Source: Pseudomonadales bacterium (GTDB lineage: Bacteria > Pseudomonadota > Gammaproteobacteria > Pseudomonadales > Azotimanducaceae). From it: a stretch of DNA of 64,000 nt. Location: NCBI GenBank assembly GCA_019090615.1, contig JAHRVQ010000012.1:124001-188000 (forward strand). The letters run 5' to 3'. The translations under genes were made by a program, and so were the position numbers. A model generated the notes under the pieces. It did no database searches. It saw only the letters and a list, made by a program, of their open reading frames with translations, and was not told the origin of the DNA. Below, piece by piece: positions 1-64,000 of this stretch; the stretch's first letter is position 1; each line of letters starts with the position of its first letter.

Positions 1-1486
1 AGCCTTCTCCAGGCACACTGTTAACACTGATTTCTCCTCCCATATATTCGATCAGGCGTTTACTAATGGTCAAACCCAGACCGGTGCCACCAAAGCGTTC
101 ACTTATACTCTCATCAGCCTGCATAAAAGCCGAAAATATTGTGCTAATCTGCGGTTCGGACATACCAATACCAGTATCTCGCACTCGCATATCCAATATC
201 AGCCAGCCTTTAGAGAGCCTGCCAGCTTCTATGGACAGAGTCACGGAACCAACTTCGGTAAACTTTATGGCATTGCCAATAATATTGGTAAGCACTTGTC
301 TCACTCTAACTGGGTCGCCATATAAATATTTTGGGATAGCACTATCAATATCAGCATTCAGGCCAACCTGACTTGCCTCTACCTGCTCAAAAAATAGCGA
401 CAAAACCGCATCAACTTCATTTCGAAAATCAAACTGCTGGCTCACGAAGCTAAGATTGCCTGACTCAACCTTGGACAGATCAAGAATATCGTTAATAAGA
501 CTCAACAGGGTTTTTGAGGCGCTGTTAATGCGCCCCAATAAAACACCCTGTTTATCTTCATGGCGATAATTGCGTAATAGGACACCAGTAAATCCAATAA
601 TCGCATTCATAGGAGTACGTAATTCGTGAGACATGGTTGATAAAAAAACACTTTTGGCGCTATTAGCCTGTTCTGCCTTACGCAGGCTTTGTTGGGCATA
701 AGATTCTGCTTCGGCGCGTATTTTAACTTCTGCAGTCAGTTTTTCAGCTTCATCTTGCAAACGACGGCTGACGGCCCGAAGATCACCCACTATTTTAAGA
801 ATTAACAGCAAAACCAGCAGCAAAATCCCGCAGTAAGCCATAAATGATTCAGTCAATTCACTCAAACTGGCAACAAACAACCCATCAAGTGGTAAATCAA
901 CTTCCAGCACGCCGCGAACATCACCCGCCCGCCAATCATTTTTTGGCGTATCAGGGTGTAAATTATGGCACCCCACACAACCTGGTTTGAGCACATCAGC
1001 CTTCGCAAAACGAAGCGAAAGACCTTCACTTTTCTGGATGAACTCAAAGTATGAATCCTCAGGTATTGCGTTAAGTCTCTGCCAGGCCTGCTCAGCAAAT
1101 TGGTCACGTAAACCTCCGCTTGCTTCACGCCACGGAAAAGGATATCGACTATAGAGTTTAACTTTTGCACCTTCGACCCGCTGACCAATTTTTTCGCCCA
1201 ACAACATGCTTAACGTTGCCGGTAATGGCACCGCATTAACGTGCGACTGATAATCATGCCGAACATCGATAGCAGAGGATTGCGCGAGCACCGAAATCAC
1301 TTCTGAGGTATACAGAGCGCGAAACTCTTCGATGGTAGTTACATACATATTCGCATAGGACAGGGCTGAACTACGGATCAGGTTATCGCGTAAACTCACC
1401 CCAATGAGAGCCACAGCCACCAGCACCAATAGAAAGGCAAAACCAATGAGCGGTATATAGAATCGAAAGTACTTCTGCGACTGCAT
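1..1486 (-). CDS. Tll0287-like (DUF3365) heme-motif sensor histidine kinase, 3' end outside window
   Basis: Reading the minus strand from the ATG at 1486 gives an open frame to the window edge with no stop. A membrane segment at about residues 10-30 is followed by a periplasmic region ending in a c-type heme motif, CVGCH at 170-174, typical of Tll0287-like/DUF3365 sensor domains. A second membrane segment lies near 205-227 and a short coiled coil leads to HisKA (SHELRTP, phospho-acceptor His about 287). The ATPase domain follows, with N, G1 (DTGIGM) and G2 (FGGTGLGL) boxes. The sequence is cut just after the G2 region, so a C-terminal receiver cannot be excluded. Bound heme would suit redox or gas sensing; that role is inference. 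It is divergent from the ammonium-transporter/receiver fusion at 1726, a candidate partner. Confidence 0.88.
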   Translation of the reverse strand, partial: MQSQKYFRFYIPLIGFAFLLVLVAVALIGVSLRDNLIRSSALSYANMYVTTIEEFRALYTSEVISVLAQSSAIDVRHDYQSHVNAVPLPATLSMLLGEKIGQRVEGAKVKLYSRYPFPWREASGGLRDQFAEQAWQRLNAIPEDSYFEFIQKSEGLSLRFAKADVLKPGCVGCHNLHPDTPKNDWRAGDVRGVLEVDLPLDGLFVASLSELTESFMAYCGILLLVLLLILKIVGDLRAVSRRLQDEAEKLTAEVKIRAEAESYAQQSLRKAEQANSAKSVFLSTMSHELRTPMNAIIGFTGVLLRNYRHEDKQGVLLGRINSASKTLLSLINDILDLSKVESGNLSFVSQQFDFRNEVDAVLSLFFEQVEASQVGLNADIDSAIPKYLYGDPVRVRQVLTNIIGNAIKFTEVGSVTLSIEAGRLSKGWLILDMRVRDTGIGMSEPQISTIFSAFMQADESISERFGGTGLGLTISKRLIEYMGGEISVNSVPGEG

Positions 1487-1725
1487 AATATTTGCTGCTA
1501 ATAAATTGAGTTATTATAAATAGTTGGAATTTAGTAGAGCGCCGGATCTATTCTGGCCTGTATTGAGTGTAGATCAAGCAACGCTTTTATTGCGGCAAAA
1601 ACAACCCTCAACAAGATCTAAAAACCCTTGCTGCGCTCGATAATCGACTAAACTCAACGGAACAAGATCTGATTAAATGCCAATTTTCGTCAACACCAGC
1701 TTAATCAAGCTGGAAAACAGCAAAT

Positions 1726-4017
1726 ATGCCAGCACCAAGCATCGATACCCTGTGGATACTGTTTTGTGCCCTGCTGGTTATGTTTCAGCAGGCGGGGTTC
1801 TTATGCCTGGAATCTGGCCTAACGCGTAAAAAAAACAATATAAATGTTGCCGCCAAAAATCTAACTGATGCCTGCCTTGCCTGCCTGGTATTCTGGGCAA
1901 TAGGTTATAGCATCGCTTTTAACCCAACCGGCCTCAGTTTAAACACCCAATTTGTCTTTTTTGACCCACATAGCGCAAACGCTACAACTTCGGCCCATTT
2001 TATTTTCCAGCTCATGTTCTGTTGCACCGCCATCACCATCATCTCAGGTGCAGTCGCGGAAAGAATATCCTATCGTGGCTATTTACTTCTCACGCTGATC
2101 GCAGCCCTACTCGTCTACCCTCTATTTTGTAATCTAAGCTGGTCCAGTCAGGGCTGGCTGAAAACCTTTGGGTTTTACGATTATGCTGGTGCAACAGTGG
2201 TACATGGCACCGCCGGCTGGATTGCCCTGGCATCCATTATCATTCTTGGTCCAAGAACAGGGCGATTTGACGAACATGGTGCTGCTCGTCACTTACCTGA
2301 ATCCAATTTAGTACTTTCGTCTCTGGGTATTTTTATTATTTGGTTTGGCTGGATGGGTTTTAACGGTGGCAGTACTTACGCCCTTAACAACACCGTATTT
2401 CCGGTACTGTTTAATACATTTTTAGGCGGCTGCGGTGGATTTTTGCTAATAGTATCAGTCCAGTTATTAACCAATAAAGTGATTGATTTACGACAATGTA
2501 TGAATGGACTATTGGCGGGCCTGGTGGCAATTACTGGCGGCGCAGATTTAATGCTGGCCCATGAAGCATTTCTAATCGCCATGATAGGCGCATTGTTAAT
2601 GCTCGGCACTCAAAGGTTATTGTTAAAGGTTCAACTTGATGACGCGGTAGGTGTTGTACCGGTTCATCTCGTCGCTGGTATTTGGGGCACCCTGATACTG
2701 CCATTTCTACATCAAGGCCAGGTCGAACTAATCCCACAACTGGTGGGTATCAGCCTTTGCGGCGTTATCTCTTTTGCCATTAGTTTTATCGCACTGAAAG
2801 CAATGCAACCTTTTATCCAGCTGCGAATCAATAAAAAAACCGAGCAACTGGGCCTCAACCTGGTTGAGCACGGGGCGATAGATGAGCTCACCGATCTGAT
2901 GGACGATATTAATTCAGCTGTTAATCGCAGTCCAGGATCGGCCACTGAAGAACAACGCCTTCGGGTGGAGCCTTTTACCGAAATCGGACAAATCGCAAAA
3001 CAATTTAATTCACTATTAGAGAATATCGGTGATGCTAACAAACAACTGATGGTCGAAAAAACCAGAGTAGATAATTCACTGCTAAACATGGAACACCTGA
3101 ATAATGCCATTGCCGCCCATAATCTAGTGAGTACCACAGATCTAAAGGGTAAAATCACCTATGTTAATGACAAACTCTGCACGCTGAGTCAGTACAGTAA
3201 AACAGAATTATTGCGCGGTTCTCACCGGCTGATTAAATCAGATGAGCATGAGGAATCATTTTGGCAGACACTTTGGCAAGACCTGGAAAAACATAAAACC
3301 TGGACCGGAAATATTTGTAATCGCGCCAAAGACGGTTCTAACTTCTGGGTCCAGACAACCATTAGCCCTCGCTATGACAACCAGATGCTGACGGGTTATA
3401 TGTGCATTCAAACCAATATCAGAAAACAAAAACCAAACCCAACAGCCAAAAGTCAAAGCAGGTCACACGAGCGCAGAACGGCTGCCATTACAAATTCAAC
3501 CAACATAACCAACCCTGCATTTTCAGCACCAAACCCGCAACATAGCGACAAAATCCAGAGTCAGTCAGAGAGCCAGAGCATACCCGAAAACCAACCCCCT
3601 GTTAAAAATAACACTCTCAGCGCCCAGCCCACAGAACCGCAAAATGCCACTGCCAAACACTGCCTAATAGTCGATGATACCAGTGTTAACCTTGAATTAG
3701 CCGGTATGTTGCTGGATGAAATTGGCCTCACTTACGACTTTGCCAACAACGGCCAGGAGGCAATCGACGCTGTAGAAAACCATACCTATGATATCGTACT
3801 GATGGATATGCAGATGCCTGTGATGGGCGGGATTGAAGCTGCAGGCCGAATACGAAAAAACCACTCTAATGAATCACTACCTATTGTTGCCATGACGGCC
3901 AACGTTTTACCTGAACATAAACTGGCCTGTACTAATGCCGGCATGAATGATTTTATCGGCAAACCGGTTGTTTTCGAATCACTCGTTGAAGTCATGGAGA
4001 AATGGCTAGACAGATAA
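1726..4017 (+). CDS. Ammonium transporter (Amt) fused to PAS and response-regulator receiver domains
   Basis: 763 residues. Residues 1 to about 365 form an 11-helix Amt/Rh channel with both pore histidines visible (VVH at H160 and PVH at H314) and the DYAGATVVHG and AERISYRGY signatures. A HAMP-like, coiled-coil linker (about 370-455) leads to a PAS domain (about 463-568), then a low-complexity Ser/Gln/Asn linker (570-640). A full receiver domain follows (645-760), with acidic pair D650/D651, phospho-Asp D694 in VLMDMQMP and Lys746 in GKP. Amt-histidine kinase fusions are known ammonium sensors, but I see no HisKA or ATPase domain here, so it would need a kinase in trans. The divergent kinase at 1-1486 is the obvious candidate. 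It probably senses or transports ammonium at the inner membrane and signals through the receiver. Confidence 0.93.
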   Translation: MPAPSIDTLWILFCALLVMFQQAGFLCLESGLTRKKNNINVAAKNLTDACLACLVFWAIGYSIAFNPTGLSLNTQFVFFDPHSANATTSAHFIFQLMFCCTAITIISGAVAERISYRGYLLLTLIAALLVYPLFCNLSWSSQGWLKTFGFYDYAGATVVHGTAGWIALASIIILGPRTGRFDEHGAARHLPESNLVLSSLGIFIIWFGWMGFNGGSTYALNNTVFPVLFNTFLGGCGGFLLIVSVQLLTNKVIDLRQCMNGLLAGLVAITGGADLMLAHEAFLIAMIGALLMLGTQRLLLKVQLDDAVGVVPVHLVAGIWGTLILPFLHQGQVELIPQLVGISLCGVISFAISFIALKAMQPFIQLRINKKTEQLGLNLVEHGAIDELTDLMDDINSAVNRSPGSATEEQRLRVEPFTEIGQIAKQFNSLLENIGDANKQLMVEKTRVDNSLLNMEHLNNAIAAHNLVSTTDLKGKITYVNDKLCTLSQYSKTELLRGSHRLIKSDEHEESFWQTLWQDLEKHKTWTGNICNRAKDGSNFWVQTTISPRYDNQMLTGYMCIQTNIRKQKPNPTAKSQSRSHERRTAAITNSTNITNPAFSAPNPQHSDKIQSQSESQSIPENQPPVKNNTLSAQPTEPQNATAKHCLIVDDTSVNLELAGMLLDEIGLTYDFANNGQEAIDAVENHTYDIVLMDMQMPVMGGIEAAGRIRKNHSNESLPIVAMTANVLPEHKLACTNAGMNDFIGKPVVFESLVEVMEKWLDR

Positions 4018-4529
4018 CTCCGTATTTCTCATTCGCCAATTGTAATGAGATGCTCTAAGCGTTCGAATACCCGTACTGACATCAAAAAAACAACCCAGAC
4101 GTAACCAGATCCGCCCCCCAGCCTACCAACTGCCACTCCAAGACCGACCTATTGCTCTCTCAGGCCCAGTCAGGAAAAACACATTTACGACCTACTGAAA
4201 CCCAACCACCATGCGCAATATCGCCAACCCATAATTCACCATCCTGTAAATTTTAAACCACCCGTTTACCTGGTCACCATGGAAAGCCTATACTGGCGTC
4301 TGAAATCCAGTATCGCTCACCAGGCTACCTGATCAATGAGCAGATATGAGCCTGAGGAACCTTTTACCAGGTGGCTATCTTGGTTGTGGCAAGCAAAGAG
4401 GGGAATGGAGAAAAGTTATCGCTATAACAACAACTTTTTATAATTCTCAGCTGACGCAGCTATCGCCGAAATGGTCCTTAACCAAAGGCTTCTCAAATAA
4501 ACACCGATTATCTAAATGAAGGGGAATAT
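4018..4529. other. Intergenic stretch without a recognised gene
   Basis: About 510 bases between the Amt fusion and the thiolase gene. I see no ORF of note, no strong hairpin followed by T, and no RNA gene. A ribosome binding site (AAGGGGA-like) for the thiolase lies at the right end. Confidence 0.5.
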
Positions 4530-5696
4530 ATGAATCTCAGTGACAAGGCGGTCATTACCGGCGTAGGTGATACAGCTTATACCCGCGGCGGCGACAAAAC
4601 CTCAGTGGAGCTTATGCTAGAAGCCATTCGCAATGCGGCGGCAGATGCGGGTCTAAAGCCCAACGAACTGGACGGCATCATTCCGCCGATGCTAGATACC
4701 TATGCCGAGGAACTGGCGGCCAATCTTGGCATTGCTGATATGCGTTACTCTGTAACTGTACACACCGGCGGCGCCAGTGCTGTGACCGGCTTGCAAGATG
4801 CCGCCATGGCCGTTGCTAGTGGTCTGGCAAATCATGTCTGTGTCGTCGTTGGCTGGAATGGCTACTCGGCCCTGCGTCCCAAACCCGGCCAGAAACCGAA
4901 TAGAGGCATGCGCGAAACAGCCATGTCGCTATCCACCAAAGATTATTATTACCCCTATGGGGTGACAGCACCAGTGCAGCTGTATGGCTGGTTAGCAACC
5001 AGGCATCAGCAAATTTACGGCACCCAACCGGAAGATACCGGCGCAATCGCCATAGCCGCCAGGAAACATGCCCAGCTTAACGATCGCGCGATGATGCAGG
5101 GCCAGGAATTAACCATGGAAGCGTACCTGAATTCACGTTGGATATCAGAGCCTTTCAGGCTCAATGATTGCTGCCTTGAAACCGATGGTGCCTGTGCAAT
5201 TATTGTATCCAGCCCAGAGCGCGCCAAGGATCTGGCGAAAAAGCCAATCTACATTTCAGGTGTTGCCGAAGGCCACCCCTATCCTGCAGACGATATCGCT
5301 GCTCGACCTGATCCGTTCGAAATCGGCCTTTCTTTTGCCGCCCAAAAAGCATTTGATATGGCCGGCGTAAAAGCAACCGATATGGATTTTATGCAAATTT
5401 ATGATTGCTTCACTTATGTGGTATTACTGCAAATGGAAGCCATGGGTCTGTTTGAGCGTGGCGGCATCGCCGACTACGTCAAAGATGGCGCAATCGAGTT
5501 AGGCGGTAAATGTCCCATTAACACCCACGGCGGCCTCCTTAGTGAAGGACATGTATGGGGTGCCAACCACATCGTAGAAGCAACCCGCCAACTGCGCGGC
5601 GAATGTGGCGAACGACAGGTTAACGATGCCAGTCTCGGTCTGGTAACAGGTTGGGGTGATTTAGGTGATGGCGCCATCGCTATTCTTCATAATTGA
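4530..5696 (+). CDS. SCP-x/Ltp-type thiolase-like lipid-transfer protein (probable acyl-CoA aldolase or thiolase)
   Basis: 388 residues with a thiolase fold: N-terminal [13 protein letters not shown] and a C-terminal NTHGG box at 331-335. Where true thiolases carry the nucleophilic Cys (about residue 80-85), this protein reads HTGGASAV, so that Cys is absent. This is usual for the SCP-x-related lipid-transfer subfamily. That subfamily includes Ltp2, a retro-aldolase of steroid side-chain degradation that works with a DUF35 partner. A YDCFT motif lies at 291-295. A DUF35 gene follows 113 bases downstream, which supports a two-protein acyl-CoA C-C lyase. The substrate is unknown. The ATG at 4530 is preceded by an AAGGGGA-type site. 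Ordinary biosynthetic thiolase is less likely. Confidence 0.85.
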
Positions 5697-5809
5697 ATAG
5701 TCTTCATAGGGCTTAAACACCTGTCACTAGTGTCATTTAATCTAAATTATTCATTCTGGCGCAATAAATAAGTACGTCAGGAAGAAAAAAATAGCAAAGG
5801 AGTTAAATC

Positions 5810-6232
5810 ATGAGCGGACCGCTCCCCGAGCCACGCCCCATGCCAAAATCAACCGATGATTTAAACGGTCAATTTTGGGCGAACTGCGCAACCGGCCAAC
5901 TATGCTTCCAACGTTGCCTGGAATGCGATATCTGGCGCCATATGCCACGTTATATGTGTGCCCATTGCGGATCCCATAAATGGGAATGGAAACAATCCTC
6001 TGGCAAAGGAAAAATATTTTCCTGGATCATTACCCACCAGGCCATGCACCCAAAGTTTCGCGGCGAAACACCTTATGCCGCGCTAGTAGTAGAAATGGAA
6101 GAAGGCTGTCGATTTGTCAGCCGACCCCTGGGAATTACCAACGAGGAACTTGAAATTGATATGCCAGTAGAGGTTGTCTTCGAGCAAATTAATGAAGATT
6201 TTGCCCTGCCCTTGTTTAGAAAAGCCTTATAA
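5810..6232 (+). CDS. DUF35 Zn-ribbon/OB-fold acyl-CoA-associated protein
   Basis: 140 residues. Two CxxC pairs (C36/C39 and C50/C53) form the rubredoxin-like zinc ribbon, followed by an OB-fold (about 60-135). Proteins of this family sit beside thiolase-like enzymes and bind the acyl-CoA or stabilise the complex, as ChsH2-DUF35 does with Ltp2. It follows the thiolase-like gene in the same direction, with its own AAAGGAG site 6-7 bases before the ATG, and ends before a strong hairpin. It is very likely the functional partner of the upstream protein. Confidence 0.88.
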   Translation: MSGPLPEPRPMPKSTDDLNGQFWANCATGQLCFQRCLECDIWRHMPRYMCAHCGSHKWEWKQSSGKGKIFSWIITHQAMHPKFRGETPYAALVVEMEEGCRFVSRPLGITNEELEIDMPVEVVFEQINEDFALPLFRKAL

Positions 6233-6265
6233 ACAGTTCATTATAAAACTGTAATCATAAGCTGA

Positions 6266-6301
6266 AAATTAACAGGGCGCATAAACGCGCCCTGTTAATT
6301 T
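6266..6301. terminator. Bidirectional hairpin terminator between convergent genes
   Basis: A perfect 15-base inverted repeat (6266-6280 with 6287-6301) encloses a six-base loop. The core is AACAGGGCGC/GCGCCCTGTT, flanked by A-rich and T-rich arms, so it can work as a rho-independent terminator in both directions. It serves the DUF35 gene on the plus strand and the SDR ending at 6382 on the minus strand. Confidence 0.85.
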
Positions 6302-6381
6302 CAACAAATTGCCAGACAAGTTACTTGTGGACCAGTTACTCCGGCTAAACACTAACTTCTATGACATTTACTAACTTATTA

Positions 6382-7236
6382 TTAGGGCAACAAACCAGAT
6401 TGCTCCACACCCGCTAACGATTCACAATTTGCCGCCCAGTCATAGGCATCCATAATGCGCGAACAGCGTGTTTCAACCAGATGCTTCAGCCCAGGGTCGG
6501 TAAAAATATACAGCTGCTCTGCCTGAATTGCTTCAAGCACCAGGTCGCCAACAATATCCGGATCAAGTCCCTTAGATAGCATTTCCGCCGTAGCATCCCG
6601 TTCGTTTGGCTCGACTGCACCGCCGTATTCTTCTGGCCTGTTACGGGCGGAATTACCAATATTGGTAGCCACAATACCAGGGCATAGAACAGAAGCACCG
6701 ATATTATGCTTACGATGATCCGCAGCAAAAGTTTCCATCATACCCACCACGGCAAATTTTGTGGCGTTATAGGGCCCTGCACCGCGCAAACCAACCATTC
6801 CGGCCATGGACGCCGTACTGACTACATGACCACCTTCGCCATGGGCCTGGATTAACGGCACAAATGCCTGCAAACCATGGACAACACCCCAAAGGTTGAC
6901 ATCAACCACCCAATTCCAGTTGCGCATACTGCAACTTTCACTATAACCACCAACCGCAACACCGGCGTTATTGCTGACTATATGTACCTTACCAAAGGTG
7001 CCAATAGTAGCTTCAGCTGCGGCCTGCATGGATTCCAATTTGGTCACATCTACCTGCACACAGGCAGCCTCCAAACCTTTGCTATTTAATTCATCAGCCG
7101 CTTTTTGTGCCGGCGCTAATTCAATATCACCGATCATTACCTTCATGCCAGCGGCTGCAAATGCTCGCGCCATGCCGAGCCCCATACCGCTGGCTGCCCC
7201 TGTTATAAATGCCACCTTACCCTGTAGATCTTGCAT
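6382..7236 (-). CDS. Short-chain dehydrogenase/reductase (SDR), paralogue of the next gene
   Basis: 284 residues of classical SDR type. The NAD(P) motif TGAASGMG is near residue 12. NNAG is present, and the catalytic Ser in STASMAG is followed 13 residues later by Tyr in PYNATK with its Lys. An acidic residue ends beta-2 (GDIE), which favours NAD. It aligns without gaps along nearly its whole length with the product of 7341-8198, so the two arose by tandem duplication. The oxidised alcohol is unknown; the neighbouring GMC oxidoreductase and acyl-CoA genes suggest a catabolic role. The start at 7236 has only a weak upstream site, consistent with translation after the upstream paralogue in one transcript. 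Confidence 0.88.
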   Translation of the reverse strand: MQDLQGKVAFITGAASGMGLGMARAFAAAGMKVMIGDIELAPAQKAADELNSKGLEAACVQVDVTKLESMQAAAEATIGTFGKVHIVSNNAGVAVGGYSESCSMRNWNWVVDVNLWGVVHGLQAFVPLIQAHGEGGHVVSTASMAGMVGLRGAGPYNATKFAVVGMMETFAADHRKHNIGASVLCPGIVATNIGNSARNRPEEYGGAVEPNERDATAEMLSKGLDPDIVGDLVLEAIQAEQLYIFTDPGLKHLVETRCSRIMDAYDWAANCESLAGVEQSGLLP

Positions 7237-7340
7237 AGTTTATTCACGCCCCGTTAGTCCCGCCAGGGCGGCTCCTGTTTGTTAAACCCAGTTATTATTG
7301 TTACTAATTACTATTACTACCATTTACCAAAAAACAACAC

Positions 7341-8198
7341 TTAAGATAACTGCAAGCTACTCTGCTCGGCCCCAGACAGCGCCTCACAAGTATCCGCAAA
7401 ATCATAACCGCCAAGAATTTTTCGCATTCGTGACTCTATCATCCGGCGCATGGATGGATCGGTAAAAATATACGGCTGATTTTTCAAAATAGCCTCAAGC
7501 ACCAGCTTGCCCACAACATCTGGGTGCAAACCCTGAGCCAGCGCCGCCGCACTGATATCAAGGTTGCTGGGCGTTGCTGAACCACCATATTCTTCCTGCC
7601 GATTGCGGGTCGAATTGGCGATATTAGTTGCGACCGCACCAGGACATAAAACCGAAACACCAACACCGGTATCACGATTCTCCGCCATCATAGTTTCCAT
7701 CACCCCAACAACAGCGAACTTGGCAGCGTTATAAGGCCCAAGATTCCTTACCCCGTACATACCTGCCATTGAAGCTGTACTAACTACATGTCCACCTTCG
7801 CCGTGCGCCTTAATATGATGCACAAATGCCTGCAAACCATAAACAACTCCCCATAAATTAACATCCATACACCAACGCCAATTCCGCAGATCACAGCTTT
7901 CACTTTTACCACCAACCCCAATACCTGCATTATTACAAAGCACATGTACCTTGCCGAAGGTTTGTAGCGTTTTATCTGCAGCTGCATGCAGCGCTTCCTC
8001 GCTCGTCACATCAACCTGTACGCCTGCAACATCAAAGCCTTTCGACTTTAGATCATCAACCTGCGCCTGCAATGGCTCGTCTTCAATATCACTCAGCATG
8101 ACCTTCATACCAGCCTCAGCAAAGGCACGGGCCATACCCAGGCCCATACCACTGGCGGCACCGGTAATAAAGGCTACTTTTCCTGCCACATCTTGCAT
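7341..8198 (-). CDS. Short-chain dehydrogenase/reductase (SDR), first of a tandem pair
   Basis: 285 residues from the ATG at 8198, chosen because AAGGAG lies seven bases upstream; the longer frame from 8231 adds eleven residues without a better site. TGAASGMG, NNAG, STASMAG and YNAAK mark a complete classical SDR, with SDIE after beta-2 pointing to NAD. It is the upstream member of the pair with 6382-7236, and the two probably share a transcript across the 104-base gap. It is divergent from the GMC oxidoreductase at 8408, leaving about 210 bases for both promoters. The substrate is not predictable. Confidence 0.9.
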   Translation of the reverse strand: MQDVAGKVAFITGAASGMGLGMARAFAEAGMKVMLSDIEDEPLQAQVDDLKSKGFDVAGVQVDVTSEEALHAAADKTLQTFGKVHVLCNNAGIGVGGKSESCDLRNWRWCMDVNLWGVVYGLQAFVHHIKAHGEGGHVVSTASMAGMYGVRNLGPYNAAKFAVVGVMETMMAENRDTGVGVSVLCPGAVATNIANSTRNRQEEYGGSATPSNLDISAAALAQGLHPDVVGKLVLEAILKNQPYIFTDPSMRRMIESRMRKILGGYDFADTCEALSGAEQSSLQLS

Positions 8199-8407
8199 AT
8201 TGTTCTCCTTTTTTATTCCATCAGTTAGCAACTACAGTATCATGCTTCCATTAGCCTGGTCGATAATCACCAATACATAAAAACTTCATTTGAGTGCAGC
8301 CTGCGGATTTTGCAAGTTTAACCACAGCCAACCCTATGTTATCTTTCCGGACTACGCCTTTTTTGGGATCCCGTTAGGATCCCGTTGAAATATTTTGGAG
8401 TAATGGT

Positions 8408-10012
8408 TTGGCAGAAGATATTGTAGATGTACTCATTGTCGGCGCTGGCGCCTCTGGTGCGGCTGTGGCCTACAGCCTGGCAGATACGCGAATGCGTATT
8501 CTTTGCCTGGAACAAGGTGACTGGATGAATTCCAGTGAATATCCAAGCACAAAAATGGACTGGGAAGCACGACAGTTTAAAGAATATAATATCGATCCAA
8601 ATATCCGCTCAAACTCAGCGGATTATCCCATCAATAATGATGAGTCACCTATTTCCGTAGTTAATTTTAATGGTGTTGGTGGCAGCACCATTCTCTATGG
8701 CGCGCATTTTCCGCGTCTACACCCATCAGACTTCAAAGTTAAATCCCTCGATGGTGTAGCCGATGACTGGCCGGTCGACTATGACCTGCTTGAACCCTAT
8801 TTCGCCCACAACGACCGCATGATGGGTGTATCTGGGCTTGCCGGCGATCCAGCCTATCCACCCAAGCAACCACCTCTACCGCCCATTCCTCTAGGCCTGG
8901 TGGGAGAAACCATGGCCCGAGGGTATAACCAACTCGGCTGGCACTGGTGGCCATCTGATAGCGCAATAATCTCCGAAGCCTATGAAGGCCGAGACAAATG
9001 TCTAAACCTTGGCCCCTGTATGTCTGGCTGCGCTCAAGGCGCCAAATCCAGTACCGATATCAACTACTGGCCTGCGGCCATTCGCGCCGGGGTAGAACTT
9101 AAAACTCGCTGCCGAGTCAGAGAAGTTACGCTCAACGAGCAGGGTATGGCTAACGGTGTTATCTACTATGATGAAGATGGTCTGGAACAATTCCAGCGAG
9201 CAGAAGTTGTGATCATGGCCTGCAATGGCGTTGGCACGCCCAGAATCCTGTTAAACTCCCAGTCAAATCTATTCCCTGAGGGTATTGCCAACAGTACCGG
9301 TCTGGTGGGAAAAAATTTAATGTTCCACCCGGTTGGTTTTGTTCAGGGACTATTTGACGAAGACCTGCAAAGCCACAAGGGCCCACAGGCCTGCTGCATA
9401 TTGAGTAAACAGTTCTACGAAACCGACCCTCAACGGGACTTTGTACGTGGCTATAATATGCAGGTTAGTCGTGGTGCAGGCCCTGTTGGCACCGCGCTGC
9501 AAGGTTATGCCAGCGGCAACATTCCCTGGGGCAGCAAGCATCACGCAGCTTTTAAAAAACGCTTTGACCATGTCGCAGCACTGGCCATTCTTTGCGAAGA
9601 TTTGCCTGAGTTGCATAACCAGGTAACCCTTGACCCGGAACTGGTTGACGCTGACGGCATACCAGCCCCAAAAATCAACTATCAGATAAGCGAAAATACG
9701 CAAAAAATGCTCAAGCACGGCCTTGCCCGGGGCGAAGAAGTTATGCGTGCCGCTGGCGCAACAGAAGTCTTCAGTGGCGGACCAGTTCGACCCGCAGGGT
9801 GGCATCTACTCGGTACTGCACGCATGGGCAATGACCCCAAAACTTCAGTAGTCAATAACTGGGGACGATCCCATGATGTCAAAAACCTGTTTATAGTTGA
9901 TGGCAGTATTTTTGTTACCGCTGGCGGCCTGAATCCTACCAGCACCATTCAGGCACTATCGCTCTACATTGCAGATAGTATCAAAAAGAATCTCGCCAAC
10001 CTGTTTGACTAG
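8408..10012 (+). CDS. GMC-family FAD oxidoreductase, gluconate 2-dehydrogenase large-subunit type
   Basis: 534 residues. The FAD-binding GAGASG is at 12-17. A Cys-rich segment (CLNLGPCMSGC) is typical of the membrane or periplasmic gluconate/sorbitol dehydrogenase branch. Catalytic H466 lies in GWHLLGTARMG and N509 in NPTST. It would oxidise an alcohol or sugar-like hydroxyl with FAD. The start is the TTG at 8408, set by a TTGGAG site eight bases upstream; the nearby ATG at 8403 is out of frame and stops at once. The next gene is the small-subunit homologue, supporting a two-subunit dehydrogenase. No signal peptide is seen on either protein and no cytochrome subunit is in the window. Confidence 0.9.
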   Translation: MAEDIVDVLIVGAGASGAAVAYSLADTRMRILCLEQGDWMNSSEYPSTKMDWEARQFKEYNIDPNIRSNSADYPINNDESPISVVNFNGVGGSTILYGAHFPRLHPSDFKVKSLDGVADDWPVDYDLLEPYFAHNDRMMGVSGLAGDPAYPPKQPPLPPIPLGLVGETMARGYNQLGWHWWPSDSAIISEAYEGRDKCLNLGPCMSGCAQGAKSSTDINYWPAAIRAGVELKTRCRVREVTLNEQGMANGVIYYDEDGLEQFQRAEVVIMACNGVGTPRILLNSQSNLFPEGIANSTGLVGKNLMFHPVGFVQGLFDEDLQSHKGPQACCILSKQFYETDPQRDFVRGYNMQVSRGAGPVGTALQGYASGNIPWGSKHHAAFKKRFDHVAALAILCEDLPELHNQVTLDPELVDADGIPAPKINYQISENTQKMLKHGLARGEEVMRAAGATEVFSGGPVRPAGWHLLGTARMGNDPKTSVVNNWGRSHDVKNLFIVDGSIFVTAGGLNPTSTIQALSLYIADSIKKNLANLFD

Positions 10013-10065
10013 GCGCCTTTAGACCAGAGCATATAGACCAGCATCTATCTGACCAAGGATATATC

Positions 10066-10518
10066 GTGACCAACAACACAGTTATTACCTCCGACAACCC
10101 ATTGAACAATACCCAGCAGAAAAACCTCATAGCTCTACTGGATGTGCTTATTCCTGCCAGCGACGATGAACTAATGCCAAGTGCCGCAGGATTAGACTTC
10201 ATCCCATACTTGCACTTACATTCAGCTGAAACAATCCCCATTTTGCTTCAATTACTGGACCACCTTGAGCCACAATTCTGCACCCTGTCGCCTGCACTTC
10301 GCCAACCAATTGTAGAACAATTGAGCAACACCCAGGCGGCCCAGTTTAGAACCATAGTGATGCAAGTTTTCGCCTGTTATTATCAAACTGAAGCAGCCCA
10401 GAAAGGCATAGGACTGGAGGCAGGAGCGCCATTCCCCAGGGGCAATGATATCGAAGCAGGCGATTTAAGCCTGTTAGATCCGGTGATCGCTGGCGATCAT
10501 GGTTACAGAAAAGCCTGA
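10066..10518 (+). CDS. Gluconate 2-dehydrogenase subunit 3-like protein
   Basis: 150 residues, helical, with the family-like stretch LDVLIPASDDELMPSA near residue 28 and a conserved C-terminal GDHGYRK region. It starts at GTG 10066 with AAGGA upstream; an in-frame stop further upstream excludes an N-terminal extension. Small subunits of this family normally carry a Tat signal that exports the large subunit as well, but there is no twin-arginine stretch here. The complex may therefore stay in the cytoplasm or travel with another protein. It lies 53 bases after its large-subunit partner. Confidence 0.75.
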   Translation: MTNNTVITSDNPLNNTQQKNLIALLDVLIPASDDELMPSAAGLDFIPYLHLHSAETIPILLQLLDHLEPQFCTLSPALRQPIVEQLSNTQAAQFRTIVMQVFACYYQTEAAQKGIGLEAGAPFPRGNDIEAGDLSLLDPVIAGDHGYRKA

Positions 10519-10846
10519 ACTAAAACCATCAAAAATAATATAACGTTGCTAGAGCCAATATTATGACCGCAGGCATCATTGCGGCCAGGTGACAATAGCG
10601 ATAGCCACTAACGTGACACGCAGAACCAGCACCTTGCCAACTGGTCGCGACGAATAAATGACCGTTAAGACCTTCCATTCTCGACTTGATATGACCACCA
10701 TATTATGGCGTTGAGCCTTCAGCGACGAGAGAGCCCTCAAAGCCATATATCAATCTAAGCAGTCGCAATAACTTTGTATAAACGAAACAATTCTTGCCCG
10801 CCATAATTAAATTCAATAGCTATAATTAATTCTCCAGCAGTACGCT
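10519..10846. other. Intergenic stretch without a recognised gene
   Basis: About 330 bases with no convincing ORF, no T-tailed hairpin and no RNA gene. The AT-rich right part (about 10790-10840) probably holds the promoter of the downstream hybrid kinase. Confidence 0.45.
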
Positions 10847-12703
10847 TTGGCAATTATTTTGAGCAGTCCTAATGCTGAATTTCAATCCACCCAGGATGAT
10901 ATAAACAAATATACAGCAATCGTAACGCTTTGGACTGTCGCCATTGCCTGCGTGATTTTTTGCTTTCGCGCCTGGCAATGGGACATCCCACTGCGGTTCT
11001 TTAGCAATATCAACTGTATATTTTTTTGTAGTCTCGGCGCACTGGTTTTAATGAATCCTGCTTCGACAGAGAAACTGCTGACAACTGGGTTGCAACTTAA
11101 TCATCGTCCAGACGGCAAACAGGCACGAAAATGGTCACTGCTAATGGCTCTGCTAGCGATGTCCATTACTGCCGCAATTGGCGCCTACACCAGCGGCGGG
11201 CTTAGCACTCAGGCAGCCAACTGGGTGCTGATACTGCCCTTAGTCGGCGGTTTAATAGGTGGCCTTAAAATTGCTTACTTCACCATTGGATTCAGCCTGG
11301 CATCCTGCTTTACACTGTATTTACTGGAATATTATTTTGGCCAACCAACAGATCTCACACCGCCTCAGTTTGTGACCTCCCAACAACAACTTCATCAGAG
11401 CGCCCAATTTATCGTAATTTCCATGGTTTCCCTGAGCTTTCTGCGGCAGGTTAAAAAATCACAGCAGTCGCTGATCAAAAACCTCCATCAATTAAAAGCT
11501 GAGGTCAACGCTCGATCATTGGCAGAGGCCTCAGCAGAACAAAGCAATCGTGCCAAAAGTCAGTTTTTAGCTAATATGAGCCATGAGATCAGAACGCCAA
11601 TGAACGGTGTTCTTGGCGTACTAAATATTCTTTCCAGACAACCGCTCTCTGTTGACCAGCAGAAACATGTGAACATTGGCTTAACAAGCTCAAAAAACCT
11701 GCTCAGCCTGATTAACGATATTTTAGATGTATCAAAAATAGAAGCCGGTAAACTGCAAATCGAATTCATCAATTTTGATATCCTGCAACTACTCGATGAT
11801 GTTACACACCACTGGCAAAACCGGCCTGATAAAGCCTTAATGATATTTAGGATTTCCAATCCGGATAATATCCAATGGGTTTCAGGGGACCCAGTTCGAA
11901 TTAGGCAAGTTATTGACAACTTGCTTAGCAATGCCATTAAATTTTGCGCCAGCAAACCCATTAACATCAGTGCCCGCCTGGAATACCAGCACAAAAACTA
12001 CCTGTTCCAATACGAGGTGCATGACGCAGGTATCGGCATCCCCGCCAACAAATTAGATGCATTATTTGAGCCTTTCACCCAGGTAGAAGCATCCACAACA
12101 CGACAATTCGGCGGCACCGGTCTTGGGCTTGCCATTTCAAACAATCTTATGCAACTGATGCAAGGCACACTTAATGTAAAAAGCACTATCAATGTTGGTA
12201 GTACATTTACCCTGACTATGCCTCTAACAACAGCAACTAACCAACCAGAAACATTACCAGATGCTGCTACCATACAAACAAAGATAACCACACCACAGAA
12301 CATCAAAATTCTTTTGGTGGAAGACAACCAGATCAACGTAGAAATTGCCCTGGGGTTACTTGAGCCCCATGCATTCGAAATCGAAATCGCCCGCAATGGC
12401 CGCCTTGCGGTAGACCAGGTGTTCAACAATGATTCATACCAGCTGGTATTGATGGACTGCCAAATGCCGGTTATGGATGGTTACCAGGCAACAAAAACCA
12501 TTCGCGCTAATCCGTTGTATAAATCCCTGCCGATTATCGCTATGACCGCCAATGCTATGTTAGGCGACAGAGAAAAATGTTTACAGGCTGGTATGAGCGA
12601 TTATCTATCTAAACCCATCGACCCTGATTTGTTGGACCAAAAATTATCCCATTGGCTAGGAAATCAGCCAATGGCGTTAACGCCCGACGGCCCCAAGAGT
12701 TGA
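10847..12703 (+). CDS. Membrane hybrid sensor histidine kinase with C-terminal receiver
   Basis: 618 residues. The N-terminal region (about 20-200) has roughly six hydrophobic segments and no recognised extracellular sensor. HisKA follows (H246 in ANMSHEIRTP), then an ATPase domain with DAGIGIP and FGGTGLGL boxes, and a receiver (about 485-605) with phospho-Asp D537 in LVLMDCQMP and a conserved Lys in SKP. The start is uncertain: TTG at 10847 opens the frame but has no good ribosome site, and another TTG lies four codons on. It may sense membrane state or a lipophilic ligand. It is immediately upstream of a class II aldolase-like gene; no output regulator is adjacent. Confidence 0.88.
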   Translation: MAIILSSPNAEFQSTQDDINKYTAIVTLWTVAIACVIFCFRAWQWDIPLRFFSNINCIFFCSLGALVLMNPASTEKLLTTGLQLNHRPDGKQARKWSLLMALLAMSITAAIGAYTSGGLSTQAANWVLILPLVGGLIGGLKIAYFTIGFSLASCFTLYLLEYYFGQPTDLTPPQFVTSQQQLHQSAQFIVISMVSLSFLRQVKKSQQSLIKNLHQLKAEVNARSLAEASAEQSNRAKSQFLANMSHEIRTPMNGVLGVLNILSRQPLSVDQQKHVNIGLTSSKNLLSLINDILDVSKIEAGKLQIEFINFDILQLLDDVTHHWQNRPDKALMIFRISNPDNIQWVSGDPVRIRQVIDNLLSNAIKFCASKPINISARLEYQHKNYLFQYEVHDAGIGIPANKLDALFEPFTQVEASTTRQFGGTGLGLAISNNLMQLMQGTLNVKSTINVGSTFTLTMPLTTATNQPETLPDAATIQTKITTPQNIKILLVEDNQINVEIALGLLEPHAFEIEIARNGRLAVDQVFNNDSYQLVLMDCQMPVMDGYQATKTIRANPLYKSLPIIAMTANAMLGDREKCLQAGMSDYLSKPIDPDLLDQKLSHWLGNQPMALTPDGPKS

Positions 12704-12829
12704 AATTAAATTAAGCTTACTATGCTCTTACTACCATTCAGGCAAAATGTCATGCAGAATGACTCAATGGAGCTGATCCAGGCAATGCGCCTTGCAGTCA
12801 CAATCAGACAGGTAAAATGAGTAACCCTT

Positions 12830-13630
12830 ATGAGTGAAGCAATCATAAACAAAACATCTAATAAGACCTCGAACCAGGAAATTGATGTCAAAAGCCTCGT
12901 TTCAGCCGAAGAATGGGCCGTACGACAGGATTTGGCCGCGGCCTATCGACTGGTGGCCCACTTTGGCTGGGATGATATGGTTTTCACTCACCTGTCTGCA
13001 CGGGTACCAGGCGCTGAAGAACATTTTTTACTCAACCCATTTGGCTACCTGTTTAATGAGGTTACGGCCTCTAATCTGGTGAAAATCGATACTGATGGCA
13101 AAGTTGTACTGGACCATGGACATAATGTAAATGCCGCAGGATTTACCATCCATAGTGCAGTACATATGGCCAGAGATGATGCTCATGCTGTGATGCACTT
13201 ACATACCAATGCCGGGATTGCAGTCTCAAGCATGGATTGTGGTTTCCTGGCCCTCAATCAACATGCCTATTTTGTATACAACGATCTCTCCTATCATGAA
13301 TGGGAAGGTGTTGCCCTTGATCTTGATGAAAGAGAAAGACTAGTGGCTGACCTTGGCAGCAAAAATTTTATGATGTTACGCAATCACGGCACACTGGCAC
13401 TTGGGTCTGATGTCGCCAGCTGTTTTATGCGCTTGTACTATTTTGAACGCGCCTGCCAAATCCAGGTGGACACCCTGGCAGGCGACAAGCCCTATATGGC
13501 GCAGCAAAAAGGCGTCGATAACATGCACAATATGTTGGCCAATAGCAATATTTGGCAAGGCATGGCCGCCACAGGCTGGCCAGCTATGAGAAGACAGGCT
13601 GATCGTCTCGACCCTGGTTACGCCTATTAA
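12830..13630 (+). CDS. Class II aldolase/adducin-family protein
   Basis: 266 residues. Metal-binding histidines are visible in VMHLHT (H123, H125) and LRNHG (H186), the usual zinc ligands of fuculose-phosphate-aldolase-like enzymes. The N-terminal 25 residues are Asn/Ser-rich and poorly conserved-looking. Many members without a sugar-phosphate context act on unknown carbonyl substrates, so only the fold and metal site can be stated. The ATG at 12830 lacks a clear ribosome site. A seven-codon out-of-frame mini-ORF (12817-12837) overlaps this start, which may mean translational coupling or may be chance. Confidence 0.87.
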   Translation: MSEAIINKTSNKTSNQEIDVKSLVSAEEWAVRQDLAAAYRLVAHFGWDDMVFTHLSARVPGAEEHFLLNPFGYLFNEVTASNLVKIDTDGKVVLDHGHNVNAAGFTIHSAVHMARDDAHAVMHLHTNAGIAVSSMDCGFLALNQHAYFVYNDLSYHEWEGVALDLDERERLVADLGSKNFMMLRNHGTLALGSDVASCFMRLYYFERACQIQVDTLAGDKPYMAQQKGVDNMHNMLANSNIWQGMAATGWPAMRRQADRLDPGYAY

Positions 13631-13740
13631 ATAAACTCGACTTGTAATATCTGGACGGATAAAGCCATAAACTTTTGGCATTGCAACCCCTTGGCCCAGT
13701 TAAGAACATTCAAGTCAAGAATAATTCAACATAAATAGCC

Positions 13741-13779
13741 CAGCACTAATTTCCCAGCACTAATTTCCCAGCATAATGG
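13741..13779. repeat. 14-base tandem repeat, two full copies plus a partial
   Basis: CAGCACTAATTTCC occurs at 13741-13754 and 13755-13768, followed by a degenerate partial copy. It lies in the short gap between convergent genes (aldolase-like and hybrid kinase). It resembles the other short intergenic tandem repeats in this window. Confidence 0.85.
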
Positions 13780-13816
13780 TCCGGGAGATTAGTCTGGCAC
13801 AAGCTTAAATATCGCT

Positions 13817-16800
13817 TTATTCACTCGACCGCTGATCAAAGCCAGTCGACCCATTAGTATTCGCTAACCTTAATACCTGGCCTGGCCGTGGTTGATAATG
13901 AACCTCTTCCGCTAGTAATTTATTAATAGACCTCAACAATACCGGCCACTCAATAGGTTTCATACAGACATCATTCATTCCGCATTCAAAATACTCAGTA
14001 ATATTGCCAGCGGAAATATCTGCCGTCACAGCAATAATGGGTATATTGGCCTTCGGACCCCTCATACCACGAATAATTCGCGTAGCTTCCATCCCATCCA
14101 TAGTCGGCATTCTGACATCCATCAATATCAAATCGAAATCGCCGTCCTCCAGACATTTTACACATTCCTGGCCATTTTCAGCCAGCGTAACCTGATGACC
14201 CAGGTCCTCAAGTTCCGCTTCCATAAGATATTGAATAACGATGGTATCTTCAGCTACCAACACTTTAAGAGCACGACGTGATTGCCAATCCAGCACCGGT
14301 TGCTGCATCGAATCCGTATTGGCACGTTGCTGCAGCGTTTTATAAACTACCTGACAGGGTACTGTATACCAGAAACAGCTACCCACACCTTTGGCGCTAT
14401 CCAACCCAATCTGACCACCCATTAATTCCGTTAGCTGCATCGAGATTGACAGCCCAAGCCCAGTCCCACCAAAAGTACGAGATATCGAATTATCCACCTG
14501 GGTAAATTCACCAAATAACCTTTTCTGCGCATCAACATCTAGTCCAATACCCGTATCAGTGACGGCAATCCGTAGCAGTACTTCATTTCGCGGCACCTCA
14601 TTATTATTCAGCGGCGCCTCATTTTGCCGCGGCGCCTCGACTGAACTACTAGCAGCTGCACTATCGAGCTGATCACTATTTTGTCTGTCATAGGAATCAT
14701 CGTGCTGACCGAGCAATGGCCGGGGCTCTGTACTGACACTAATATGAACACTACCCTTGGCAGTAAATTTAAGTGCATTACTTAGCAAATTTGACAATAT
14801 CTGGCCCACACGGGCCGGGTCAGCATATATTTCTTCCGCCAGCGAGTCAGCAAAACTAACATCCAGGGTTAAACCTTTTTCTGTTATCTTCGGCAAAAAT
14901 AAGTGCACCACATCGTTGATCATCGGCCGCAGTGCAAATTCTGACCTGACAATTTTCATCTTGCCGGCGCGCAGTTTGGACTGATCAAGAATTTCATTAA
15001 GAATAGCCATCAGGCTTGTACTAGAAGTTTTAATACTGGTTAACCAATCAAGCTGATTTGGCAACAAGGTACTTTTCCCTAATAATTCCGCCATGCCAAT
15101 AATACCCGCCATAGGGGTACGAATTTCATGGCTCATAGCCGCCAGGAAATCACTTTTTGCAACCACCGCCGCTTCGGCAACTTCTTTAGCCTCAATCAAG
15201 GCACATTCAACACCCTTCCTATCAGTAATATCACTCTGAATCGATATATAACTTACCGGCACACCACCTTCCATAAACGGCACTATAGTGGTATCAACCC
15301 AGTAAATTTCTCCATTTTTTGCTTGATGGGCTATGTCCCCATTCCATACCTGGCCATCCGCTACTGTTTTGAAAATATCAGCAAAAAAATCAGCATCATG
15401 AACATTAGAATGTACAACTTTATGGTTCTTACCAATGACCTCTTCGCGACTGTAGCCACTAATATTAAGGAATTTATCATTGCAAAACGTTACCGCACCA
15501 CGAATGTCCGCAACAACCACAATGGCATGTTGATCCAGGGCAAACTTCTGACTTGCCAGCTCTGCCATCGCCAATTGAACATCTTCTGCGGTAGTAGCAA
15601 GATGCTGGTTAGCGGCCTCAAGCTCCCTGCTGCGCATGGCTAATTGCCGTGCCTGAATACTTTTTTCTTTCAACAGGGTCTGAGTTTTTTCAACCAGCTG
15701 AATATCATGCAGGGCAAATCCGATATTATTAGTGACCTGTTCCAGGTAACTTTGCTGATTTTCAGTAAAACTGACAAAAGAGGCAAGCTCAACCACGCCC
15801 ATCAGCCGGCCTTCATATAAAACTGGCAATAAGATTACATTCAAAGCCGCGCTATCTCCCAGTCCAGAGCCTATTTTCAAATAGTCTGTCGGCAGTTGGG
15901 TTATATGAATAGCCGTACTTTGCCGCGCACACTGCCCCACCAGCCCTTCACCTATGGCAAAGGAGGTGACCGCATGACGCGCATTATATAACGCATAGCT
16001 GCTCAACAACTTAAGTCTGGGTTCGCCGCCATCAGCATCTTCGAGGGTATAAATAACACCCTGCCTGGCATTAACGGCAGTGGCCAGTACTGGCATCAAA
16101 TTGTCCCCAACAGCCACCGCATTGGTCGCACCCTGCAAAATATTGGCCGCTATATTAATTTGGTTTTTAAGCCAGTTCTGCTGCTCCAGCCGCTCAGTTC
16201 GTTCTTTAATCTGTTGTTGCATAATTTCGAGAGAATGACCTAATTTCATCATTTCTTTTGAGCCATGCAGAGCAATGGGAAAATCCAGCGCCTCCTCGCC
16301 AATGCGCCGAGTAACCTCTACCGCTTTGCTAATAGGCCGACAAACTACCCGAACCAGATATAACGCCAACAGAACCAAAAAAATACTGCTAAATATAAAT
16401 AGGCTAATGGTATTTCTCGACAGACTTTCAATTCTATCCTGGTGAGTATCAAACTCAATCGCCAAAAGCCGCTGTTGATCCTCTGACATCTCGTCCAGCT
16501 TACCGGCAATGACGATTCCCACCGGCACAACCAGCTCACCAAATAACTTCACAGAATCATCAAGCGGCTGAATTTCCGCAAACTGTTCAACTTCTGCCTG
16601 AAACCGTCGCAGCTTCTGAAGTTCACTTTTTATAACTTTCAAGCGTTCAACATTTGCGACACTTTGCCAGCTCCCTGAGAGCTGCGTCATGTCTTCAACC
16701 GCTGGATCTATTTCATCTACCCAAACTTTAAGACGTTGACTCTTATAGGTATCATCTTTAAATAGAATCCAGCCCCTTAGGTTCGAACTGGCGTGACTCA

Positions 16801-16978
16801 AACCACTAATGAGCCTTGCCGAAGCCTCAGAAGAAGGAATGCGTAGATCTTTAATCCGAGACGTGGTGTTACTAAGGCTATTAATCTCCGCATGCGTCAC
16901 TACTAGCACCACAATTGATACCAATCCCAACAGCGAAAAAACGGCAGCCAGGATAAAAGCAAAAGGAAGTCGTTGCAT
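13817..16978 (-). CDS. Large hybrid sensor histidine kinase (TM-sensor-TM-HAMP-GAF-PAS-HisKA-HATPase-REC)
   Basis: 1053 residues. TM1 lies at 8-28 and is followed by a helical periplasmic domain to about 188. TM2 lies near 190-211, then HAMP (to about 262), a GAF domain (about 285-425), coiled coil, PAS (about 480-590), HisKA with H617 in AMSHEIRTP, ATPase boxes (LSNALKF, DTGIGL, FGGTGLGL) and a receiver (about 905-1022) with D954 in LILMDVRMP. Between the N box and the G1 box there is an extra low-complexity insert, about 752-798, rich in Asn/Ser/Pro/Glu with a repeated APRQNE/VPRNE pattern. The domain order is that of BarA-like or phototaxis-type global sensors. The ligand is unknown. The ATG at 16978 is preceded by GTGGGAC, a fair site. 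Confidence 0.92.
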   Translation of the reverse strand: MQRLPFAFILAAVFSLLGLVSIVVLVVTHAEINSLSNTTSRIKDLRIPSSEASARLISGLSHASSNLRGWILFKDDTYKSQRLKVWVDEIDPAVEDMTQLSGSWQSVANVERLKVIKSELQKLRRFQAEVEQFAEIQPLDDSVKLFGELVVPVGIVIAGKLDEMSEDQQRLLAIEFDTHQDRIESLSRNTISLFIFSSIFLVLLALYLVRVVCRPISKAVEVTRRIGEEALDFPIALHGSKEMMKLGHSLEIMQQQIKERTERLEQQNWLKNQINIAANILQGATNAVAVGDNLMPVLATAVNARQGVIYTLEDADGGEPRLKLLSSYALYNARHAVTSFAIGEGLVGQCARQSTAIHITQLPTDYLKIGSGLGDSAALNVILLPVLYEGRLMGVVELASFVSFTENQQSYLEQVTNNIGFALHDIQLVEKTQTLLKEKSIQARQLAMRSRELEAANQHLATTAEDVQLAMAELASQKFALDQHAIVVVADIRGAVTFCNDKFLNISGYSREEVIGKNHKVVHSNVHDADFFADIFKTVADGQVWNGDIAHQAKNGEIYWVDTTIVPFMEGGVPVSYISIQSDITDRKGVECALIEAKEVAEAAVVAKSDFLAAMSHEIRTPMAGIIGMAELLGKSTLLPNQLDWLTSIKTSSTSLMAILNEILDQSKLRAGKMKIVRSEFALRPMINDVVHLFLPKITEKGLTLDVSFADSLAEEIYADPARVGQILSNLLSNALKFTAKGSVHISVSTEPRPLLGQHDDSYDRQNSDQLDSAAASSSVEAPRQNEAPLNNNEVPRNEVLLRIAVTDTGIGLDVDAQKRLFGEFTQVDNSISRTFGGTGLGLSISMQLTELMGGQIGLDSAKGVGSCFWYTVPCQVVYKTLQQRANTDSMQQPVLDWQSRRALKVLVAEDTIVIQYLMEAELEDLGHQVTLAENGQECVKCLEDGDFDLILMDVRMPTMDGMEATRIIRGMRGPKANIPIIAVTADISAGNITEYFECGMNDVCMKPIEWPVLLRSINKLLAEEVHYQPRPGQVLRLANTNGSTGFDQRSSE

Positions 16979-17511
16979 TTTTATTGTCCCACATTGATCC
17001 GATCAACACGGTTTTATAAAACACAGAAATTAAACCTTCCAGCACAGGGCACTAAATTTCAATCTAACAAATTAGCTGCCGCATAAATCCGCCTGTCCTG
17101 GGCACAATATCTGTCTGATATACACCGATCGTGCTTCTAGTCTAGTACAAGCCTTACGGGTGTGGTTATAAATAGCCCCGTCCGCCACAACGAAACTCAA
17201 GGCCCGCTAAAATCCATGAAACTATTCCGGCCTGACTGTTCCAACAGTTCATTTCAGGATCATTAGAAAAATGCGTCACAGTACCGCTACAGGGAAACCT
17301 GAACTGAAACTGAACGCAACCTTAATCACACCAGAACCCGATTATTACCAACACCCTCGAACCTCATCAATTGTGTCGGTTTTTTTTACACTTTTGACAT
17401 AGACCAAACAAGAAGTCGCTACAGCCCTTTATCGATAGCGGCTTATTTTTTTGGCATAATAATTGCGTTTATTAAATCGATGCGATTTCGCGATAAAAAA
17501 AAGGAAACACT
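16979..17511. other. Divergent intergenic region upstream of a kinase and a PEP-CTERM gene
   Basis: About 530 bases between divergent genes. It contains a sigma-54-like promoter near its right end (17452-17466, separate entry) and the ribosome site AAAGGAAA for the gene at 17512. Otherwise I see no ORF or RNA gene. Confidence 0.5.
17452..17467 (+). promoter_or_regulatory. Probable sigma-54 (-24/-12) promoter of the PEP-CTERM gene
   Basis: TGGCATAATAATTGCG matches the sigma-54 consensus TGGCAC-N5-TTGC at all but one position, with GG at 17453-17454 and GC at 17465-17466, exactly 12 bases apart. Transcription would begin near 17478, leaving a 34-base leader that carries the ribosome site. PEP-CTERM genes in other bacteria are known to be driven by RpoN with PrsK/PrsR, so the site fits the gene. 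Activator sites were not identified. Confidence 0.65.
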
Positions 17512-19002
17512 ATGCATTCAAGGATTAAAAAAACATTACTTGCAGCGGCTATCGCCGCTGTGATAAGCCCAGCAGGGGCCACTACTTATCAAGTCTATAC
17601 TTTCACCGACGAGGCGCTGTTCTCGGGCAACGGGGACGAACTGGCCGCCGCACTGTTATCAGACGACTCCGGTATAAACATTGTTGATAATAGCGAGGCA
17701 TTCCAGGGCAATTTCGGTTTTGGCAACACTGGCGGCGGTGAAGAAGGCGGATATGGCGGCGAAGGGCCTTTCTTTGGAAATGAGGAGCTCTTTGGAGATG
17801 ACGACTTTGAATTTCCCTCCGAGGACAATGGCAATGGGTCCGCAGCATTTTTTACTGACCTGGATTTTGGCACCTCTGGCGGCACCGATTTTATTTTACC
17901 CGACGGCATACTACTAACCAGCGGCAATGCTGATATCAGTGAAACAAATACCAACCCAGGTTTTACTGGAATAGCAAGTGGAGCTGGTGACCAGGGGCTG
18001 CAGGACCTACTCGACACACACTTTGGCGGGGAGGAAGTAAGTACCGATGCCACCGTGCTAGCCTTCGACTTTACAGTTGATGATGGCATAGGCGCAATTT
18101 CTCTTGATTTTATGTTTGGCTCAGAAGAGTTTTCTGAATTTGTCGATGATTATCCAGAGATTGCAGGCATTTTTATCGATGGCGTTAACTATGCTGTACT
18201 TCCCGATGGCAGCCCGCTTACCTTTACCGGACAAACCGTTGACGCAGGCAATTTCTTTAATAACGACATACATGATCTTGCCCCGGTGGCGGAACCGTTA
18301 GCCGTTGAATATGATGGCATTACCCGCCCACTAACATTGACAGGGTTGTTGGATCAATCTCTGGCAGTGCATTCAATTAAGATCGCTATCTCAGACACCA
18401 GAGACCAGCAGTTCGATAGCGGATTATTTGTTGCAAATCTCCAGGGTTTGCCCGGTATACCCGGCATCGATCCAACCGATCCAATCCTGCCTGATACACC
18501 AGAGCCAGGTGATGATGGATTTACCTTCACCATTGACGTGGGTGATTCAGGTGTTGGTATTGACCCACTATTCCCAATATTTATCGACCCCGATGTTGCC
18601 GTCGGTTATATCTATGAAGTAGTTGGCAGCACATTTGGTTCGGTGACTCTGCCAACACTTGCCATTGGCGACAATCTATATGATATTTTCGGCTGGGATG
18701 GCACTGACTTCATTCTTTTAGCCACTAACTGGCTAGCTGGAGACGCTTTTCTTTTTGGCGGCGCAGGCGTGTCGAAATTTAAAATTGAAGGCATTGAAAT
18801 AGACGCCGGTCTTGATCCAAATGACCCGCTGGCGTTTATCACCGGCGTATCATTTACCAGCGGCGGCATGCTTACGGTAACCCAGACACCTATCGTTGAG
18901 GCTGTAAACGTACCCGAACCAGCGCAATTAGCATTATTACTAATTGGGCTATTTGGTATCGCCCGTGGCAAAATTAGTTTGACCAAAAACCAGACTAGTT
19001 AA
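17512..19002 (+). CDS. Secreted choice-of-anchor L domain protein with PEP-CTERM sorting signal
   Basis: 496 residues. A signal peptide (KKTLLAAAIAAVISPAGA, cleavage about residue 23) precedes a Gly/Asp/Glu-rich acidic region. A choice-of-anchor L-type beta domain covers about 45-315 and includes DGILLTSGNA, AFDFTVDD, MFGSEEFSEF and FIDGVNYAVLP. A Pro-rich linker (PDTPEPGDD) leads to a second beta region (about 330-460). The tail from 467 is a canonical PEP-CTERM: VPEPAQ, a hydrophobic helix, then basic ARGK. Such tails are cut and re-anchored by an exosortase for export to the cell surface or exopolysaccharide matrix; no exosortase gene is in this window. The acidic, Ca-binding-like composition suits an extracellular matrix protein. 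A hairpin terminator follows. Confidence 0.93.
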   Translation: MHSRIKKTLLAAAIAAVISPAGATTYQVYTFTDEALFSGNGDELAAALLSDDSGINIVDNSEAFQGNFGFGNTGGGEEGGYGGEGPFFGNEELFGDDDFEFPSEDNGNGSAAFFTDLDFGTSGGTDFILPDGILLTSGNADISETNTNPGFTGIASGAGDQGLQDLLDTHFGGEEVSTDATVLAFDFTVDDGIGAISLDFMFGSEEFSEFVDDYPEIAGIFIDGVNYAVLPDGSPLTFTGQTVDAGNFFNNDIHDLAPVAEPLAVEYDGITRPLTLTGLLDQSLAVHSIKIAISDTRDQQFDSGLFVANLQGLPGIPGIDPTDPILPDTPEPGDDGFTFTIDVGDSGVGIDPLFPIFIDPDVAVGYIYEVVGSTFGSVTLPTLAIGDNLYDIFGWDGTDFILLATNWLAGDAFLFGGAGVSKFKIEGIEIDAGLDPNDPLAFITGVSFTSGGMLTVTQTPIVEAVNVPEPAQLALLLIGLFGIARGKISLTKNQTS

Positions 19003-19023
19003 TCTACGCTAAGAAAGAATAAG

Positions 19024-19055
19024 GGCATGGCGCTTTACGGCGGCGTGCCTTTTTT
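19024..19055 (+). terminator. Rho-independent terminator after the PEP-CTERM gene
   Basis: GGCATGGCGC (19024-19033) pairs with GCGGCGTGCC (19040-19049) with one mismatch and one G-U pair around a six-base loop. A run of six T follows. It lies 21 bases after the stop codon. Confidence 0.85.
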
Positions 19056-19218
19056 CGTTGGCCTACCTAACCATCTCATTTGCGGCCATTAATCTAACTA
19101 TAAACTGACCAAAACCAACAATTTTTATTCCAGATTATTCTGCAATACCGCCAAGGTTTGCTAACATTCGCGTTAACATAAAACCACCTGGTCCAACTAT
19201 CCATCCCGGAGCCCATAA

Positions 19219-19818
19219 ATGAGGAATTTGACTTTGATTATTTGCCTGTTGTTGGCGCAAGCTACTTCAGCCGCAGACAAAAATGGCAGTTTCGCTGTAA
19301 GAAGTTCTGGCATGATGACCTGTAAAGACTTTGTGACAGCCAAGAGCAGCAGATCCGATAAATTAAATCTCTATATGGGCTGGCTAGACGGCTATATATC
19401 AGCTGCTAACCAGTTCACCAAAGATACTTTCGATATTGTCCGCTGGGGTAATACGGTATTTCTTATTACCCTGATTGAAAACCATTGTAAAAGCCACCCT
19501 GATCAACGCTTTTATCTTGCCGCTAACCAGCTGGTGGCGGCATTACTGCAACAAAGAATCACCGAGCGAACCGAACTAGTCGAAGCCAGTTATGCGGGCA
19601 ATTCAACTTACCTCTATGAGATTGTTTTGCGTGAATTACAGACAAAATTGCAACAGGCAGGTTTACTTAGTGACGAACCGAACGGTCAGTTTACCAAGGC
19701 TACCCGAATCGCATTAGAAGCCTACCAGGCAGCAAATTCACTGCAAACTACCGGCCTACCTGATCAACTCACACTGTATAAAATCTTTGCTGGCATCGGT
19801 AAAAAGCCGGAGTCATAG
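19219..19818 (+). CDS. Exported protein with C-terminal peptidoglycan-binding-like domain
   Basis: 199 residues. A signal peptide (LTLIICLLLAQATSA, cleavage about residue 19) is followed by a helical domain (about 30-115). That domain has two cysteines (TCKDF and NHCKSHP) that could form a disulfide, as in HdeA/Rap1a-like periplasmic proteins. The C-terminal part (about 137-193) has the pattern of a PG_binding_1 repeat (LQTKLQQAGLL...TGLPDQLTLYKIF). It probably acts in the periplasm, perhaps near peptidoglycan; no catalytic domain is visible. The glycosyltransferase gene follows 38 bases later and could be co-transcribed. Confidence 0.7.
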   Translation: MRNLTLIICLLLAQATSAADKNGSFAVRSSGMMTCKDFVTAKSSRSDKLNLYMGWLDGYISAANQFTKDTFDIVRWGNTVFLITLIENHCKSHPDQRFYLAANQLVAALLQQRITERTELVEASYAGNSTYLYEIVLRELQTKLQQAGLLSDEPNGQFTKATRIALEAYQAANSLQTTGLPDQLTLYKIFAGIGKKPES

Positions 19819-19856
19819 AAGGCTTAATTTTCTCTAATGCACGGGTCAAATAAACA

Positions 19857-21047
19857 ATGTCGCATATAGCACTGGCCTGGGAAATTGGCGGCGGCTTCGG
19901 CCACATCGCCAGGCTACAGGCGTTAGCGCGACGATTGCTAAGTGAGGGCCATAAAGTTTCGGTCTACAGCATTGACCTTGCCACCGCATCTAAGCTACTT
20001 GGCGACCTGGAGTTACCCATCTACCAGGCACCACGCTTAGGTGGGGTTTGGCCGCCCGGACGCCTGGCAGCAAGTCATGCAGAAATCCTCGGCCTTATGG
20101 GTTACCTCGACTACCACCGCTTAAGGGGTTGTATACTGGCCTGGCAACATCTATTTGAGCTTACAACGCCAGACCTGCTGGTGGCAGATTATTCGCCGAC
20201 TGCACTAATTGCAGCCCGCATATGTCAATTACCATCACTTGCTATCGGCGACAGCTTTGAAATCCCTCCTGACCACCAACCTCTGCCTTCCATACAACCC
20301 TGGTCTAACATGGGCGACGCCGCACTACGCGCAAAAGAACAACCTGTACTCGATAACTTAAATCACATTCTAAGAGAATTTAAACAACCGCCCGTCAAAC
20401 ACCTGTACCAGGTTTTTCGCGGTGACAACAGCTTGCTTTTCACCTTGCCTGAGCTTGATCATTTTGGTCATCGCAACGACTTACAATACCATGGCGTATA
20501 TGAAGCCGGACTATCCAGCCAGATACCTGAATGGCCTGTTGGCAAAGGCCCGAAACTGTTTATCTATATGCCAGCACAACATAAACAACTGCCCCCCCTG
20601 GTTAACGCGATTCGAAAATTTAATTTCCCGACCGTATTACACATTCGAAATTTACCCGCCAAAGCAAAGAAAATGATCAATAGCGGCTGTTGCAAGGTCT
20701 ATGATTTGCCCGTTAATTTACCTTTAGCTGCAAAAAAAGCTGAACTTGTCATTACTCATGGCGGTCATGGCACCTGTGCTGCAAGCCTGATGGCAGGCAC
20801 AAAAATGCTCACTCTTCCAACCAACCTGGAACAACAATTACTGGCCTTCCGCTTAAGTGAAGCTGGTCTGGTCACCAGCTGGATGGGCAAAAACACCTTT
20901 AACCCAGAACTTGCACTAAAAATCGCCCTGGAAACCGAAGGCATCCAGCAGGCTGTTAGCAATTTGTCAGCCAAATATGAACACCTGAACGCCGACTCAG
21001 CAATGGACACCCTCCAGACCGCAGTTATGCAACAGTTACAGCCCTGA
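19857..21047 (+). CDS. GT-B glycosyltransferase-like protein (UGT/MurG-like fold)
   Basis: 396 residues. The N-terminal GGGFGHIARLQALARRLLSEGH resembles the acceptor-side start of GT1/GT28 enzymes. The C-terminal THGGHGTCAASLMAG followed by LPTNLEQQLLAFRLSEAGL is the nucleotide-sugar-binding signature of the same group. It should transfer a sugar from a nucleotide donor to a lipid or small molecule; donor and acceptor are unknown. No signal peptide is seen, so it is cytoplasmic or membrane-associated. The start at 19857 has a weak ribosome site. The last codons lie inside an 18-base tandem repeat that copies the stop codon (see 21038). Confidence 0.85.
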   Translation: MSHIALAWEIGGGFGHIARLQALARRLLSEGHKVSVYSIDLATASKLLGDLELPIYQAPRLGGVWPPGRLAASHAEILGLMGYLDYHRLRGCILAWQHLFELTTPDLLVADYSPTALIAARICQLPSLAIGDSFEIPPDHQPLPSIQPWSNMGDAALRAKEQPVLDNLNHILREFKQPPVKHLYQVFRGDNSLLFTLPELDHFGHRNDLQYHGVYEAGLSSQIPEWPVGKGPKLFIYMPAQHKQLPPLVNAIRKFNFPTVLHIRNLPAKAKKMINSGCCKVYDLPVNLPLAAKKAELVITHGGHGTCAASLMAGTKMLTLPTNLEQQLLAFRLSEAGLVTSWMGKNTFNPELALKIALETEGIQQAVSNLSAKYEHLNADSAMDTLQTAVMQQLQP

Positions 21048-21131
21048 GCGCATCAACAGCCTTGAGCGAATATACAGCCTTGAGCGAATATACAGCCTTG
21101 AGCGCATCAACAGCCCTGAGCGGATCAACAG
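21038..21131. repeat. 18-base tandem repeat, five copies, each with an in-frame stop
   Basis: The unit ACAGCC(C/T)TGAGCG followed by five variable bases occurs at 21038-21055, 21056-21073, 21074-21091, 21092-21109 and 21110-21127, then a four-base partial. The first copy includes the final codons and TGA of the glycosyltransferase. Because 18 is a multiple of three, every copy repeats TGA in that same frame. No spacers are present, so it is not a CRISPR. Confidence 0.95.
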
Positions 21132-21369
21132 TCATTAAAAAATCACCCGTCACTAAAAACTAAACAGTTTAATTAGCGCCATAGCTTTAGATGCCCATAC
21201 AATAAATTAACCCATGCATAACAAGCACGGGCAGATTACCTTTCAAGCCCAAATTCAAACTTATTAGGGTAGATTTCAGGCAATTGAGTGTTTATTCTCT
21301 CAAAGGTCGAGAACAATCACCCCACCAACAGATATTCTGAATTATAAAACGCAACGGAAAAACCATATC
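21132..21369. other. Spacer between the 18-base repeats and the Bad-like cluster
   Basis: With the repeat array it forms a 320-base gap. It is AT-rich, with no ORF, no RNA gene and no clear terminator. It probably carries the promoter for the SDR at 21370. Confidence 0.4.
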
Positions 21370-22161
21370 ATGGATCTACAACTCACCAACCGGGTAGCCC
21401 TGGTCACTGGTGCCGCTTCAGGCATCGGTCAGCATGTCGCGCTTGGTTTTGCTAAAGCTGGTGCCAAACTCATCGTCAATGATGTAAATGCTGAAGGACT
21501 GGCAGAAACTGTTAGTGCAATTGAGGCCATAGGCGGAGAAGCAATCCCTGCCGCAGTAGATATCACCGATTTAAAGGCTGTCGAGGCAATGATCGAGGCG
21601 GGTAACAAGGCATTTGGCAAAATTGATATCCTGGTCAACAACGCGGCACTATTAACTGAACACAAACTCTATCTAGATACAGACCCCGCTGCCTGCGAAC
21701 GGGAAATTCGTGTAATTTTGTTTGGCTCTATGCATTGTACCCGCGCTGTGCTGCCTGGGATGGTAGCGCGGGGCTATGGTAAAATTCTTAATATTGCCAC
21801 CGATGCAGCACGTGTCGGCCAGGAACGTGAAGCAAATTACTCAGCTGCCAAGGGCGGAGTGATTTCATTCACAAAATCCATAGCAAAAGAAGTTGGACGG
21901 CACAATATCAACGTTAATGTAGTATCGCCTGGCGCGACGAATTCACCGATGCGTATCGGCCTGCAGGAAGCACTCAAGGAAACCCTCGGTGAAGCGCAAT
22001 GGCTTGCCCGAGAAGAAAAAGTCAAACGCCTTTATCCACTGCGTCGCATTGGTGAAATGGAAGATATTACCAATGCGGTATTATTTTTAACATCTGATGC
22101 AGCCCGTCAGATCACTGGCCAGATTCTAAGCGTTAATGGCGGTTTTGCCATGGTTGGATAG
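21370..22161 (+). CDS. BadH-like SDR (probable 2-hydroxycyclohexanecarboxyl-CoA or related hydroxyacyl-CoA dehydrogenase)
   Basis: 263 residues. TGAASGIG is at 13-20, NNAA replaces NNAG, and Y157/K161 are present. At the catalytic Ser position (13 before the Tyr) there is Thr144, in NIATDAARVG. The phrase matches the NIASDAGRVG pattern I recall for BadH of Rhodopseudomonas palustris, which oxidises 2-hydroxycyclohexanecarboxyl-CoA, except for the Ser-to-Thr change. NDVN after beta-2 favours NAD. Its neighbours (BadK-like hydratase, BadI-like hydrolase, acyl-CoA dehydrogenase) support a ring-opening beta-oxidation role. It could also be a generic acyl-CoA SDR. Confidence 0.72.
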   Translation: MDLQLTNRVALVTGAASGIGQHVALGFAKAGAKLIVNDVNAEGLAETVSAIEAIGGEAIPAAVDITDLKAVEAMIEAGNKAFGKIDILVNNAALLTEHKLYLDTDPAACEREIRVILFGSMHCTRAVLPGMVARGYGKILNIATDAARVGQEREANYSAAKGGVISFTKSIAKEVGRHNINVNVVSPGATNSPMRIGLQEALKETLGEAQWLAREEKVKRLYPLRRIGEMEDITNAVLFLTSDAARQITGQILSVNGGFAMVG

Positions 22162-22174
22162 GCCGTTGGATAGA
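22153..22174. repeat. Short direct duplication of the SDR stop region
   Basis: GTTGGATAG occurs twice, 12 bases apart and in the same frame, so the gene's final Val-Gly-stop is repeated just after the true stop. It is a small version of the arrangement at 21038. Confidence 0.8.
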
Positions 22175-22343
22175 CATAATCCTTAACCTTCCTACATAGC
22201 AAAATATCTGATCAAAAATAACAGGTACTGAAAAATTGCCATATTCAGGCAAACTAGCCTGAACTCACCGGTCCAGGCAAGCGCTGATTAAACCTCGCAT
22301 TGAGCTATATAGAACCTAATCAGAGACTCATCCCCCCACTAAC

Positions 22344-22395
22344 AAACAAAATGTGCAAACAAAATGTGCAAACAAAATGTGCAAACAAAATATAA
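22344..22395. repeat. 13-base tandem repeat upstream of the enoyl-CoA hydratase
   Basis: AAACAAAATGTGC occurs perfectly at 22344-22356, 22357-22369 and 22370-22382, then a degenerate copy. The unit resembles the start context of the next gene (GCAAAATGTGG at 22410-22420), so the array copies a pseudo-start. Only the real start has a GGAG site. Confidence 0.92.
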
Positions 22396-22416
22396 GAACA
22401 TAATCTGGAGCAAAAT

Positions 22417-23196
22417 GTGGACGACATTTTATTAACGGAAATTCGCGGCCATGCAGCGATATTGACCCTGAACCGCCCTGAAAAATACAACGCGCTCAGT
22501 GACGAGTTATTACAGGCAATTGGTCAGGCAGTGCAGGAACTCGATTATAACGACAAGATAAGAGGCATCATTCTAACTGGGACGGATAAGTTTTTTTCCA
22601 CCGGTGCAGACCTTGCCAGCGCCCTCAAGGCACAGGATTTACCTAGCACCCACAGAATGGTTGCGCATTTCGAAACCTGCAATCGAGCCATCGAACGATC
22701 GCGTAAACCTGTAATCGCTGCAATTAACGGCTTTTGCCTTACCGGCGGCCTTGAAGTCGCACTTGCCTGCGATATTCGTATAGCAGGGTCAGGTTCGAAG
22801 TTTGGCATCACCAGCAGCAAAATTGGTTCAGTTGCCGGTGCCGGCGGCACGCAGCGCCTACCACGCATTGTTGGCCGCGAATGGGCCAAAGATATGCTAT
22901 TTAGTGCCGACTTCATTGATGCGGAAACAGCTTTGCGAATCGGACTCGTTAGCCGCGTAGTTGAACCAGCCAATGTATTAGACACCGCATTGGCACGTAT
23001 CGACGCCTATGCCCAACGCGCCCCATTAAGCGTCTGGTATGCCAAGGTGGCGGTAAATAGCGGTATGGAAATGGACCTTGAGCCAGCACTTGAATTTGAA
23101 CGACATTTAACCGCCGGCCTGTTTACAACAGAAGACCGTAGCGAAGGTATGTCCGCCTTCCTCGAAAAACGCGATGCCGATTTCAAGGGCCGCTAA
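22417..23196 (+). CDS. Enoyl-CoA hydratase/crotonase (BadK-like position in cluster)
   Basis: 259 residues of crotonase fold with oxyanion-hole motifs (STGADLAS near 61 and NGFCLTGGLEVALACD at 104-119) and GAGGTQRLPR at 141-150. The first catalytic Glu is present (E113). The second Glu, usually in a GQPE-like motif, is replaced: the protein reads FGITSSKIG with Ser133 at that place. It may thus hydrate through a changed acid/base or catalyse another crotonase reaction. It starts at GTG 22417, fixed by TGGAG seven bases upstream; the overlapping ATG is out of frame. It precedes the BadI-like gene by 17 bases, so they form one operon. Confidence 0.85.
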   Translation: MDDILLTEIRGHAAILTLNRPEKYNALSDELLQAIGQAVQELDYNDKIRGIILTGTDKFFSTGADLASALKAQDLPSTHRMVAHFETCNRAIERSRKPVIAAINGFCLTGGLEVALACDIRIAGSGSKFGITSSKIGSVAGAGGTQRLPRIVGREWAKDMLFSADFIDAETALRIGLVSRVVEPANVLDTALARIDAYAQRAPLSVWYAKVAVNSGMEMDLEPALEFERHLTAGLFTTEDRSEGMSAFLEKRDADFKGR

Positions 23197-23213
23197 ATAA
23201 CAAGGAGTTAAGC

Positions 23214-24008
23214 ATGAGCAGCAATGAATATAGAGATATTTTATATACCGAAAAGGATCGCGTGGCGACCATCACACTTAATCGGCCTGATAATTACAAT
23301 GCCATTCGTGAAGGTATGTATGAGGAAATTATCAATGCCCTGATGCGTGCTGGCTGGAACAAGGAGATCGGCGTCATCGTCATCACCGGTGCCGGCAGCA
23401 AAGCTTTTTGTACCGGTGGTGACCAGGGCGACAAAGGCAAGGGTCGCCATGGCACGGGGGTCCTCGGCGTTCCCGTAGAAATCTTGCATAATACTATTCG
23501 TGATGTACCAAAACCGGTAATCGCCAAAGTGCGCGGTTTTGCCATTGGCGGTGGCAATGTCATTGTCACCGTTTGTGATCTCACCCTCGCCAGCGAAAAC
23601 GCAGTCTTTGGCCAGGTGGGCCCCAAAGTCGGGTCAGTCGACCCTGGATTCGGCACGGCTTATCTGGCGCGTATCGTGGGCGAAAAGAAAGCCCGAGAAA
23701 TCTGGTATCTGTGTCGCCGCTATAGTGCTCAGGAAGCGCTTGATATGGGGTTAATTAACGCCGTGGTAGCAGACGATGAACTTGATGCCGAAGTAGATCG
23801 CTGGTGCGCTGAAATTTGCGAACGCAGCCCGACCGCAATTCAAATCACCAAAAGTTCTTTTAATGCCTCAACGGATAATATCCGTGGCATTAGCCGACTC
23901 GGGTTTGATGCCGTAAGCCTTTACTATGATACAGAAGAATCTAAAGAAGGCGGCAATGCTTTCCGCGAAAAGCGCTCGGCTGATTTTTATTCCAAGCGTA
24001 AAGATTAA
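23214..24008 (+). CDS. BadI/MenB-like crotonase (probable ring-opening 2-ketocyclohexanecarboxyl-CoA hydrolase)
   Basis: 264 residues. FCTGGDQ (65-71), GGGNVIVTVCDL, FGQVGPKVGSVDPGFGTAYLA with D143, and SLYYDTEES with Tyr237/238 are shared by MenB and BadI. The segments SVDPGFGTAYLARIVG, EKKAREIWYLCRRYS and IRDVPKPVIA match BadI as I remember it more closely than MenB. No other menaquinone gene is nearby. BadI hydrolyses the ring of 2-ketocyclohexanecarboxyl-CoA to pimeloyl-CoA; a steroid ring-opening homologue is an alternative. AAGGAG precedes the ATG. A neighbouring dehydrogenase, hydratase and SDR complete the pathway order. Confidence 0.78.
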   Translation: MSSNEYRDILYTEKDRVATITLNRPDNYNAIREGMYEEIINALMRAGWNKEIGVIVITGAGSKAFCTGGDQGDKGKGRHGTGVLGVPVEILHNTIRDVPKPVIAKVRGFAIGGGNVIVTVCDLTLASENAVFGQVGPKVGSVDPGFGTAYLARIVGEKKAREIWYLCRRYSAQEALDMGLINAVVADDELDAEVDRWCAEICERSPTAIQITKSSFNASTDNIRGISRLGFDAVSLYYDTEESKEGGNAFREKRSADFYSKRKD

Positions 24009-24115
24009 TTTTGACTGTTCGGCTGCGTTATTGGTTCTACTCAGCCGATCTTAATCAGAGCTCCCAACCATTATAGTTAGCTGCAACATTGGCAGGTAAA
24101 ACAAGGCGATAAGGC

Positions 24116-25270
24116 ATGGAATTTCAACTAACAGAGGAACAAAGGCTGATTCAGGCATCAGCAATCGATATGGTCCGACGGGATATTCAGCCAGTTCTTG
24201 ATGCCTATCCTGCAGACCAGTCTTTACCTAAAGCCGCGATGCACGAACTATTCAAAACTGTCGCTGAAATGGGCCTGATGGCGCCGCGAATACCCATATC
24301 AGCGGGTGGTTCAGGGTTAAAGATGCTTGACTACGGACTTATTTTTGAAGCCTTGCCAGCATGGTTTGCGATCTCTGTCATGGCCCAGGAAGTCACTGCG
24401 GCGCGCATATTTGCAGAATCAACCCCTGAACAGCAGGCGCGTTTTATGCCCGGCCTGTTCTCAGGCAAAACCATCGCCGGCACCGCCACATCAGAACCAG
24501 GTGCTGGCTCTGATCCAAGAGGCTTAACCACCAAAATGGAAATACACGGTGATACTGCGGTTGTTAATGGACGCAAACTTTGGGTCTCCAATGGCTCAGT
24601 TGCCGATATGCTGGCAGTCACCTGTATAAACGGCGTAGATGCCAAAGGGCGCAATACCCTGATGCGGATCATTGTTGAACCCGGAATTGCCAATGTCGCA
24701 ATCCGCGAAATTGAAACAGTAGGGTTACAACAGGGGCATCTCTCTGAAGCTGTATTTGAAGATTGTGAAGTACCGGTCGAAAATATTCTCAGCTCAGGTG
24801 GAGATGCCGCCAGAATGTTAACCGTCACCTGGAATGGCAACAGGCCTTTAGTCGGCCTGGCAGCCGCTGCTCTGACCCAGAAGGCTTTCGATCTGGCGGT
24901 TGAACATGCCGGACTACGGCACCAGTTCGGCAAACCTATTGCAGGCCATCAACTGGTACAGCGCAACCTGGCCGACATTGAAACGGCTATCTTGAGTTCC
25001 CGACTGTTGAGTTATTATGCGTTGGATATGATTGATCGCGGCGAACGCGAAAACGGCATTGCTGCAATGGCCAAACGGCATGCAACAAAAACCTGTGAAA
25101 ATGCTATCTCACTCGCCATGCAAGTTCAGGGCGGCATGGGTATCACCCGCGAAGCTGGTCTTGAACAACTCTGGCGCGATGTACGAATGTTATCTGTACC
25201 TGATGGCACTGACGATATCCTGACCCTGATTCAGGGTAGAGAGATTACCGGCCTGGCGGCATTTCGATGA
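24116..25270 (+). CDS. Acyl-CoA dehydrogenase family protein with Asp at the usual catalytic Glu position
   Basis: 384 residues with the standard three ACAD domains. TSEPGAGSD (125-133) is the FAD/substrate signature, RHQFGKPIAGHQ is at 268-279, and QVQGGMGITRE is near 337. In the C-terminal loop where medium-chain enzymes have YEGT, this one reads VPDGTDD, placing Asp363 at the catalytic base. In the cluster it would introduce the double bond before the hydratase, as AliB/BadJ do with cyclohexane carboxyl-CoA. The 107-base gap from the BadI-like gene still allows one transcript. Specificity is not provable from sequence. Confidence 0.85.
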   Translation: MEFQLTEEQRLIQASAIDMVRRDIQPVLDAYPADQSLPKAAMHELFKTVAEMGLMAPRIPISAGGSGLKMLDYGLIFEALPAWFAISVMAQEVTAARIFAESTPEQQARFMPGLFSGKTIAGTATSEPGAGSDPRGLTTKMEIHGDTAVVNGRKLWVSNGSVADMLAVTCINGVDAKGRNTLMRIIVEPGIANVAIREIETVGLQQGHLSEAVFEDCEVPVENILSSGGDAARMLTVTWNGNRPLVGLAAAALTQKAFDLAVEHAGLRHQFGKPIAGHQLVQRNLADIETAILSSRLLSYYALDMIDRGERENGIAAMAKRHATKTCENAISLAMQVQGGMGITREAGLEQLWRDVRMLSVPDGTDDILTLIQGREITGLAAFR

Positions 25271-25450
25271 ACCAGGGTAACATTAACTAAGATCTATTGA
25301 CGCCATTCACCTGCAAGATCCGCTTTCGCTATATCACTAATCCTGATACTTACCAACAACGGGGAGCTAAGAACAACATCCAGGGACAATTTTTGATGCT
25401 ATACATGGTAGAATGCGCATCGATTTTTTGCGGAAGGGGTGAGGGGGTAC

Positions 25451-26509
25451 ATGCTAAAACAACTATCATTACTAATGCTGTTTGCCATTGTTGGCTGCTC
25501 TGATCGCAGCGAACCAGAACCCGCTGATCAATCAATTCGACCAGCTCGAGTCTTTAAAGTCCAGGATCATCCGAAGACTTTAATACATAATTTTGTTGGT
25601 CAGGTAGAAGCTACACAATCTATCAACATGACCTTTGAAGTCTCTGGGCCTTTAGTTCAATTACCAGGACTCGAAGGTCAGACAATCAAGCAAGGCGCTC
25701 TGGTCGCCGCCATCGAAAGTAAAGATTTTGAACTTGCTGTAGAAGAAGCCAGCTTGCAACTAGAGTTGGCACAGCATGACCTGGAGCGTAAACAACAGGT
25801 ATTACGCCAGAAAGGTATCGCACGTTCCGTGGTAGACGATGCCCAGTCCAATTATGAACTGCAACGAGTGAGACTTGAAAAAGCCCGTGAATCACTGGCT
25901 GACGCAAAACTACTGGCACCCTTTGATGCCTACATAACCCGTCGCTATGTGGACAATTTTGTTAATGTGCGTGCTGGGGAGAAGATCGTTAAGTTAAATG
26001 ATTTACACCTTTTACTAATTAAAACTAATATCCCCGAAAGCATGCGCGCCACTGTCAGCAACGAACAGGTGATCAGCATGTACGCGAAATTTGACTTCGC
26101 CAAAGGTCAACGGTTTGAACTTAAGCTACACGAAGCAAGAGGCGAAGCAGACGCACTTGCACAAACTTACGAAGTTCGTATGTCCATGGCCCGCCCCAGC
26201 GAATACAATATTTTGCCCGGCATGACTGCCTCAGTTTTCGTCGAGCTGAATAACCCTGTTGAATTTTCTGCCGTAATACCTGCAAGCGCCCTGTTAACGG
26301 CCACCGACGGTGATTTTTTTGTCTGGGTATACCAACCCGCTGACCAAACTGTCAGCAAACGTACCATCACAGTTAATATGCCCATAGAAGGAGGCGTACC
26401 GGTAACTTCTGGACTTGAGGCCGGCGAGTTAATTGTTGCCACCGGCGCCAAACAACTCCAAACCGGGATGCAAATTCGCGTACTCGGTGAAACCAGTTCA
26501 AATCGATAG
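25451..26509 (+). CDS. RND efflux periplasmic adaptor lipoprotein (MFP)
   Basis: 352 residues from the ATG at 25451. A GTG at 25439 could add four residues, but the G-rich ribosome site lies between the two. A lipoprotein signal ends in AIVGC, Cys16 being lipidated. The lipoyl-like half-motifs (VSGPLVQLPGLEGQTIKQG and LLAPFDAYITRRYV) flank a coiled-coil hairpin. Beta-barrel and membrane-proximal domains follow (PGMTASVFVEL, VIPASALL). It would link the inner-membrane pump encoded next to an outer-membrane channel not found here. The two genes are 27 bases apart. Confidence 0.92.
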   Translation: MLKQLSLLMLFAIVGCSDRSEPEPADQSIRPARVFKVQDHPKTLIHNFVGQVEATQSINMTFEVSGPLVQLPGLEGQTIKQGALVAAIESKDFELAVEEASLQLELAQHDLERKQQVLRQKGIARSVVDDAQSNYELQRVRLEKARESLADAKLLAPFDAYITRRYVDNFVNVRAGEKIVKLNDLHLLLIKTNIPESMRATVSNEQVISMYAKFDFAKGQRFELKLHEARGEADALAQTYEVRMSMARPSEYNILPGMTASVFVELNNPVEFSAVIPASALLTATDGDFFVWVYQPADQTVSKRTITVNMPIEGGVPVTSGLEAGELIVATGAKQLQTGMQIRVLGETSSNR

Positions 26510-26536
26510 TCCCCTCAAAGCGATAGCCTGATAGTT

Positions 26537-29500
26537 ATGGAAAATATTGCCAATTTCTCGATTGAAAAACCGCTCTACACCTGGATGTTGATTTTGGCCT
26601 GCCTATTCGGTGGTTATATCGGCATCGACAAGGTCGGCCGCCTTGAAGACCCAGTTTTCCCCGTTAAACATGCATTGGTCATTACTACCTATGCTGGCGC
26701 TTCTGCTGAAGAAGTCGAACAGGAAGTCACCGACGTAATTGAAGCCGCCCTGCAAGAGTTGCCCTATATCAAAAAAAGCACCTCAAAATCAGTTCCGGGA
26801 CGCTCTGAAGTGATGGTCGAAATCCTCGAAAAGTATGGCACCGATGATATCCAGCAGATATTTGATGAGTTACGCCGCCGAGTGATAGAAGCCGGTGCCA
26901 GACTACCGCCCGGCACTGGCGTACCACTCGTTGAAGATGATTTTGGCGACGTCTATGGCATTCTGTACGCCGTTTCTGCACCGGATTATAGCCCCGCAGA
27001 AATCAGCGATATGTCACGTTATATCTCCACCGCACTAAACGGGGTGCCCAATGTCGCCAAAGTTCAAACCGCTGGCGAAACCAGAGAAGCCCTGTATGTA
27101 GAAATCGAACACAACCGTTTTACTCGTCTGGGCCTGCCTGTCGGTCAATTATTTTCCAGTATCACCGTAGAAAATCAGATCACACCCGCAGGGTCGATGG
27201 CCTTTGATGGTCTACGACTAAGAATTGCACCACAGATGGCCTTTGGCAGCGAACAGGCACTTGGGGATATGCGCATCGGCGGCGGCAACAATGACAAAAT
27301 TCTCAGACTGGCAGAAGTCGCCAGAATCAGCCGAGAGCCGGTGGCCACACCACTACAGCTCATTCGGCATAACGGCAAACCGGTTTTTACCGTTGGCGTC
27401 TCTATTTCCCGTGGCCAGAATGTGGTGGAGGTAGGCAAAGCAGTAGACGCAAAAATGCAGCAATTATTAAAAGAACTACCCCTTGGGGTCGAGGTTGAAG
27501 CTATCTATGCACAACATATTGTGGTCGATGAGGCGATCCAGACCTTTTTAAACAACCTGCTGCTATCAGTGATCACCGTGGTACTGGCCTTATGTATATT
27601 TATGGGCTGGCGGGCCGGCGTGGTCGTCGGCGCAGTACTGCTTTTAACCGTAATGGGTACTATTTTTCTCATGTCATTACTGGGTATTGAACTACAAAGG
27701 ATTTCTCTCGGTGCACTGATGATTGCCATGGGTATGCTGGTGGACAACGGTATTGTGGTGGCCGAGGGCATGGTCATTGGCGTACGGCGAGGGCTCAGCC
27801 CGGCAGCCGCCGCCTCAGAATCTGTCGGCCGTACCCAATATGCCCTTTTGGGCGCCACCATCATTGGTATTATGGCCTTTGGCCCTATTAGTTTAAGCAA
27901 TGATAATGCGGGTCATTTCCTGGTATCGCTATTTCAGGTGGTGGCAATTTCTCTGTTACTGAGCTGGGTTTTAGCTATTACAGTGGTGCCTCTATTTGGT
28001 AAATACCTCCTCAAACCGACCACAATTGTAGATGAGGGAACACTATATAGTGGTCGATTTTTCGCCCCTTATCGCTTCCTGCTTAATTTTGGATTACGCC
28101 ATGCATGGTTAACCTCCATTGCAATTATTATTGTTACCTTCGCCTGTATCAGTTCGTTTCAGTTTGTTAAAAAAGGATTTTTCCCGACTACCAACACGCC
28201 ATTATTTTATGTTGACTACTGGTTACCTGAAGGCACCGACATCCATACCACTGCCACAGATATTGTTCAGCTTGAAAGTCTTGTCGCCGAATTGCCCGGT
28301 GTTACCGCTGTTTCAAGTTTTATTGGTCGCGGTGCATCACGCTTTTCCGCTACCATCAGCCCGGAACAGCCAAGTTCTGCCTATGCTCAAATGATTGTTC
28401 GAGTTGATGATATTAAGCAGATGAACGCTATCATGAGTCAGGCAGGCAAGCAGTTACGCGGGCTTAGTCCAGACGCAGATATCCAGGTCAGTCGGGCCGA
28501 ATTTTCTCCAAGTGGCAACTCCAAGATCGAAGCTCGGTTTTTAGGCCCCGATGCGGGTGTATTAAGAGATTTGGCTGAACAGGCACAACAGGTTTTTCTG
28601 CAGCATAATCTGCGTGACAGAAAGATCGACTGGCGTCAGCCAGTATTGCAGCTGGTACCAAAATTTGATGAATCACGCGCCAGACTTGCTGGTATCACCC
28701 GCACCGATTTATCCCAGGCATTGGCTTATGCCACCTTTGGTGTCCAGGTCGGTCTGTTTCGCGATGACAACAAACTTTTGCCAATCATCGCCCGTGCACC
28801 TGCTAATGAACGAGATGACATAGAAAGCCTGATGGAACGCCTGGTATGGAGCCCGGATCAACAACGCCACGTGCCATTATCAACCATTATTTCTTCCATG
28901 GAGCTTCAAACCACTAATGCCATCATTAATCGACGTGATCGGGTGCGCGAAATAGAAGCGCTGGCGAACCCGCCCTTTGGTCATAATACCGCCCGCACCT
29001 TTGAAAAAATTCGCGGCGAAGTCGAAGCCATTCCACTACCGCCTGGCTATGTACTGGTTTGGGGCGGCGAGTACGAAGGCGCACAAAGATCCAACAAATC
29101 TTTTGCTTCGAAAATACCCCTGGCGCTTGGCTCTATGTTCCTGGTCACTATTTTGATGTTTGGCAGGTTGCGCCAACCTATTATTATCTGGCTCACTGTA
29201 CCTATGACAGTCTGTGGCATTGTACTCGGCCTGTTGGCGACCAACTTATCCTTCACCTTTCCATCTTTTCTCGGCATGTTAAGCCTGTCAGGCATGCTGA
29301 TCAAAAATTGCATTGTGCTGGTGGATGAAATCGACAAGCGCTTTGATGAGCAAGGTTATACTCTACAGGTGATGTTAGAAGCCAGCATCAGCCGAATGCG
29401 ACCGGTATTGCTGGCTGCTGGCACCACTATCGCGGGCATGTCACCGTTATTAGGCGACGCATTTTTCCTTGAAATGGCGGTATCTATCATGGGCGGACTG

Positions 29501-29578
29501 GCTTTTGCCACCCTCATCACGCTATTAGCAGTACCTGTTTTCTATCGCGTAGCTTTGGGCAAGCAGATTAGCTCATAA
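26537..29578 (+). CDS. RND efflux pump inner-membrane permease (HAE1/AcrB-like)
   Basis: 1013 residues, full length for the family. One N-terminal membrane segment, a porter loop, five to six central segments, a second loop and C-terminal segments repeat the two-fold RND plan. TM4 carries GMLVDNGIVVAEG with proton-relay D403; the next residue is N404 rather than Asp. TM10 carries Lys923 in GMLIKNCIVLVDE. It exports toxic or lipophilic compounds by proton antiport with the adaptor at 25451. Its place after an acyl-CoA catabolic cluster suggests removal of a toxic substrate or intermediate, which is inference. Confidence 0.94.
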   Translation: MENIANFSIEKPLYTWMLILACLFGGYIGIDKVGRLEDPVFPVKHALVITTYAGASAEEVEQEVTDVIEAALQELPYIKKSTSKSVPGRSEVMVEILEKYGTDDIQQIFDELRRRVIEAGARLPPGTGVPLVEDDFGDVYGILYAVSAPDYSPAEISDMSRYISTALNGVPNVAKVQTAGETREALYVEIEHNRFTRLGLPVGQLFSSITVENQITPAGSMAFDGLRLRIAPQMAFGSEQALGDMRIGGGNNDKILRLAEVARISREPVATPLQLIRHNGKPVFTVGVSISRGQNVVEVGKAVDAKMQQLLKELPLGVEVEAIYAQHIVVDEAIQTFLNNLLLSVITVVLALCIFMGWRAGVVVGAVLLLTVMGTIFLMSLLGIELQRISLGALMIAMGMLVDNGIVVAEGMVIGVRRGLSPAAAASESVGRTQYALLGATIIGIMAFGPISLSNDNAGHFLVSLFQVVAISLLLSWVLAITVVPLFGKYLLKPTTIVDEGTLYSGRFFAPYRFLLNFGLRHAWLTSIAIIIVTFACISSFQFVKKGFFPTTNTPLFYVDYWLPEGTDIHTTATDIVQLESLVAELPGVTAVSSFIGRGASRFSATISPEQPSSAYAQMIVRVDDIKQMNAIMSQAGKQLRGLSPDADIQVSRAEFSPSGNSKIEARFLGPDAGVLRDLAEQAQQVFLQHNLRDRKIDWRQPVLQLVPKFDESRARLAGITRTDLSQALAYATFGVQVGLFRDDNKLLPIIARAPANERDDIESLMERLVWSPDQQRHVPLSTIISSMELQTTNAIINRRDRVREIEALANPPFGHNTARTFEKIRGEVEAIPLPPGYVLVWGGEYEGAQRSNKSFASKIPLALGSMFLVTILMFGRLRQPIIIWLTVPMTVCGIVLGLLATNLSFTFPSFLGMLSLSGMLIKNCIVLVDEIDKRFDEQGYTLQVMLEASISRMRPVLLAAGTTIAGMSPLLGDAFFLEMAVSIMGGLAFATLITLLAVPVFYRVALGKQISS

Positions 29579-29721
29579 CAAAAACATTGTAGAACAGGCG
29601 TCTATCTATAAATTATCTAAAACTGATCTAAAACTAGACACACCCATTGAGCTGTCTTCAGCTATACGGGACAGCCATAAGGGATCTCTTACCTGAAACT
29701 CGCCCAATTAGATCTCAATCG

Positions 29722-30936
29722 CTAATCCGCGGGAGGTTGTGGCAGCCACCTAATCGCAATGGCACTTGGCACCAATAACAGCAAGAAGCTAACAAAGGCA
29801 TAATCATAACTAAGTGTAAAATCAAATACCCAACCGCTAAAAAGCGAACCAAAACTACCCGTCATTAGAAACATGTTCACCAGACCCAGAACCCGCCCGA
29901 ATGACAAGGTGCCAAACCGACTAGCATAAATTATACCCATCATGGGCATAATTCCACCGGTTGCAAGCCCCTGGAAAACCGCCGCCAACATCAATGATAC
30001 CCATATTGGTTGACCCATATACAATAAAAGAGCAGCGCCTAAAAACACCCCCATCAACCAGCAAAGTTTACGATGGTCAACTCGATCACCCAGACCACCA
30101 AAGAGGAACTTGCCGGCAATCATGCTCACTGATGTAATAGCAATCAGTTGCGCCGCGCCACCTGACTCAAACCCCAGATCATTTAGATAGGCACCCAAAT
30201 GGAACTGCACCCCACCAAAAGCCGCATTGACAGGCACTAGCGCTGCAATCGGAATCCAGAACATCTTCGAACTCAGTATTTCGCGTGTAGTCCATACTTT
30301 CTGATCTATAGACTTTACCGTCTGGGCGCTGTCGTCTGGATCGTCTGGGGTCCGTTTTAGCATGAAAAAATTCAACGGGATGAGCAATAACAGCGCCAGT
30401 ACAGCCAATATCAAATAGGTGTCTTGCCAGGTATATTCCGCCATAAGGCCGGCAACCAGCAGGGGAAATACAAAACCACCCAATGACGTCCCTGTGGAGG
30501 AAAAACCCAGGGCCATACTTCGATTGCTGGTAAACCATTTGCTAACCATGGTTTGCGATGCCAGCGACCCACACAACACCATGCCAAGGGGTAAAAATGT
30601 TGCATAAACAACAACCACTTGCCAGAAAGCTGTAACTTGAGACAACAACAACAGGCCAGTACTTACGCTTAACGCGCCAATTAGCACCATCAATCGCATT
30701 GAATGTTTATCCAGCAATCGACCGAGATATGGACTAATCAATCCCACGGTAATCTGCAGGAAAAAAATCGCAAACATGGTCTGACCACGAGAGACATTAA
30801 ACTCACCTAGCCAGGGTACAACAAACAATGCAAAGGTATAGATTAAGATGCCGACGCTAACTGCCTGATTAATCACAGTCAGGCCAACAATCAACCAACG
30901 ATAAGAAGATGCAGGTAAAACGGTATTATTTGACAA
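29722..30936 (-). CDS. Major facilitator superfamily transporter (OFA/MCT-like)
   Basis: 404 residues with 12 hydrophobic segments in two halves and a basic central loop (about 190-215, with KRTPDDPDD). The loop between TM2 and TM3 (SPYLGRLLDKHSMR) is the MFS G-x-L-x-D-R/K motif A variant. The style resembles monocarboxylate or oxalate/formate-type carriers, so a small organic acid is possible. The frame opens at TTG 30936 with no ribosome site; no better upstream start exists because of an in-frame stop. Confidence 0.87.
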   Translation of the reverse strand: MSNNTVLPASSYRWLIVGLTVINQAVSVGILIYTFALFVVPWLGEFNVSRGQTMFAIFFLQITVGLISPYLGRLLDKHSMRLMVLIGALSVSTGLLLLSQVTAFWQVVVVYATFLPLGMVLCGSLASQTMVSKWFTSNRSMALGFSSTGTSLGGFVFPLLVAGLMAEYTWQDTYLILAVLALLLLIPLNFFMLKRTPDDPDDSAQTVKSIDQKVWTTREILSSKMFWIPIAALVPVNAAFGGVQFHLGAYLNDLGFESGGAAQLIAITSVSMIAGKFLFGGLGDRVDHRKLCWLMGVFLGAALLLYMGQPIWVSLMLAAVFQGLATGGIMPMMGIIYASRFGTLSFGRVLGLVNMFLMTGSFGSLFSGWVFDFTLSYDYAFVSFLLLLVPSAIAIRWLPQPPAD

Positions 30937-31411
30937 TATATAAGACTACAAAAAGTGAGCGGTTAGTTAAATTGTGCCATATGGCCCATTGGCTAACCAA
31001 AAAAGGCTCGGATTTTATCAGACACACGCTCAAATAAAAGATCAGCAATGACTATTATACAAATTGTTATTGTCCAATTTGCTGTTTAGGGATGCACACA
31101 TTTAAATTGGAATATACAACAAAATTAGAATTACGAAGTATATGCAATACCTCAGAACAAATATCTGCTCAATTTAGGCACGCTTATCAATCACCGAAGA
31201 TCAACTAAATAAATCCTGCACTAAGCTAGATTTGCCAGAATCAGGTCAATTAAAATGCTCACCGCCACCATGATGATCAAAGGAGCAGCCGGAATTCCCC
31301 TCTGAAACAATACCATTACCTACAAAAAGGCCACCCTGTTAATCTACCTATAGGATTCTTTCTGTAGGACTTTACGGCAAAAACTTATAAGCCGTAGCTG
31401 CTTGAAAAGAG
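30937..31411. other. Intergenic stretch without a recognised gene
   Basis: About 475 bases, AT-rich, with no ORF, terminator or RNA gene that I can defend. It must hold the MFS gene promoter. Confidence 0.45.
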
Positions 31412-31903
31412 TCAACTAAACTGTGTGTCGCTTTTTAAAAAAAGCTGGTAGTGCTCCTGAACTCTGGGCGGGATGACAACGCCGAGTTCTTTCCAGATGG
31501 GCATCAGTCGATTATAGCGATCTACAACCTCGTCAAAATCGATGCCATCACCAAAGCCCAACTCAACCTGGTATAACAAATTATCCGTCTGCAAAGTGAT
31601 GGTATTATGGAATGATCGATAACGAAACCGCTCTTCCTCAGTTAATTCAGCCAGGCCGCCAATCGCGGTTTTGGCTGCAATTGGCGCAATAAATGGATTG
31701 CCCGCTGCAAACCGCTGATTTACAACGCGAGCCTCAGTCCTGGCGGCATAGGCCTGACTCAAACCAATACGACGGTTTTCTTCGAGTAGTTCTTTACTCT
31801 GTTGCACCTGTACAGCCAGATAAATCAAGGTTGCCAGCACCACTATGGAGCCTACAAATTCACCCAGATTACCCAGCACACCAGTTAGCTCTAAAAAGGT
31901 CAT
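31412..31903 (-). CDS. Single-pass membrane protein of unknown function
   Basis: 163 residues with one membrane segment (about 12-32) followed by a short coiled coil (QVQQSKELLEENRR) and a helical cytoplasmic domain ending in KSDTQFS. No catalytic motif is visible and I do not recognise a named family, although similar small proteins with an N-terminal helix are common in marine proteobacteria. AAAGGAG sits seven bases before the ATG. The gene stands alone. Confidence 0.75.
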   Translation of the reverse strand: MTFLELTGVLGNLGEFVGSIVVLATLIYLAVQVQQSKELLEENRRIGLSQAYAARTEARVVNQRFAAGNPFIAPIAAKTAIGGLAELTEEERFRYRSFHNTITLQTDNLLYQVELGFGDGIDFDEVVDRYNRLMPIWKELGVVIPPRVQEHYQLFLKSDTQFS

Positions 31904-32183
31904 GGTCCACTCCTTTACCGGTAAAAAATAAATTCAAAACTCAGAATAAACACAACAAAAACAATAATCTCTATAAAAAAATAACTGTATGCGATGACAC
32001 GTTCGCTGCACAAACACTATGGTCAGTAACACAGTATAACTAATAATATTAACACCCTAACAATTATAACGCATGGCGTAGAATACCAATGCGCACCTCT
32101 AACCAACCGCTTAAACAAGTTGAGGTTCGGCATTAATATGCTAGGCTAAAGCCCCTTAAATCAATCGGCGCGCCAAATACCTG

Positions 32184-33752
32184 ATGCCTAAACTCCTATT
32201 TGCGATCCTGATTTTGCTCCTCACAGCCTGTGAAAACCCCACCATCAACATTCTCGCAATCAATGACGTATACCGGATTGAGGGCGTCGATGAAGGAACA
32301 AATGGCGGCCTCGCAAGAGTCCGAAACATCCGTCAGGCACTACAACAACAAGATGACGCGTTGATTGTTACCCTGGCAGGCGATTTTCTCTATCCATCCT
32401 TGCTCAGTAGACGTTTCGCAGGCAAACAAATGATCGATATACTTAATCTGGACGGTAAACAAGGTTTCGACAATCGATTTCTAGTGACCTTTGGCAATCA
32501 CGAATTTGACCAGTCAGCAATGAAAGATGCCGCTGCGCTGAAACAACGTATCGATGAATCAGAATTCACCTGGCTGGGAAGCAATATTTCTTTTGTCGAA
32601 CAAGTCGATTTTGGCACGCTCAGGCAGCTAAAGAACTCAGTCATTTTGCAAGCACATGGCACTAAAATTGGCTTTTTTAGTATTACCACAAGCAACAAAC
32701 ACCCTGAATACATAAGCAATTTTATAAGTTATGAAACAACTGCGCGCCAATACAGCCAACAATTAAGGCAAGCTGGAGCAGATTTCGTTATTGCACTTAC
32801 CCACCTGGCCGAATCTCAGGACCTACAAATACTCAACCGCTTAGGGGCAGAGGGTCCAGATCTAATTATCGGCGGCCACGAACATAATAAGCTCAGTCAT
32901 TGGTCAGAAGATGGCGCTCGATTGGTCATCAAGGCAGATGCCGAAGCAAGAACCGCCGCATTGATCAGCCTGGAAATTACACCTGCAAAAAAAATCAAAC
33001 CGCACTTTAAATATATTGACCTGGATCAGTCAGTTGACCAGAGCCCTGACGTACAGAACCGCGTTGAAGCCTGGCTCAGCAAACACCAATCTGAGTTTTG
33101 TGCCGAGGCCAATCAGCCCGAACAATGCCTCTCGACCCAGCTTGCAACCAGCGAGGTTGAATTAATAGGCGCTGAACTTGAAATTAGAAAATATGAAACT
33201 AACTTCGCCAACTGGATCCTGGATGTAGCAAAAAGCAGCCATGCCACCGCCCAGATTGCACTTATCAACTCTGGCGGACTGCGCTTAAATCAGAATATAC
33301 CGGCAGGCGCTGCCATCACCCAAAGACATATAGAGGAACTAATCGCTTACCCAACAACCCTGCACCTGATAGAAATCACTGGCGCAACGTTACGCGCAAT
33401 GTTGGAACATTCAATCGAAGACTGGACCGGCAATGGCTGGTTCTTACAAACCAGCGGTATTAGATTCAAACATGACCCCAGCAATCAGCTTATATCTGAT
33501 ATCCAGTTATCCGACGGCACCACCATAACGCCTGACACGCCTCTAAAGGTGGTGGTTAATGATTTTTTATTGAATAAAAAGTTTGGCCAGGATGGTTATA
33601 CCATGCTTAGTGACAAGGCATTAATTTCCGATCAGACTGTGGACCTGAAAAGTTTACTATTATCTCGGCTAAGCCAGGCACAAACCATCAGTCCGCAGTT
33701 AGATGGCAGAATTTGCAATATTATTGAGCGACCATCGTTTTGCCATCATTAA
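32184..33752 (+). CDS. 5'-nucleotidase/metallophosphatase-family lipoprotein (UshA-like)
   Basis: 522 residues. A lipoprotein signal ends in LLLTAC (Cys16). The metallophosphatase motifs run in order: AINDVY (an Asp, though the usual His after NDF is not present), LAGDF, FGNHEFD, ALTHL and GGHEHN. The C-terminal domain (about 315-500) contains INSGGLRLN, the substrate-binding signature of 5'-nucleotidases. It would remove phosphate from nucleotides or related esters on the periplasmic face. NDVYR replaces the common NDFHG, so one metal ligand may differ and specificity is uncertain. Confidence 0.88.
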   Translation: MPKLLFAILILLLTACENPTINILAINDVYRIEGVDEGTNGGLARVRNIRQALQQQDDALIVTLAGDFLYPSLLSRRFAGKQMIDILNLDGKQGFDNRFLVTFGNHEFDQSAMKDAAALKQRIDESEFTWLGSNISFVEQVDFGTLRQLKNSVILQAHGTKIGFFSITTSNKHPEYISNFISYETTARQYSQQLRQAGADFVIALTHLAESQDLQILNRLGAEGPDLIIGGHEHNKLSHWSEDGARLVIKADAEARTAALISLEITPAKKIKPHFKYIDLDQSVDQSPDVQNRVEAWLSKHQSEFCAEANQPEQCLSTQLATSEVELIGAELEIRKYETNFANWILDVAKSSHATAQIALINSGGLRLNQNIPAGAAITQRHIEELIAYPTTLHLIEITGATLRAMLEHSIEDWTGNGWFLQTSGIRFKHDPSNQLISDIQLSDGTTITPDTPLKVVVNDFLLNKKFGQDGYTMLSDKALISDQTVDLKSLLLSRLSQAQTISPQLDGRICNIIERPSFCHH

Positions 33753-33851
33753 CCAGGCTCATCTAAAACAGCCGGTCATATCCCAACAATATATTTTCAT
33801 CCTGCACTGGGTGACTAATATTGGCCGATTAATATCGTCAAACAACGGTGT

Positions 33852-34340
33852 CTAACCAGTGCGAGGTTTGCCGGAGTCAGACTTCTTTAAACCAGGAAAC
33901 TGCAAAACCCTGGCACCTGCACTACGTAGAACTGAGGTGCGAACTTCAGGTTTTGGCTGGCTAAATTCATGGTAAGCCTTCGATATCCGAGGCGAAACCT
34001 CGTCAAATCTTAACCATTCGTCCTCGCCGGAATAACGACAATCATTGTAATCAACCTCATACTGACCAGACACAAAATAACCATCGAGAAACTTTTGACC
34101 CGCTTCAGTAAGATGACCAGGTTTCAATTCACCGTGCAATACGGTGGTTAAAAAGGCTGGCCCATCCAGATCCTGCATACGCACTCTGGCAGCAGCAGCA
34201 CCGGCATCTCGCTCAACAGTTGGCTCCAACAGACTATTGCTCACCAGCCAGGCCACCAACGCACCCAGGTATTCAACATTGCGCCCAACGCCACCCAACT
34301 GCATAGATGCATAATTTTCTGATTTCGAACTAACTGTCAT
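33852..34340 (-). CDS. Hypothetical protein
   Basis: 162 residues, soluble, no signal peptide or membrane segment. It has a helical N-terminal half and a charged C-terminus (FPGLKKSDSGKPRTG). I recognise no family. Codon use looks like that of its neighbours, and it is the only long frame in this position. The ATG at 34340 has a weak upstream site. It lies divergent from the CoA-transferase gene. Confidence 0.65.
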   Translation of the reverse strand: MTVSSKSENYASMQLGGVGRNVEYLGALVAWLVSNSLLEPTVERDAGAAAARVRMQDLDGPAFLTTVLHGELKPGHLTEAGQKFLDGYFVSGQYEVDYNDCRYSGEDEWLRFDEVSPRISKAYHEFSQPKPEVRTSVLRSAGARVLQFPGLKKSDSGKPRTG

Positions 34341-34631
34341 CGCTTAACCACATTAAACTCAAATTGCGCAAATTATGGCGGGCTCACATAAACTCTGCAA
34401 GCGTCAATCTTCACCTTGTACTGATTATCGCTTATAGAATTACTATCGCCTTATCGTCGCCTGGCTCATATCACATAGAACCTACCTACAGCCTATGCAG
34501 CATTGGCATTGGCATAAAGCCTCAGATAGGCAATACCCACCAGAGTAAATTAGCGGTCAGGACAGACCGCGTCAATATCTGTACTATTGTCTGCACAAGC
34601 CATCGTCTAAAACCAAAAAAAGGCCGTCAAT

Positions 34632-35798
34632 ATGCAAGATTCTCCCCTGGGCAACCTGAAAGTGCTTGATATGTCGCGGGTGTTGGCAGGCCCTTTCGCA
34701 GGCAGGCTACTCGCGGATATGGGCGCAGAAGTGATAAAAATCGAACCGCCAGAACGTGACATTACACGCAACTGGGGCAAACAAATTGGTGGCATATCAG
34801 GCTTTTACCATCAGCAAAATGCGGGTAAAAAAAACCTTTGTATTGACCTGAAACAACCATCTGGTATCCAGCTACTAAAACAACTGGTAAAAAAAGCTGA
34901 CGTTCTGCTCGAGAATTTTCGACCCGGCGTTATGCAAAAACTCGGCATAGACTGGCCAACATTACATGCTATTAACCCCACTTTGGTGATGGTTTCAATA
35001 TCGGGTTTTGGTCAGGATGGACCAGAATCAACCCGTCCTGCCTACGCGCCGATCATTCATGCAGAAACCGGCAGTATCTTACGCCAGGCAGAAAAAACAG
35101 GCGGCGCAGAAAAAGAAATGAGTATGGCTTTTGCTGATACCAATGCCGGCCTGCACGGCCTTGTTGGTTTGCTGGCAGCACTACTAAAAAGACAACAAAC
35201 AGGTGTTGGCCAACAGGTTGATGTATCCATGGTTGACGCGATGCTAATCAATGATGAACAAACCAATTTTTTTCTTGATGATGTACAGGTTCAAACAGGG
35301 GCCAGTGAGGTCTGGTCAGCCACCGGCGGGCCAATCATGATTGCAGGCGATTTCCGGCATATCTGGCGGGTGGCAAATAAACAACTCGGCGTTAAAGATA
35401 CTAGCGCTGCGGCCACTAGCCTGGAACAAAAAATCAGTCTACGACGTGCGGCCTTTCAGAACTATCTTCAATCCTTCAATAACCGTGCTGATTTACTGGA
35501 TGCGCTTGATAGTGCCAACCTTGCTTTTGGCGGCGTATATAATAGCAGCGAATTTCTAAAAAACTCTGCTACCCTCAAACATCGCGCCAGTATCCAGCAG
35601 GTAGATGACCGAGCAGGCGGCACCCGCCCTACTTTTCAGAGCCCGTATCGGTTTTCAGATTCTGTAAGTGGCCTCAACAAAGGCGCGCCACACCTTGGCG
35701 AACATAACCGCAGCATACTTCAACAATGGCTTGACATGGATCTGAAAGAAATCGTTAGTCTTGAAGAGGCCTCAATATTACAACAACAGATACCCTAA
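34632..35798 (+). CDS. CaiB/BaiF-type (family III) CoA-transferase
   Basis: 388 residues. LDMSRVLAGPFAGRLLADMGAEVIKIE at the N-terminus is the family signature, with NAGKKNLCIDLK and LLENFRPGV further on. Catalytic Asp169 in MAFADTNAGLHG is at the position known for formyl-CoA transferase. It moves CoA between carboxylic acids or acts as an alpha-methylacyl-CoA racemase-like enzyme; the substrate is unknown. It may activate acids for the catabolic genes in this region. The PPOX gene follows 13 bases later with its ribosome site overlapping this stop codon, so the two are coupled. Confidence 0.88.
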   Translation: MQDSPLGNLKVLDMSRVLAGPFAGRLLADMGAEVIKIEPPERDITRNWGKQIGGISGFYHQQNAGKKNLCIDLKQPSGIQLLKQLVKKADVLLENFRPGVMQKLGIDWPTLHAINPTLVMVSISGFGQDGPESTRPAYAPIIHAETGSILRQAEKTGGAEKEMSMAFADTNAGLHGLVGLLAALLKRQQTGVGQQVDVSMVDAMLINDEQTNFFLDDVQVQTGASEVWSATGGPIMIAGDFRHIWRVANKQLGVKDTSAAATSLEQKISLRRAAFQNYLQSFNNRADLLDALDSANLAFGGVYNSSEFLKNSATLKHRASIQQVDDRAGGTRPTFQSPYRFSDSVSGLNKGAPHLGEHNRSILQQWLDMDLKEIVSLEEASILQQQIP

Positions 35799-35811
35799 GG
35801 AGATATAACCA

Positions 35812-36429
35812 TTGTCACAATATACTATTAAGGATCTCGCTCAATTACGTTCTATCATCGGCGAAAAAATACCCGGCCTCGAAGATAAAAACCTTCGCGC
35901 TATCGACGATTTTGCCAGCGCTTTTATAGCCAAAGTACCCTTTATCGTAATATCCACCGCAGACCAGCACGGTCGCATGGACGCCTCACCCAAAGGCGAC
36001 GCACCTGGATTCGTAAAAGTTGTTGATCAACAAACACTGCTGATCCCAGACCGCCCAGGTAACAAACTCGCCTATGGCCATGAAAACATTCTGGCCAACC
36101 CGCATATTGGGGTTCTATTTTTTATTCCAAATACCAGTGAAACGCTAAGAATCAACGGTCGCGCAGAACTTACCTGTGACCCTGACATACTGGCGCAGTT
36201 AGCAGCAAGAGATAAGCCAGCCACGCTAGCTATTCGGGTTTTTGTTGAAGAATGTTTTTTTCACTGCGGCAAATCGATGTTGCGATCTAACCTATGGCAA
36301 CCAGAAACCTGGCAAGAAAAACATAAAGTTTCCTTTGGCCAGATGTATGCCGCGCGCAATAAGACAGATCAGAGTGTGGTCGCTGCCGTTGATGAGATGA
36401 TTGCCGCTGACTATAAAAACAACCTATAA
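35812..36429 (+). CDS. FMN-binding PPOX-fold protein (MSMEG_1061-like family)
   Basis: 205 residues of pyridoxamine-phosphate-oxidase fold: VPFIVISTADQHGRMDASPKGD, then LLIPDRPGNK and FIPNTSETLRINGRAEL. These suit the flavin/F420-binding barrel of the MSMEG_1061-type flavoproteins. The reaction is not known. TTG at 35812 is the start, preceded by AAGGAG that overlaps the TAA of the CoA-transferase gene. Confidence 0.82.
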   Translation: MSQYTIKDLAQLRSIIGEKIPGLEDKNLRAIDDFASAFIAKVPFIVISTADQHGRMDASPKGDAPGFVKVVDQQTLLIPDRPGNKLAYGHENILANPHIGVLFFIPNTSETLRINGRAELTCDPDILAQLAARDKPATLAIRVFVEECFFHCGKSMLRSNLWQPETWQEKHKVSFGQMYAARNKTDQSVVAAVDEMIAADYKNNL

Positions 36430-36509
36430 ACTCGGCTTATTTCGCTGCGCTATCTATCATGATTCACCTGATCATGCCGAAGATTTACAGACCCAATCAG
36501 TCAAAAATC

Positions 36510-36531
36510 AATCAATGATCAATCAATGATC
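36510..36531. repeat. 11-base direct duplication at the end of thiDE
   Basis: AATCAATGATC occurs at 36510-36520 and 36521-36531 and reaches the stop codon of the thiDE gene (ending at 36530). It is another repeat touching a gene end. Confidence 0.85.
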
Positions 36532-38029
36532 AACCAAATAAGGCCAGAAGTGATTTTGTACTGGCCTGTGGGTCTTTTGCTAAAGTGATTGCGGTGATCA
36601 ACGATATGCTACCTACCCCAGTGTTTCGCACTTCTTGACCGCGCTCAAGATTAATCCCGCCAATTGCAACCATGGGTCGATGCAACAACTGATGCCAATA
36701 TTTCAATCGCTCAAGCCCCTGAGCATCAAATCGCATAACCTTCGATGTAGTGGGATAAATAGGCCCACAGGCGATATAAGAAGGCCGTAGCCCATTTGCT
36801 CTGGCCACCTCATAATAACAATGGCTACTTACGCCAAGACGAATTCCCGCTTGCTGGATGGCAGATAAATCAGCCGCATCAAGATCCTCCTGACCTAGAT
36901 GTATACCATAGGCATGGTGTTTAATCGCCAGTTGCCAATAATCGTTAATAAATACTCGTGCCGAATATTCCTCACCTAATTGAATAACCCGTTTAATTTC
37001 CTGTTCTAGTTGAGGAAAATCAGGATCTTTAATACGCAACTGAATTGTTCGGACCCCCCAACGAAGTAGTTTTTCAACCCAGTCACTACTATCTACGCAG
37101 GGATACAGGCCCAGTTGCTGGGTATCGCAACTGGCAAAATCGGTAGACTGACGGCCCTCAATCGGCACCTTCACAGCGCTTCTGCTAACATCTGGCAAAT
37201 CAACTTCCTGACTCGGCCAACCACTTAAACATAGCGGCCCAGCACCAGCACCTATTGGTATTGCCTGACGAATTCCCTGGTTAACGGTCATCTTGGCAAT
37301 CACCAAGGCATCTTTAACTTCAAAGCTGTAACCAAGCGCTGTTGCCAAGGCGGATGAATAAACACAGCCAGTACCATGGGTATTGGTATTGGCCTGACGG
37401 GGCGAGGATACCCAGTAGGATTCTGCACCATCACTCCAGTAGTCTTCACAATAGGCCGAAGTATGAGGCCCAGGGGTATGCCCACCTTTAATAACAATAT
37501 TTTGGATACCTCTGGCATTAAATGCTTCAGCCAAATGTTCAACAGCATCACCCATACTCGCTTCAGCGCTATCAAGCAGCTGCAAACTCTCTGGCAGATT
37601 AGGCGTCAACACCGTCACCCGTTGAGCTAAACAGCTCATTAAGGCGCGTGCATAGTCCTTGTTACCAAAGTCAAAACCGGTACTGGTGCCAAGCACAGGA
37701 TCAAGCACAACCGGACAGTTTTTCAATCGTTCGTCCTGCAACAATTCAGCCACTAACTCCACTACCTCAATACTGCCCAACAGACCAATTTTTATCGCCT
37801 GCGGCGGCAGATCAGCCAGCAGAGCCTCGAATTGATGCCGAATACTGTTAGTGGATACAGTCTCTACATCCCTAACCTGCAGAGAATTCTGCGCGGTAAT
37901 AGCGGTAATTATATTCACCGCATATCCGCCCAGCGCTTTAATAGTGGCGTTATCTGCCTGAATTCCCGCACCGCCGCCACTGTCAGATGCGGCAATACTC
38001 CAGATAATGGGGGTTGCTTCGGGCTGCAT
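36530..38029 (-). CDS. thiDE: Bifunctional HMP-phosphate kinase / thiamine-phosphate synthase (ThiD-ThiE fusion)
   Basis: 499 residues. The N-terminal half (about 1-265) is ThiD: SDSGGGAGIQAD near 15-26, VLDPVLGTSTG and KGGH, finishing with NTHGTGCVYSSALA. The C-terminal half (about 305-499) is ThiE: IQLRIKD, VFINDYWQLA, GIHLGQEDLD, CGPIYPTTSK and AIGGIN. It makes HMP-PP and joins it to the thiazole phosphate. The start is the ATG at 38029, whose A is the last base of thiG's TAA (TAATG), with AGGAGGAG upstream, so translation is coupled. The frame from 38053 would be longer but overlaps thiG. It is the last gene of the thi operon. Confidence 0.95.
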   Translation of the reverse strand: MQPEATPIIWSIAASDSGGGAGIQADNATIKALGGYAVNIITAITAQNSLQVRDVETVSTNSIRHQFEALLADLPPQAIKIGLLGSIEVVELVAELLQDERLKNCPVVLDPVLGTSTGFDFGNKDYARALMSCLAQRVTVLTPNLPESLQLLDSAEASMGDAVEHLAEAFNARGIQNIVIKGGHTPGPHTSAYCEDYWSDGAESYWVSSPRQANTNTHGTGCVYSSALATALGYSFEVKDALVIAKMTVNQGIRQAIPIGAGAGPLCLSGWPSQEVDLPDVSRSAVKVPIEGRQSTDFASCDTQQLGLYPCVDSSDWVEKLLRWGVRTIQLRIKDPDFPQLEQEIKRVIQLGEEYSARVFINDYWQLAIKHHAYGIHLGQEDLDAADLSAIQQAGIRLGVSSHCYYEVARANGLRPSYIACGPIYPTTSKVMRFDAQGLERLKYWHQLLHRPMVAIGGINLERGQEVRNTGVGSISLITAITLAKDPQASTKSLLALFG

Positions 38030-38832
38030 TAAAAGTTCTCCTCCTGATGCCAAAAGGGCATTCCTACAACCGGGGACGACGGTTGAGCCGCTTCACGAGG
38101 CTGAATATTACCCGCAAGGTATGCCTCTCGCCCAGCTTCAATGGCCTTACCAAATGCACCCGCCATCAAGACAGGGTCGCTGGCCTGGGCAATCGCTGTA
38201 TTTAGCATCACGGCATCAAAACCCAGCTCCATTGCTGCCGCCGCATGTGACGGCAACCCAATACCCGCGTCAATCACCAAAAAAACCTCAGGCAACCGCG
38301 ATCTTAAGGTTTTTAAGGCATAGGGGTTTATTAGCCCCTTGCCGGTACCAATCGGCGCACCCCATGGCATCAATATATCGCATCCCGCTGCATGTAATTT
38401 TTGACATAAAACCAGATCATCTGTGCAGTAGGGAAATACCACAAAATCCTGTCGGATAAGTTCTGTTGCGGCCTCTAATAATGCAAAGGGATCGGGCTGG
38501 AGATTATAGTCGTCGCCAATCACTTCAAGTTTAATCCAGTTCGTGTCAAATATTTCACGCGCCATCTGCGCCGTGGTAATGGCTTCTTTAACCGAATGGC
38601 AGCCCGCGGTATTCGGTAAAAACTTTTTCCCCAGTTGTTTGGTATATTGCCAAAAATCCATACCACCATCATCAGCCGGATTCTGCCGGCGTAACGAGAC
38701 AGTTATAACATCCGCTGCGGAGGCAACAATTGATTGCTTCATGACATCAGGCGAAGGATACAGCGCGGTGCCAATAATCATCCGACTCGAGAGTTCTTCC
38801 CCACCAACTTCAAATTGAGTATTTTGTGTCAC
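38029..38832 (-). CDS. thiG: Thiazole synthase ThiG
   Basis: 267 residues, TIM barrel. The Schiff-base Lys101 is in [10 protein letters not shown], with PNTAGCHS and [11 protein letters not shown] as further family signatures. It builds the thiazole ring from deoxyxylulose phosphate, dehydroglycine (from ThiO) and sulfur carried by ThiS. Three bases separate it from thiS and its TAA overlaps the thiDE start. Confidence 0.97.
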
Positions 38833-38835
38833 TTT

Positions 38836-39087
38836 TCAGCCCCCATTTATTGGCCTAACAATATCTATACGTTCTTTACCAACCAACAGGGTATTTACAT
38901 AATCCTGTTTTAATACAAAACACTCATTAATTGCCACAGCAATTTTTTTATCTGCATAACCCCATAAAACAATCGCTTCACTTAGCAATTGGCCACCACC
39001 GTCATCAACCAGTAGCTGCTTAACCTCGCCATTAAGCAAAACTTTGATGCGCCCTTTATCAAGCGCGTCCGGGTTTCGAGCATTCAT
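38836..39087 (-). CDS. thiS: Sulfur carrier protein ThiS
   Basis: 83 residues from the ATG at 39087, chosen for AGGAG just upstream, whereas the longer frame from 39132 would overlap thiO. A ubiquitin-like fold ends in the required Gly-Gly (RPINGG), where sulfur is attached as a thiocarboxylate. It has about 15 extra N-terminal residues (NARNPDALDKGR) relative to the common length of about 66. thiF, which adenylates it, is not in the window. Confidence 0.93.
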   Translation of the reverse strand: MNARNPDALDKGRIKVLLNGEVKQLLVDDGGGQLLSEAIVLWGYADKKIAVAINECFVLKQDYVNTLLVGKERIDIVRPINGG

Positions 39088-39088
39088 A

Positions 39089-40201
39089 TTATCTCCTACT
39101 TGAGGCCGCCGGTGCCGGTGCCACCTGGTCATCTAGCCGCTGCATAAATCTTGAATCCAGATTGCCAGCTTGCATAAACTCAACCACCCGACTGGAAATT
39201 GCCGGACTTAATAAATAACCGTGGCGGAACAGACCATTAACCCTTATCAAACCCGCCTGGCAAATAACTACCGGCAAATTATCTGGCATCGCGGGTCGGC
39301 AATGGGTTGCCGTTTTGACCACACTTGCCTCGCCAAAACCACGATGTACTGTATAGGCAGCTGACAATAGTTCAAGCGCAGAACGCACAGTAATATCACT
39401 ATAATCCTCACTCTCAATTTGCGTCGCGCCAATAATATATACATCATTGGGTCGAGGTATTACATATATCTGATACCTTGGATGCATCAACCTGATTAAT
39501 CGGTTAAGTTTAACTTCCGGCGCATGTAACCACAGCAATTCACCACGCACACCGCGCAGCCCGGGGATATCCTGCTTTGCCCCTAGGCCACGACAATCCA
39601 GTACCCAGTCAAATTTCTCAATTTTGCCCGAAACCGATATTTGCCCTGGCATAATGTCTGAAATCTCAACATTGTCATACCAGCTAAAGCGCGCATTTTG
39701 GTCAAGCTCATCGGCCATGGCCTTTAGTATTGTTTCACTAACAAGCCAACTTTCCGCCGCCAAATATACCCCCTGCTGGAACCTGCCACCAAGATCAGGC
39801 TCAAGTTGATCAATAGCAACTTGATCAACCTGTTGCAGGGCCAACTGATGCTCAGGCTGAAGATTGAAACGAAGATTTTGTTCAAACCGTTGTAAATCAG
39901 CCTGATCATTGGGGTGGGCGACAATCAGGCTACCACCGATCCTGAAACTTGTTGGCGAAAACTGTTGGCAGAGGTTTTGCCAACAATCAAAGGCTTCAAG
40001 CCCTAACTCATGTACCAAAGGCTCAGCCGACTCTGCTTCCGTATAGGGGGTCAACATCCCCGCACCAACAAAACTGCAAGTGTGGCTGCTATGACGTGCT
40101 TCTCGATCATAAACGCTGACTTTAAAGCCTTGTTGCAGCAACTTTAAAGCCAGCAACCGCCCCATAACACCCGCACCAACAATGGCAACAGTTTGCAGCA
40201 T
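39089..40201 (-). CDS. thiO: Glycine oxidase ThiO
   Basis: 370 residues with N-terminal FAD-binding VAIVGAGVMG, the DAO-type IGGSLIVA segment and the C-terminal GLFRHGYLLSPA box. It oxidises glycine to iminoacetate for thiazole synthesis using O2, the aerobic alternative to ThiH. It lies between thiC and thiS with one base on each side, so the order is that of a compact operon. The C-terminal tail is Pro/Ala-rich. Confidence 0.95.
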   Translation of the reverse strand: MLQTVAIVGAGVMGRLLALKLLQQGFKVSVYDREARHSSHTCSFVGAGMLTPYTEAESAEPLVHELGLEAFDCWQNLCQQFSPTSFRIGGSLIVAHPNDQADLQRFEQNLRFNLQPEHQLALQQVDQVAIDQLEPDLGGRFQQGVYLAAESWLVSETILKAMADELDQNARFSWYDNVEISDIMPGQISVSGKIEKFDWVLDCRGLGAKQDIPGLRGVRGELLWLHAPEVKLNRLIRLMHPRYQIYVIPRPNDVYIIGATQIESEDYSDITVRSALELLSAAYTVHRGFGEASVVKTATHCRPAMPDNLPVVICQAGLIRVNGLFRHGYLLSPAISSRVVEFMQAGNLDSRFMQRLDDQVAPAPAASSRR

Positions 40202-40202
40202 A

Positions 40203-42152
<1,950 letters not shown>

Positions 42153-42209
42153 TCATTATATTTTGGCGTAAGATGGGAAGGACAGCACAACGAAAAACAA
42201 CAGAGTTAG

Positions 42210-42290
42210 CCCGACTTCCTACGCTGGAATTATCCAGATCAGGTTCACGGGTATTTCTCAGCACCGCTGTCGCGGGCACCCCGATCACGC
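42210..42290 (-). promoter_or_regulatory. TPP riboswitch (THI element) of the thiC operon
   Basis: Reading the minus strand, GGGGTGCCC (42282-42274), CTGAGA (42261-42256), ACCC, then GAACCTGATCTGGATAAT and CCAGCGTAGG appear in the fixed order and spacing of the thiamine pyrophosphate aptamer. It lies about 130 bases upstream of the thiC start, leaving room for an expression platform. TPP binding should reduce thiC-thiDE expression. Confidence 0.95.
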
Positions 42291-42354
42291 TAATCGCCAG
42301 TCTAGTTGTTTTAGACTGCCGGAACAACCTTAAGCTTTTTAAACTGCGAAACCT

Positions 42355-43095
42355 ATGGCTAAATTTAATCGCGCTGTCATGTTTATCAGCTTCGTGCTTT
42401 GCTTGCTTGGCTTTTGGCGGCGCAATGATCTGGCTAGCGATATAAATTTTAATCCCCGTCTGGCAATGGAACCGCGTCAACGAACTACCGAGGACGCACC
42501 CTTCGAGGTCAACTTTGCCGACATCAATTATCATATCGAACCGCAATACAACTATGAAATTTATGGCCTGGTAGTTTCGTACCAACATCACAACGGTAAT
42601 ACAGGGTTACATAAACTATGGAATGATCATTTGAATATGGCCGACTATTGCGTAGTTTGGTCTGATACGGCCTTTAGTAAGTATCTCCCCAGGCTTGAAT
42701 TCTGGAGCGGCCAATTTACCTGTCATATGCAAACGGATGACGCCAGCGCATGGGCGCATTTTAATAAGCAGCAGTTGTCAAACAACCATTTATTATCTGA
42801 AGACAATTATATACGCGACGCAATTGCCGAAATCGGGATTGGCGATCAGGTACATATCAAAGGCTGGTTAGTCAACTATTCGAGTGTAAACGGTGGTCAA
42901 CGCGGAACCAGTACCGTGCGCACTGATACGGGTAACGGCGCCTGTGAAACAATCTACGTTAAGCAATTTGAAGTTATCGAATCCTATACCAGCAATTGGC
43001 GCTGGCTGCTGTACGTTTCGTTGAGCACACTATTGGTCAGCCTTATCGTGTATTTGAAAGCGCCCTATCGGCCGCATTCAAATAGTGAGGCTTGA
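42355..43095 (+). CDS. Membrane-anchored protein of unknown function
   Basis: 246 residues. An N-terminal hydrophobic segment (AVMFISFVLCLLGFW) and a C-terminal one (WRWLLYVSLSTLLVSLIVYL, about 213-232) flank a periplasmic domain. That domain contains cysteines at CVVWSD, FTCHMQ and ACETIYVKQF and a motif YGLVVSYQHH. I do not recognise a named family. It is divergent from the thiamine operon, but the shared gap only places the riboswitch of the other strand; no functional link is shown. The start is the ATG at 42355, with no good ribosome site. Confidence 0.68.
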   Translation: MAKFNRAVMFISFVLCLLGFWRRNDLASDINFNPRLAMEPRQRTTEDAPFEVNFADINYHIEPQYNYEIYGLVVSYQHHNGNTGLHKLWNDHLNMADYCVVWSDTAFSKYLPRLEFWSGQFTCHMQTDDASAWAHFNKQQLSNNHLLSEDNYIRDAIAEIGIGDQVHIKGWLVNYSSVNGGQRGTSTVRTDTGNGACETIYVKQFEVIESYTSNWRWLLYVSLSTLLVSLIVYLKAPYRPHSNSEA

Positions 43096-43216
43096 ACTAA
43101 GCAGTCATTTGCGGCCAGAGACTTACACTTACCTATGGCAAAAATTTACAAGCCCCAAAATTGATGCGAATAACTTTTACGCACTCAGTAATCACCTTAC
43201 CAGACAACTGTTTCGC

Positions 43217-43555
43217 TTATTCGCCAGCCGAGGTTTTTCTTAAGCTTCTTGCCGACTCGATACTGCCAACATTTTCAACATTGGTATATCCTGCCTGCTC
43301 CAGCGCTGACACAGCTTTTGCCGCCCTGCCGCCACTCAGGCAATATACCTTTATGACAGAATCTTTAGCCAGCGAACCCGCCTCCACATGACCAACAATC
43401 TCATCGTAGGAGACATTAACATCACCTGGAATAGCATCGATGGCATTTTCCAGACTACTCCGCACATCGAACCAATGGGTTTCAGCGTTGACACCAGAAT
43501 ATGATAACAACATGAATAAAAAACCCATGAGCTGCGTTTTTCTTCTACCAGTCAC
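43217..43555 (-). CDS. Exported rhodanese-like protein
   Basis: 112 residues. A signal peptide (LMGFLFMLLSYSGVNA, cleavage about residue 24) precedes a single rhodanese domain with WFDVRS and active-site Cys72 in VYCLSGGRAAKA. It would move sulfane sulfur or act on thiols in the periplasm. The start is GTG 43555 with AAGGAG nine bases upstream. It is divergent from the bufferin operon; a sulfur link is possible but unproved. Confidence 0.88.
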   Translation of the reverse strand: MTGRRKTQLMGFLFMLLSYSGVNAETHWFDVRSSLENAIDAIPGDVNVSYDEIVGHVEAGSLAKDSVIKVYCLSGGRAAKAVSALEQAGYTNVENVGSIESARSLRKTSAGE

Positions 43556-44103
43556 AATATTTTTCTCCTTAACCTGGGTTAACGACGTACATTCTTATAA
43601 CGGTTCTAACGGACGAAATTGACCAAATACAACGACCAACCAGGCTCATAGGGCGTAATAATTCGCCCCAGCGCCAAGCTTTGACCTACCCCCCACTTTA
43701 TACTAACTACATTTTTTATATTTAGAACTTTAAATTTAGGACATGAAATTCAGAGCTTTTAGTTCAGAGTTTTAAATCCTGAACGCAATAAATTCGACTA
43801 TTTTCCAGTTTCTATATCTCTTGTGTAACATTTTTAATTTCAGCGCATCAAAAACCCAATCACTTCAGAAAATTGTTACTTAAAATGGCTAATGATTGAA
43901 CATAGTAACCGAACTAAGGTTCTGAGACTCATTACTGAGATATGTCTATCCAGACGAACTGCTATGGCATACACCAACACGCTCATCTAGAATTGTCAGG
44001 TCATTTTCTACCATTATTTTCAAGGCTGTTTTTGGTATGCACGGCAATCCGTTTTTTATGGGTGCCAATTGACTACAAAACTTATATGGATTAGGAGATA
44101 AAA
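43556..44103. other. Divergent intergenic region upstream of the bufferin operon
   Basis: About 550 bases. It has A/T-rich degenerate repeats (TTTAGAACTTT and similar, about 43710-43780) and the AGGAG ribosome site of bufA2 at its right end. I see no RNA gene or ORF that I would defend; promoters for both sides must lie here. Confidence 0.45.
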
Positions 44104-44568
44104 ATGAATGGAACTTTAAAAAATAAATTAACCGGTGCCGCACTGGCATTTGCCGCCGCAGGACTGGTGAGCTGTAGTACCGTCGATACCAACAGCGCCG
44201 AACAGGCCGCTAGCGGTAACAATACCGACCTCGTTCACTGTTATGGTGTAAACGCCTGCAATGGTCACAATGATTGCAAATCAGCCAACAACGCCTGCGC
44301 TGGCAAAGCAAGCTGTAAAGGCCACGGCTTTGTCGCCATGCCCTCAAAAAGCTGTGGCGATATTGGTGGCAAGACCCAGGACCCCTGGGTGGGCAGTGTG
44401 ACAACGGCAGAATTATCCCATTGTTATGGGGTCAATAAATGTAATGGGTATAACGACTGCAAGACTGCGGATAATGCCTGTGCCGGTAGAGCTTCCTGCA
44501 AAGGAACCGGTTTTGTAGCCATGTCTGCCAAGGCATGCGGTGATGTCGGCGGGAAAACCGGCGCCTGA
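44104..44568 (+). CDS. bufA2: BufA2-type bufferin metallophore precursor with two tandem cysteine units and a lipobox
   Basis: 154 residues. The signal sequence ends in LVSC (Cys24), a lipobox, so the product may be lipid-anchored. Two homologous units follow, CYGVNxCNGxNDC...ACAG...SCKGxGFVAM...CGDxGGK, 61 residues apart. Each has six cysteines with identical spacing (46, 52, 58, 65, 71, 84 and 107, 113, 119, 126, 132, 145). This is the BufA2-type precursor pattern: ribosomally made, cysteines modified by the DUF692 enzyme, binding copper in the periplasm. BufA2 precursors as I recall them carry one unit. Genes bufB and bufC follow. AGGAG precedes the ATG. Confidence 0.85.
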   Translation: MNGTLKNKLTGAALAFAAAGLVSCSTVDTNSAEQAASGNNTDLVHCYGVNACNGHNDCKSANNACAGKASCKGHGFVAMPSKSCGDIGGKTQDPWVGSVTTAELSHCYGVNKCNGYNDCKTADNACAGRASCKGTGFVAMSAKACGDVGGKTGA

Positions 44569-44627
44569 ACCTGATAAGCCAATACAGAAATGAATCTGAG
44601 CTTACCCAGGTAACAGGAGCCATCTAA

Positions 44628-45470
44628 TTGGAAAACAAATTTCTTGGCTTCGGCCTGGGCCTTCGGACTGAACATTTTCAGGACATTCTAAATAACCAAC
44701 CAGCTATTGACTGGCTGGAGATAATTTCCGAAAATTTTTTTGTTGCTGGTGGCAAACCTAAACACTACCTACATCAAATCCGAAACACCTACCCCATGGT
44801 CATGCATGGGGTTTCTCTATCTATTGGATCGACAGACCCACTTAATCAGAGTTATCTGCGTAATTTAACGCAGCTTATACATGAAATTGAACCAGAATGG
44901 GTTTCCGATCATCTATGCTGGACTAGCATCGGTAATGTTAATAGTCACGACCTGCTACCGCTACCCTATAGCGAAGAAGCCATTAACCACGTAGCAGACA
45001 GAATCAAACAGGTGCAGGATGTTCTCGGTCAACAAATTTTACTGGAAAATGTCTCAAGCTATCTTACTTATAACGAATCTATTTGCCCAGAATGGGAATT
45101 TATATCAGAAGTTGTCTCAAGGGCCGACTGTTATATCCTGCTTGATATCAATAACATTTATGTTAGCGCCAGAAATCATGGCTTCGAACCGCAAGAATAT
45201 ATAAACGCCATTGATACAAAGCGCGTACGCCAATTTCATCTTGCTGGCCATACCGATTATGGCGATTATGTGATAGATACCCATGACCACGAAATATGCG
45301 ACCCTGTCTGGGATTTATATCAACTATGCTGCCAGCGCTTTGGCGCTATAAGTACGCTGATTGAACGAGATGATAATATTCCTGCCATCAACAGCCTGCT
45401 GTCCGAACTGGCCAGAGCGCGCTCCGTTTTAGACCAGACCGACCTTTCATCGACCAATCAACTTTCATGA
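44628..45470 (+). CDS. bufB: DUF692-family RiPP modification enzyme BufB
   Basis: 280 residues, TIM barrel. DUF692 signature motifs are visible in order: GLGLRTEHF, LEIISENF, MHGVSLSIGS, SDHLCW, LLENVSSYL, LLDINNIYVSARNHG, FHLAGH, DTHDHEI and LIERDDNIP. The His/Asp/Glu residues bind the multi-iron centre. It modifies precursor cysteines, as MbnB does in methanobactin and BufB does in bufferins. The start is TTG 44628, set by AGGAG nine bases upstream. Its TGA overlaps the bufC ATG (ATGA), so the partner is co-translated. Confidence 0.93.
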   Translation: MENKFLGFGLGLRTEHFQDILNNQPAIDWLEIISENFFVAGGKPKHYLHQIRNTYPMVMHGVSLSIGSTDPLNQSYLRNLTQLIHEIEPEWVSDHLCWTSIGNVNSHDLLPLPYSEEAINHVADRIKQVQDVLGQQILLENVSSYLTYNESICPEWEFISEVVSRADCYILLDINNIYVSARNHGFEPQEYINAIDTKRVRQFHLAGHTDYGDYVIDTHDHEICDPVWDLYQLCCQRFGAISTLIERDDNIPAINSLLSELARARSVLDQTDLSSTNQLS

Positions 45471-46309
45471 ACAAATCCAGAACAATTAGAACCACAGATG
45501 ATAAGTCCCCAACTGGCTTAAAAGTACGCCAGCAACAATTGATGGATTTTCTCCTTTCTGGCAACCCAGATATCCAGCAACATATCGCTCAGCAGGGAAA
45601 AACCAGCACACAGTCACGACTTGGCATCTACCGCAATGCCTATTCAAGTCGACTACGCGACGTCATCGATATTGACCATCCGATTACTGGCACTTATCTC
45701 GGCGACGAACTGTTTGAATTAATGGTAAATCAGTATATCCAGCAACATCCATCTAACGGCACTTCACTGCGGCATTTTGCAAACAATCTACCAGACTTTT
45801 TAGGACAACACCCCCCGTTCAATGACAACCTGCAAATATCCGAATTAGCTAGATTCGAGAGAATATTACTATCGTCTTTCGATGCCGCAGATGCCAACCG
45901 AATTTCCCTTCCTCAATTATCGTCTCTACCCGCTGATGCCTGGCCTACGATGACAATCAATTTTCACCCGAGCGTACAGTTGTTTAATACCCACTGGAAT
46001 GTAGTCGCCATTTGGCAGGCAATCACACAACAAACAAACCCACCTGCGCCAGAGCAATGCAATGAATCCTGGCTGGTATGGCGCAATAGCGAAATGCTGA
46101 CTGAATTCCAGAACATGGATAATATCGCACTATGGATGTTTCACCAGATAAAGGCAGGTGCCGACTTCGCAACAATTTGTGAATCACTACTGGAAATTGT
46201 TGCTGAAGGAGCTGTCAGTGCCGCTGCGGTTGATGTCCTAACCCGATGGATTAATATGGGCGCTATTAGCAATATCGGCACTGATACGGCCGTTGTCCGC
46301 AGCACCTGA
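45467..46309 (+). CDS. bufC: DUF2063-family RiPP partner protein BufC
   Basis: 280 residues. The N-terminal helical domain (about 22-115) has the DUF2063 pattern RLGIYRNAYSSRLRDVI...DHPI...LGDELFELMVNQYI; the C-terminal half is a winged-helix-like domain. BufC/MbnC-type proteins bind the precursor and present it to the DUF692 enzyme. The ATG overlaps the bufB stop codon. It ends before a T-tailed hairpin. Confidence 0.9.
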   Translation: MNKSRTIRTTDDKSPTGLKVRQQQLMDFLLSGNPDIQQHIAQQGKTSTQSRLGIYRNAYSSRLRDVIDIDHPITGTYLGDELFELMVNQYIQQHPSNGTSLRHFANNLPDFLGQHPPFNDNLQISELARFERILLSSFDAADANRISLPQLSSLPADAWPTMTINFHPSVQLFNTHWNVVAIWQAITQQTNPPAPEQCNESWLVWRNSEMLTEFQNMDNIALWMFHQIKAGADFATICESLLEIVAEGAVSAAAVDVLTRWINMGAISNIGTDTAVVRST

Positions 46310-46332
46310 AATCCACCTTACAGGTCAGAAGA

Positions 46333-46380
46333 TAATTTAATCAGCCACACAAACCCTGATTAAATTACCTTCAATTTTTT
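46333..46380 (+). terminator. AT-rich hairpin with T run after the bufferin operon
   Basis: TAATTTAATCAG (46333-46344) and CTGATTAAATTA (46356-46367) pair perfectly over 12 bases with an 11-base loop, and TTTTTT ends at 46380. The stem is AT-rich, so efficiency is uncertain. It lies between bufC and the end of the facing antiporter gene and overlaps that gene's stop codon. Confidence 0.6.
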
Positions 46381-47601
46381 TAGTAACCAATGATTAGTTG
46401 GCGCCTGGATAAATAAAGTAAATAAAACCACGCCAAAGGCCATCGATTGAATGGTCCACCAGTAGGGTAATTCATGCGGCAGTGAAAAAACCAGCGCAAC
46501 AGTAACAACACCTCTTAGGCCTCCCCAAACCATCACAGGTTTATAATTTTCAGGCACTGGCATGAAAAATATGAACCGCGACACACCGGTACTAAGATAA
46601 ACACTGATTACCCGTGCTATCAGTACCGCCCCAATCGCAATAAGCATGGCCAACCATCGCTCGGTAAACATACCTATAGTAATCACCAGTCCCATTAATA
46701 CAAATACCAGCATATTAAAGATATAGGCTGCCAGCTGCCAAAGGTTCGACAATGCAAGGCGTACATCAGGCGCGGCATATTTTTGATGAAATTTACCCAA
46801 CACCAGACCCGACATCAGCACACTCATAACACCCGAGACATGAAATATATGCTCAGCGATATAAAAGCAGCCATAGGCAGTTACCAGTGTAATAAGCCCT
46901 ACCGCATTAAAAGTAGGCAATAATTTACTTAACCCTACCGCTACCACTGCAACAGCTAAGCCGATTATACCGCCGCCGAAAAAAGTCTTAGCGAACAGTA
47001 TGACCGCTGCCATTATCCGCGTTGCGCCAGCTTCCGTGCCATCACCAGCGCCACCACTCGTTGCTACCGCCAACAGGATCGAAAACAGTACGATAGCTGT
47101 TGCATCATTAAACAAACTCTCCCCTTCAATCAACACTTCAAGCTCAACGGGCGCATGCAGCGCTTTTAACTGACTAACAACAGCAACGGGGTCGGTTGCT
47201 GCCAACAACACGCCTGTTATCAACGCTGCAATAACAGGAAAACCCTGGGGGCTGCCAATGCCGTAATAGACCAGCACGGCCGTAACAGAGGTGGATATAA
47301 GCAGGCCAAAAATTGCTAACAGCAATATCGGAATAAGGGATTTCAATAATTGTTGCTGATCGATATTATAAGCCGCTTCAAAGATCAATATCGGCAATAG
47401 TATATAGAATACCAGCGACTGGAAATTGGTCGCTCTAACCCCTGTGTCAAACCCCGCACGAGTAACAATTTCAAAGAACACAAAAGCAATGACAATCAAC
47501 AATATGGTCAATGGCAGGCGCGTAAAACGCGCCAATACCGCAGCCACCAGTCCAATCAAACCCATCAGTAGGACTATTTCCAGTACGCTAATAATGCTCA
47601 T
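46360..47601 (-). CDS. CPA1-type sodium/proton antiporter (NhaP-like)
   Basis: 413 residues with 11-13 membrane segments. The CPA1 core motifs TDPVAVVS and EGESLFNDATAIVLF are intact, with the Asp pair expected for Na+/H+ exchange. It is shorter than NhaP-type proteins with a cytoplasmic C-terminal domain and stops after the membrane part. It lies six bases after the DoxX gene, so they form one operon. It faces the bufferin operon. Confidence 0.88.
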   Translation of the reverse strand: MSIISVLEIVLLMGLIGLVAAVLARFTRLPLTILLIVIAFVFFEIVTRAGFDTGVRATNFQSLVFYILLPILIFEAAYNIDQQQLLKSLIPILLLAIFGLLISTSVTAVLVYYGIGSPQGFPVIAALITGVLLAATDPVAVVSQLKALHAPVELEVLIEGESLFNDATAIVLFSILLAVATSGGAGDGTEAGATRIMAAVILFAKTFFGGGIIGLAVAVVAVGLSKLLPTFNAVGLITLVTAYGCFYIAEHIFHVSGVMSVLMSGLVLGKFHQKYAAPDVRLALSNLWQLAAYIFNMLVFVLMGLVITIGMFTERWLAMLIAIGAVLIARVISVYLSTGVSRFIFFMPVPENYKPVMVWGGLRGVVTVALVFSLPHELPYWWTIQSMAFGVVLFTLFIQAPTNHWLLKKLKVI

Positions 47602-47607
47602 ATCTGT

Positions 47608-48123
47608 CTAGTCGCCCCGACCATTTCTGCGATAACTATAAATCAGATGGTCGATACTTAATTTCCCTGGTCCAAGAAAAATTAATGGTAAAAATAAAAC
47701 CAGATACATAAGGGGCAACTTATAGTTGCCGAAACCTTTATTAGAAATGGCGTAACCCGCCAACATATCACTCCAGGAAGACCACCCTTCCACCGGAATA
47801 TGCACCGCGATAGCCGCAACCACGGTGAGGATACACAGTGAAATTGACATATAACGTGTCCCCAGGCCCACCAGAATAGCAACAGACCCCAACAACTCAA
47901 ACCAGGTGGCCATAAACCAGCTAATTTGCACATCAATTATACTAAACGGGAATGGGAAATTTGCCTGGATAGCACTAAACCAGTTAGCGCCGTTAAATTT
48001 TTCAACACCCGCCTCCCAGAACTCCCAGGCCAGTAAAATACGCACTGCCAACAGCGGAATAAAACCACCGATGGCGTTGAGTAGCCGTCGAAACCATGCT
48101 TCCAGGTTAATTAATAAGGTCAT
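47608..48123 (-). CDS. DoxX-family membrane protein
   Basis: 171 residues with four membrane segments. RILLAWEFWEAGVEKFNG is the start of the DoxX family, with FELLGSVAILVGLGTRY and LPLIFLGPGKLSIDHL. DoxX proteins are often found near DUF692 (bufferin/HvfABC) operons; here the gene is on the opposite strand and shares a transcript with the antiporter, so the link is possible but not fixed. TAGGAGA precedes the ATG. Confidence 0.88.
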   Translation of the reverse strand: MTLLINLEAWFRRLLNAIGGFIPLLAVRILLAWEFWEAGVEKFNGANWFSAIQANFPFPFSIIDVQISWFMATWFELLGSVAILVGLGTRYMSISLCILTVVAAIAVHIPVEGWSSWSDMLAGYAISNKGFGNYKLPLMYLVLFLPLIFLGPGKLSIDHLIYSYRRNGRGD

Positions 48124-48510
48124 TTATTGTCTCCTAATCATTTTATTCTATTTTTCCAGGAACTCTCAGATTACCTTCCCTACGTGCAGATTAAAAAAGT
48201 TTCAAATTAAGGGTTTTGGAGTATCAGAAGTAATATCAAGCCCATATTTACCGTTTGTCAGTCCAGTGCAGACTCAAGATACCGAATTGCTCAACTGCTT
48301 TCCCATTATGCCCGGTATAACACGCCACCCATCTACATCAGCGAAATTTTAGTTGCCGGGATAACATACTAAAATACGCTGACGTAACGATTTACCATAC
48401 CGGCAGACGACGACACCAATTTAATTCGAGCTACTATATTCTCAAGCAACTATTTTCACAGGCAAGTATTTTCACAGGCAAGTATTTTCACAGGCAAGTT
48501 GCGCCATAAT
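48124..48510. other. Intergenic stretch with a tandem repeat at its right end
   Basis: About 390 bases. The only structure is the 16-base repeat at 48448-48495 (separate entry); no ORF, RNA gene or T-tailed hairpin is seen. Confidence 0.45.
48448..48495. repeat. 16-base tandem repeat, three copies, after an enoyl-CoA hydratase
   Basis: Units AACTATTTTCACAGGC (48448-48463), then AAGTATTTTCACAGGC at 48464-48479 and 48480-48495. The array lies just beyond the stop codon (48511) of the hydratase on the minus strand, whose last codons (GGCAAG) echo the unit. Confidence 0.93.
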
Positions 48511-49311
48511 TTACTTGCCCTGCCATTTTGGTTCACGTTTTTCTGCAAAAGCCCGCGGCCCCTCAAGCACATCTTCACTATTGTATAACACCGACGATGA
48601 TGCATAGGGGGTATTAAAAGCTTCATCGAGAGGCATATCGAGGCCACGCATCGCGGCCTCTTTGGTAGCCCGCACAGCCAATGGCGCACAACGTAATATA
48701 TCCGCAACATATTCATCAACAGTGGATTTTAGCTCACCGAGGGGAACTACATCATTCACCAGGCCAAGCTCATAAGCTCTGGCAGCACTCATATGCCTGC
48801 CAGTAAGTAAAAAGCCCATCGCAACCTTCAGGCCGATCTGACGAGGCAACCGGTGCATGCCAGCCGAAGCCGCAACCAAACCACGGCGAGGTTCAGGCAA
48901 ACCCAGCTCAGCATGATCTGCAGCGACAATAATATCGCAGGCTAGCGCTATTTCCAGACCACCACCTAATGCATGGCCGTTAACCATAGCAATAGTCGGT
49001 TTTGGCTGAAACCACCGTTTAGCGATATGATGGGTCTGTGCTGCCAATTGTTGCCAATGAGCCTTTTCCTCAGCTGTTGCATTGGCCTCCCTGGCACGAT
49101 GCTTAAGATCAGCACCGGCACAAAACGCTCGATCACCAGCGCCCGTTATTACCGCGAGCCAAATATCATCATTACGTTCAACTTCATCTAAATGCTGAGA
49201 AAACTGCCAACGTAATTCAGGATTAATCGAATTCATCGCGGCTGGCCGGTTTAGCGTAATCCAGGCCACTTTATCTTTCACCTCAAACAAGGTGGTTGCC
49301 GTTTCTACCAT
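48511..49311 (-). CDS. Enoyl-CoA hydratase/isomerase family protein
   Basis: 266 residues from the ATG at 49311, preceded by GGGGAGAGG. Crotonase motifs: FCAGADLKHRA, NGHALGGGLEIALACD and GLPEPRRGLVAASAGMHRLPR, so both catalytic Glu positions are filled. It hydrates or isomerises an enoyl-CoA in a catabolic path that cannot be named. The region downstream is the repeat at 48448. Confidence 0.88.
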   Translation of the reverse strand: MVETATTLFEVKDKVAWITLNRPAAMNSINPELRWQFSQHLDEVERNDDIWLAVITGAGDRAFCAGADLKHRAREANATAEEKAHWQQLAAQTHHIAKRWFQPKPTIAMVNGHALGGGLEIALACDIIVAADHAELGLPEPRRGLVAASAGMHRLPRQIGLKVAMGFLLTGRHMSAARAYELGLVNDVVPLGELKSTVDEYVADILRCAPLAVRATKEAAMRGLDMPLDEAFNTPYASSSVLYNSEDVLEGPRAFAEKREPKWQGK

Positions 49312-49535
49312 TTGCCTCTCCCCGTTATTAAACACAGGTTAAAAATTCCTGCTATGAAATCCGCGCTATGAAACCCCTGTTTTGAAACCAACACTTAAGG
49401 TTCGTTTACGCCAACACAGCGTTTAATCAGAATTTCCCTAAATTGGGATCTTTAAACCCAATCCTACTTCCTGCTAGTATGACATAAACTGTTAGCTGGA
49501 ATCTTCTGCCCCAAAATAACCAGGCGGCAACGATA

Positions 49536-50342
49536 ATGTCTAAGACCCCAATGAGGCCAAACAACTCTGTGAGTAATAACAACACATTATCTGTTAATCG
49601 CATCACTGCGGTTTTGCTCTCCGCAAGCATTGCAATTGCCTTAATAATTTTATGCCTGGATATATTTTTCACCCACCAACATTGGCTATCTATAGCATTT
49701 CGGCGAATATTTATTGTTACCTATGAGGACAGCATAGGCAGCTGGTATTCAATAGTGATTGCTCTGGCTGTTGCAACTGTGCTGTGGCTGACCATCTACC
49801 GCCTTAAGCAAGATTTCACCACCACCGATACAACCCTGCGAGTTTATACGGCATTGGCTGTACTAATGACCTACGCCACAGTCGATGATGGCGCTAAAAT
49901 ACACGAACGAGTTGGCAGTGCCGCCTCTGAGTTCTGGACAAATAATACCACCGGCGCGGCATCGGGTTTCTTGTCAGAGCTAATTACCGCCTTTCCTGGC
50001 TACCCATGGCAGGTGGTTTATGCGCCCATCATCATCATTGGCGGCCTACTGGTATTATTTCTTGTTTTTTTTGACGGCAGCGATCGGCTATCACGGCTAT
50101 TACTGACATTGGCGCTGGGGATGTTCGTCTGCGCTGTAGGCATTGATTTCCTGGAAGGCGCACCGAATTATACAGACATTGACTGGATGAACGTGATCAA
50201 TAAGGACACGCCATTCCGCCGACATTATGCCAAGGCTCTGGAAGAAACCCTGGAGATGATGGGTATGGCCTGTTTATGGGTCGCCTTTGTGCGCAAACTG
50301 CTTATTCGTTATCCACGCTGGGCGTTCGATTTCACAAAATAA
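49536..50342 (+). CDS. Multi-pass membrane protein of unknown function
   Basis: 268 residues with about five hydrophobic segments. The acidic and basic residues inside or beside them (VDDGAKIHERVG, VGIDFLEGAP and ALEETLEMMGM) look like a conserved active or ion-binding site, and similar DD-x-K-x-HE membrane proteins occur in many marine bacteria. I do not know a named function. Its 3' end overlaps the convergent gene at 50309-51058 by 34 bases. Confidence 0.72.
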   Translation: MSKTPMRPNNSVSNNNTLSVNRITAVLLSASIAIALIILCLDIFFTHQHWLSIAFRRIFIVTYEDSIGSWYSIVIALAVATVLWLTIYRLKQDFTTTDTTLRVYTALAVLMTYATVDDGAKIHERVGSAASEFWTNNTTGAASGFLSELITAFPGYPWQVVYAPIIIIGGLLVLFLVFFDGSDRLSRLLLTLALGMFVCAVGIDFLEGAPNYTDIDWMNVINKDTPFRRHYAKALEETLEMMGMACLWVAFVRKLLIRYPRWAFDFTK

Positions 50343-51058
50343 CGGGTCAGAAAAACACCCAGCCCGGCCAGCAATAAAAATATGGACGGTGTCACTGGCA
50401 CTATCTGTAGTGCTGTTGGCAGTCGACCTGCTTTCTGAAAGGCAGCTGATATAAGTTCCAGGTCACCGCCAACGGTATCTTCAGTGCAGGTTGTATTTGC
50501 AGTACTGCTGGTGGCCGTACTGCTAGTGCTTGAGGTAGCTGTAGCGATAGTTTGACAACCTACCGTTAGTTCAAAACTGAACTGGTCAAAATTGATCTCA
50601 GGCAACAGCGCTGACCATTCAATATCAAACCGGACTGAATCGCAGCTAAAATCGCCAAAACACAGCACCTCTGGACTGACATTAGTGTTCGCCATATAAC
50701 TGTTACCAGTATTCGTATCGGTCATTCTAAAATTTGCCAGCGCAAACCGAGTAACAAAAGCCGTGTCGAATGTCTGAAAGGTAAGCTCAACCGAGGCATA
50801 ATCCTGACCATCTATTCTGGACAGATTAATCCCCGTTGCATTCGACATCCCCAGGGCATAATTTACCTGATCGAAACTATCCACATTTAATGGCTGGGGG
50901 GTAGTAGCCAAATTACTTATAGTGCAAATCGAATTTGGGTTGTTGCAGTCATCTACCAGGCCTGAACCTGTCACTTCAATAACACTTGCCAGGACATTAC
51001 TGCTAGATATTCCACTAACAATAATTATCAATATGCTTAAAAAAACACGGGTTAACAT
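50309..51058 (-). CDS. Secreted protein with a PEP-CTERM-like VPVTP tail
   Basis: 249 residues. A signal peptide (cleavage about 25) precedes a beta-rich domain with cysteine pairs (DDCNNPNSIC and CFGDFSC) and a Ser/Thr-rich segment with TSSTSST repeats. The tail is tripartite: VPVTP (220-224), a hydrophobic segment (SIFLLLAGLGVFLT), then basic RYFVKSNAQR. This resembles exosortase substrates, but the conserved PEP is replaced by VTP. The basic tail is encoded inside the overlap with the convergent membrane gene. GGAG precedes the ATG. Confidence 0.72.
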   Translation of the reverse strand: MLTRVFLSILIIIVSGISSSNVLASVIEVTGSGLVDDCNNPNSICTISNLATTPQPLNVDSFDQVNYALGMSNATGINLSRIDGQDYASVELTFQTFDTAFVTRFALANFRMTDTNTGNSYMANTNVSPEVLCFGDFSCDSVRFDIEWSALLPEINFDQFSFELTVGCQTIATATSSTSSTATSSTANTTCTEDTVGGDLELISAAFQKAGRLPTALQIVPVTPSIFLLLAGLGVFLTRYFVKSNAQRG

Positions 51059-51144
51059 CTATGTTCTCCGCCGACTAATTTATACTGATTGATTTACATG
51101 AGCGACTTAAGTAAATGACTCAAGTGAACGGTTTCTGCGTTTAG

Positions 51145-51192
51145 TTATCCGCAGCTCTTGGTTATCCGCAGCTCTTGGTTATCCGTAGCACT
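51145..51192. repeat. 17-base tandem repeat, two copies plus a degenerate third
   Basis: TTATCCGCAGCTCTTGG occurs at 51145-51161 and 51162-51178; a degenerate copy (TTATCCGTAGCACT) follows from 51179. It lies upstream of the VPVTP-tail gene. Confidence 0.9.
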
Positions 51193-51416
51193 GCATAACC
51201 GATGCTTGTTAGCAGCCATCAAGCTAACAGGTCTTCCATTCCCCTAGCTGTCAATTCCCAGCCGCAGGAGTAAAGCCTAGCATGAGGCATAGAAAACTTC
51301 CAATATAACATAATGGCATTATAGTCTCATATAATTGTCTCCAGAATCGATTAAGGCGAGCTAGAACCACTACTGTACGGGCTTGCTGGAATAAAATAAC
51401 AGGATAAAACAGCACC

Positions 51417-51456
51417 AAAAAAAAAGCCGCCCATTTGACAATAGCAAAGGGGCGGC
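51417..51456 (-). terminator. Rho-independent terminator after the BVMO gene
   Basis: On the minus strand GCCGCCC (from 51456) pairs with GGGCGGC (ending at 51426), seven bases, loop 17, followed by nine T (the A run 51417-51425). It lies 24 bases after the BVMO stop. Confidence 0.8.
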
Positions 51457-51479
51457 GGGGTTATAATAAATAGACGGAA

Positions 51480-53333
51480 CTATTTTTTATCGAAAATATA
51501 TGGCTCAAGGCTAGTCTGCGCATCAACGCGGAACTTATGCCAACGACCACCGCCATAGTAAGCCAGGCTACCCGGCTCAGATTCACCATGGCCATTATAA
51601 TAAGAAATACAATCACGCAATGGTTGAGAATTAATATCTGCCACACGGCAATGCTCAGCGTATTCTGCTTCTGGCTCAGCCCGTACATCAACTGTATCAG
51701 CACCCTGCTCCTGCATCGTCTGCAACATCCAGATAATATAGTCTGCATGGTCCTCAATGGCATCGGTAAAATTAAAGCTACCACCGCCGCCCTGAGGCCC
51801 AGAGACAATAAACAAATTCGGGAAGCCGTTGCTGTGTAAACCAAGGAACGTTTTAGTGCCTTTATTGGTCCACTTATCCTGTAATGTTTGACCATCACGG
51901 CCCGTTATCATGTTAAAGGTAGACGTGGCCATCCACTGGAAACCTGTGGCATAAACCAGAACATCCACTGGGTATTCAACTCCATCATGCACCACGCCTT
52001 TTTCGTTGATATGACTAACGCCAAGCGGCGCCGTATCAACCAGGGTTACATGCGACTTATTAAAAGCCGGCAGATATTCATCATGAAATGTCGGGCGTTT
52101 ACAGCCGTATGGATAATAAGGCTTCAGGGCTTCTGCGGTTTTTGGATCCTCGACTATGGCATCCACACGGGCCCGTATCTGGTCCATGATACGAAAATTT
52201 GCATCCAGTTGTTTCTGGATCATTTCTTCCATGCTCAATTTGGTCTTATGCTGCTTGCGCTCTTTAAAATCTGCAACCTTGCCAGCGAGATAATCATCAT
52301 TGGCTTTCATCGCAGTACGACCTGCAGAAATTTTCGCAAACCGCGCTCGCCTGGCACGCGCCCAACCGGGTTCGTCTTTCCAGGTTGCTCTTTCTTCATC
52401 CGTTGTTGCACGCTGATCACGCACATCAATAGAAGACGGGGTGCGTTGAAATACAAATAGCTCTTTAGCAATTTTTTCTAATTCAGGAATGGCCTGCACA
52501 GCCGTTGCACCGGTACCAATAATACCCACCCGTTTGCCCTTCAGGTCAATATCGTAATCCCAACGAGAAGTATGAAAGGCATCGCCCTCAAACTTTTCCA
52601 TGCCTTCAATACGGGCCAATTTTGGCGTGGTCAATATACCGTTAGCAAGAATAACAATTCTTGCTCGAATCTTATCCCCACGGTCAGTAACAACGGTCCA
52701 TCTGCCAGTGCTTTCATCCCAATCGGTGCGTTCAACGGTGGTATGGAAAAGACAATGGTCATAAAACTTGAATTTTTCTGCCATACTCTGGCAGTATTCC
52801 ATAATTTCGAAGCCACCCGCAAATTTCATGCTAGGTACATAGTCCATTTCCTCAAGCAAGGGGAAATAGCTATAGGATTCAACATCACAGGCAATCCCTG
52901 GGTAACGATTCCAGTACCAGGTACCACCGACATCACCACCCTTTTCACAGAACCTGACATCGTTAAATCCTGCTGCCTGCAATTTATGCCATAACATCAA
53001 ACCGGCAAAACCCGCACCAACCACCAATATTTCACATTCGTCAGTCAACGCGTCTCTGGGTATTGGCGCAGCTGAGTAGACATCTTCAAGATATTTACTA
53101 AATTCACCGTCCATGGACATATAGTCCGCCGCACCACGTCTTGCTTCTTTAAAATCGCGATATTTGGCCTGTTCTTCCGCATTAAATACAGCACCGAGCT
53201 TCTCTTCTGGCAAGGTCTTAAGCGCTTCGTCATCTACAATCGCATAACCTTTGCCTTTTATTTTATCGTTTGCCTTGGCGGCGCGCGTATTAAATATTTT
53301 TAACCCAGTCTCCGGGTCAATTTTTATCGGCAT
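51480..53333 (-). CDS. Baeyer-Villiger-type flavin monooxygenase
   Basis: 617 residues. A roughly 95-residue N-terminal extension precedes two Rossmann folds: GAGFAG near 106 for FAD and GTGATA near 273 for NADPH. Between them is the Baeyer-Villiger fingerprint F-x-G-x3-H-x3-W at 248-258 (FEGDAFHTSRW). It inserts oxygen next to a ketone, turning cyclic ketones into lactones or linear ketones into esters. The extended N-terminus is seen in some steroid and cyclododecanone-type enzymes. Neighbours in the same direction (solute-binding-like protein, hydroxyacid dehydrogenase) may be part of the pathway. GGGGA precedes the ATG. Confidence 0.9.
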   Translation of the reverse strand: MPIKIDPETGLKIFNTRAAKANDKIKGKGYAIVDDEALKTLPEEKLGAVFNAEEQAKYRDFKEARRGAADYMSMDGEFSKYLEDVYSAAPIPRDALTDECEILVVGAGFAGLMLWHKLQAAGFNDVRFCEKGGDVGGTWYWNRYPGIACDVESYSYFPLLEEMDYVPSMKFAGGFEIMEYCQSMAEKFKFYDHCLFHTTVERTDWDESTGRWTVVTDRGDKIRARIVILANGILTTPKLARIEGMEKFEGDAFHTSRWDYDIDLKGKRVGIIGTGATAVQAIPELEKIAKELFVFQRTPSSIDVRDQRATTDEERATWKDEPGWARARRARFAKISAGRTAMKANDDYLAGKVADFKERKQHKTKLSMEEMIQKQLDANFRIMDQIRARVDAIVEDPKTAEALKPYYPYGCKRPTFHDEYLPAFNKSHVTLVDTAPLGVSHINEKGVVHDGVEYPVDVLVYATGFQWMATSTFNMITGRDGQTLQDKWTNKGTKTFLGLHSNGFPNLFIVSGPQGGGGSFNFTDAIEDHADYIIWMLQTMQEQGADTVDVRAEPEAEYAEHCRVADINSQPLRDCISYYNGHGESEPGSLAYYGGGRWHKFRVDAQTSLEPYIFDKK

Positions 53334-53359
53334 AATTTAGTCCCCATTATTAATGTTAT

Positions 53360-53410
53360 ATTCATTGCTCAATCATTGCTTAATCATTGCTTAATCATTG
53401 CTTAATCATC
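53360..53410. repeat. 11-base tandem repeat upstream of the BVMO gene
   Basis: AATCATTGCTT occurs perfectly at 53371-53381, 53382-53392 and 53393-53403, with degenerate copies on both sides. It lies 27 bases upstream of the BVMO start, inside the leader. Confidence 0.92.
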
Positions 53411-53481
53411 TGAAATACTGCCCTAATATTATCCACGTGGGTAGGTTTATATGGATAAACTGGACCATCCATCTATGATTA

Positions 53482-54225
53482 TTAGCTAGTTTTTGCTGCC
53501 GGCGCAACAGACAGCTTGCCCTGCACGCCAAAACGATCAATATATTCTGCAATCACGCCGCTGGCCTTAGCCTGCTCGACAAATGTCTTAAGCCATTCAA
53601 GTGCGAGTGGCTTGCCTTTATTAACCCCAACGGCCTGTTGCACTGCGGTAAACTGTCCATCAAGCACCCGTGCACCGGGCAGTTTTTCAACCTCTTTAAT
53701 CAACTGAGTACGTAAACCAGCCCACGCACCCATCTTATGTTCAATAAAATTTCCCTGTACCAGTCGGCCTTTAACCGCCTTCAGGTCTGCATTTTTAATA
53801 TTGTTCTCTAGCCAAAGCCCATAAGCGCTACCCGCTGCCACAGATATGCTGACACCTGGCTGGTCGACATCGGCAATTGACTGAATACTAGAACCCGCCG
53901 GCACCAGATAAGTTGCTTCAATTTCAGCGTAAGCGGCAGTAAAATCCATCACCGCGGCCCGCTGCGGTTCTGCACCTATATTGCCAATATCCCAGGCATC
54001 AGTGCCTGCGGCCTCAGAAATATCGCTGGGGGTTTTGTAAGGAATAAGTTTAAGCGGCACTTTTAATGCGTCGGCAATGGCTAATGCCATGCTAGGAGAC
54101 GGCCCCACTGGGTCTCCAGCTGCGGTTTTATCCGTTACCAATAGAAAATTGGACATATTGATAGCAGCACGCAAGGTACCGGTGGGTGCCAGTTGGGCGA
54201 TAATTTCAGGGCTGACTGTGGGCAT
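53482..54225 (-). CDS. Solute-binding protein-like (SBP family 3) without signal peptide
   Basis: 247 residues with the PBP fold: LAPTGTLRAAINMSN at the N-terminus, DAWDIGNIGAEPQRAAVMDFTAAYAEIEATYLV and VSISVAAGSAYGLWL. These are family-3 amino-acid-type solute-binding motifs. There is no signal sequence; the codons upstream of the ATG run into an in-frame TAA. It should therefore be cytoplasmic and might bind a metabolite or be an enzyme-like derivative. No ABC permease or ATPase is nearby. It sits between BVMO and a hydroxyacid dehydrogenase in the same direction. Confidence 0.82.
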   Translation of the reverse strand: MPTVSPEIIAQLAPTGTLRAAINMSNFLLVTDKTAAGDPVGPSPSMALAIADALKVPLKLIPYKTPSDISEAAGTDAWDIGNIGAEPQRAAVMDFTAAYAEIEATYLVPAGSSIQSIADVDQPGVSISVAAGSAYGLWLENNIKNADLKAVKGRLVQGNFIEHKMGAWAGLRTQLIKEVEKLPGARVLDGQFTAVQQAVGVNKGKPLALEWLKTFVEQAKASGVIAEYIDRFGVQGKLSVAPAAKTS

Positions 54226-54341
54226 GCGGGGTCTCTTCAGATAAATATTGATTACTGATTAGAATACCTCAGCCGACCAACAGAAAACAACGCGCAGAGC
54301 AACCAACTTAAAATTTACGCCCACAAGCCAAATTGAGTACC

Positions 54342-55343
54342 CTATCCCGGTGGAAAAAGATCATGCATTTCAGGTATCACCCACTTCGCTGGCAAGCCCT
54401 CAGACACGCGCTGAATGTTTGCAAATCCATTGCGGAAACGTTTCCGAAAACTATCATGGGTCGGCCCCGCACTATGCGGTGTCAGGGTAACGTTTGGCAA
54501 CCCAAGTAAAGGGTTGTCTTTTTCAGGTGGTTCTTTTGCCAACGCATCCAGACCGGCGGCTAATATTGTACCTTCACGCAGTGCATCAATCAGATCATTT
54601 TCCTTAATCACCCCGCCTCGGCAAGTATTGATTAAAATCGCGGTATTTTTCATCCTGGCAAAAGATTTGGCATTAATCAGTTCGTGCGTATGATCGTTCA
54701 AGGGAATGTGCAAACTAACTATATCGGCCTGTGCTAGCAATTCATCCAGCAATACCAGCCGAGCGCCCAACTGCCGCTCTGTATCCGCTGGTAAGGCCTG
54801 GGTATCAAAGTAAATCAACTCACAACCAAAGCCCTGTAGACGTTTAGCTACTTCACGACCGATATTACCAAGCCCAACCAAACCTACGGTCTTGCCTTCC
54901 ATCTCATATATATCAACGGTACGAGGAATGCCCTTATGCCATTGCCCCGCTGCAACATTAGCGTGATAAGCGGCAAGCTTTCGATACACCGCCAGCATTA
55001 ACATAATGGTATGTTCTGCTACGGCCACTGAATTAGCTCCACCGTTAGTCGCAACCGGTATATTCGCATTACGCGCAGCATCAATATTAACGCTGTCGTA
55101 GCCAGCACTGAGTACCTGTATCAACTTCAGCCTGCTAGCCTGCTGGAACGCCTCATCAGGGATATAACGCAAAAAACCCAGTAGATAGTCAGCATCCTGC
55201 ATGGCTGCACCAATCTCTTCACCTGACGTACCTGGTGGCACATGGATCAAATTAAAACCTTCTGGCTGCATTGTCTTTGTTAACGCCAGAATACTATCTG
55301 GCAAATCTATACCCTGACTAAACAAGATTGTTTCCTGCGACAT
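54342..55343 (-). CDS. D-2-hydroxyacid dehydrogenase family protein
   Basis: 333 residues. GLGNIG at 157-162 binds NAD(P), and the catalytic triad R242 (NTCRGG), E271 (KEPPEKDNP) and H290 (TPHSAG) is complete. It reduces a 2-keto acid or oxidises a 2-hydroxy acid. FDTQ after beta-2 does not decide NAD against NADP. It is likely in the same transcript direction as the SBP-like and BVMO genes, though the gaps (116 and 148 bases) allow separate promoters. Confidence 0.9.
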   Translation of the reverse strand: MSQETILFSQGIDLPDSILALTKTMQPEGFNLIHVPPGTSGEEIGAAMQDADYLLGFLRYIPDEAFQQASRLKLIQVLSAGYDSVNIDAARNANIPVATNGGANSVAVAEHTIMLMLAVYRKLAAYHANVAAGQWHKGIPRTVDIYEMEGKTVGLVGLGNIGREVAKRLQGFGCELIYFDTQALPADTERQLGARLVLLDELLAQADIVSLHIPLNDHTHELINAKSFARMKNTAILINTCRGGVIKENDLIDALREGTILAAGLDALAKEPPEKDNPLLGLPNVTLTPHSAGPTHDSFRKRFRNGFANIQRVSEGLPAKWVIPEMHDLFPPG

Positions 55344-55631
55344 TTTACGTCCCCTGGTCTAATTAGCTTTTCCGCTTACCCTTTCCGCTGACGACCTATA
55401 AACCACCTGAGCGCAGGTCTTTTTAAGGTCAGGCCCAACACTATACATTCTGCTCCCACAGTACTAGCCAACTACATACCGGTTTGCATTATTTATTTTG
55501 CAACGGGATAATTCTACGGTGCAGGCACTAATACAAGCAATTTCTCACCAGACGGATGATTTAACCTATAAAGCACAAAAGTAAATCATCCTCGATGCAA
55601 AAATATAACCACCAGAACTGGAGATTAATCA

Positions 55632-56117
55632 ATGAGCGAAACTGACACCATAAGCGAGCCAAAAAGCGAAACCAAAATGCTGGTTCATATCGGTTTAACG
55701 GTTAAAGACCTGGCTGCCAGCATTGGTTTTTATCGCGACCTGGTGGGCATGAAAATCACCAGCGAGTTTACTGGGCATAACGACTGGTTTGATAAGTTAA
55801 CTAATAACCCAGGGGCAGAACTGAAAGTGGCCCACCTACGCCTCGGCAGTTACGAATTACAACTGATTGAATACCTTGAAGGCGGCCAGGAACCCCCCGC
55901 TCAACTTGGCCATAACAGGGTTGGCAGCCCGCATATGTGTTTTCTGGTTACCAATGTAGAACAGAAGTACAGCGCCGCCACCGAACGTGACGATGTAGTA
56001 ATCACATCAAAGATCACCGAAATTATGGCTGGCGCGCGAAGTTTTTATACTGAAGACCCTGATGGCGTACCGGTAGAATTTGTTCAAGCACCGGCCAGGA
56101 GACGCCGAACAACCTGA
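55632..56117 (+). CDS. VOC-family (glyoxalase/dioxygenase-like) protein
   Basis: 161 residues. Two beta-alpha-beta-beta-beta units: HIGLTVKDLAASIGFYRDLVGMK and the second starting around VGSPHMCFLVTNV. Metal ligands are likely His20 (VHIGLTV), Glu in LIEYLEG, His in SPHMCF and Glu in PVEFVQAP. The fold serves isomerases, lyases or ring-cleaving dioxygenases; the reaction is unknown. GGAG precedes the ATG. It is divergent from the hydroxyacid dehydrogenase and upstream of the LLM oxidoreductase. Confidence 0.88.
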   Translation: MSETDTISEPKSETKMLVHIGLTVKDLAASIGFYRDLVGMKITSEFTGHNDWFDKLTNNPGAELKVAHLRLGSYELQLIEYLEGGQEPPAQLGHNRVGSPHMCFLVTNVEQKYSAATERDDVVITSKITEIMAGARSFYTEDPDGVPVEFVQAPARRRRTT

Positions 56118-56274
56118 AGGTATATTGATCTTATGCCATTGGCATAGAAAAATATCAGACTATGCTAGGCTGGGTGATAATATTTTTAAACCGTTATTGC
56201 GCCAACGTAACATAAACGCAAATCGCACCACTTGAAACAAAACCACTCTGCACTTTCAAATAAGGAAGTACAGC

Positions 56275-56307
56275 ATGAGAAGCAGTAAAAATAATAATGA
56301 TGTTTAG
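56275..56307 (+). CDS. Ten-residue leader ORF upstream of the LLM oxidoreductase
   Basis: ATG at 56275 follows AAGGAAG by six bases and encodes ten residues (MRSSKNNNDV) before TAG at 56305-56307. The stop overlaps the TAGGAG ribosome site of the next gene, so ribosomes ending here could restart at GTG 56317. It may be a coupling leader or chance. Confidence 0.35.
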   Translation: MRSSKNNNDV

Positions 56308-56316
56308 GAGACAAAA

Positions 56317-57444
56317 GTGAAATTTGGATTATTTGTTTATTGTACCGTCGGACGACGTGCTGAACTCGAACAGGGTATGGCTGGTCGAAAGCCCGAGCTT
56401 TACCAACGAATGCTGGGGGAAATCGGTGATTTAGCCGCTTTTGCCGATGAACGCGGATATTTCGCCATGGGTCATCCCGAGCATCATCTACAGATCGAAG
56501 GCTTTGAAGCCTCCAACGACCCCTGCCTGATGGCCATGTGGTTAGGCCAGCACACTAAAAAAATGCGGATAGTGACCTGCGGTTTTGTCAGCACCGTGAA
56601 CAACCCACTGATGACCGCGGAAAAAATTGCTACCCTGGATCATATGTTAGGTGGGCGGTTTGGAGTAGGGCTAGTGCGTGGTTACCAATCCCGTTGGGTT
56701 GAAAATTATAAAATCAAACCTGAACTGTCCGCCGTTGGACCCTGGAATACTGGCAGCCCTGCGGATGACCTTAACCGCGAATACTTTGCAGAGTTTGTCG
56801 AAGTTGTATTAGGCGCACTAAAAAACGAAACCATTAACCATAAAGGTAAACACTTCCAGTTTCCGCCAACAGATTTTGTTAACCCGCATGATCATCCGGT
56901 TTACTATAACTACGGCAAGGGCGTCGACAAGGATATGCGAATAACCGAAGTCGGTATCGCGCCAAAACCACTGCAAGCAGAAATCCCCCTCTATGGCGGG
57001 TTTTCACAAAGCCTGCGTACCGCCAAATTTTGGGCAAAACATAAAGGTCGGCCTATTGTGCTTTCCAGCAACGAAGAGTTCCTGAAACTACTCTGGAAAG
57101 AATGGGAAGAAGAAGCCAAAAAACACGGCCATGATGTGAAACCTGGCGACCAGGCCTGCTGGGGTGGTTTAACCATTTGCGCCGAGACTGATGAAAAGGC
57201 CTGGAAACTCTATGAAGACATGGAATGGTTCTGGAAAACCTGGTCTATACCCTTTGGCCAGGGTATCCCTGAATTACTAGTTGGCAGCCCCGATACCATC
57301 AACAAACGTATCGAAGCAGTCTCCAAAGTCGTGCCAATTGACGAAGCATTTTTGTTAGTACCGCAGGGTATTATGGCACCAGAGCAATTACATGAATCGG
57401 TTGATCTGTTTGCTCGCAAGGTGATGCCTAACTTTTCTGATTAA
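56317..57444 (+). CDS. LLM-class flavin-dependent oxidoreductase (luciferase-like)
   Basis: 375 residues. MKFGLFVYC begins a luciferase-like barrel, followed by FAMGHPEHHLQIEGF, TCGFVSTVNNPLMTAEKIATLDHMLGGRFGVGLVRGYQ and IPLYGGFSQS. Such enzymes use FMNH2 or F420 to oxidise a substrate, in some cases in Baeyer-Villiger (type II) reactions. It is with VOC and BVMO genes, so oxidation of a cyclic compound is possible. The start is GTG 56317 with TAGGAG upstream. A hairpin follows the gene. Confidence 0.9.
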   Translation: MKFGLFVYCTVGRRAELEQGMAGRKPELYQRMLGEIGDLAAFADERGYFAMGHPEHHLQIEGFEASNDPCLMAMWLGQHTKKMRIVTCGFVSTVNNPLMTAEKIATLDHMLGGRFGVGLVRGYQSRWVENYKIKPELSAVGPWNTGSPADDLNREYFAEFVEVVLGALKNETINHKGKHFQFPPTDFVNPHDHPVYYNYGKGVDKDMRITEVGIAPKPLQAEIPLYGGFSQSLRTAKFWAKHKGRPIVLSSNEEFLKLLWKEWEEEAKKHGHDVKPGDQACWGGLTICAETDEKAWKLYEDMEWFWKTWSIPFGQGIPELLVGSPDTINKRIEAVSKVVPIDEAFLLVPQGIMAPEQLHESVDLFARKVMPNFSD

Positions 57445-57846
57445 TTGACAGGCATATACCCTTTGCCACTAAAAAAACAGTGCCGTAGCTCTTATCAAAT
57501 AGCCTTTAGCTAAGAGCCCGGCATTGTACTTTCCCCGATACATTTTTGGTCTCTATCCGGCCCGCCCTAACTTTACCTCCCCGCCTCGTTATTGATCCCA
57601 TCTTTATTTAGTCAAGCCGTGAAACCCACAGATTTAAATTGTACCCCGCCAGATTACCGTTACCAGAATACAGTTAATGGCTCAATGACCACTATTTTGC
57701 GGTTAACTCGGCACCATGTTATAACTTGCACCTACCAACTCGAAGATTTGCAATCTTTCCAGCATTTCGGTTTTGCTTTTCGGCTGGAATTTTCTGTTGA
57801 CCTTTGAGTAAATTCAACATCAACAACTAAAATATGGGGTACATCT
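57445..57846. other. Intergenic stretch with a hairpin and no supported gene
   Basis: About 400 bases. The hairpin at 57477-57530 is listed separately. A 71-codon frame (57592-57807) has no ribosome site and an unconvincing composition, so it is not annotated. GGGG for the SDR lies near 57836. Confidence 0.5.
57477..57530 (+). terminator. Probable terminator after the LLM gene
   Basis: An imperfect stem pairs ACAGTGCCG and GCTCTTA with TAAGAGC and CGGCATTGT, a bulge of one or two bases between the two helices, and TTT follows. It lies 33 bases after the stop codon. The short T tract makes it less certain. Confidence 0.5.
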
Positions 57847-58737
57847 ATGAGTGAATTTGAAGGCAAGGTAGTCGCCATCACTGGCGCAGGTAACGGACTA
57901 GGTAGATCACATGCACTGGAGTTCGCCCGTCGTGGCGCCAAAGTCGTGGTCAACGATCTTGGCGGTAACGTGGACGGAACCGGCAGCAGCGATGCTGCTG
58001 ATTCTGTTGTTGAAGAAATCAAAAAAGCTGGCGGCATCGCAATAGCCAACAAAGGTTCAGTTTCTGACCGCGAGGGCGCCAAAAGCATTATCACTGATGC
58101 TGTCGCCGAATTTGGCACCATTGATATCGTCGTCAACAACGCCGGCATTCTACGCGACAAATCATTTAAAAAAATGTCCCTGGACGAATGGGATCTTGTG
58201 ATGAATGTACATATGAATGGCACCGCTTATGTGACCCATGCTGCCTGGCCAATCATGTACGAACAAAATTATGGCAGGATAATCTGCACCTCCTCTGGAT
58301 CTGGTTTATGGGGTAACTTTGGCCAGGCAAATTACGGCTGTGCGAAAATGGCGATGGTTGGCTTTATGAATGTTCTGGCAATAGAGGGCCGGTCAAAAAA
58401 TATTCATATCAATTGCCTTGGCCCTGGCGCAGCTACACGAATGACCGCAACAATTCCCGGGCGTTCCGATGGTGTCAGCGCACCACCCCCTGAAATGGCC
58501 CCTGAGCTTGTAACTCCGGCGGTGGTTTTTATGGCCAGTGAAGCTGCACCTACGGGCCAGGTGTTTCAGGCATCAGGCGGCAACTATTCCTGCGCAAGTA
58601 TGTACAGCAACCGCGGCGTACGCCTTGGCAAGGATGCAAACTATGAAACATTCCTTGAAAACAAAGATCAAATCATGGATATGAGCGAAGCCAAACGCGG
58701 TAGTTTACGCATGGGCGGCGGTTCAAAGTCTGACTAG
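57847..58737 (+). CDS. MFE2-like SDR (3-hydroxyacyl-CoA dehydrogenase-type)
   Basis: 296 residues. TGAGNGLGRSHALEFARRGAKVVVNDLGG is the start typical of the SDR unit of peroxisomal multifunctional enzyme type 2. NNAG, CTSSGSG with the catalytic Ser, and YGCAK with Tyr and Lys are complete. It oxidises a 3-hydroxyacyl-CoA or 17-hydroxysteroid-like alcohol. NDLGG after beta-2 favours NAD. No hydratase domain is fused. Confidence 0.88.
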   Translation: MSEFEGKVVAITGAGNGLGRSHALEFARRGAKVVVNDLGGNVDGTGSSDAADSVVEEIKKAGGIAIANKGSVSDREGAKSIITDAVAEFGTIDIVVNNAGILRDKSFKKMSLDEWDLVMNVHMNGTAYVTHAAWPIMYEQNYGRIICTSSGSGLWGNFGQANYGCAKMAMVGFMNVLAIEGRSKNIHINCLGPGAATRMTATIPGRSDGVSAPPPEMAPELVTPAVVFMASEAAPTGQVFQASGGNYSCASMYSNRGVRLGKDANYETFLENKDQIMDMSEAKRGSLRMGGGSKSD

Positions 58738-58769
58738 CCGTTTACGGATTAATTTCCCCATCGTACAAA

Positions 58770-58808
58770 GTTACTGTCTCAGCCTCATAGTGAGTCTGAG
58801 GCAGTAAC
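58770..58808. terminator. Strong hairpin after the MFE2-like SDR
   Basis: GTTACTGTCTCAG and CTGAGGCAGTAAC pair over 13 bases with one G-U, and the loop itself can pair CTCA with TGAG. No T run follows on the plus strand. It may be a processing or rho-assisted stop between convergent genes. Confidence 0.45.
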
Positions 58809-58861
58809 AATATCCAATAGCCATCCCAAACAACCCCGGTAGTGGTGAGCATCCGGCAATG

Positions 58862-58886
58862 ATGATCACATCATCGTGATCATTTT
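58862..58886 (+). terminator. Short T-tailed hairpin between convergent genes
   Basis: ATGATCAC (58862-58869) pairs with GTGATCAT (58876-58883), a six-base loop, and TTTT follows. It is eight bases from the end of the facing gene at 58894. Confidence 0.5.
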
Positions 58887-58893
58887 ACTCTTT

Positions 58894-60786
58894 CTACAAA
58901 GACTCCTGGTAGGCATCACAAAATGATAACCAGGCCTCTTTATAGAGGCCGCTAGTCATATATTCATCAGCCGTAGCAAGACTACTCAGTGCCGCGCCAA
59001 CAGCGTAACCAGCGCCTATATTATAATTGATTGTATCGCTGACAATCTCTCGCACAAACTCAAGCTGCCCACCAAGGCTTTCAGGTCGGTAGAATATCGC
59101 GAGGCCACCGGACTGGCTGGCATCCATCAGTGCTTGCTCTATCTGAACTCGAAGCAAAAGTCTTTGGCTATCCACTTCAGCAATTTCTGTGTTTTGTGGC
59201 TGCGTGTTTTCAGTAGAGTTAAGGTCAACGCCATCGGTATAGGCATCGCTTACTGTTGCCACAGTGGCATTTTTGCCCGCAGGTTTATCATCATTTTTAG
59301 AGGGTACGCCACCGCCAAGACCCAGGCCCGGACTGCGGTTTAATAGATCCACCAGGTAGGTTAGCGCCGCGCTATTTGATTCGGAGACATTCTTAACAGC
59401 TGCTAGCTCACTGGTGAGCACAGGGATAGCGTTTGTGTAAAACAGGATTGAATCTGTATCAGTTTTAATTGCGGGGATCAGATCTGTGTTTATTTTAATC
59501 GCAATAGCGTTACCATCAATGGTTGCAAGGGTACTATTAGCATTTACAACACCATCGCCAATGCCGGCAAGCGTGTGGCTCGAGTTAAGTCCATCTCCAG
59601 GTGTCCACGGTCCATCTCCAACTACGTCCACAAAGCGCTTTTCAAGTGCCTCCTGGTTAAGTTGCGACGCACAGTCGTTGGTTTTTGATCGAGCAAGGCC
59701 AGCGACGTTTATCATACCGTCACCAATACCCACCGTAATAGAACCTAATTTCTTCGCCCAGTTATTTTTCAGTTTAATAGAAGTATAACCATGAACACCG
59801 AATTCCGAATCATCTTCTGGCCCCCTGAGATAACTGTTACCGATACCCTTAAGGGTCGCGCCTATCATCTTTAAACCAATGCCTCGAGTAACCACCCGAG
59901 TGGATTGAAGCTCCGTCTGACTACGTTGCTCAACCAGGCTTACACAAGCACCTCCTGTTGTAGTATCAGTGCCCATCACATCAACCAGTGTGGCAATATC
60001 GTTTGCTGACGTTTCTAGCTCGTTGACAAACGCTCGGTCTGCGCCCGCGACAAAAAGCGCTTCGCCCACAATTGCCTGGGAAGCCTGTGGCATTATATCG
60101 AAGAGTTCAATAAAAGGGCTGAGATCTACGTTGGGCCCTGCTATCCCTTTTAATTCGTTCATCAGTATTTGCGTATTGCCTAATAGCGCGCCTATGTTGG
60201 CATGGCGCTCTTCAATCATATTGTCCACTGCCAGGTTGGTCCGGTTGGTGACAAAGGTAAACAGCGCTGGCGCCACCTCAAGCATTGATTCGATATCATC
60301 GCTAGCCAGTTCCGGTATTTTTGTGGCAACGGTATTCACATTGTTGACCAGTATTGCCGTCTTTTTAACGTCGGTGATGAGTGTCTCGCCATCTTCGGCC
60401 AACAGATCCACCACGGTAGTCAGGTTTGGATTTTCGACGATAACTTTGACTCGATCGGCGGCGGCCAGTGCAAGGCTCACATTAGCGCTAACGCCACTCA
60501 GCGTGAAGGCCAGTTCACTAGCGCCGCCGCTTAGGTCGTTAATGTCGGCGCGAGCATCCTCTATTTCCTGTTTTGCTTCACCAATCTTAGTTAGAATCGT
60601 AGGGATGTCGTCCAGGTTGGGCAAGCTCAGTGTTGACGTTTGTGCCTCGATATCGGCATTCCCCTGTGGTCTAGTTTCATGGCCGACGATTGTCGTCAGC
60701 CAGGAATAAGGTCGTGCTCTGAGTGATTTTATCCAGGGGCATATCCAAGCTATTTCTGAATAAATATTACTATCTGTTTTGACCAA
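58894..60786 (-). CDS. Large protein of unknown function with repeated GIGDG motifs
   Basis: 630 residues. No family is recognised. Hydrophilic helical segments (about 60-150, 200-270) surround a Gly-rich region with repeated phrases: TRGIGLKMIGATLKGIG, TVGIGDGMINVAGLA and LAGIGDGVVNANST. A Gly-rich linker (PGLGLGGGVPS) precedes a helical C-terminus. Only three or four cysteines occur and no membrane anchor is convincing. The TTG at 60786 opens the frame without a ribosome site, so the true N-terminus is uncertain and the first 35 residues may not be translated. It follows the TonB receptor on the same strand but a terminator lies between. Confidence 0.65.
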   Translation of the reverse strand: MVKTDSNIYSEIAWICPWIKSLRARPYSWLTTIVGHETRPQGNADIEAQTSTLSLPNLDDIPTILTKIGEAKQEIEDARADINDLSGGASELAFTLSGVSANVSLALAAADRVKVIVENPNLTTVVDLLAEDGETLITDVKKTAILVNNVNTVATKIPELASDDIESMLEVAPALFTFVTNRTNLAVDNMIEERHANIGALLGNTQILMNELKGIAGPNVDLSPFIELFDIMPQASQAIVGEALFVAGADRAFVNELETSANDIATLVDVMGTDTTTGGACVSLVEQRSQTELQSTRVVTRGIGLKMIGATLKGIGNSYLRGPEDDSEFGVHGYTSIKLKNNWAKKLGSITVGIGDGMINVAGLARSKTNDCASQLNQEALEKRFVDVVGDGPWTPGDGLNSSHTLAGIGDGVVNANSTLATIDGNAIAIKINTDLIPAIKTDTDSILFYTNAIPVLTSELAAVKNVSESNSAALTYLVDLLNRSPGLGLGGGVPSKNDDKPAGKNATVATVSDAYTDGVDLNSTENTQPQNTEIAEVDSQRLLLRVQIEQALMDASQSGGLAIFYRPESLGGQLEFVREIVSDTINYNIGAGYAVGAALSSLATADEYMTSGLYKEAWLSFCDAYQESL

Positions 60787-60844
60787 CCATTGGTTTTTAA
60801 TGACGTAATTTTTCAGAACACTAGCAACTGCCCATGCCTTTTGC

Positions 60845-60879
60845 TAAAAAAATGGCTGATCAAAATTGATTCAGCCATT
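60845..60879 (-). terminator. Rho-independent terminator after the TonB-dependent receptor
   Basis: AATGGCTGA (60851-60859) and TCAGCCATT (60871-60879) pair perfectly over nine bases. On the minus strand the run of A at 60846-60852 reads as T. It is about 70 bases after the receptor stop. Confidence 0.85.
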
Positions 60880-60946
60880 CTTACTACCGTTTTTTTTACT
60901 ACTTAATTACCAAATGTTTAATTGGCAACATCAAGCCCCAATCAAG

Positions 60947-63289
60947 TTACATTGCATAACGAAATTCCAAACCATAACGTCGGCCTTTACCAATCGGCAA
61001 AAAAGTTTGCGCGCCCAGCACCCCAATAGATTTAAAAACCACCTGATCATTTAGGTTTTTACCATACAGGGATAAGGTCCAGTTGGCATCGTTAGGTGAA
61101 TAAGTGACACCCGCGTTGGCCATATTCGTTTTAGGAAAAAAACCTGCATTATCATCTCTGGCCGCTGCCTCAGCGCGATAAGCATAGTCGGCACGCAGGC
61201 TCAACAGGCCCAGGTTGCCGAGATATAAATCATAGTTAACACCCAGGTTAGCAGTCCATTGCGACAGTCTGACTAATGCTAACGCTTGATCCTCAGAATC
61301 TGGCTCAACAGCTTTTACCGGCCGGCCATTTGAGCCTATTACATCATTACCATTTGCATCTTTCTGGTTACTATTATTTAAATTGAAATTAACCTCGGTA
61401 AGGTCCCCGTCCAGGTATCCAAGCGCCGCCGTGATAACCAGGTTTTCGCTTATCCTTGCGGTCAGATCGACTTCTACACCGCTTATTCTCGCATCACCAA
61501 CATTTATCAGGTCGGCTACCGGCGTCGCTTCTCCGTTACTGGTTACTATTACACTACGGGCAGAACGCGCTAGATCATCGATATCCTGATGAAAAATTGC
61601 CGCATTAAGTCTGACTCGGTTATCAAATAAATTCGACTTAATGCCAAATTCAATACTGTTATGTTCTTCTACATCGGTGGGATTTAGATTAATTGCTGCT
61701 GGGTTAGGCTGCCGAATGTTAAAAAACCCAGACCTGTATGCACGCGCAACATGGCCATAAATACTTGCATCCTCTAAAACTTGCCAGGTAAAACCAATCT
61801 TAGGTGAGAAGTTGCTCCAGTCATCATCCGCCTTTAGCCCTCTGGACCAAATGCAGGTAAGCGATTCAATATTGCAGTCGCCATTTTCCAAACTAACCGT
61901 ATGCCTGGGCAAAATCCTGACCTCCTTATTTTCAACCAGGTAATTAAAACCGCCATTAATGGAAAAGGTATCTGTGATCGCATATTCATTATTAAAATAA
62001 AATGACCATGAATCCTGATCCTGGGTACCCCCACCGAGCGCTTCATTGCCACTGTCAACCAATGGCGCGCCCCTAAAAAGACCTGTCTGATAAGCATATT
62101 CCTGTACGAAGTAGACTAATCCGGTCGTCAATTGCCAATTCTCAGTGGCTTGCAGGTTATAACGGATTTCATTGCTAAACTGATGCTGTTCTACTTTATA
62201 AATACCCGCTAATTGCGTCCGACCACCATCAGCGACACTTATCCCATCAAGGTCAGTAAAAGAGAGCGACTCAACCTCTCTATAGGCCATAATATTGGTC
62301 AAACGGCCGCTGCCAAGATCGACACCAGTTTCAAAGGTAAATTGGGTCCATTCAACCTCACTCAGCCCTTTAAAATCATGGGAAACATTAAAGGAACTGT
62401 TATCAGGCGTTATAGGGTTATCAAAACTAATGGCAGGTCCCCCTGGAATAAAGGCATTTTGTACAGGTACCTGTTCACCTTCCGTTTTACCATCTTCAAG
62501 GATAAACGTGAAATCCATGGTATCGTTTGGCGTATAAACCAAAGTGCCTCTAAAAAACTCACTGGTTTGATCGCCGGTATCTTCATTCAAAAATTCATTA
62601 TCATGCCAGCCATCATCATCCTTATATTGTAAGGATACTTTGCCAGCCAGAACGTTTTCGATGAGCGCGCCCTCTACTGACAACCCCACCGTAGACTGAT
62701 TGTCTTCAACGCCAGCTTTCATCTTTAAACCAAACTCACCTGTCGGGCGCCTGGAACGTAATAAGACAGCACCACCGGTAACGTTACGACCAAATAGCAA
62801 ACCCTGGGGGCCCTTATATATTTCCACACTCTCCAGATCGAAAGTATCAGTCACAACACCAAATGCAATACCCGCATAAACGCCATCAACAAATACGCCT
62901 ACATTAGGGTCAATTGATGGAGTCGAGCTATCAATACCCAAACCTCGAATTGCAAAACTTGCGAAGCTTACCTGAGTACCGATACTTGCTAGCTGTACAT
63001 TAGGCGTAGCAAAAGACAAGTCCTCAATATTAAGTACTTGTCGGGCTTCTAATTGCGCCGTACCAAAAGCTGTTATCTGACCAGGAATATCCTGTACTGC
63101 TTCAGCAGAGCTTTTTTTAGTACCGTAGACCAGCACTTCTTCCATCATCACGTCAGCAGAACCGGCACTAAGCGCATTTTGCCCCCACAATAACAAAGCC
63201 AACGAGGCCACCCCTGACAAAACCCGTTTTTTTGAACGATGACTATTTCTGCCGTTAATTTTTCTACCGCTCCTATTTATACCGCTCAT
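60947..63289 (-). CDS. TonB-dependent outer-membrane receptor
   Basis: 780 residues. A long, Arg/Lys-rich signal peptide (cleavage after about residue 42) is followed by a TonB-box-like EEVLVYG. A plug domain (about 62-170) contains FAIRGLG and FGRNVTGGAVLL, and a 22-strand barrel follows to the end. The last residues (GLEFRYAM) give a beta-signal ending in Met instead of the usual Phe. This subtype (without a siderophore-specific mark) often imports carbohydrates, sterols or other small organics; the substrate is unknown. The surrounding catabolic genes make a hydrophobic compound plausible. Confidence 0.92.
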   Translation of the reverse strand: MSGINRSGRKINGRNSHRSKKRVLSGVASLALLLWGQNALSAGSADVMMEEVLVYGTKKSSAEAVQDIPGQITAFGTAQLEARQVLNIEDLSFATPNVQLASIGTQVSFASFAIRGLGIDSSTPSIDPNVGVFVDGVYAGIAFGVVTDTFDLESVEIYKGPQGLLFGRNVTGGAVLLRSRRPTGEFGLKMKAGVEDNQSTVGLSVEGALIENVLAGKVSLQYKDDDGWHDNEFLNEDTGDQTSEFFRGTLVYTPNDTMDFTFILEDGKTEGEQVPVQNAFIPGGPAISFDNPITPDNSSFNVSHDFKGLSEVEWTQFTFETGVDLGSGRLTNIMAYREVESLSFTDLDGISVADGGRTQLAGIYKVEQHQFSNEIRYNLQATENWQLTTGLVYFVQEYAYQTGLFRGAPLVDSGNEALGGGTQDQDSWSFYFNNEYAITDTFSINGGFNYLVENKEVRILPRHTVSLENGDCNIESLTCIWSRGLKADDDWSNFSPKIGFTWQVLEDASIYGHVARAYRSGFFNIRQPNPAAINLNPTDVEEHNSIEFGIKSNLFDNRVRLNAAIFHQDIDDLARSARSVIVTSNGEATPVADLINVGDARISGVEVDLTARISENLVITAALGYLDGDLTEVNFNLNNSNQKDANGNDVIGSNGRPVKAVEPDSEDQALALVRLSQWTANLGVNYDLYLGNLGLLSLRADYAYRAEAAARDDNAGFFPKTNMANAGVTYSPNDANWTLSLYGKNLNDQVVFKSIGVLGAQTFLPIGKGRRYGLEFRYAM

Positions 63290-64000
63290 AAATCTGCCTC
63301 ATTTTTTTGAATTTCCCAAGAACAATAACGGAACAGGTTATGTTCCGAGTTTTTTAGGTATCTCTAGAGTTTGAACTTATTTAGCTATATGAAGGCGACC
63401 AATAATATTGATCAACTTTGTTATTCGAGCGCGGTCTATAATTCCTCGCTCTTCACTATGGGTATAATATCCCCCTGCCACTTAGTTAGATCAAAATAAA
63501 ACATAATTACCACAGCATGTATAGTCGAACATGCGTTTAAAACGCGGAAATTCACAATCTAACAATATTAAAATTACCACCGGCAACAATCTGGGATTGG
63601 CGAGTCCGCATGAAAAGGTCATGATCCTTAATCAATCAGTTATATACACTCACCTAACTACACCAATACAACCTTCAAATTATTAACAACCAACTAAGAG
63701 GCCAAATCTAGACAAGGTAATATTATTACTCTTACAAAATTTGGCCATTTACATGCATAATACCGGCCGCAAATTCGTGAGCTCGAATCAATATATAATT
63801 GCATCAAAGGTAAAACAGAAATAGTTGAAAACGCCCCGGGATGACGGCAAGAGCTCACTCACCGGGCAGCATCCGTTATTTCTCGCGTAGTGCGGCAGAA
63901 AATTGTCCGACAGGGAGTGGCCAAAATATTCCACACAAACTGGCTACCAGGACGTGAGAGCTGCTCCCGCATAGAATATGCCTGCTCAGATACCTTACGG
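63290..64000. other. Intergenic region at the right window edge
   Basis: About 710 bases without a supported gene. It holds the receptor's promoter. GCATGT (63515-63520) and ACATGC (63529-63534) form an inverted repeat, loop eight, that could be an operator. On the minus strand an open frame of 46 codons runs from the edge to TGA at 63859-63861; it may be the end of a gene outside the window but is too short to identify. Confidence 0.4.

Follow-up and report, generated by a model that had tools for sequence, protein, structure and literature searches.

The closest described systems include the Buf2 bufferins. In bufferins, core cysteines are oxidized by BufB and BufC, the product is exported by the Sec pathway, and the resulting thiooxazoles bind periplasmic copper (PMC12452194). 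The Caulobacter Buf2 was reported to resemble Buf1 in function, in mass loss per Cys, and in UV absorbance (PMC12452194); in the published work considered here the chemistry of Buf2 is unsolved, and mass loss and UV absorbance are the only data reported. According to Antoine et al. (2025), six conserved Cys are present in 90% of the Buf2 precursors and twelve in the rest (about 10%), and a 12-Cys protein, WP_077285100 of Cognaticolwellia aestuarii, was modeled by AlphaFold2 as duplicated six-Cys domains. Lipoprotein signal peptides are predicted in about 16% of the Buf2 bufferins; in the sections of that article considered, this frequency and that of the 12-Cys forms are given separately and unlinked (PMC12452194), and a link between doubling and lipobox is not stated in the published accounts considered. 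Lipobox precursors modified by an MNIO also include DybA (chryseobasin type) and NedA, of the oxazolin-type sister family, which was isolated from E. coli as a lipidated, triacylated MNIO product; the same 2025 preprint lists lipobox-bearing bufferins identified by bioinformatics (PMC12636315). Among the captophorins, or 5-thiooxazole metallophores, the solved chemistry is that of the Lys-Cys (EGKCG) members, whereas the Cys-Lys group (BufA2B2C2) has only been modeled (PMC13097082).

The operon reported here lies in a window of 64,000 nucleotides, the whole stretch of DNA that was analyzed, from a Pseudomonadales bacterium. Like the 12-Cys bufferins of the Buf2 type (Buf_6/12Cys, BufA2), it combines two six-Cys domains per precursor with MNIO and DUF2063 genes, but it stems from a species other than C. 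aestuarii. The C. aestuarii homologue in our data (L018), judging by the species presumably WP_077285100 itself, is 60% identical to BufA2 over residues 1 to 153 and carries LMGC at the same place. With DybA and NedA it shares a lipobox precursor next to an MNIO, whereas the precursors of these other families have CPACGMG or EGKCG motifs instead of six-Cys units; with the Cys-Lys captophorins it shares an Asp in BufB and Cys-Lys dyads in both units. Since doubling and a lipoprotein signal have both been published for Buf2, the operon is a further example of a system whose kind is already known. The suggestion in the original prediction that a double unit may be new was wrong: duplicated domains are common among known bufferins, at about 10% of Buf2 (PMC12452194), and our survey for other two-unit BufA2 precursors found 26 further loci. 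Novelty of the lipobox on BufA2 was rejected in view of the published 16% and of these same 26 loci. The bufABC operon is thus an ordinary member of the described bufferin branch; as a clear instance of the membrane-anchored copper bufferins with two domains, it leaves the knowledge of the class unchanged. Its contributions are modest: doubling is associated with the lipobox, the BufB proteins form a near-single lineage, and an EGKCG cluster coexists in the genome. The first of these offers a handle on whether anchoring and doubling alter copper capacity or location.

The bufABC operon and its precursor

The genes bufA2, bufB, and bufC form a type-2 bufferin operon, an identification that is backed by curated models. 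The features of the operon and of the two genes downstream are as follows.

44104..44568, + strand: bufA2; NF050166 Cu_RiPP_BufA2, E = 3.1e-40, in two stretches, above the curated cutoff
44164..44175, + strand: lipobox L21-V-S-C24 with Ser as the +2 residue; read from the sequence, a lipobox being conserved in 24 of the 27 two-unit precursors
44239..44355, + strand: first six-Cys unit, C46 to C84; spacing 6-6-7-6-13; six Cys invariant in 18 homologues
44422..44538, + strand: second six-Cys unit, C107 to C145; same spacing, 61 residues after the first; six Cys invariant in 18 homologues
44628..45470, + strand: bufB, MNIO (formerly DUF692) maturase, TTG start; NF050167 MNIO_BufB; PF05114, E = 1.4e-112
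45467..46309, + strand: bufC, DUF2063 partner protein; PF09836, E = 1.7e-17, over the gathering score
46360..47601, − strand: CPA1-type antiporter, convergent with bufABC
47608..48123, − strand: DoxX/HvfX-family protein; PF07681; NF050144 matur_HvfX_fam, 132 bits (cutoff 80)

The bufA2 gene runs from an ATG at 44104 to a stop codon ending at 44568 and encodes 154 amino acids. Of the thirteen Cys of its product, C24 belongs to LVSC, and the other twelve form two groups of six, at positions 46, 52, 58, 65, 71, and 84 and at 107, 113, 119, 126, 132, and 145, so that each corresponding pair is exactly 61 residues apart and the twelve Cys agree with the 6 or 12 conserved Cys that characterize Buf2. 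All twelve were invariant in an alignment of 18 sequences whose homologues come from several gammaproteobacterial families. Model NF050166 matches the protein twice with a total of 136.2 bits against a cutoff of 60, and the Pfam search of the precursor gave no match above the cutoff. The two units are 77% identical at the protein level, which together with the equal spacing and the double match excludes a chance resemblance, but only 65% at the DNA level. In the AlphaFold2 model they appear as two like domains, each composed of a strand, a Cys loop, a strand, and a helix, preceded by a disordered N-terminal part; the confidence of this model is modest (mean pLDDT of 64) and is poorest in the N terminus and the Cys-rich loops. 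The original prediction of a bufferin operon with a lipobox-bearing precursor, in which two equally spaced six-Cys units follow LVSC and a DUF692 and a DUF2063 gene come next with a four-base overlap, was therefore right, as the Cys positions, the curated models NF050166 and NF050167, and the ATGA at 45467 to 45470 bear out.

Both maturation proteins score above the cutoffs of their models. BufB, whose TTG start at 44628 has AGGAG eight bases upstream, reaches 386.6 bits with NF050167 (cutoff 310), and its conserved HG, SDH, EN, DxNN, HxAG, DTH, and ERD motifs align with the solved MbnB and DUF692 structures. BufC scores 63.9 bits with PF09836 (cutoff 27.2). An assignment to the HvfABC/oxazolin (EGKCG) systems is not supported: BufB obtains 284 bits with the HvfB model (cutoff 360) and BufC 56 bits with the HvfC model NF050145 (cutoff 142), and the EGKCG motif is absent from the bufA2 precursor. 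BufB carries ERDDN, with D249 as the Asp, and an Asp at this site instead of Phe is reported as the usual residue of MNIOs with Cys-Lys precursors, the Phe form being that of Lys-Cys enzymes (PMC13097082). Cys-Lys dyads occur in both units, at C58 and C71 and at C119 and C132, so that together with this Asp these cysteines are expected to be the likeliest targets of BufB. By analogy to Buf1, the outer pairs C46/C84 and C107/C145 would form disulfides. Beside bufABC neither a copper-related regulator nor a recognized copper operator was identified, and scans for promoters and terminators around the operon gave matches no more numerous than in shuffled sequence.

Lipobox and predicted membrane address

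By inspection and conservation, the N terminus of BufA2 has the build of a Sec-type signal peptide, with a charged start (KNK) and a hydrophobic stretch that ends in LVSC. This end conforms to the lipobox pattern [LVI]-x-[GAS]-C with C24 as its Cys, a call made from pattern and conservation, and no obvious AxA site was seen after it. Among the 27 two-unit precursors, a lipobox is conserved in 24, and in these 24 Asp never occurs at +2. In the three exceptions, L009 and L019 (both Porticoccaceae) and L085, the signal peptide ends without any Cys and in a form that resembles a signal peptidase I site, such as LATAAP.

Sorting of lipoproteins is governed by the residue at +2, and the outer membrane is the default in the case of proteins lacking Asp at this position (the Lol rule). 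As BufA2 has Ser at +2, the outer membrane is its likelier address, and we infer that the product is lipidated at C24 and predict that it is sorted there. The anchored precursor of the original prediction hence stands as to the lipobox at C24, but its placement at the "periplasmic membrane" needs to be refined to a probable outer-membrane address.

Distribution and descent of the doubled form

A search with the BufA2 precursor as query, together with surveys in which the BufA2 model was run over relatives, the class, and the phylum, resulted in 27 two-unit precursors, including that of this operon. The initial search used BufA2 of this operon and is thus biased toward two-unit lipobox proteins, whereas the profile survey is not. 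In the profile-driven survey alone, a lipobox was present in 6 of 7 two-unit precursors as compared to 13 to 16 of 119 single-unit ones. The corresponding Fisher p value, with lipoboxes called by pattern and by eye, is about 1e-4 or lower, but overstates the independence of the rows, which are related by descent. Pattern matches in L034, L044, and L106 were discarded on visual inspection, because the likely start codon is located downstream of them.

In a BufB tree of 81 rows, 23 of the 24 two-unit rows fall into one group (support 99/94), and the remaining one, L020, is located beside three rows with single-unit precursors, within a larger group that comprises 27 rows (99/97). The BufB enzymes of the two-unit precursors thus make up what is essentially a single lineage of Gammaproteobacteria. 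The simplest reading is a single origin of the doubled form in an ancestor of this BufB branch. Two of the three single-unit loci, L022 and L055, have two adjacent precursor genes, one with and one without a lipobox, and the doubled form possibly arose by fusion of such a gene pair. The closest BufB relatives of this operon are the two Porticoccaceae without a lipobox, L009 and L019. Identity between the units of one protein (0.80) is slightly higher than that between first units across proteins (0.78), so that some homogenization between units may have taken place. A very recent duplication is ruled out by the 65% DNA identity of the units and by their presence in several families. There is an even chance, in our estimate, that the two-unit lipobox precursors and their own BufB clade represent one old gammaproteobacterial lineage of specialized, membrane-anchored copper buffers with two sites, which passed on the doubled unit and the anchor jointly and lost the latter only rarely.

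Several loci show further arrangements. In L022 (Methylophaga; 4850 to 5527), the adjacent precursors differ: one has a single unit and a lipobox, and in the other the Cys motif has grown through internal repeats, each about 11 residues long, which is another way to gain Cys sites. L136 (contig 3 of G412) carries three consecutive BufA2 genes, of which one lacks a lipobox, a single-unit one has IAGC, and a two-unit one has both IAGC and a His/Gly-rich linker, GHGHGHGHSHG. The Shewanella locus L016 encodes a two-unit precursor, and no relative of bufB or bufC was found within its 10 kb, so that it appears as a stand-alone bufferin gene.

Proposed function and genomic surroundings

We consider it probable (about 0.85) that the operon produces a lipid-anchored two-unit type-2 bufferin, the cysteines of which would be modified by BufB and BufC to thiooxazoles and which would buffer periplasmic copper at the membrane. 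Gene content, family, tandem units, lipobox, and conservation are seen in this locus, and its relatives are the guide for Cys modification, export, and copper buffering. The precursor would be recognized by BufC, and BufB, an iron oxidase, would act in the cytoplasm and convert selected core Cys of both units into copper-binding thiooxazoles. After export by Sec, the modified precursor would be lipidated at C24, cleaved before this residue by signal peptidase II, and probably come to reside at the outer membrane, on the side of the periplasm, where its two putative metal-binding domains would buffer copper. It is plausible that a two-unit molecule holds twice the metal.

The surroundings contribute a candidate partner. 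DoxX is a usual gene of bufferin clusters (PMC12452194), and NF050144 is named for the maturation of copper-binding RiPPs; the convergent DoxX/HvfX gene, located outside the operon, is a possible fourth component of the system. The antiporter family is also found near bufABC in four Colwellia loci (L005, L006, L007, and L015) and in L009 and L020, in differing arrangements; in the latter two, a glutamate-synthase-like gene and DoxX are nearby as well. Divergent from bufABC, a small rhodanese (43217 to 43555, − strand), PspE-like below the model cutoff, has a signal-peptide-like start.

Three other readings were weighed against an anchored two-unit copper buffer. Were C24 left unlipidated and the protein cut by signal peptidase I, a soluble two-unit bufferin would be free in the periplasm; L009, L019, and L085 indicate that a two-unit bufferin can do without an anchor, and two of them are the closest BufB relatives of this operon. 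Nevertheless, a canonical LVSC closes the hydrophobic stretch with no obvious AxA site behind it, and the Cys at this position is kept in 24 of 27 cases, making a soluble product unlikely here. Far less probable still is a single functional unit, with the second one degenerate or artefactual: the 77% identity of the units is what a duplication might give, but all twelve Cys are invariant, and an assembly artefact is already refuted by the 26 other two-unit loci and the low DNA identity.

The protein may alternatively handle mainly another metal, or serve in uptake as a metallophore. Other metals have been suggested for some bufferins, for example, those with MerC fusions (Antoine et al., PMC12452194), and the neighboring antiporter and rhodanese genes give no pointer to copper. 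Against this, the metal demonstrated for bufferins and for the related 5-thiooxazole peptides is copper (PMC12452194, PMC13097082), and no import receptor was recognized among the flanking genes examined, so that such a role has a small probability as compared to copper buffering.

A second MNIO cluster was found elsewhere in the genome (L154; G000 contig 50, 1051 to 3186). It encodes a 122-amino-acid precursor with five SCGEGKCG repeats, a DUF2063-like protein, and an MNIO that, next to this EGKCG (Lys-Cys) precursor, has ERDFN, the Phe form. Together with bufABC, this cluster provides the genome with two different copper-RiPP types.
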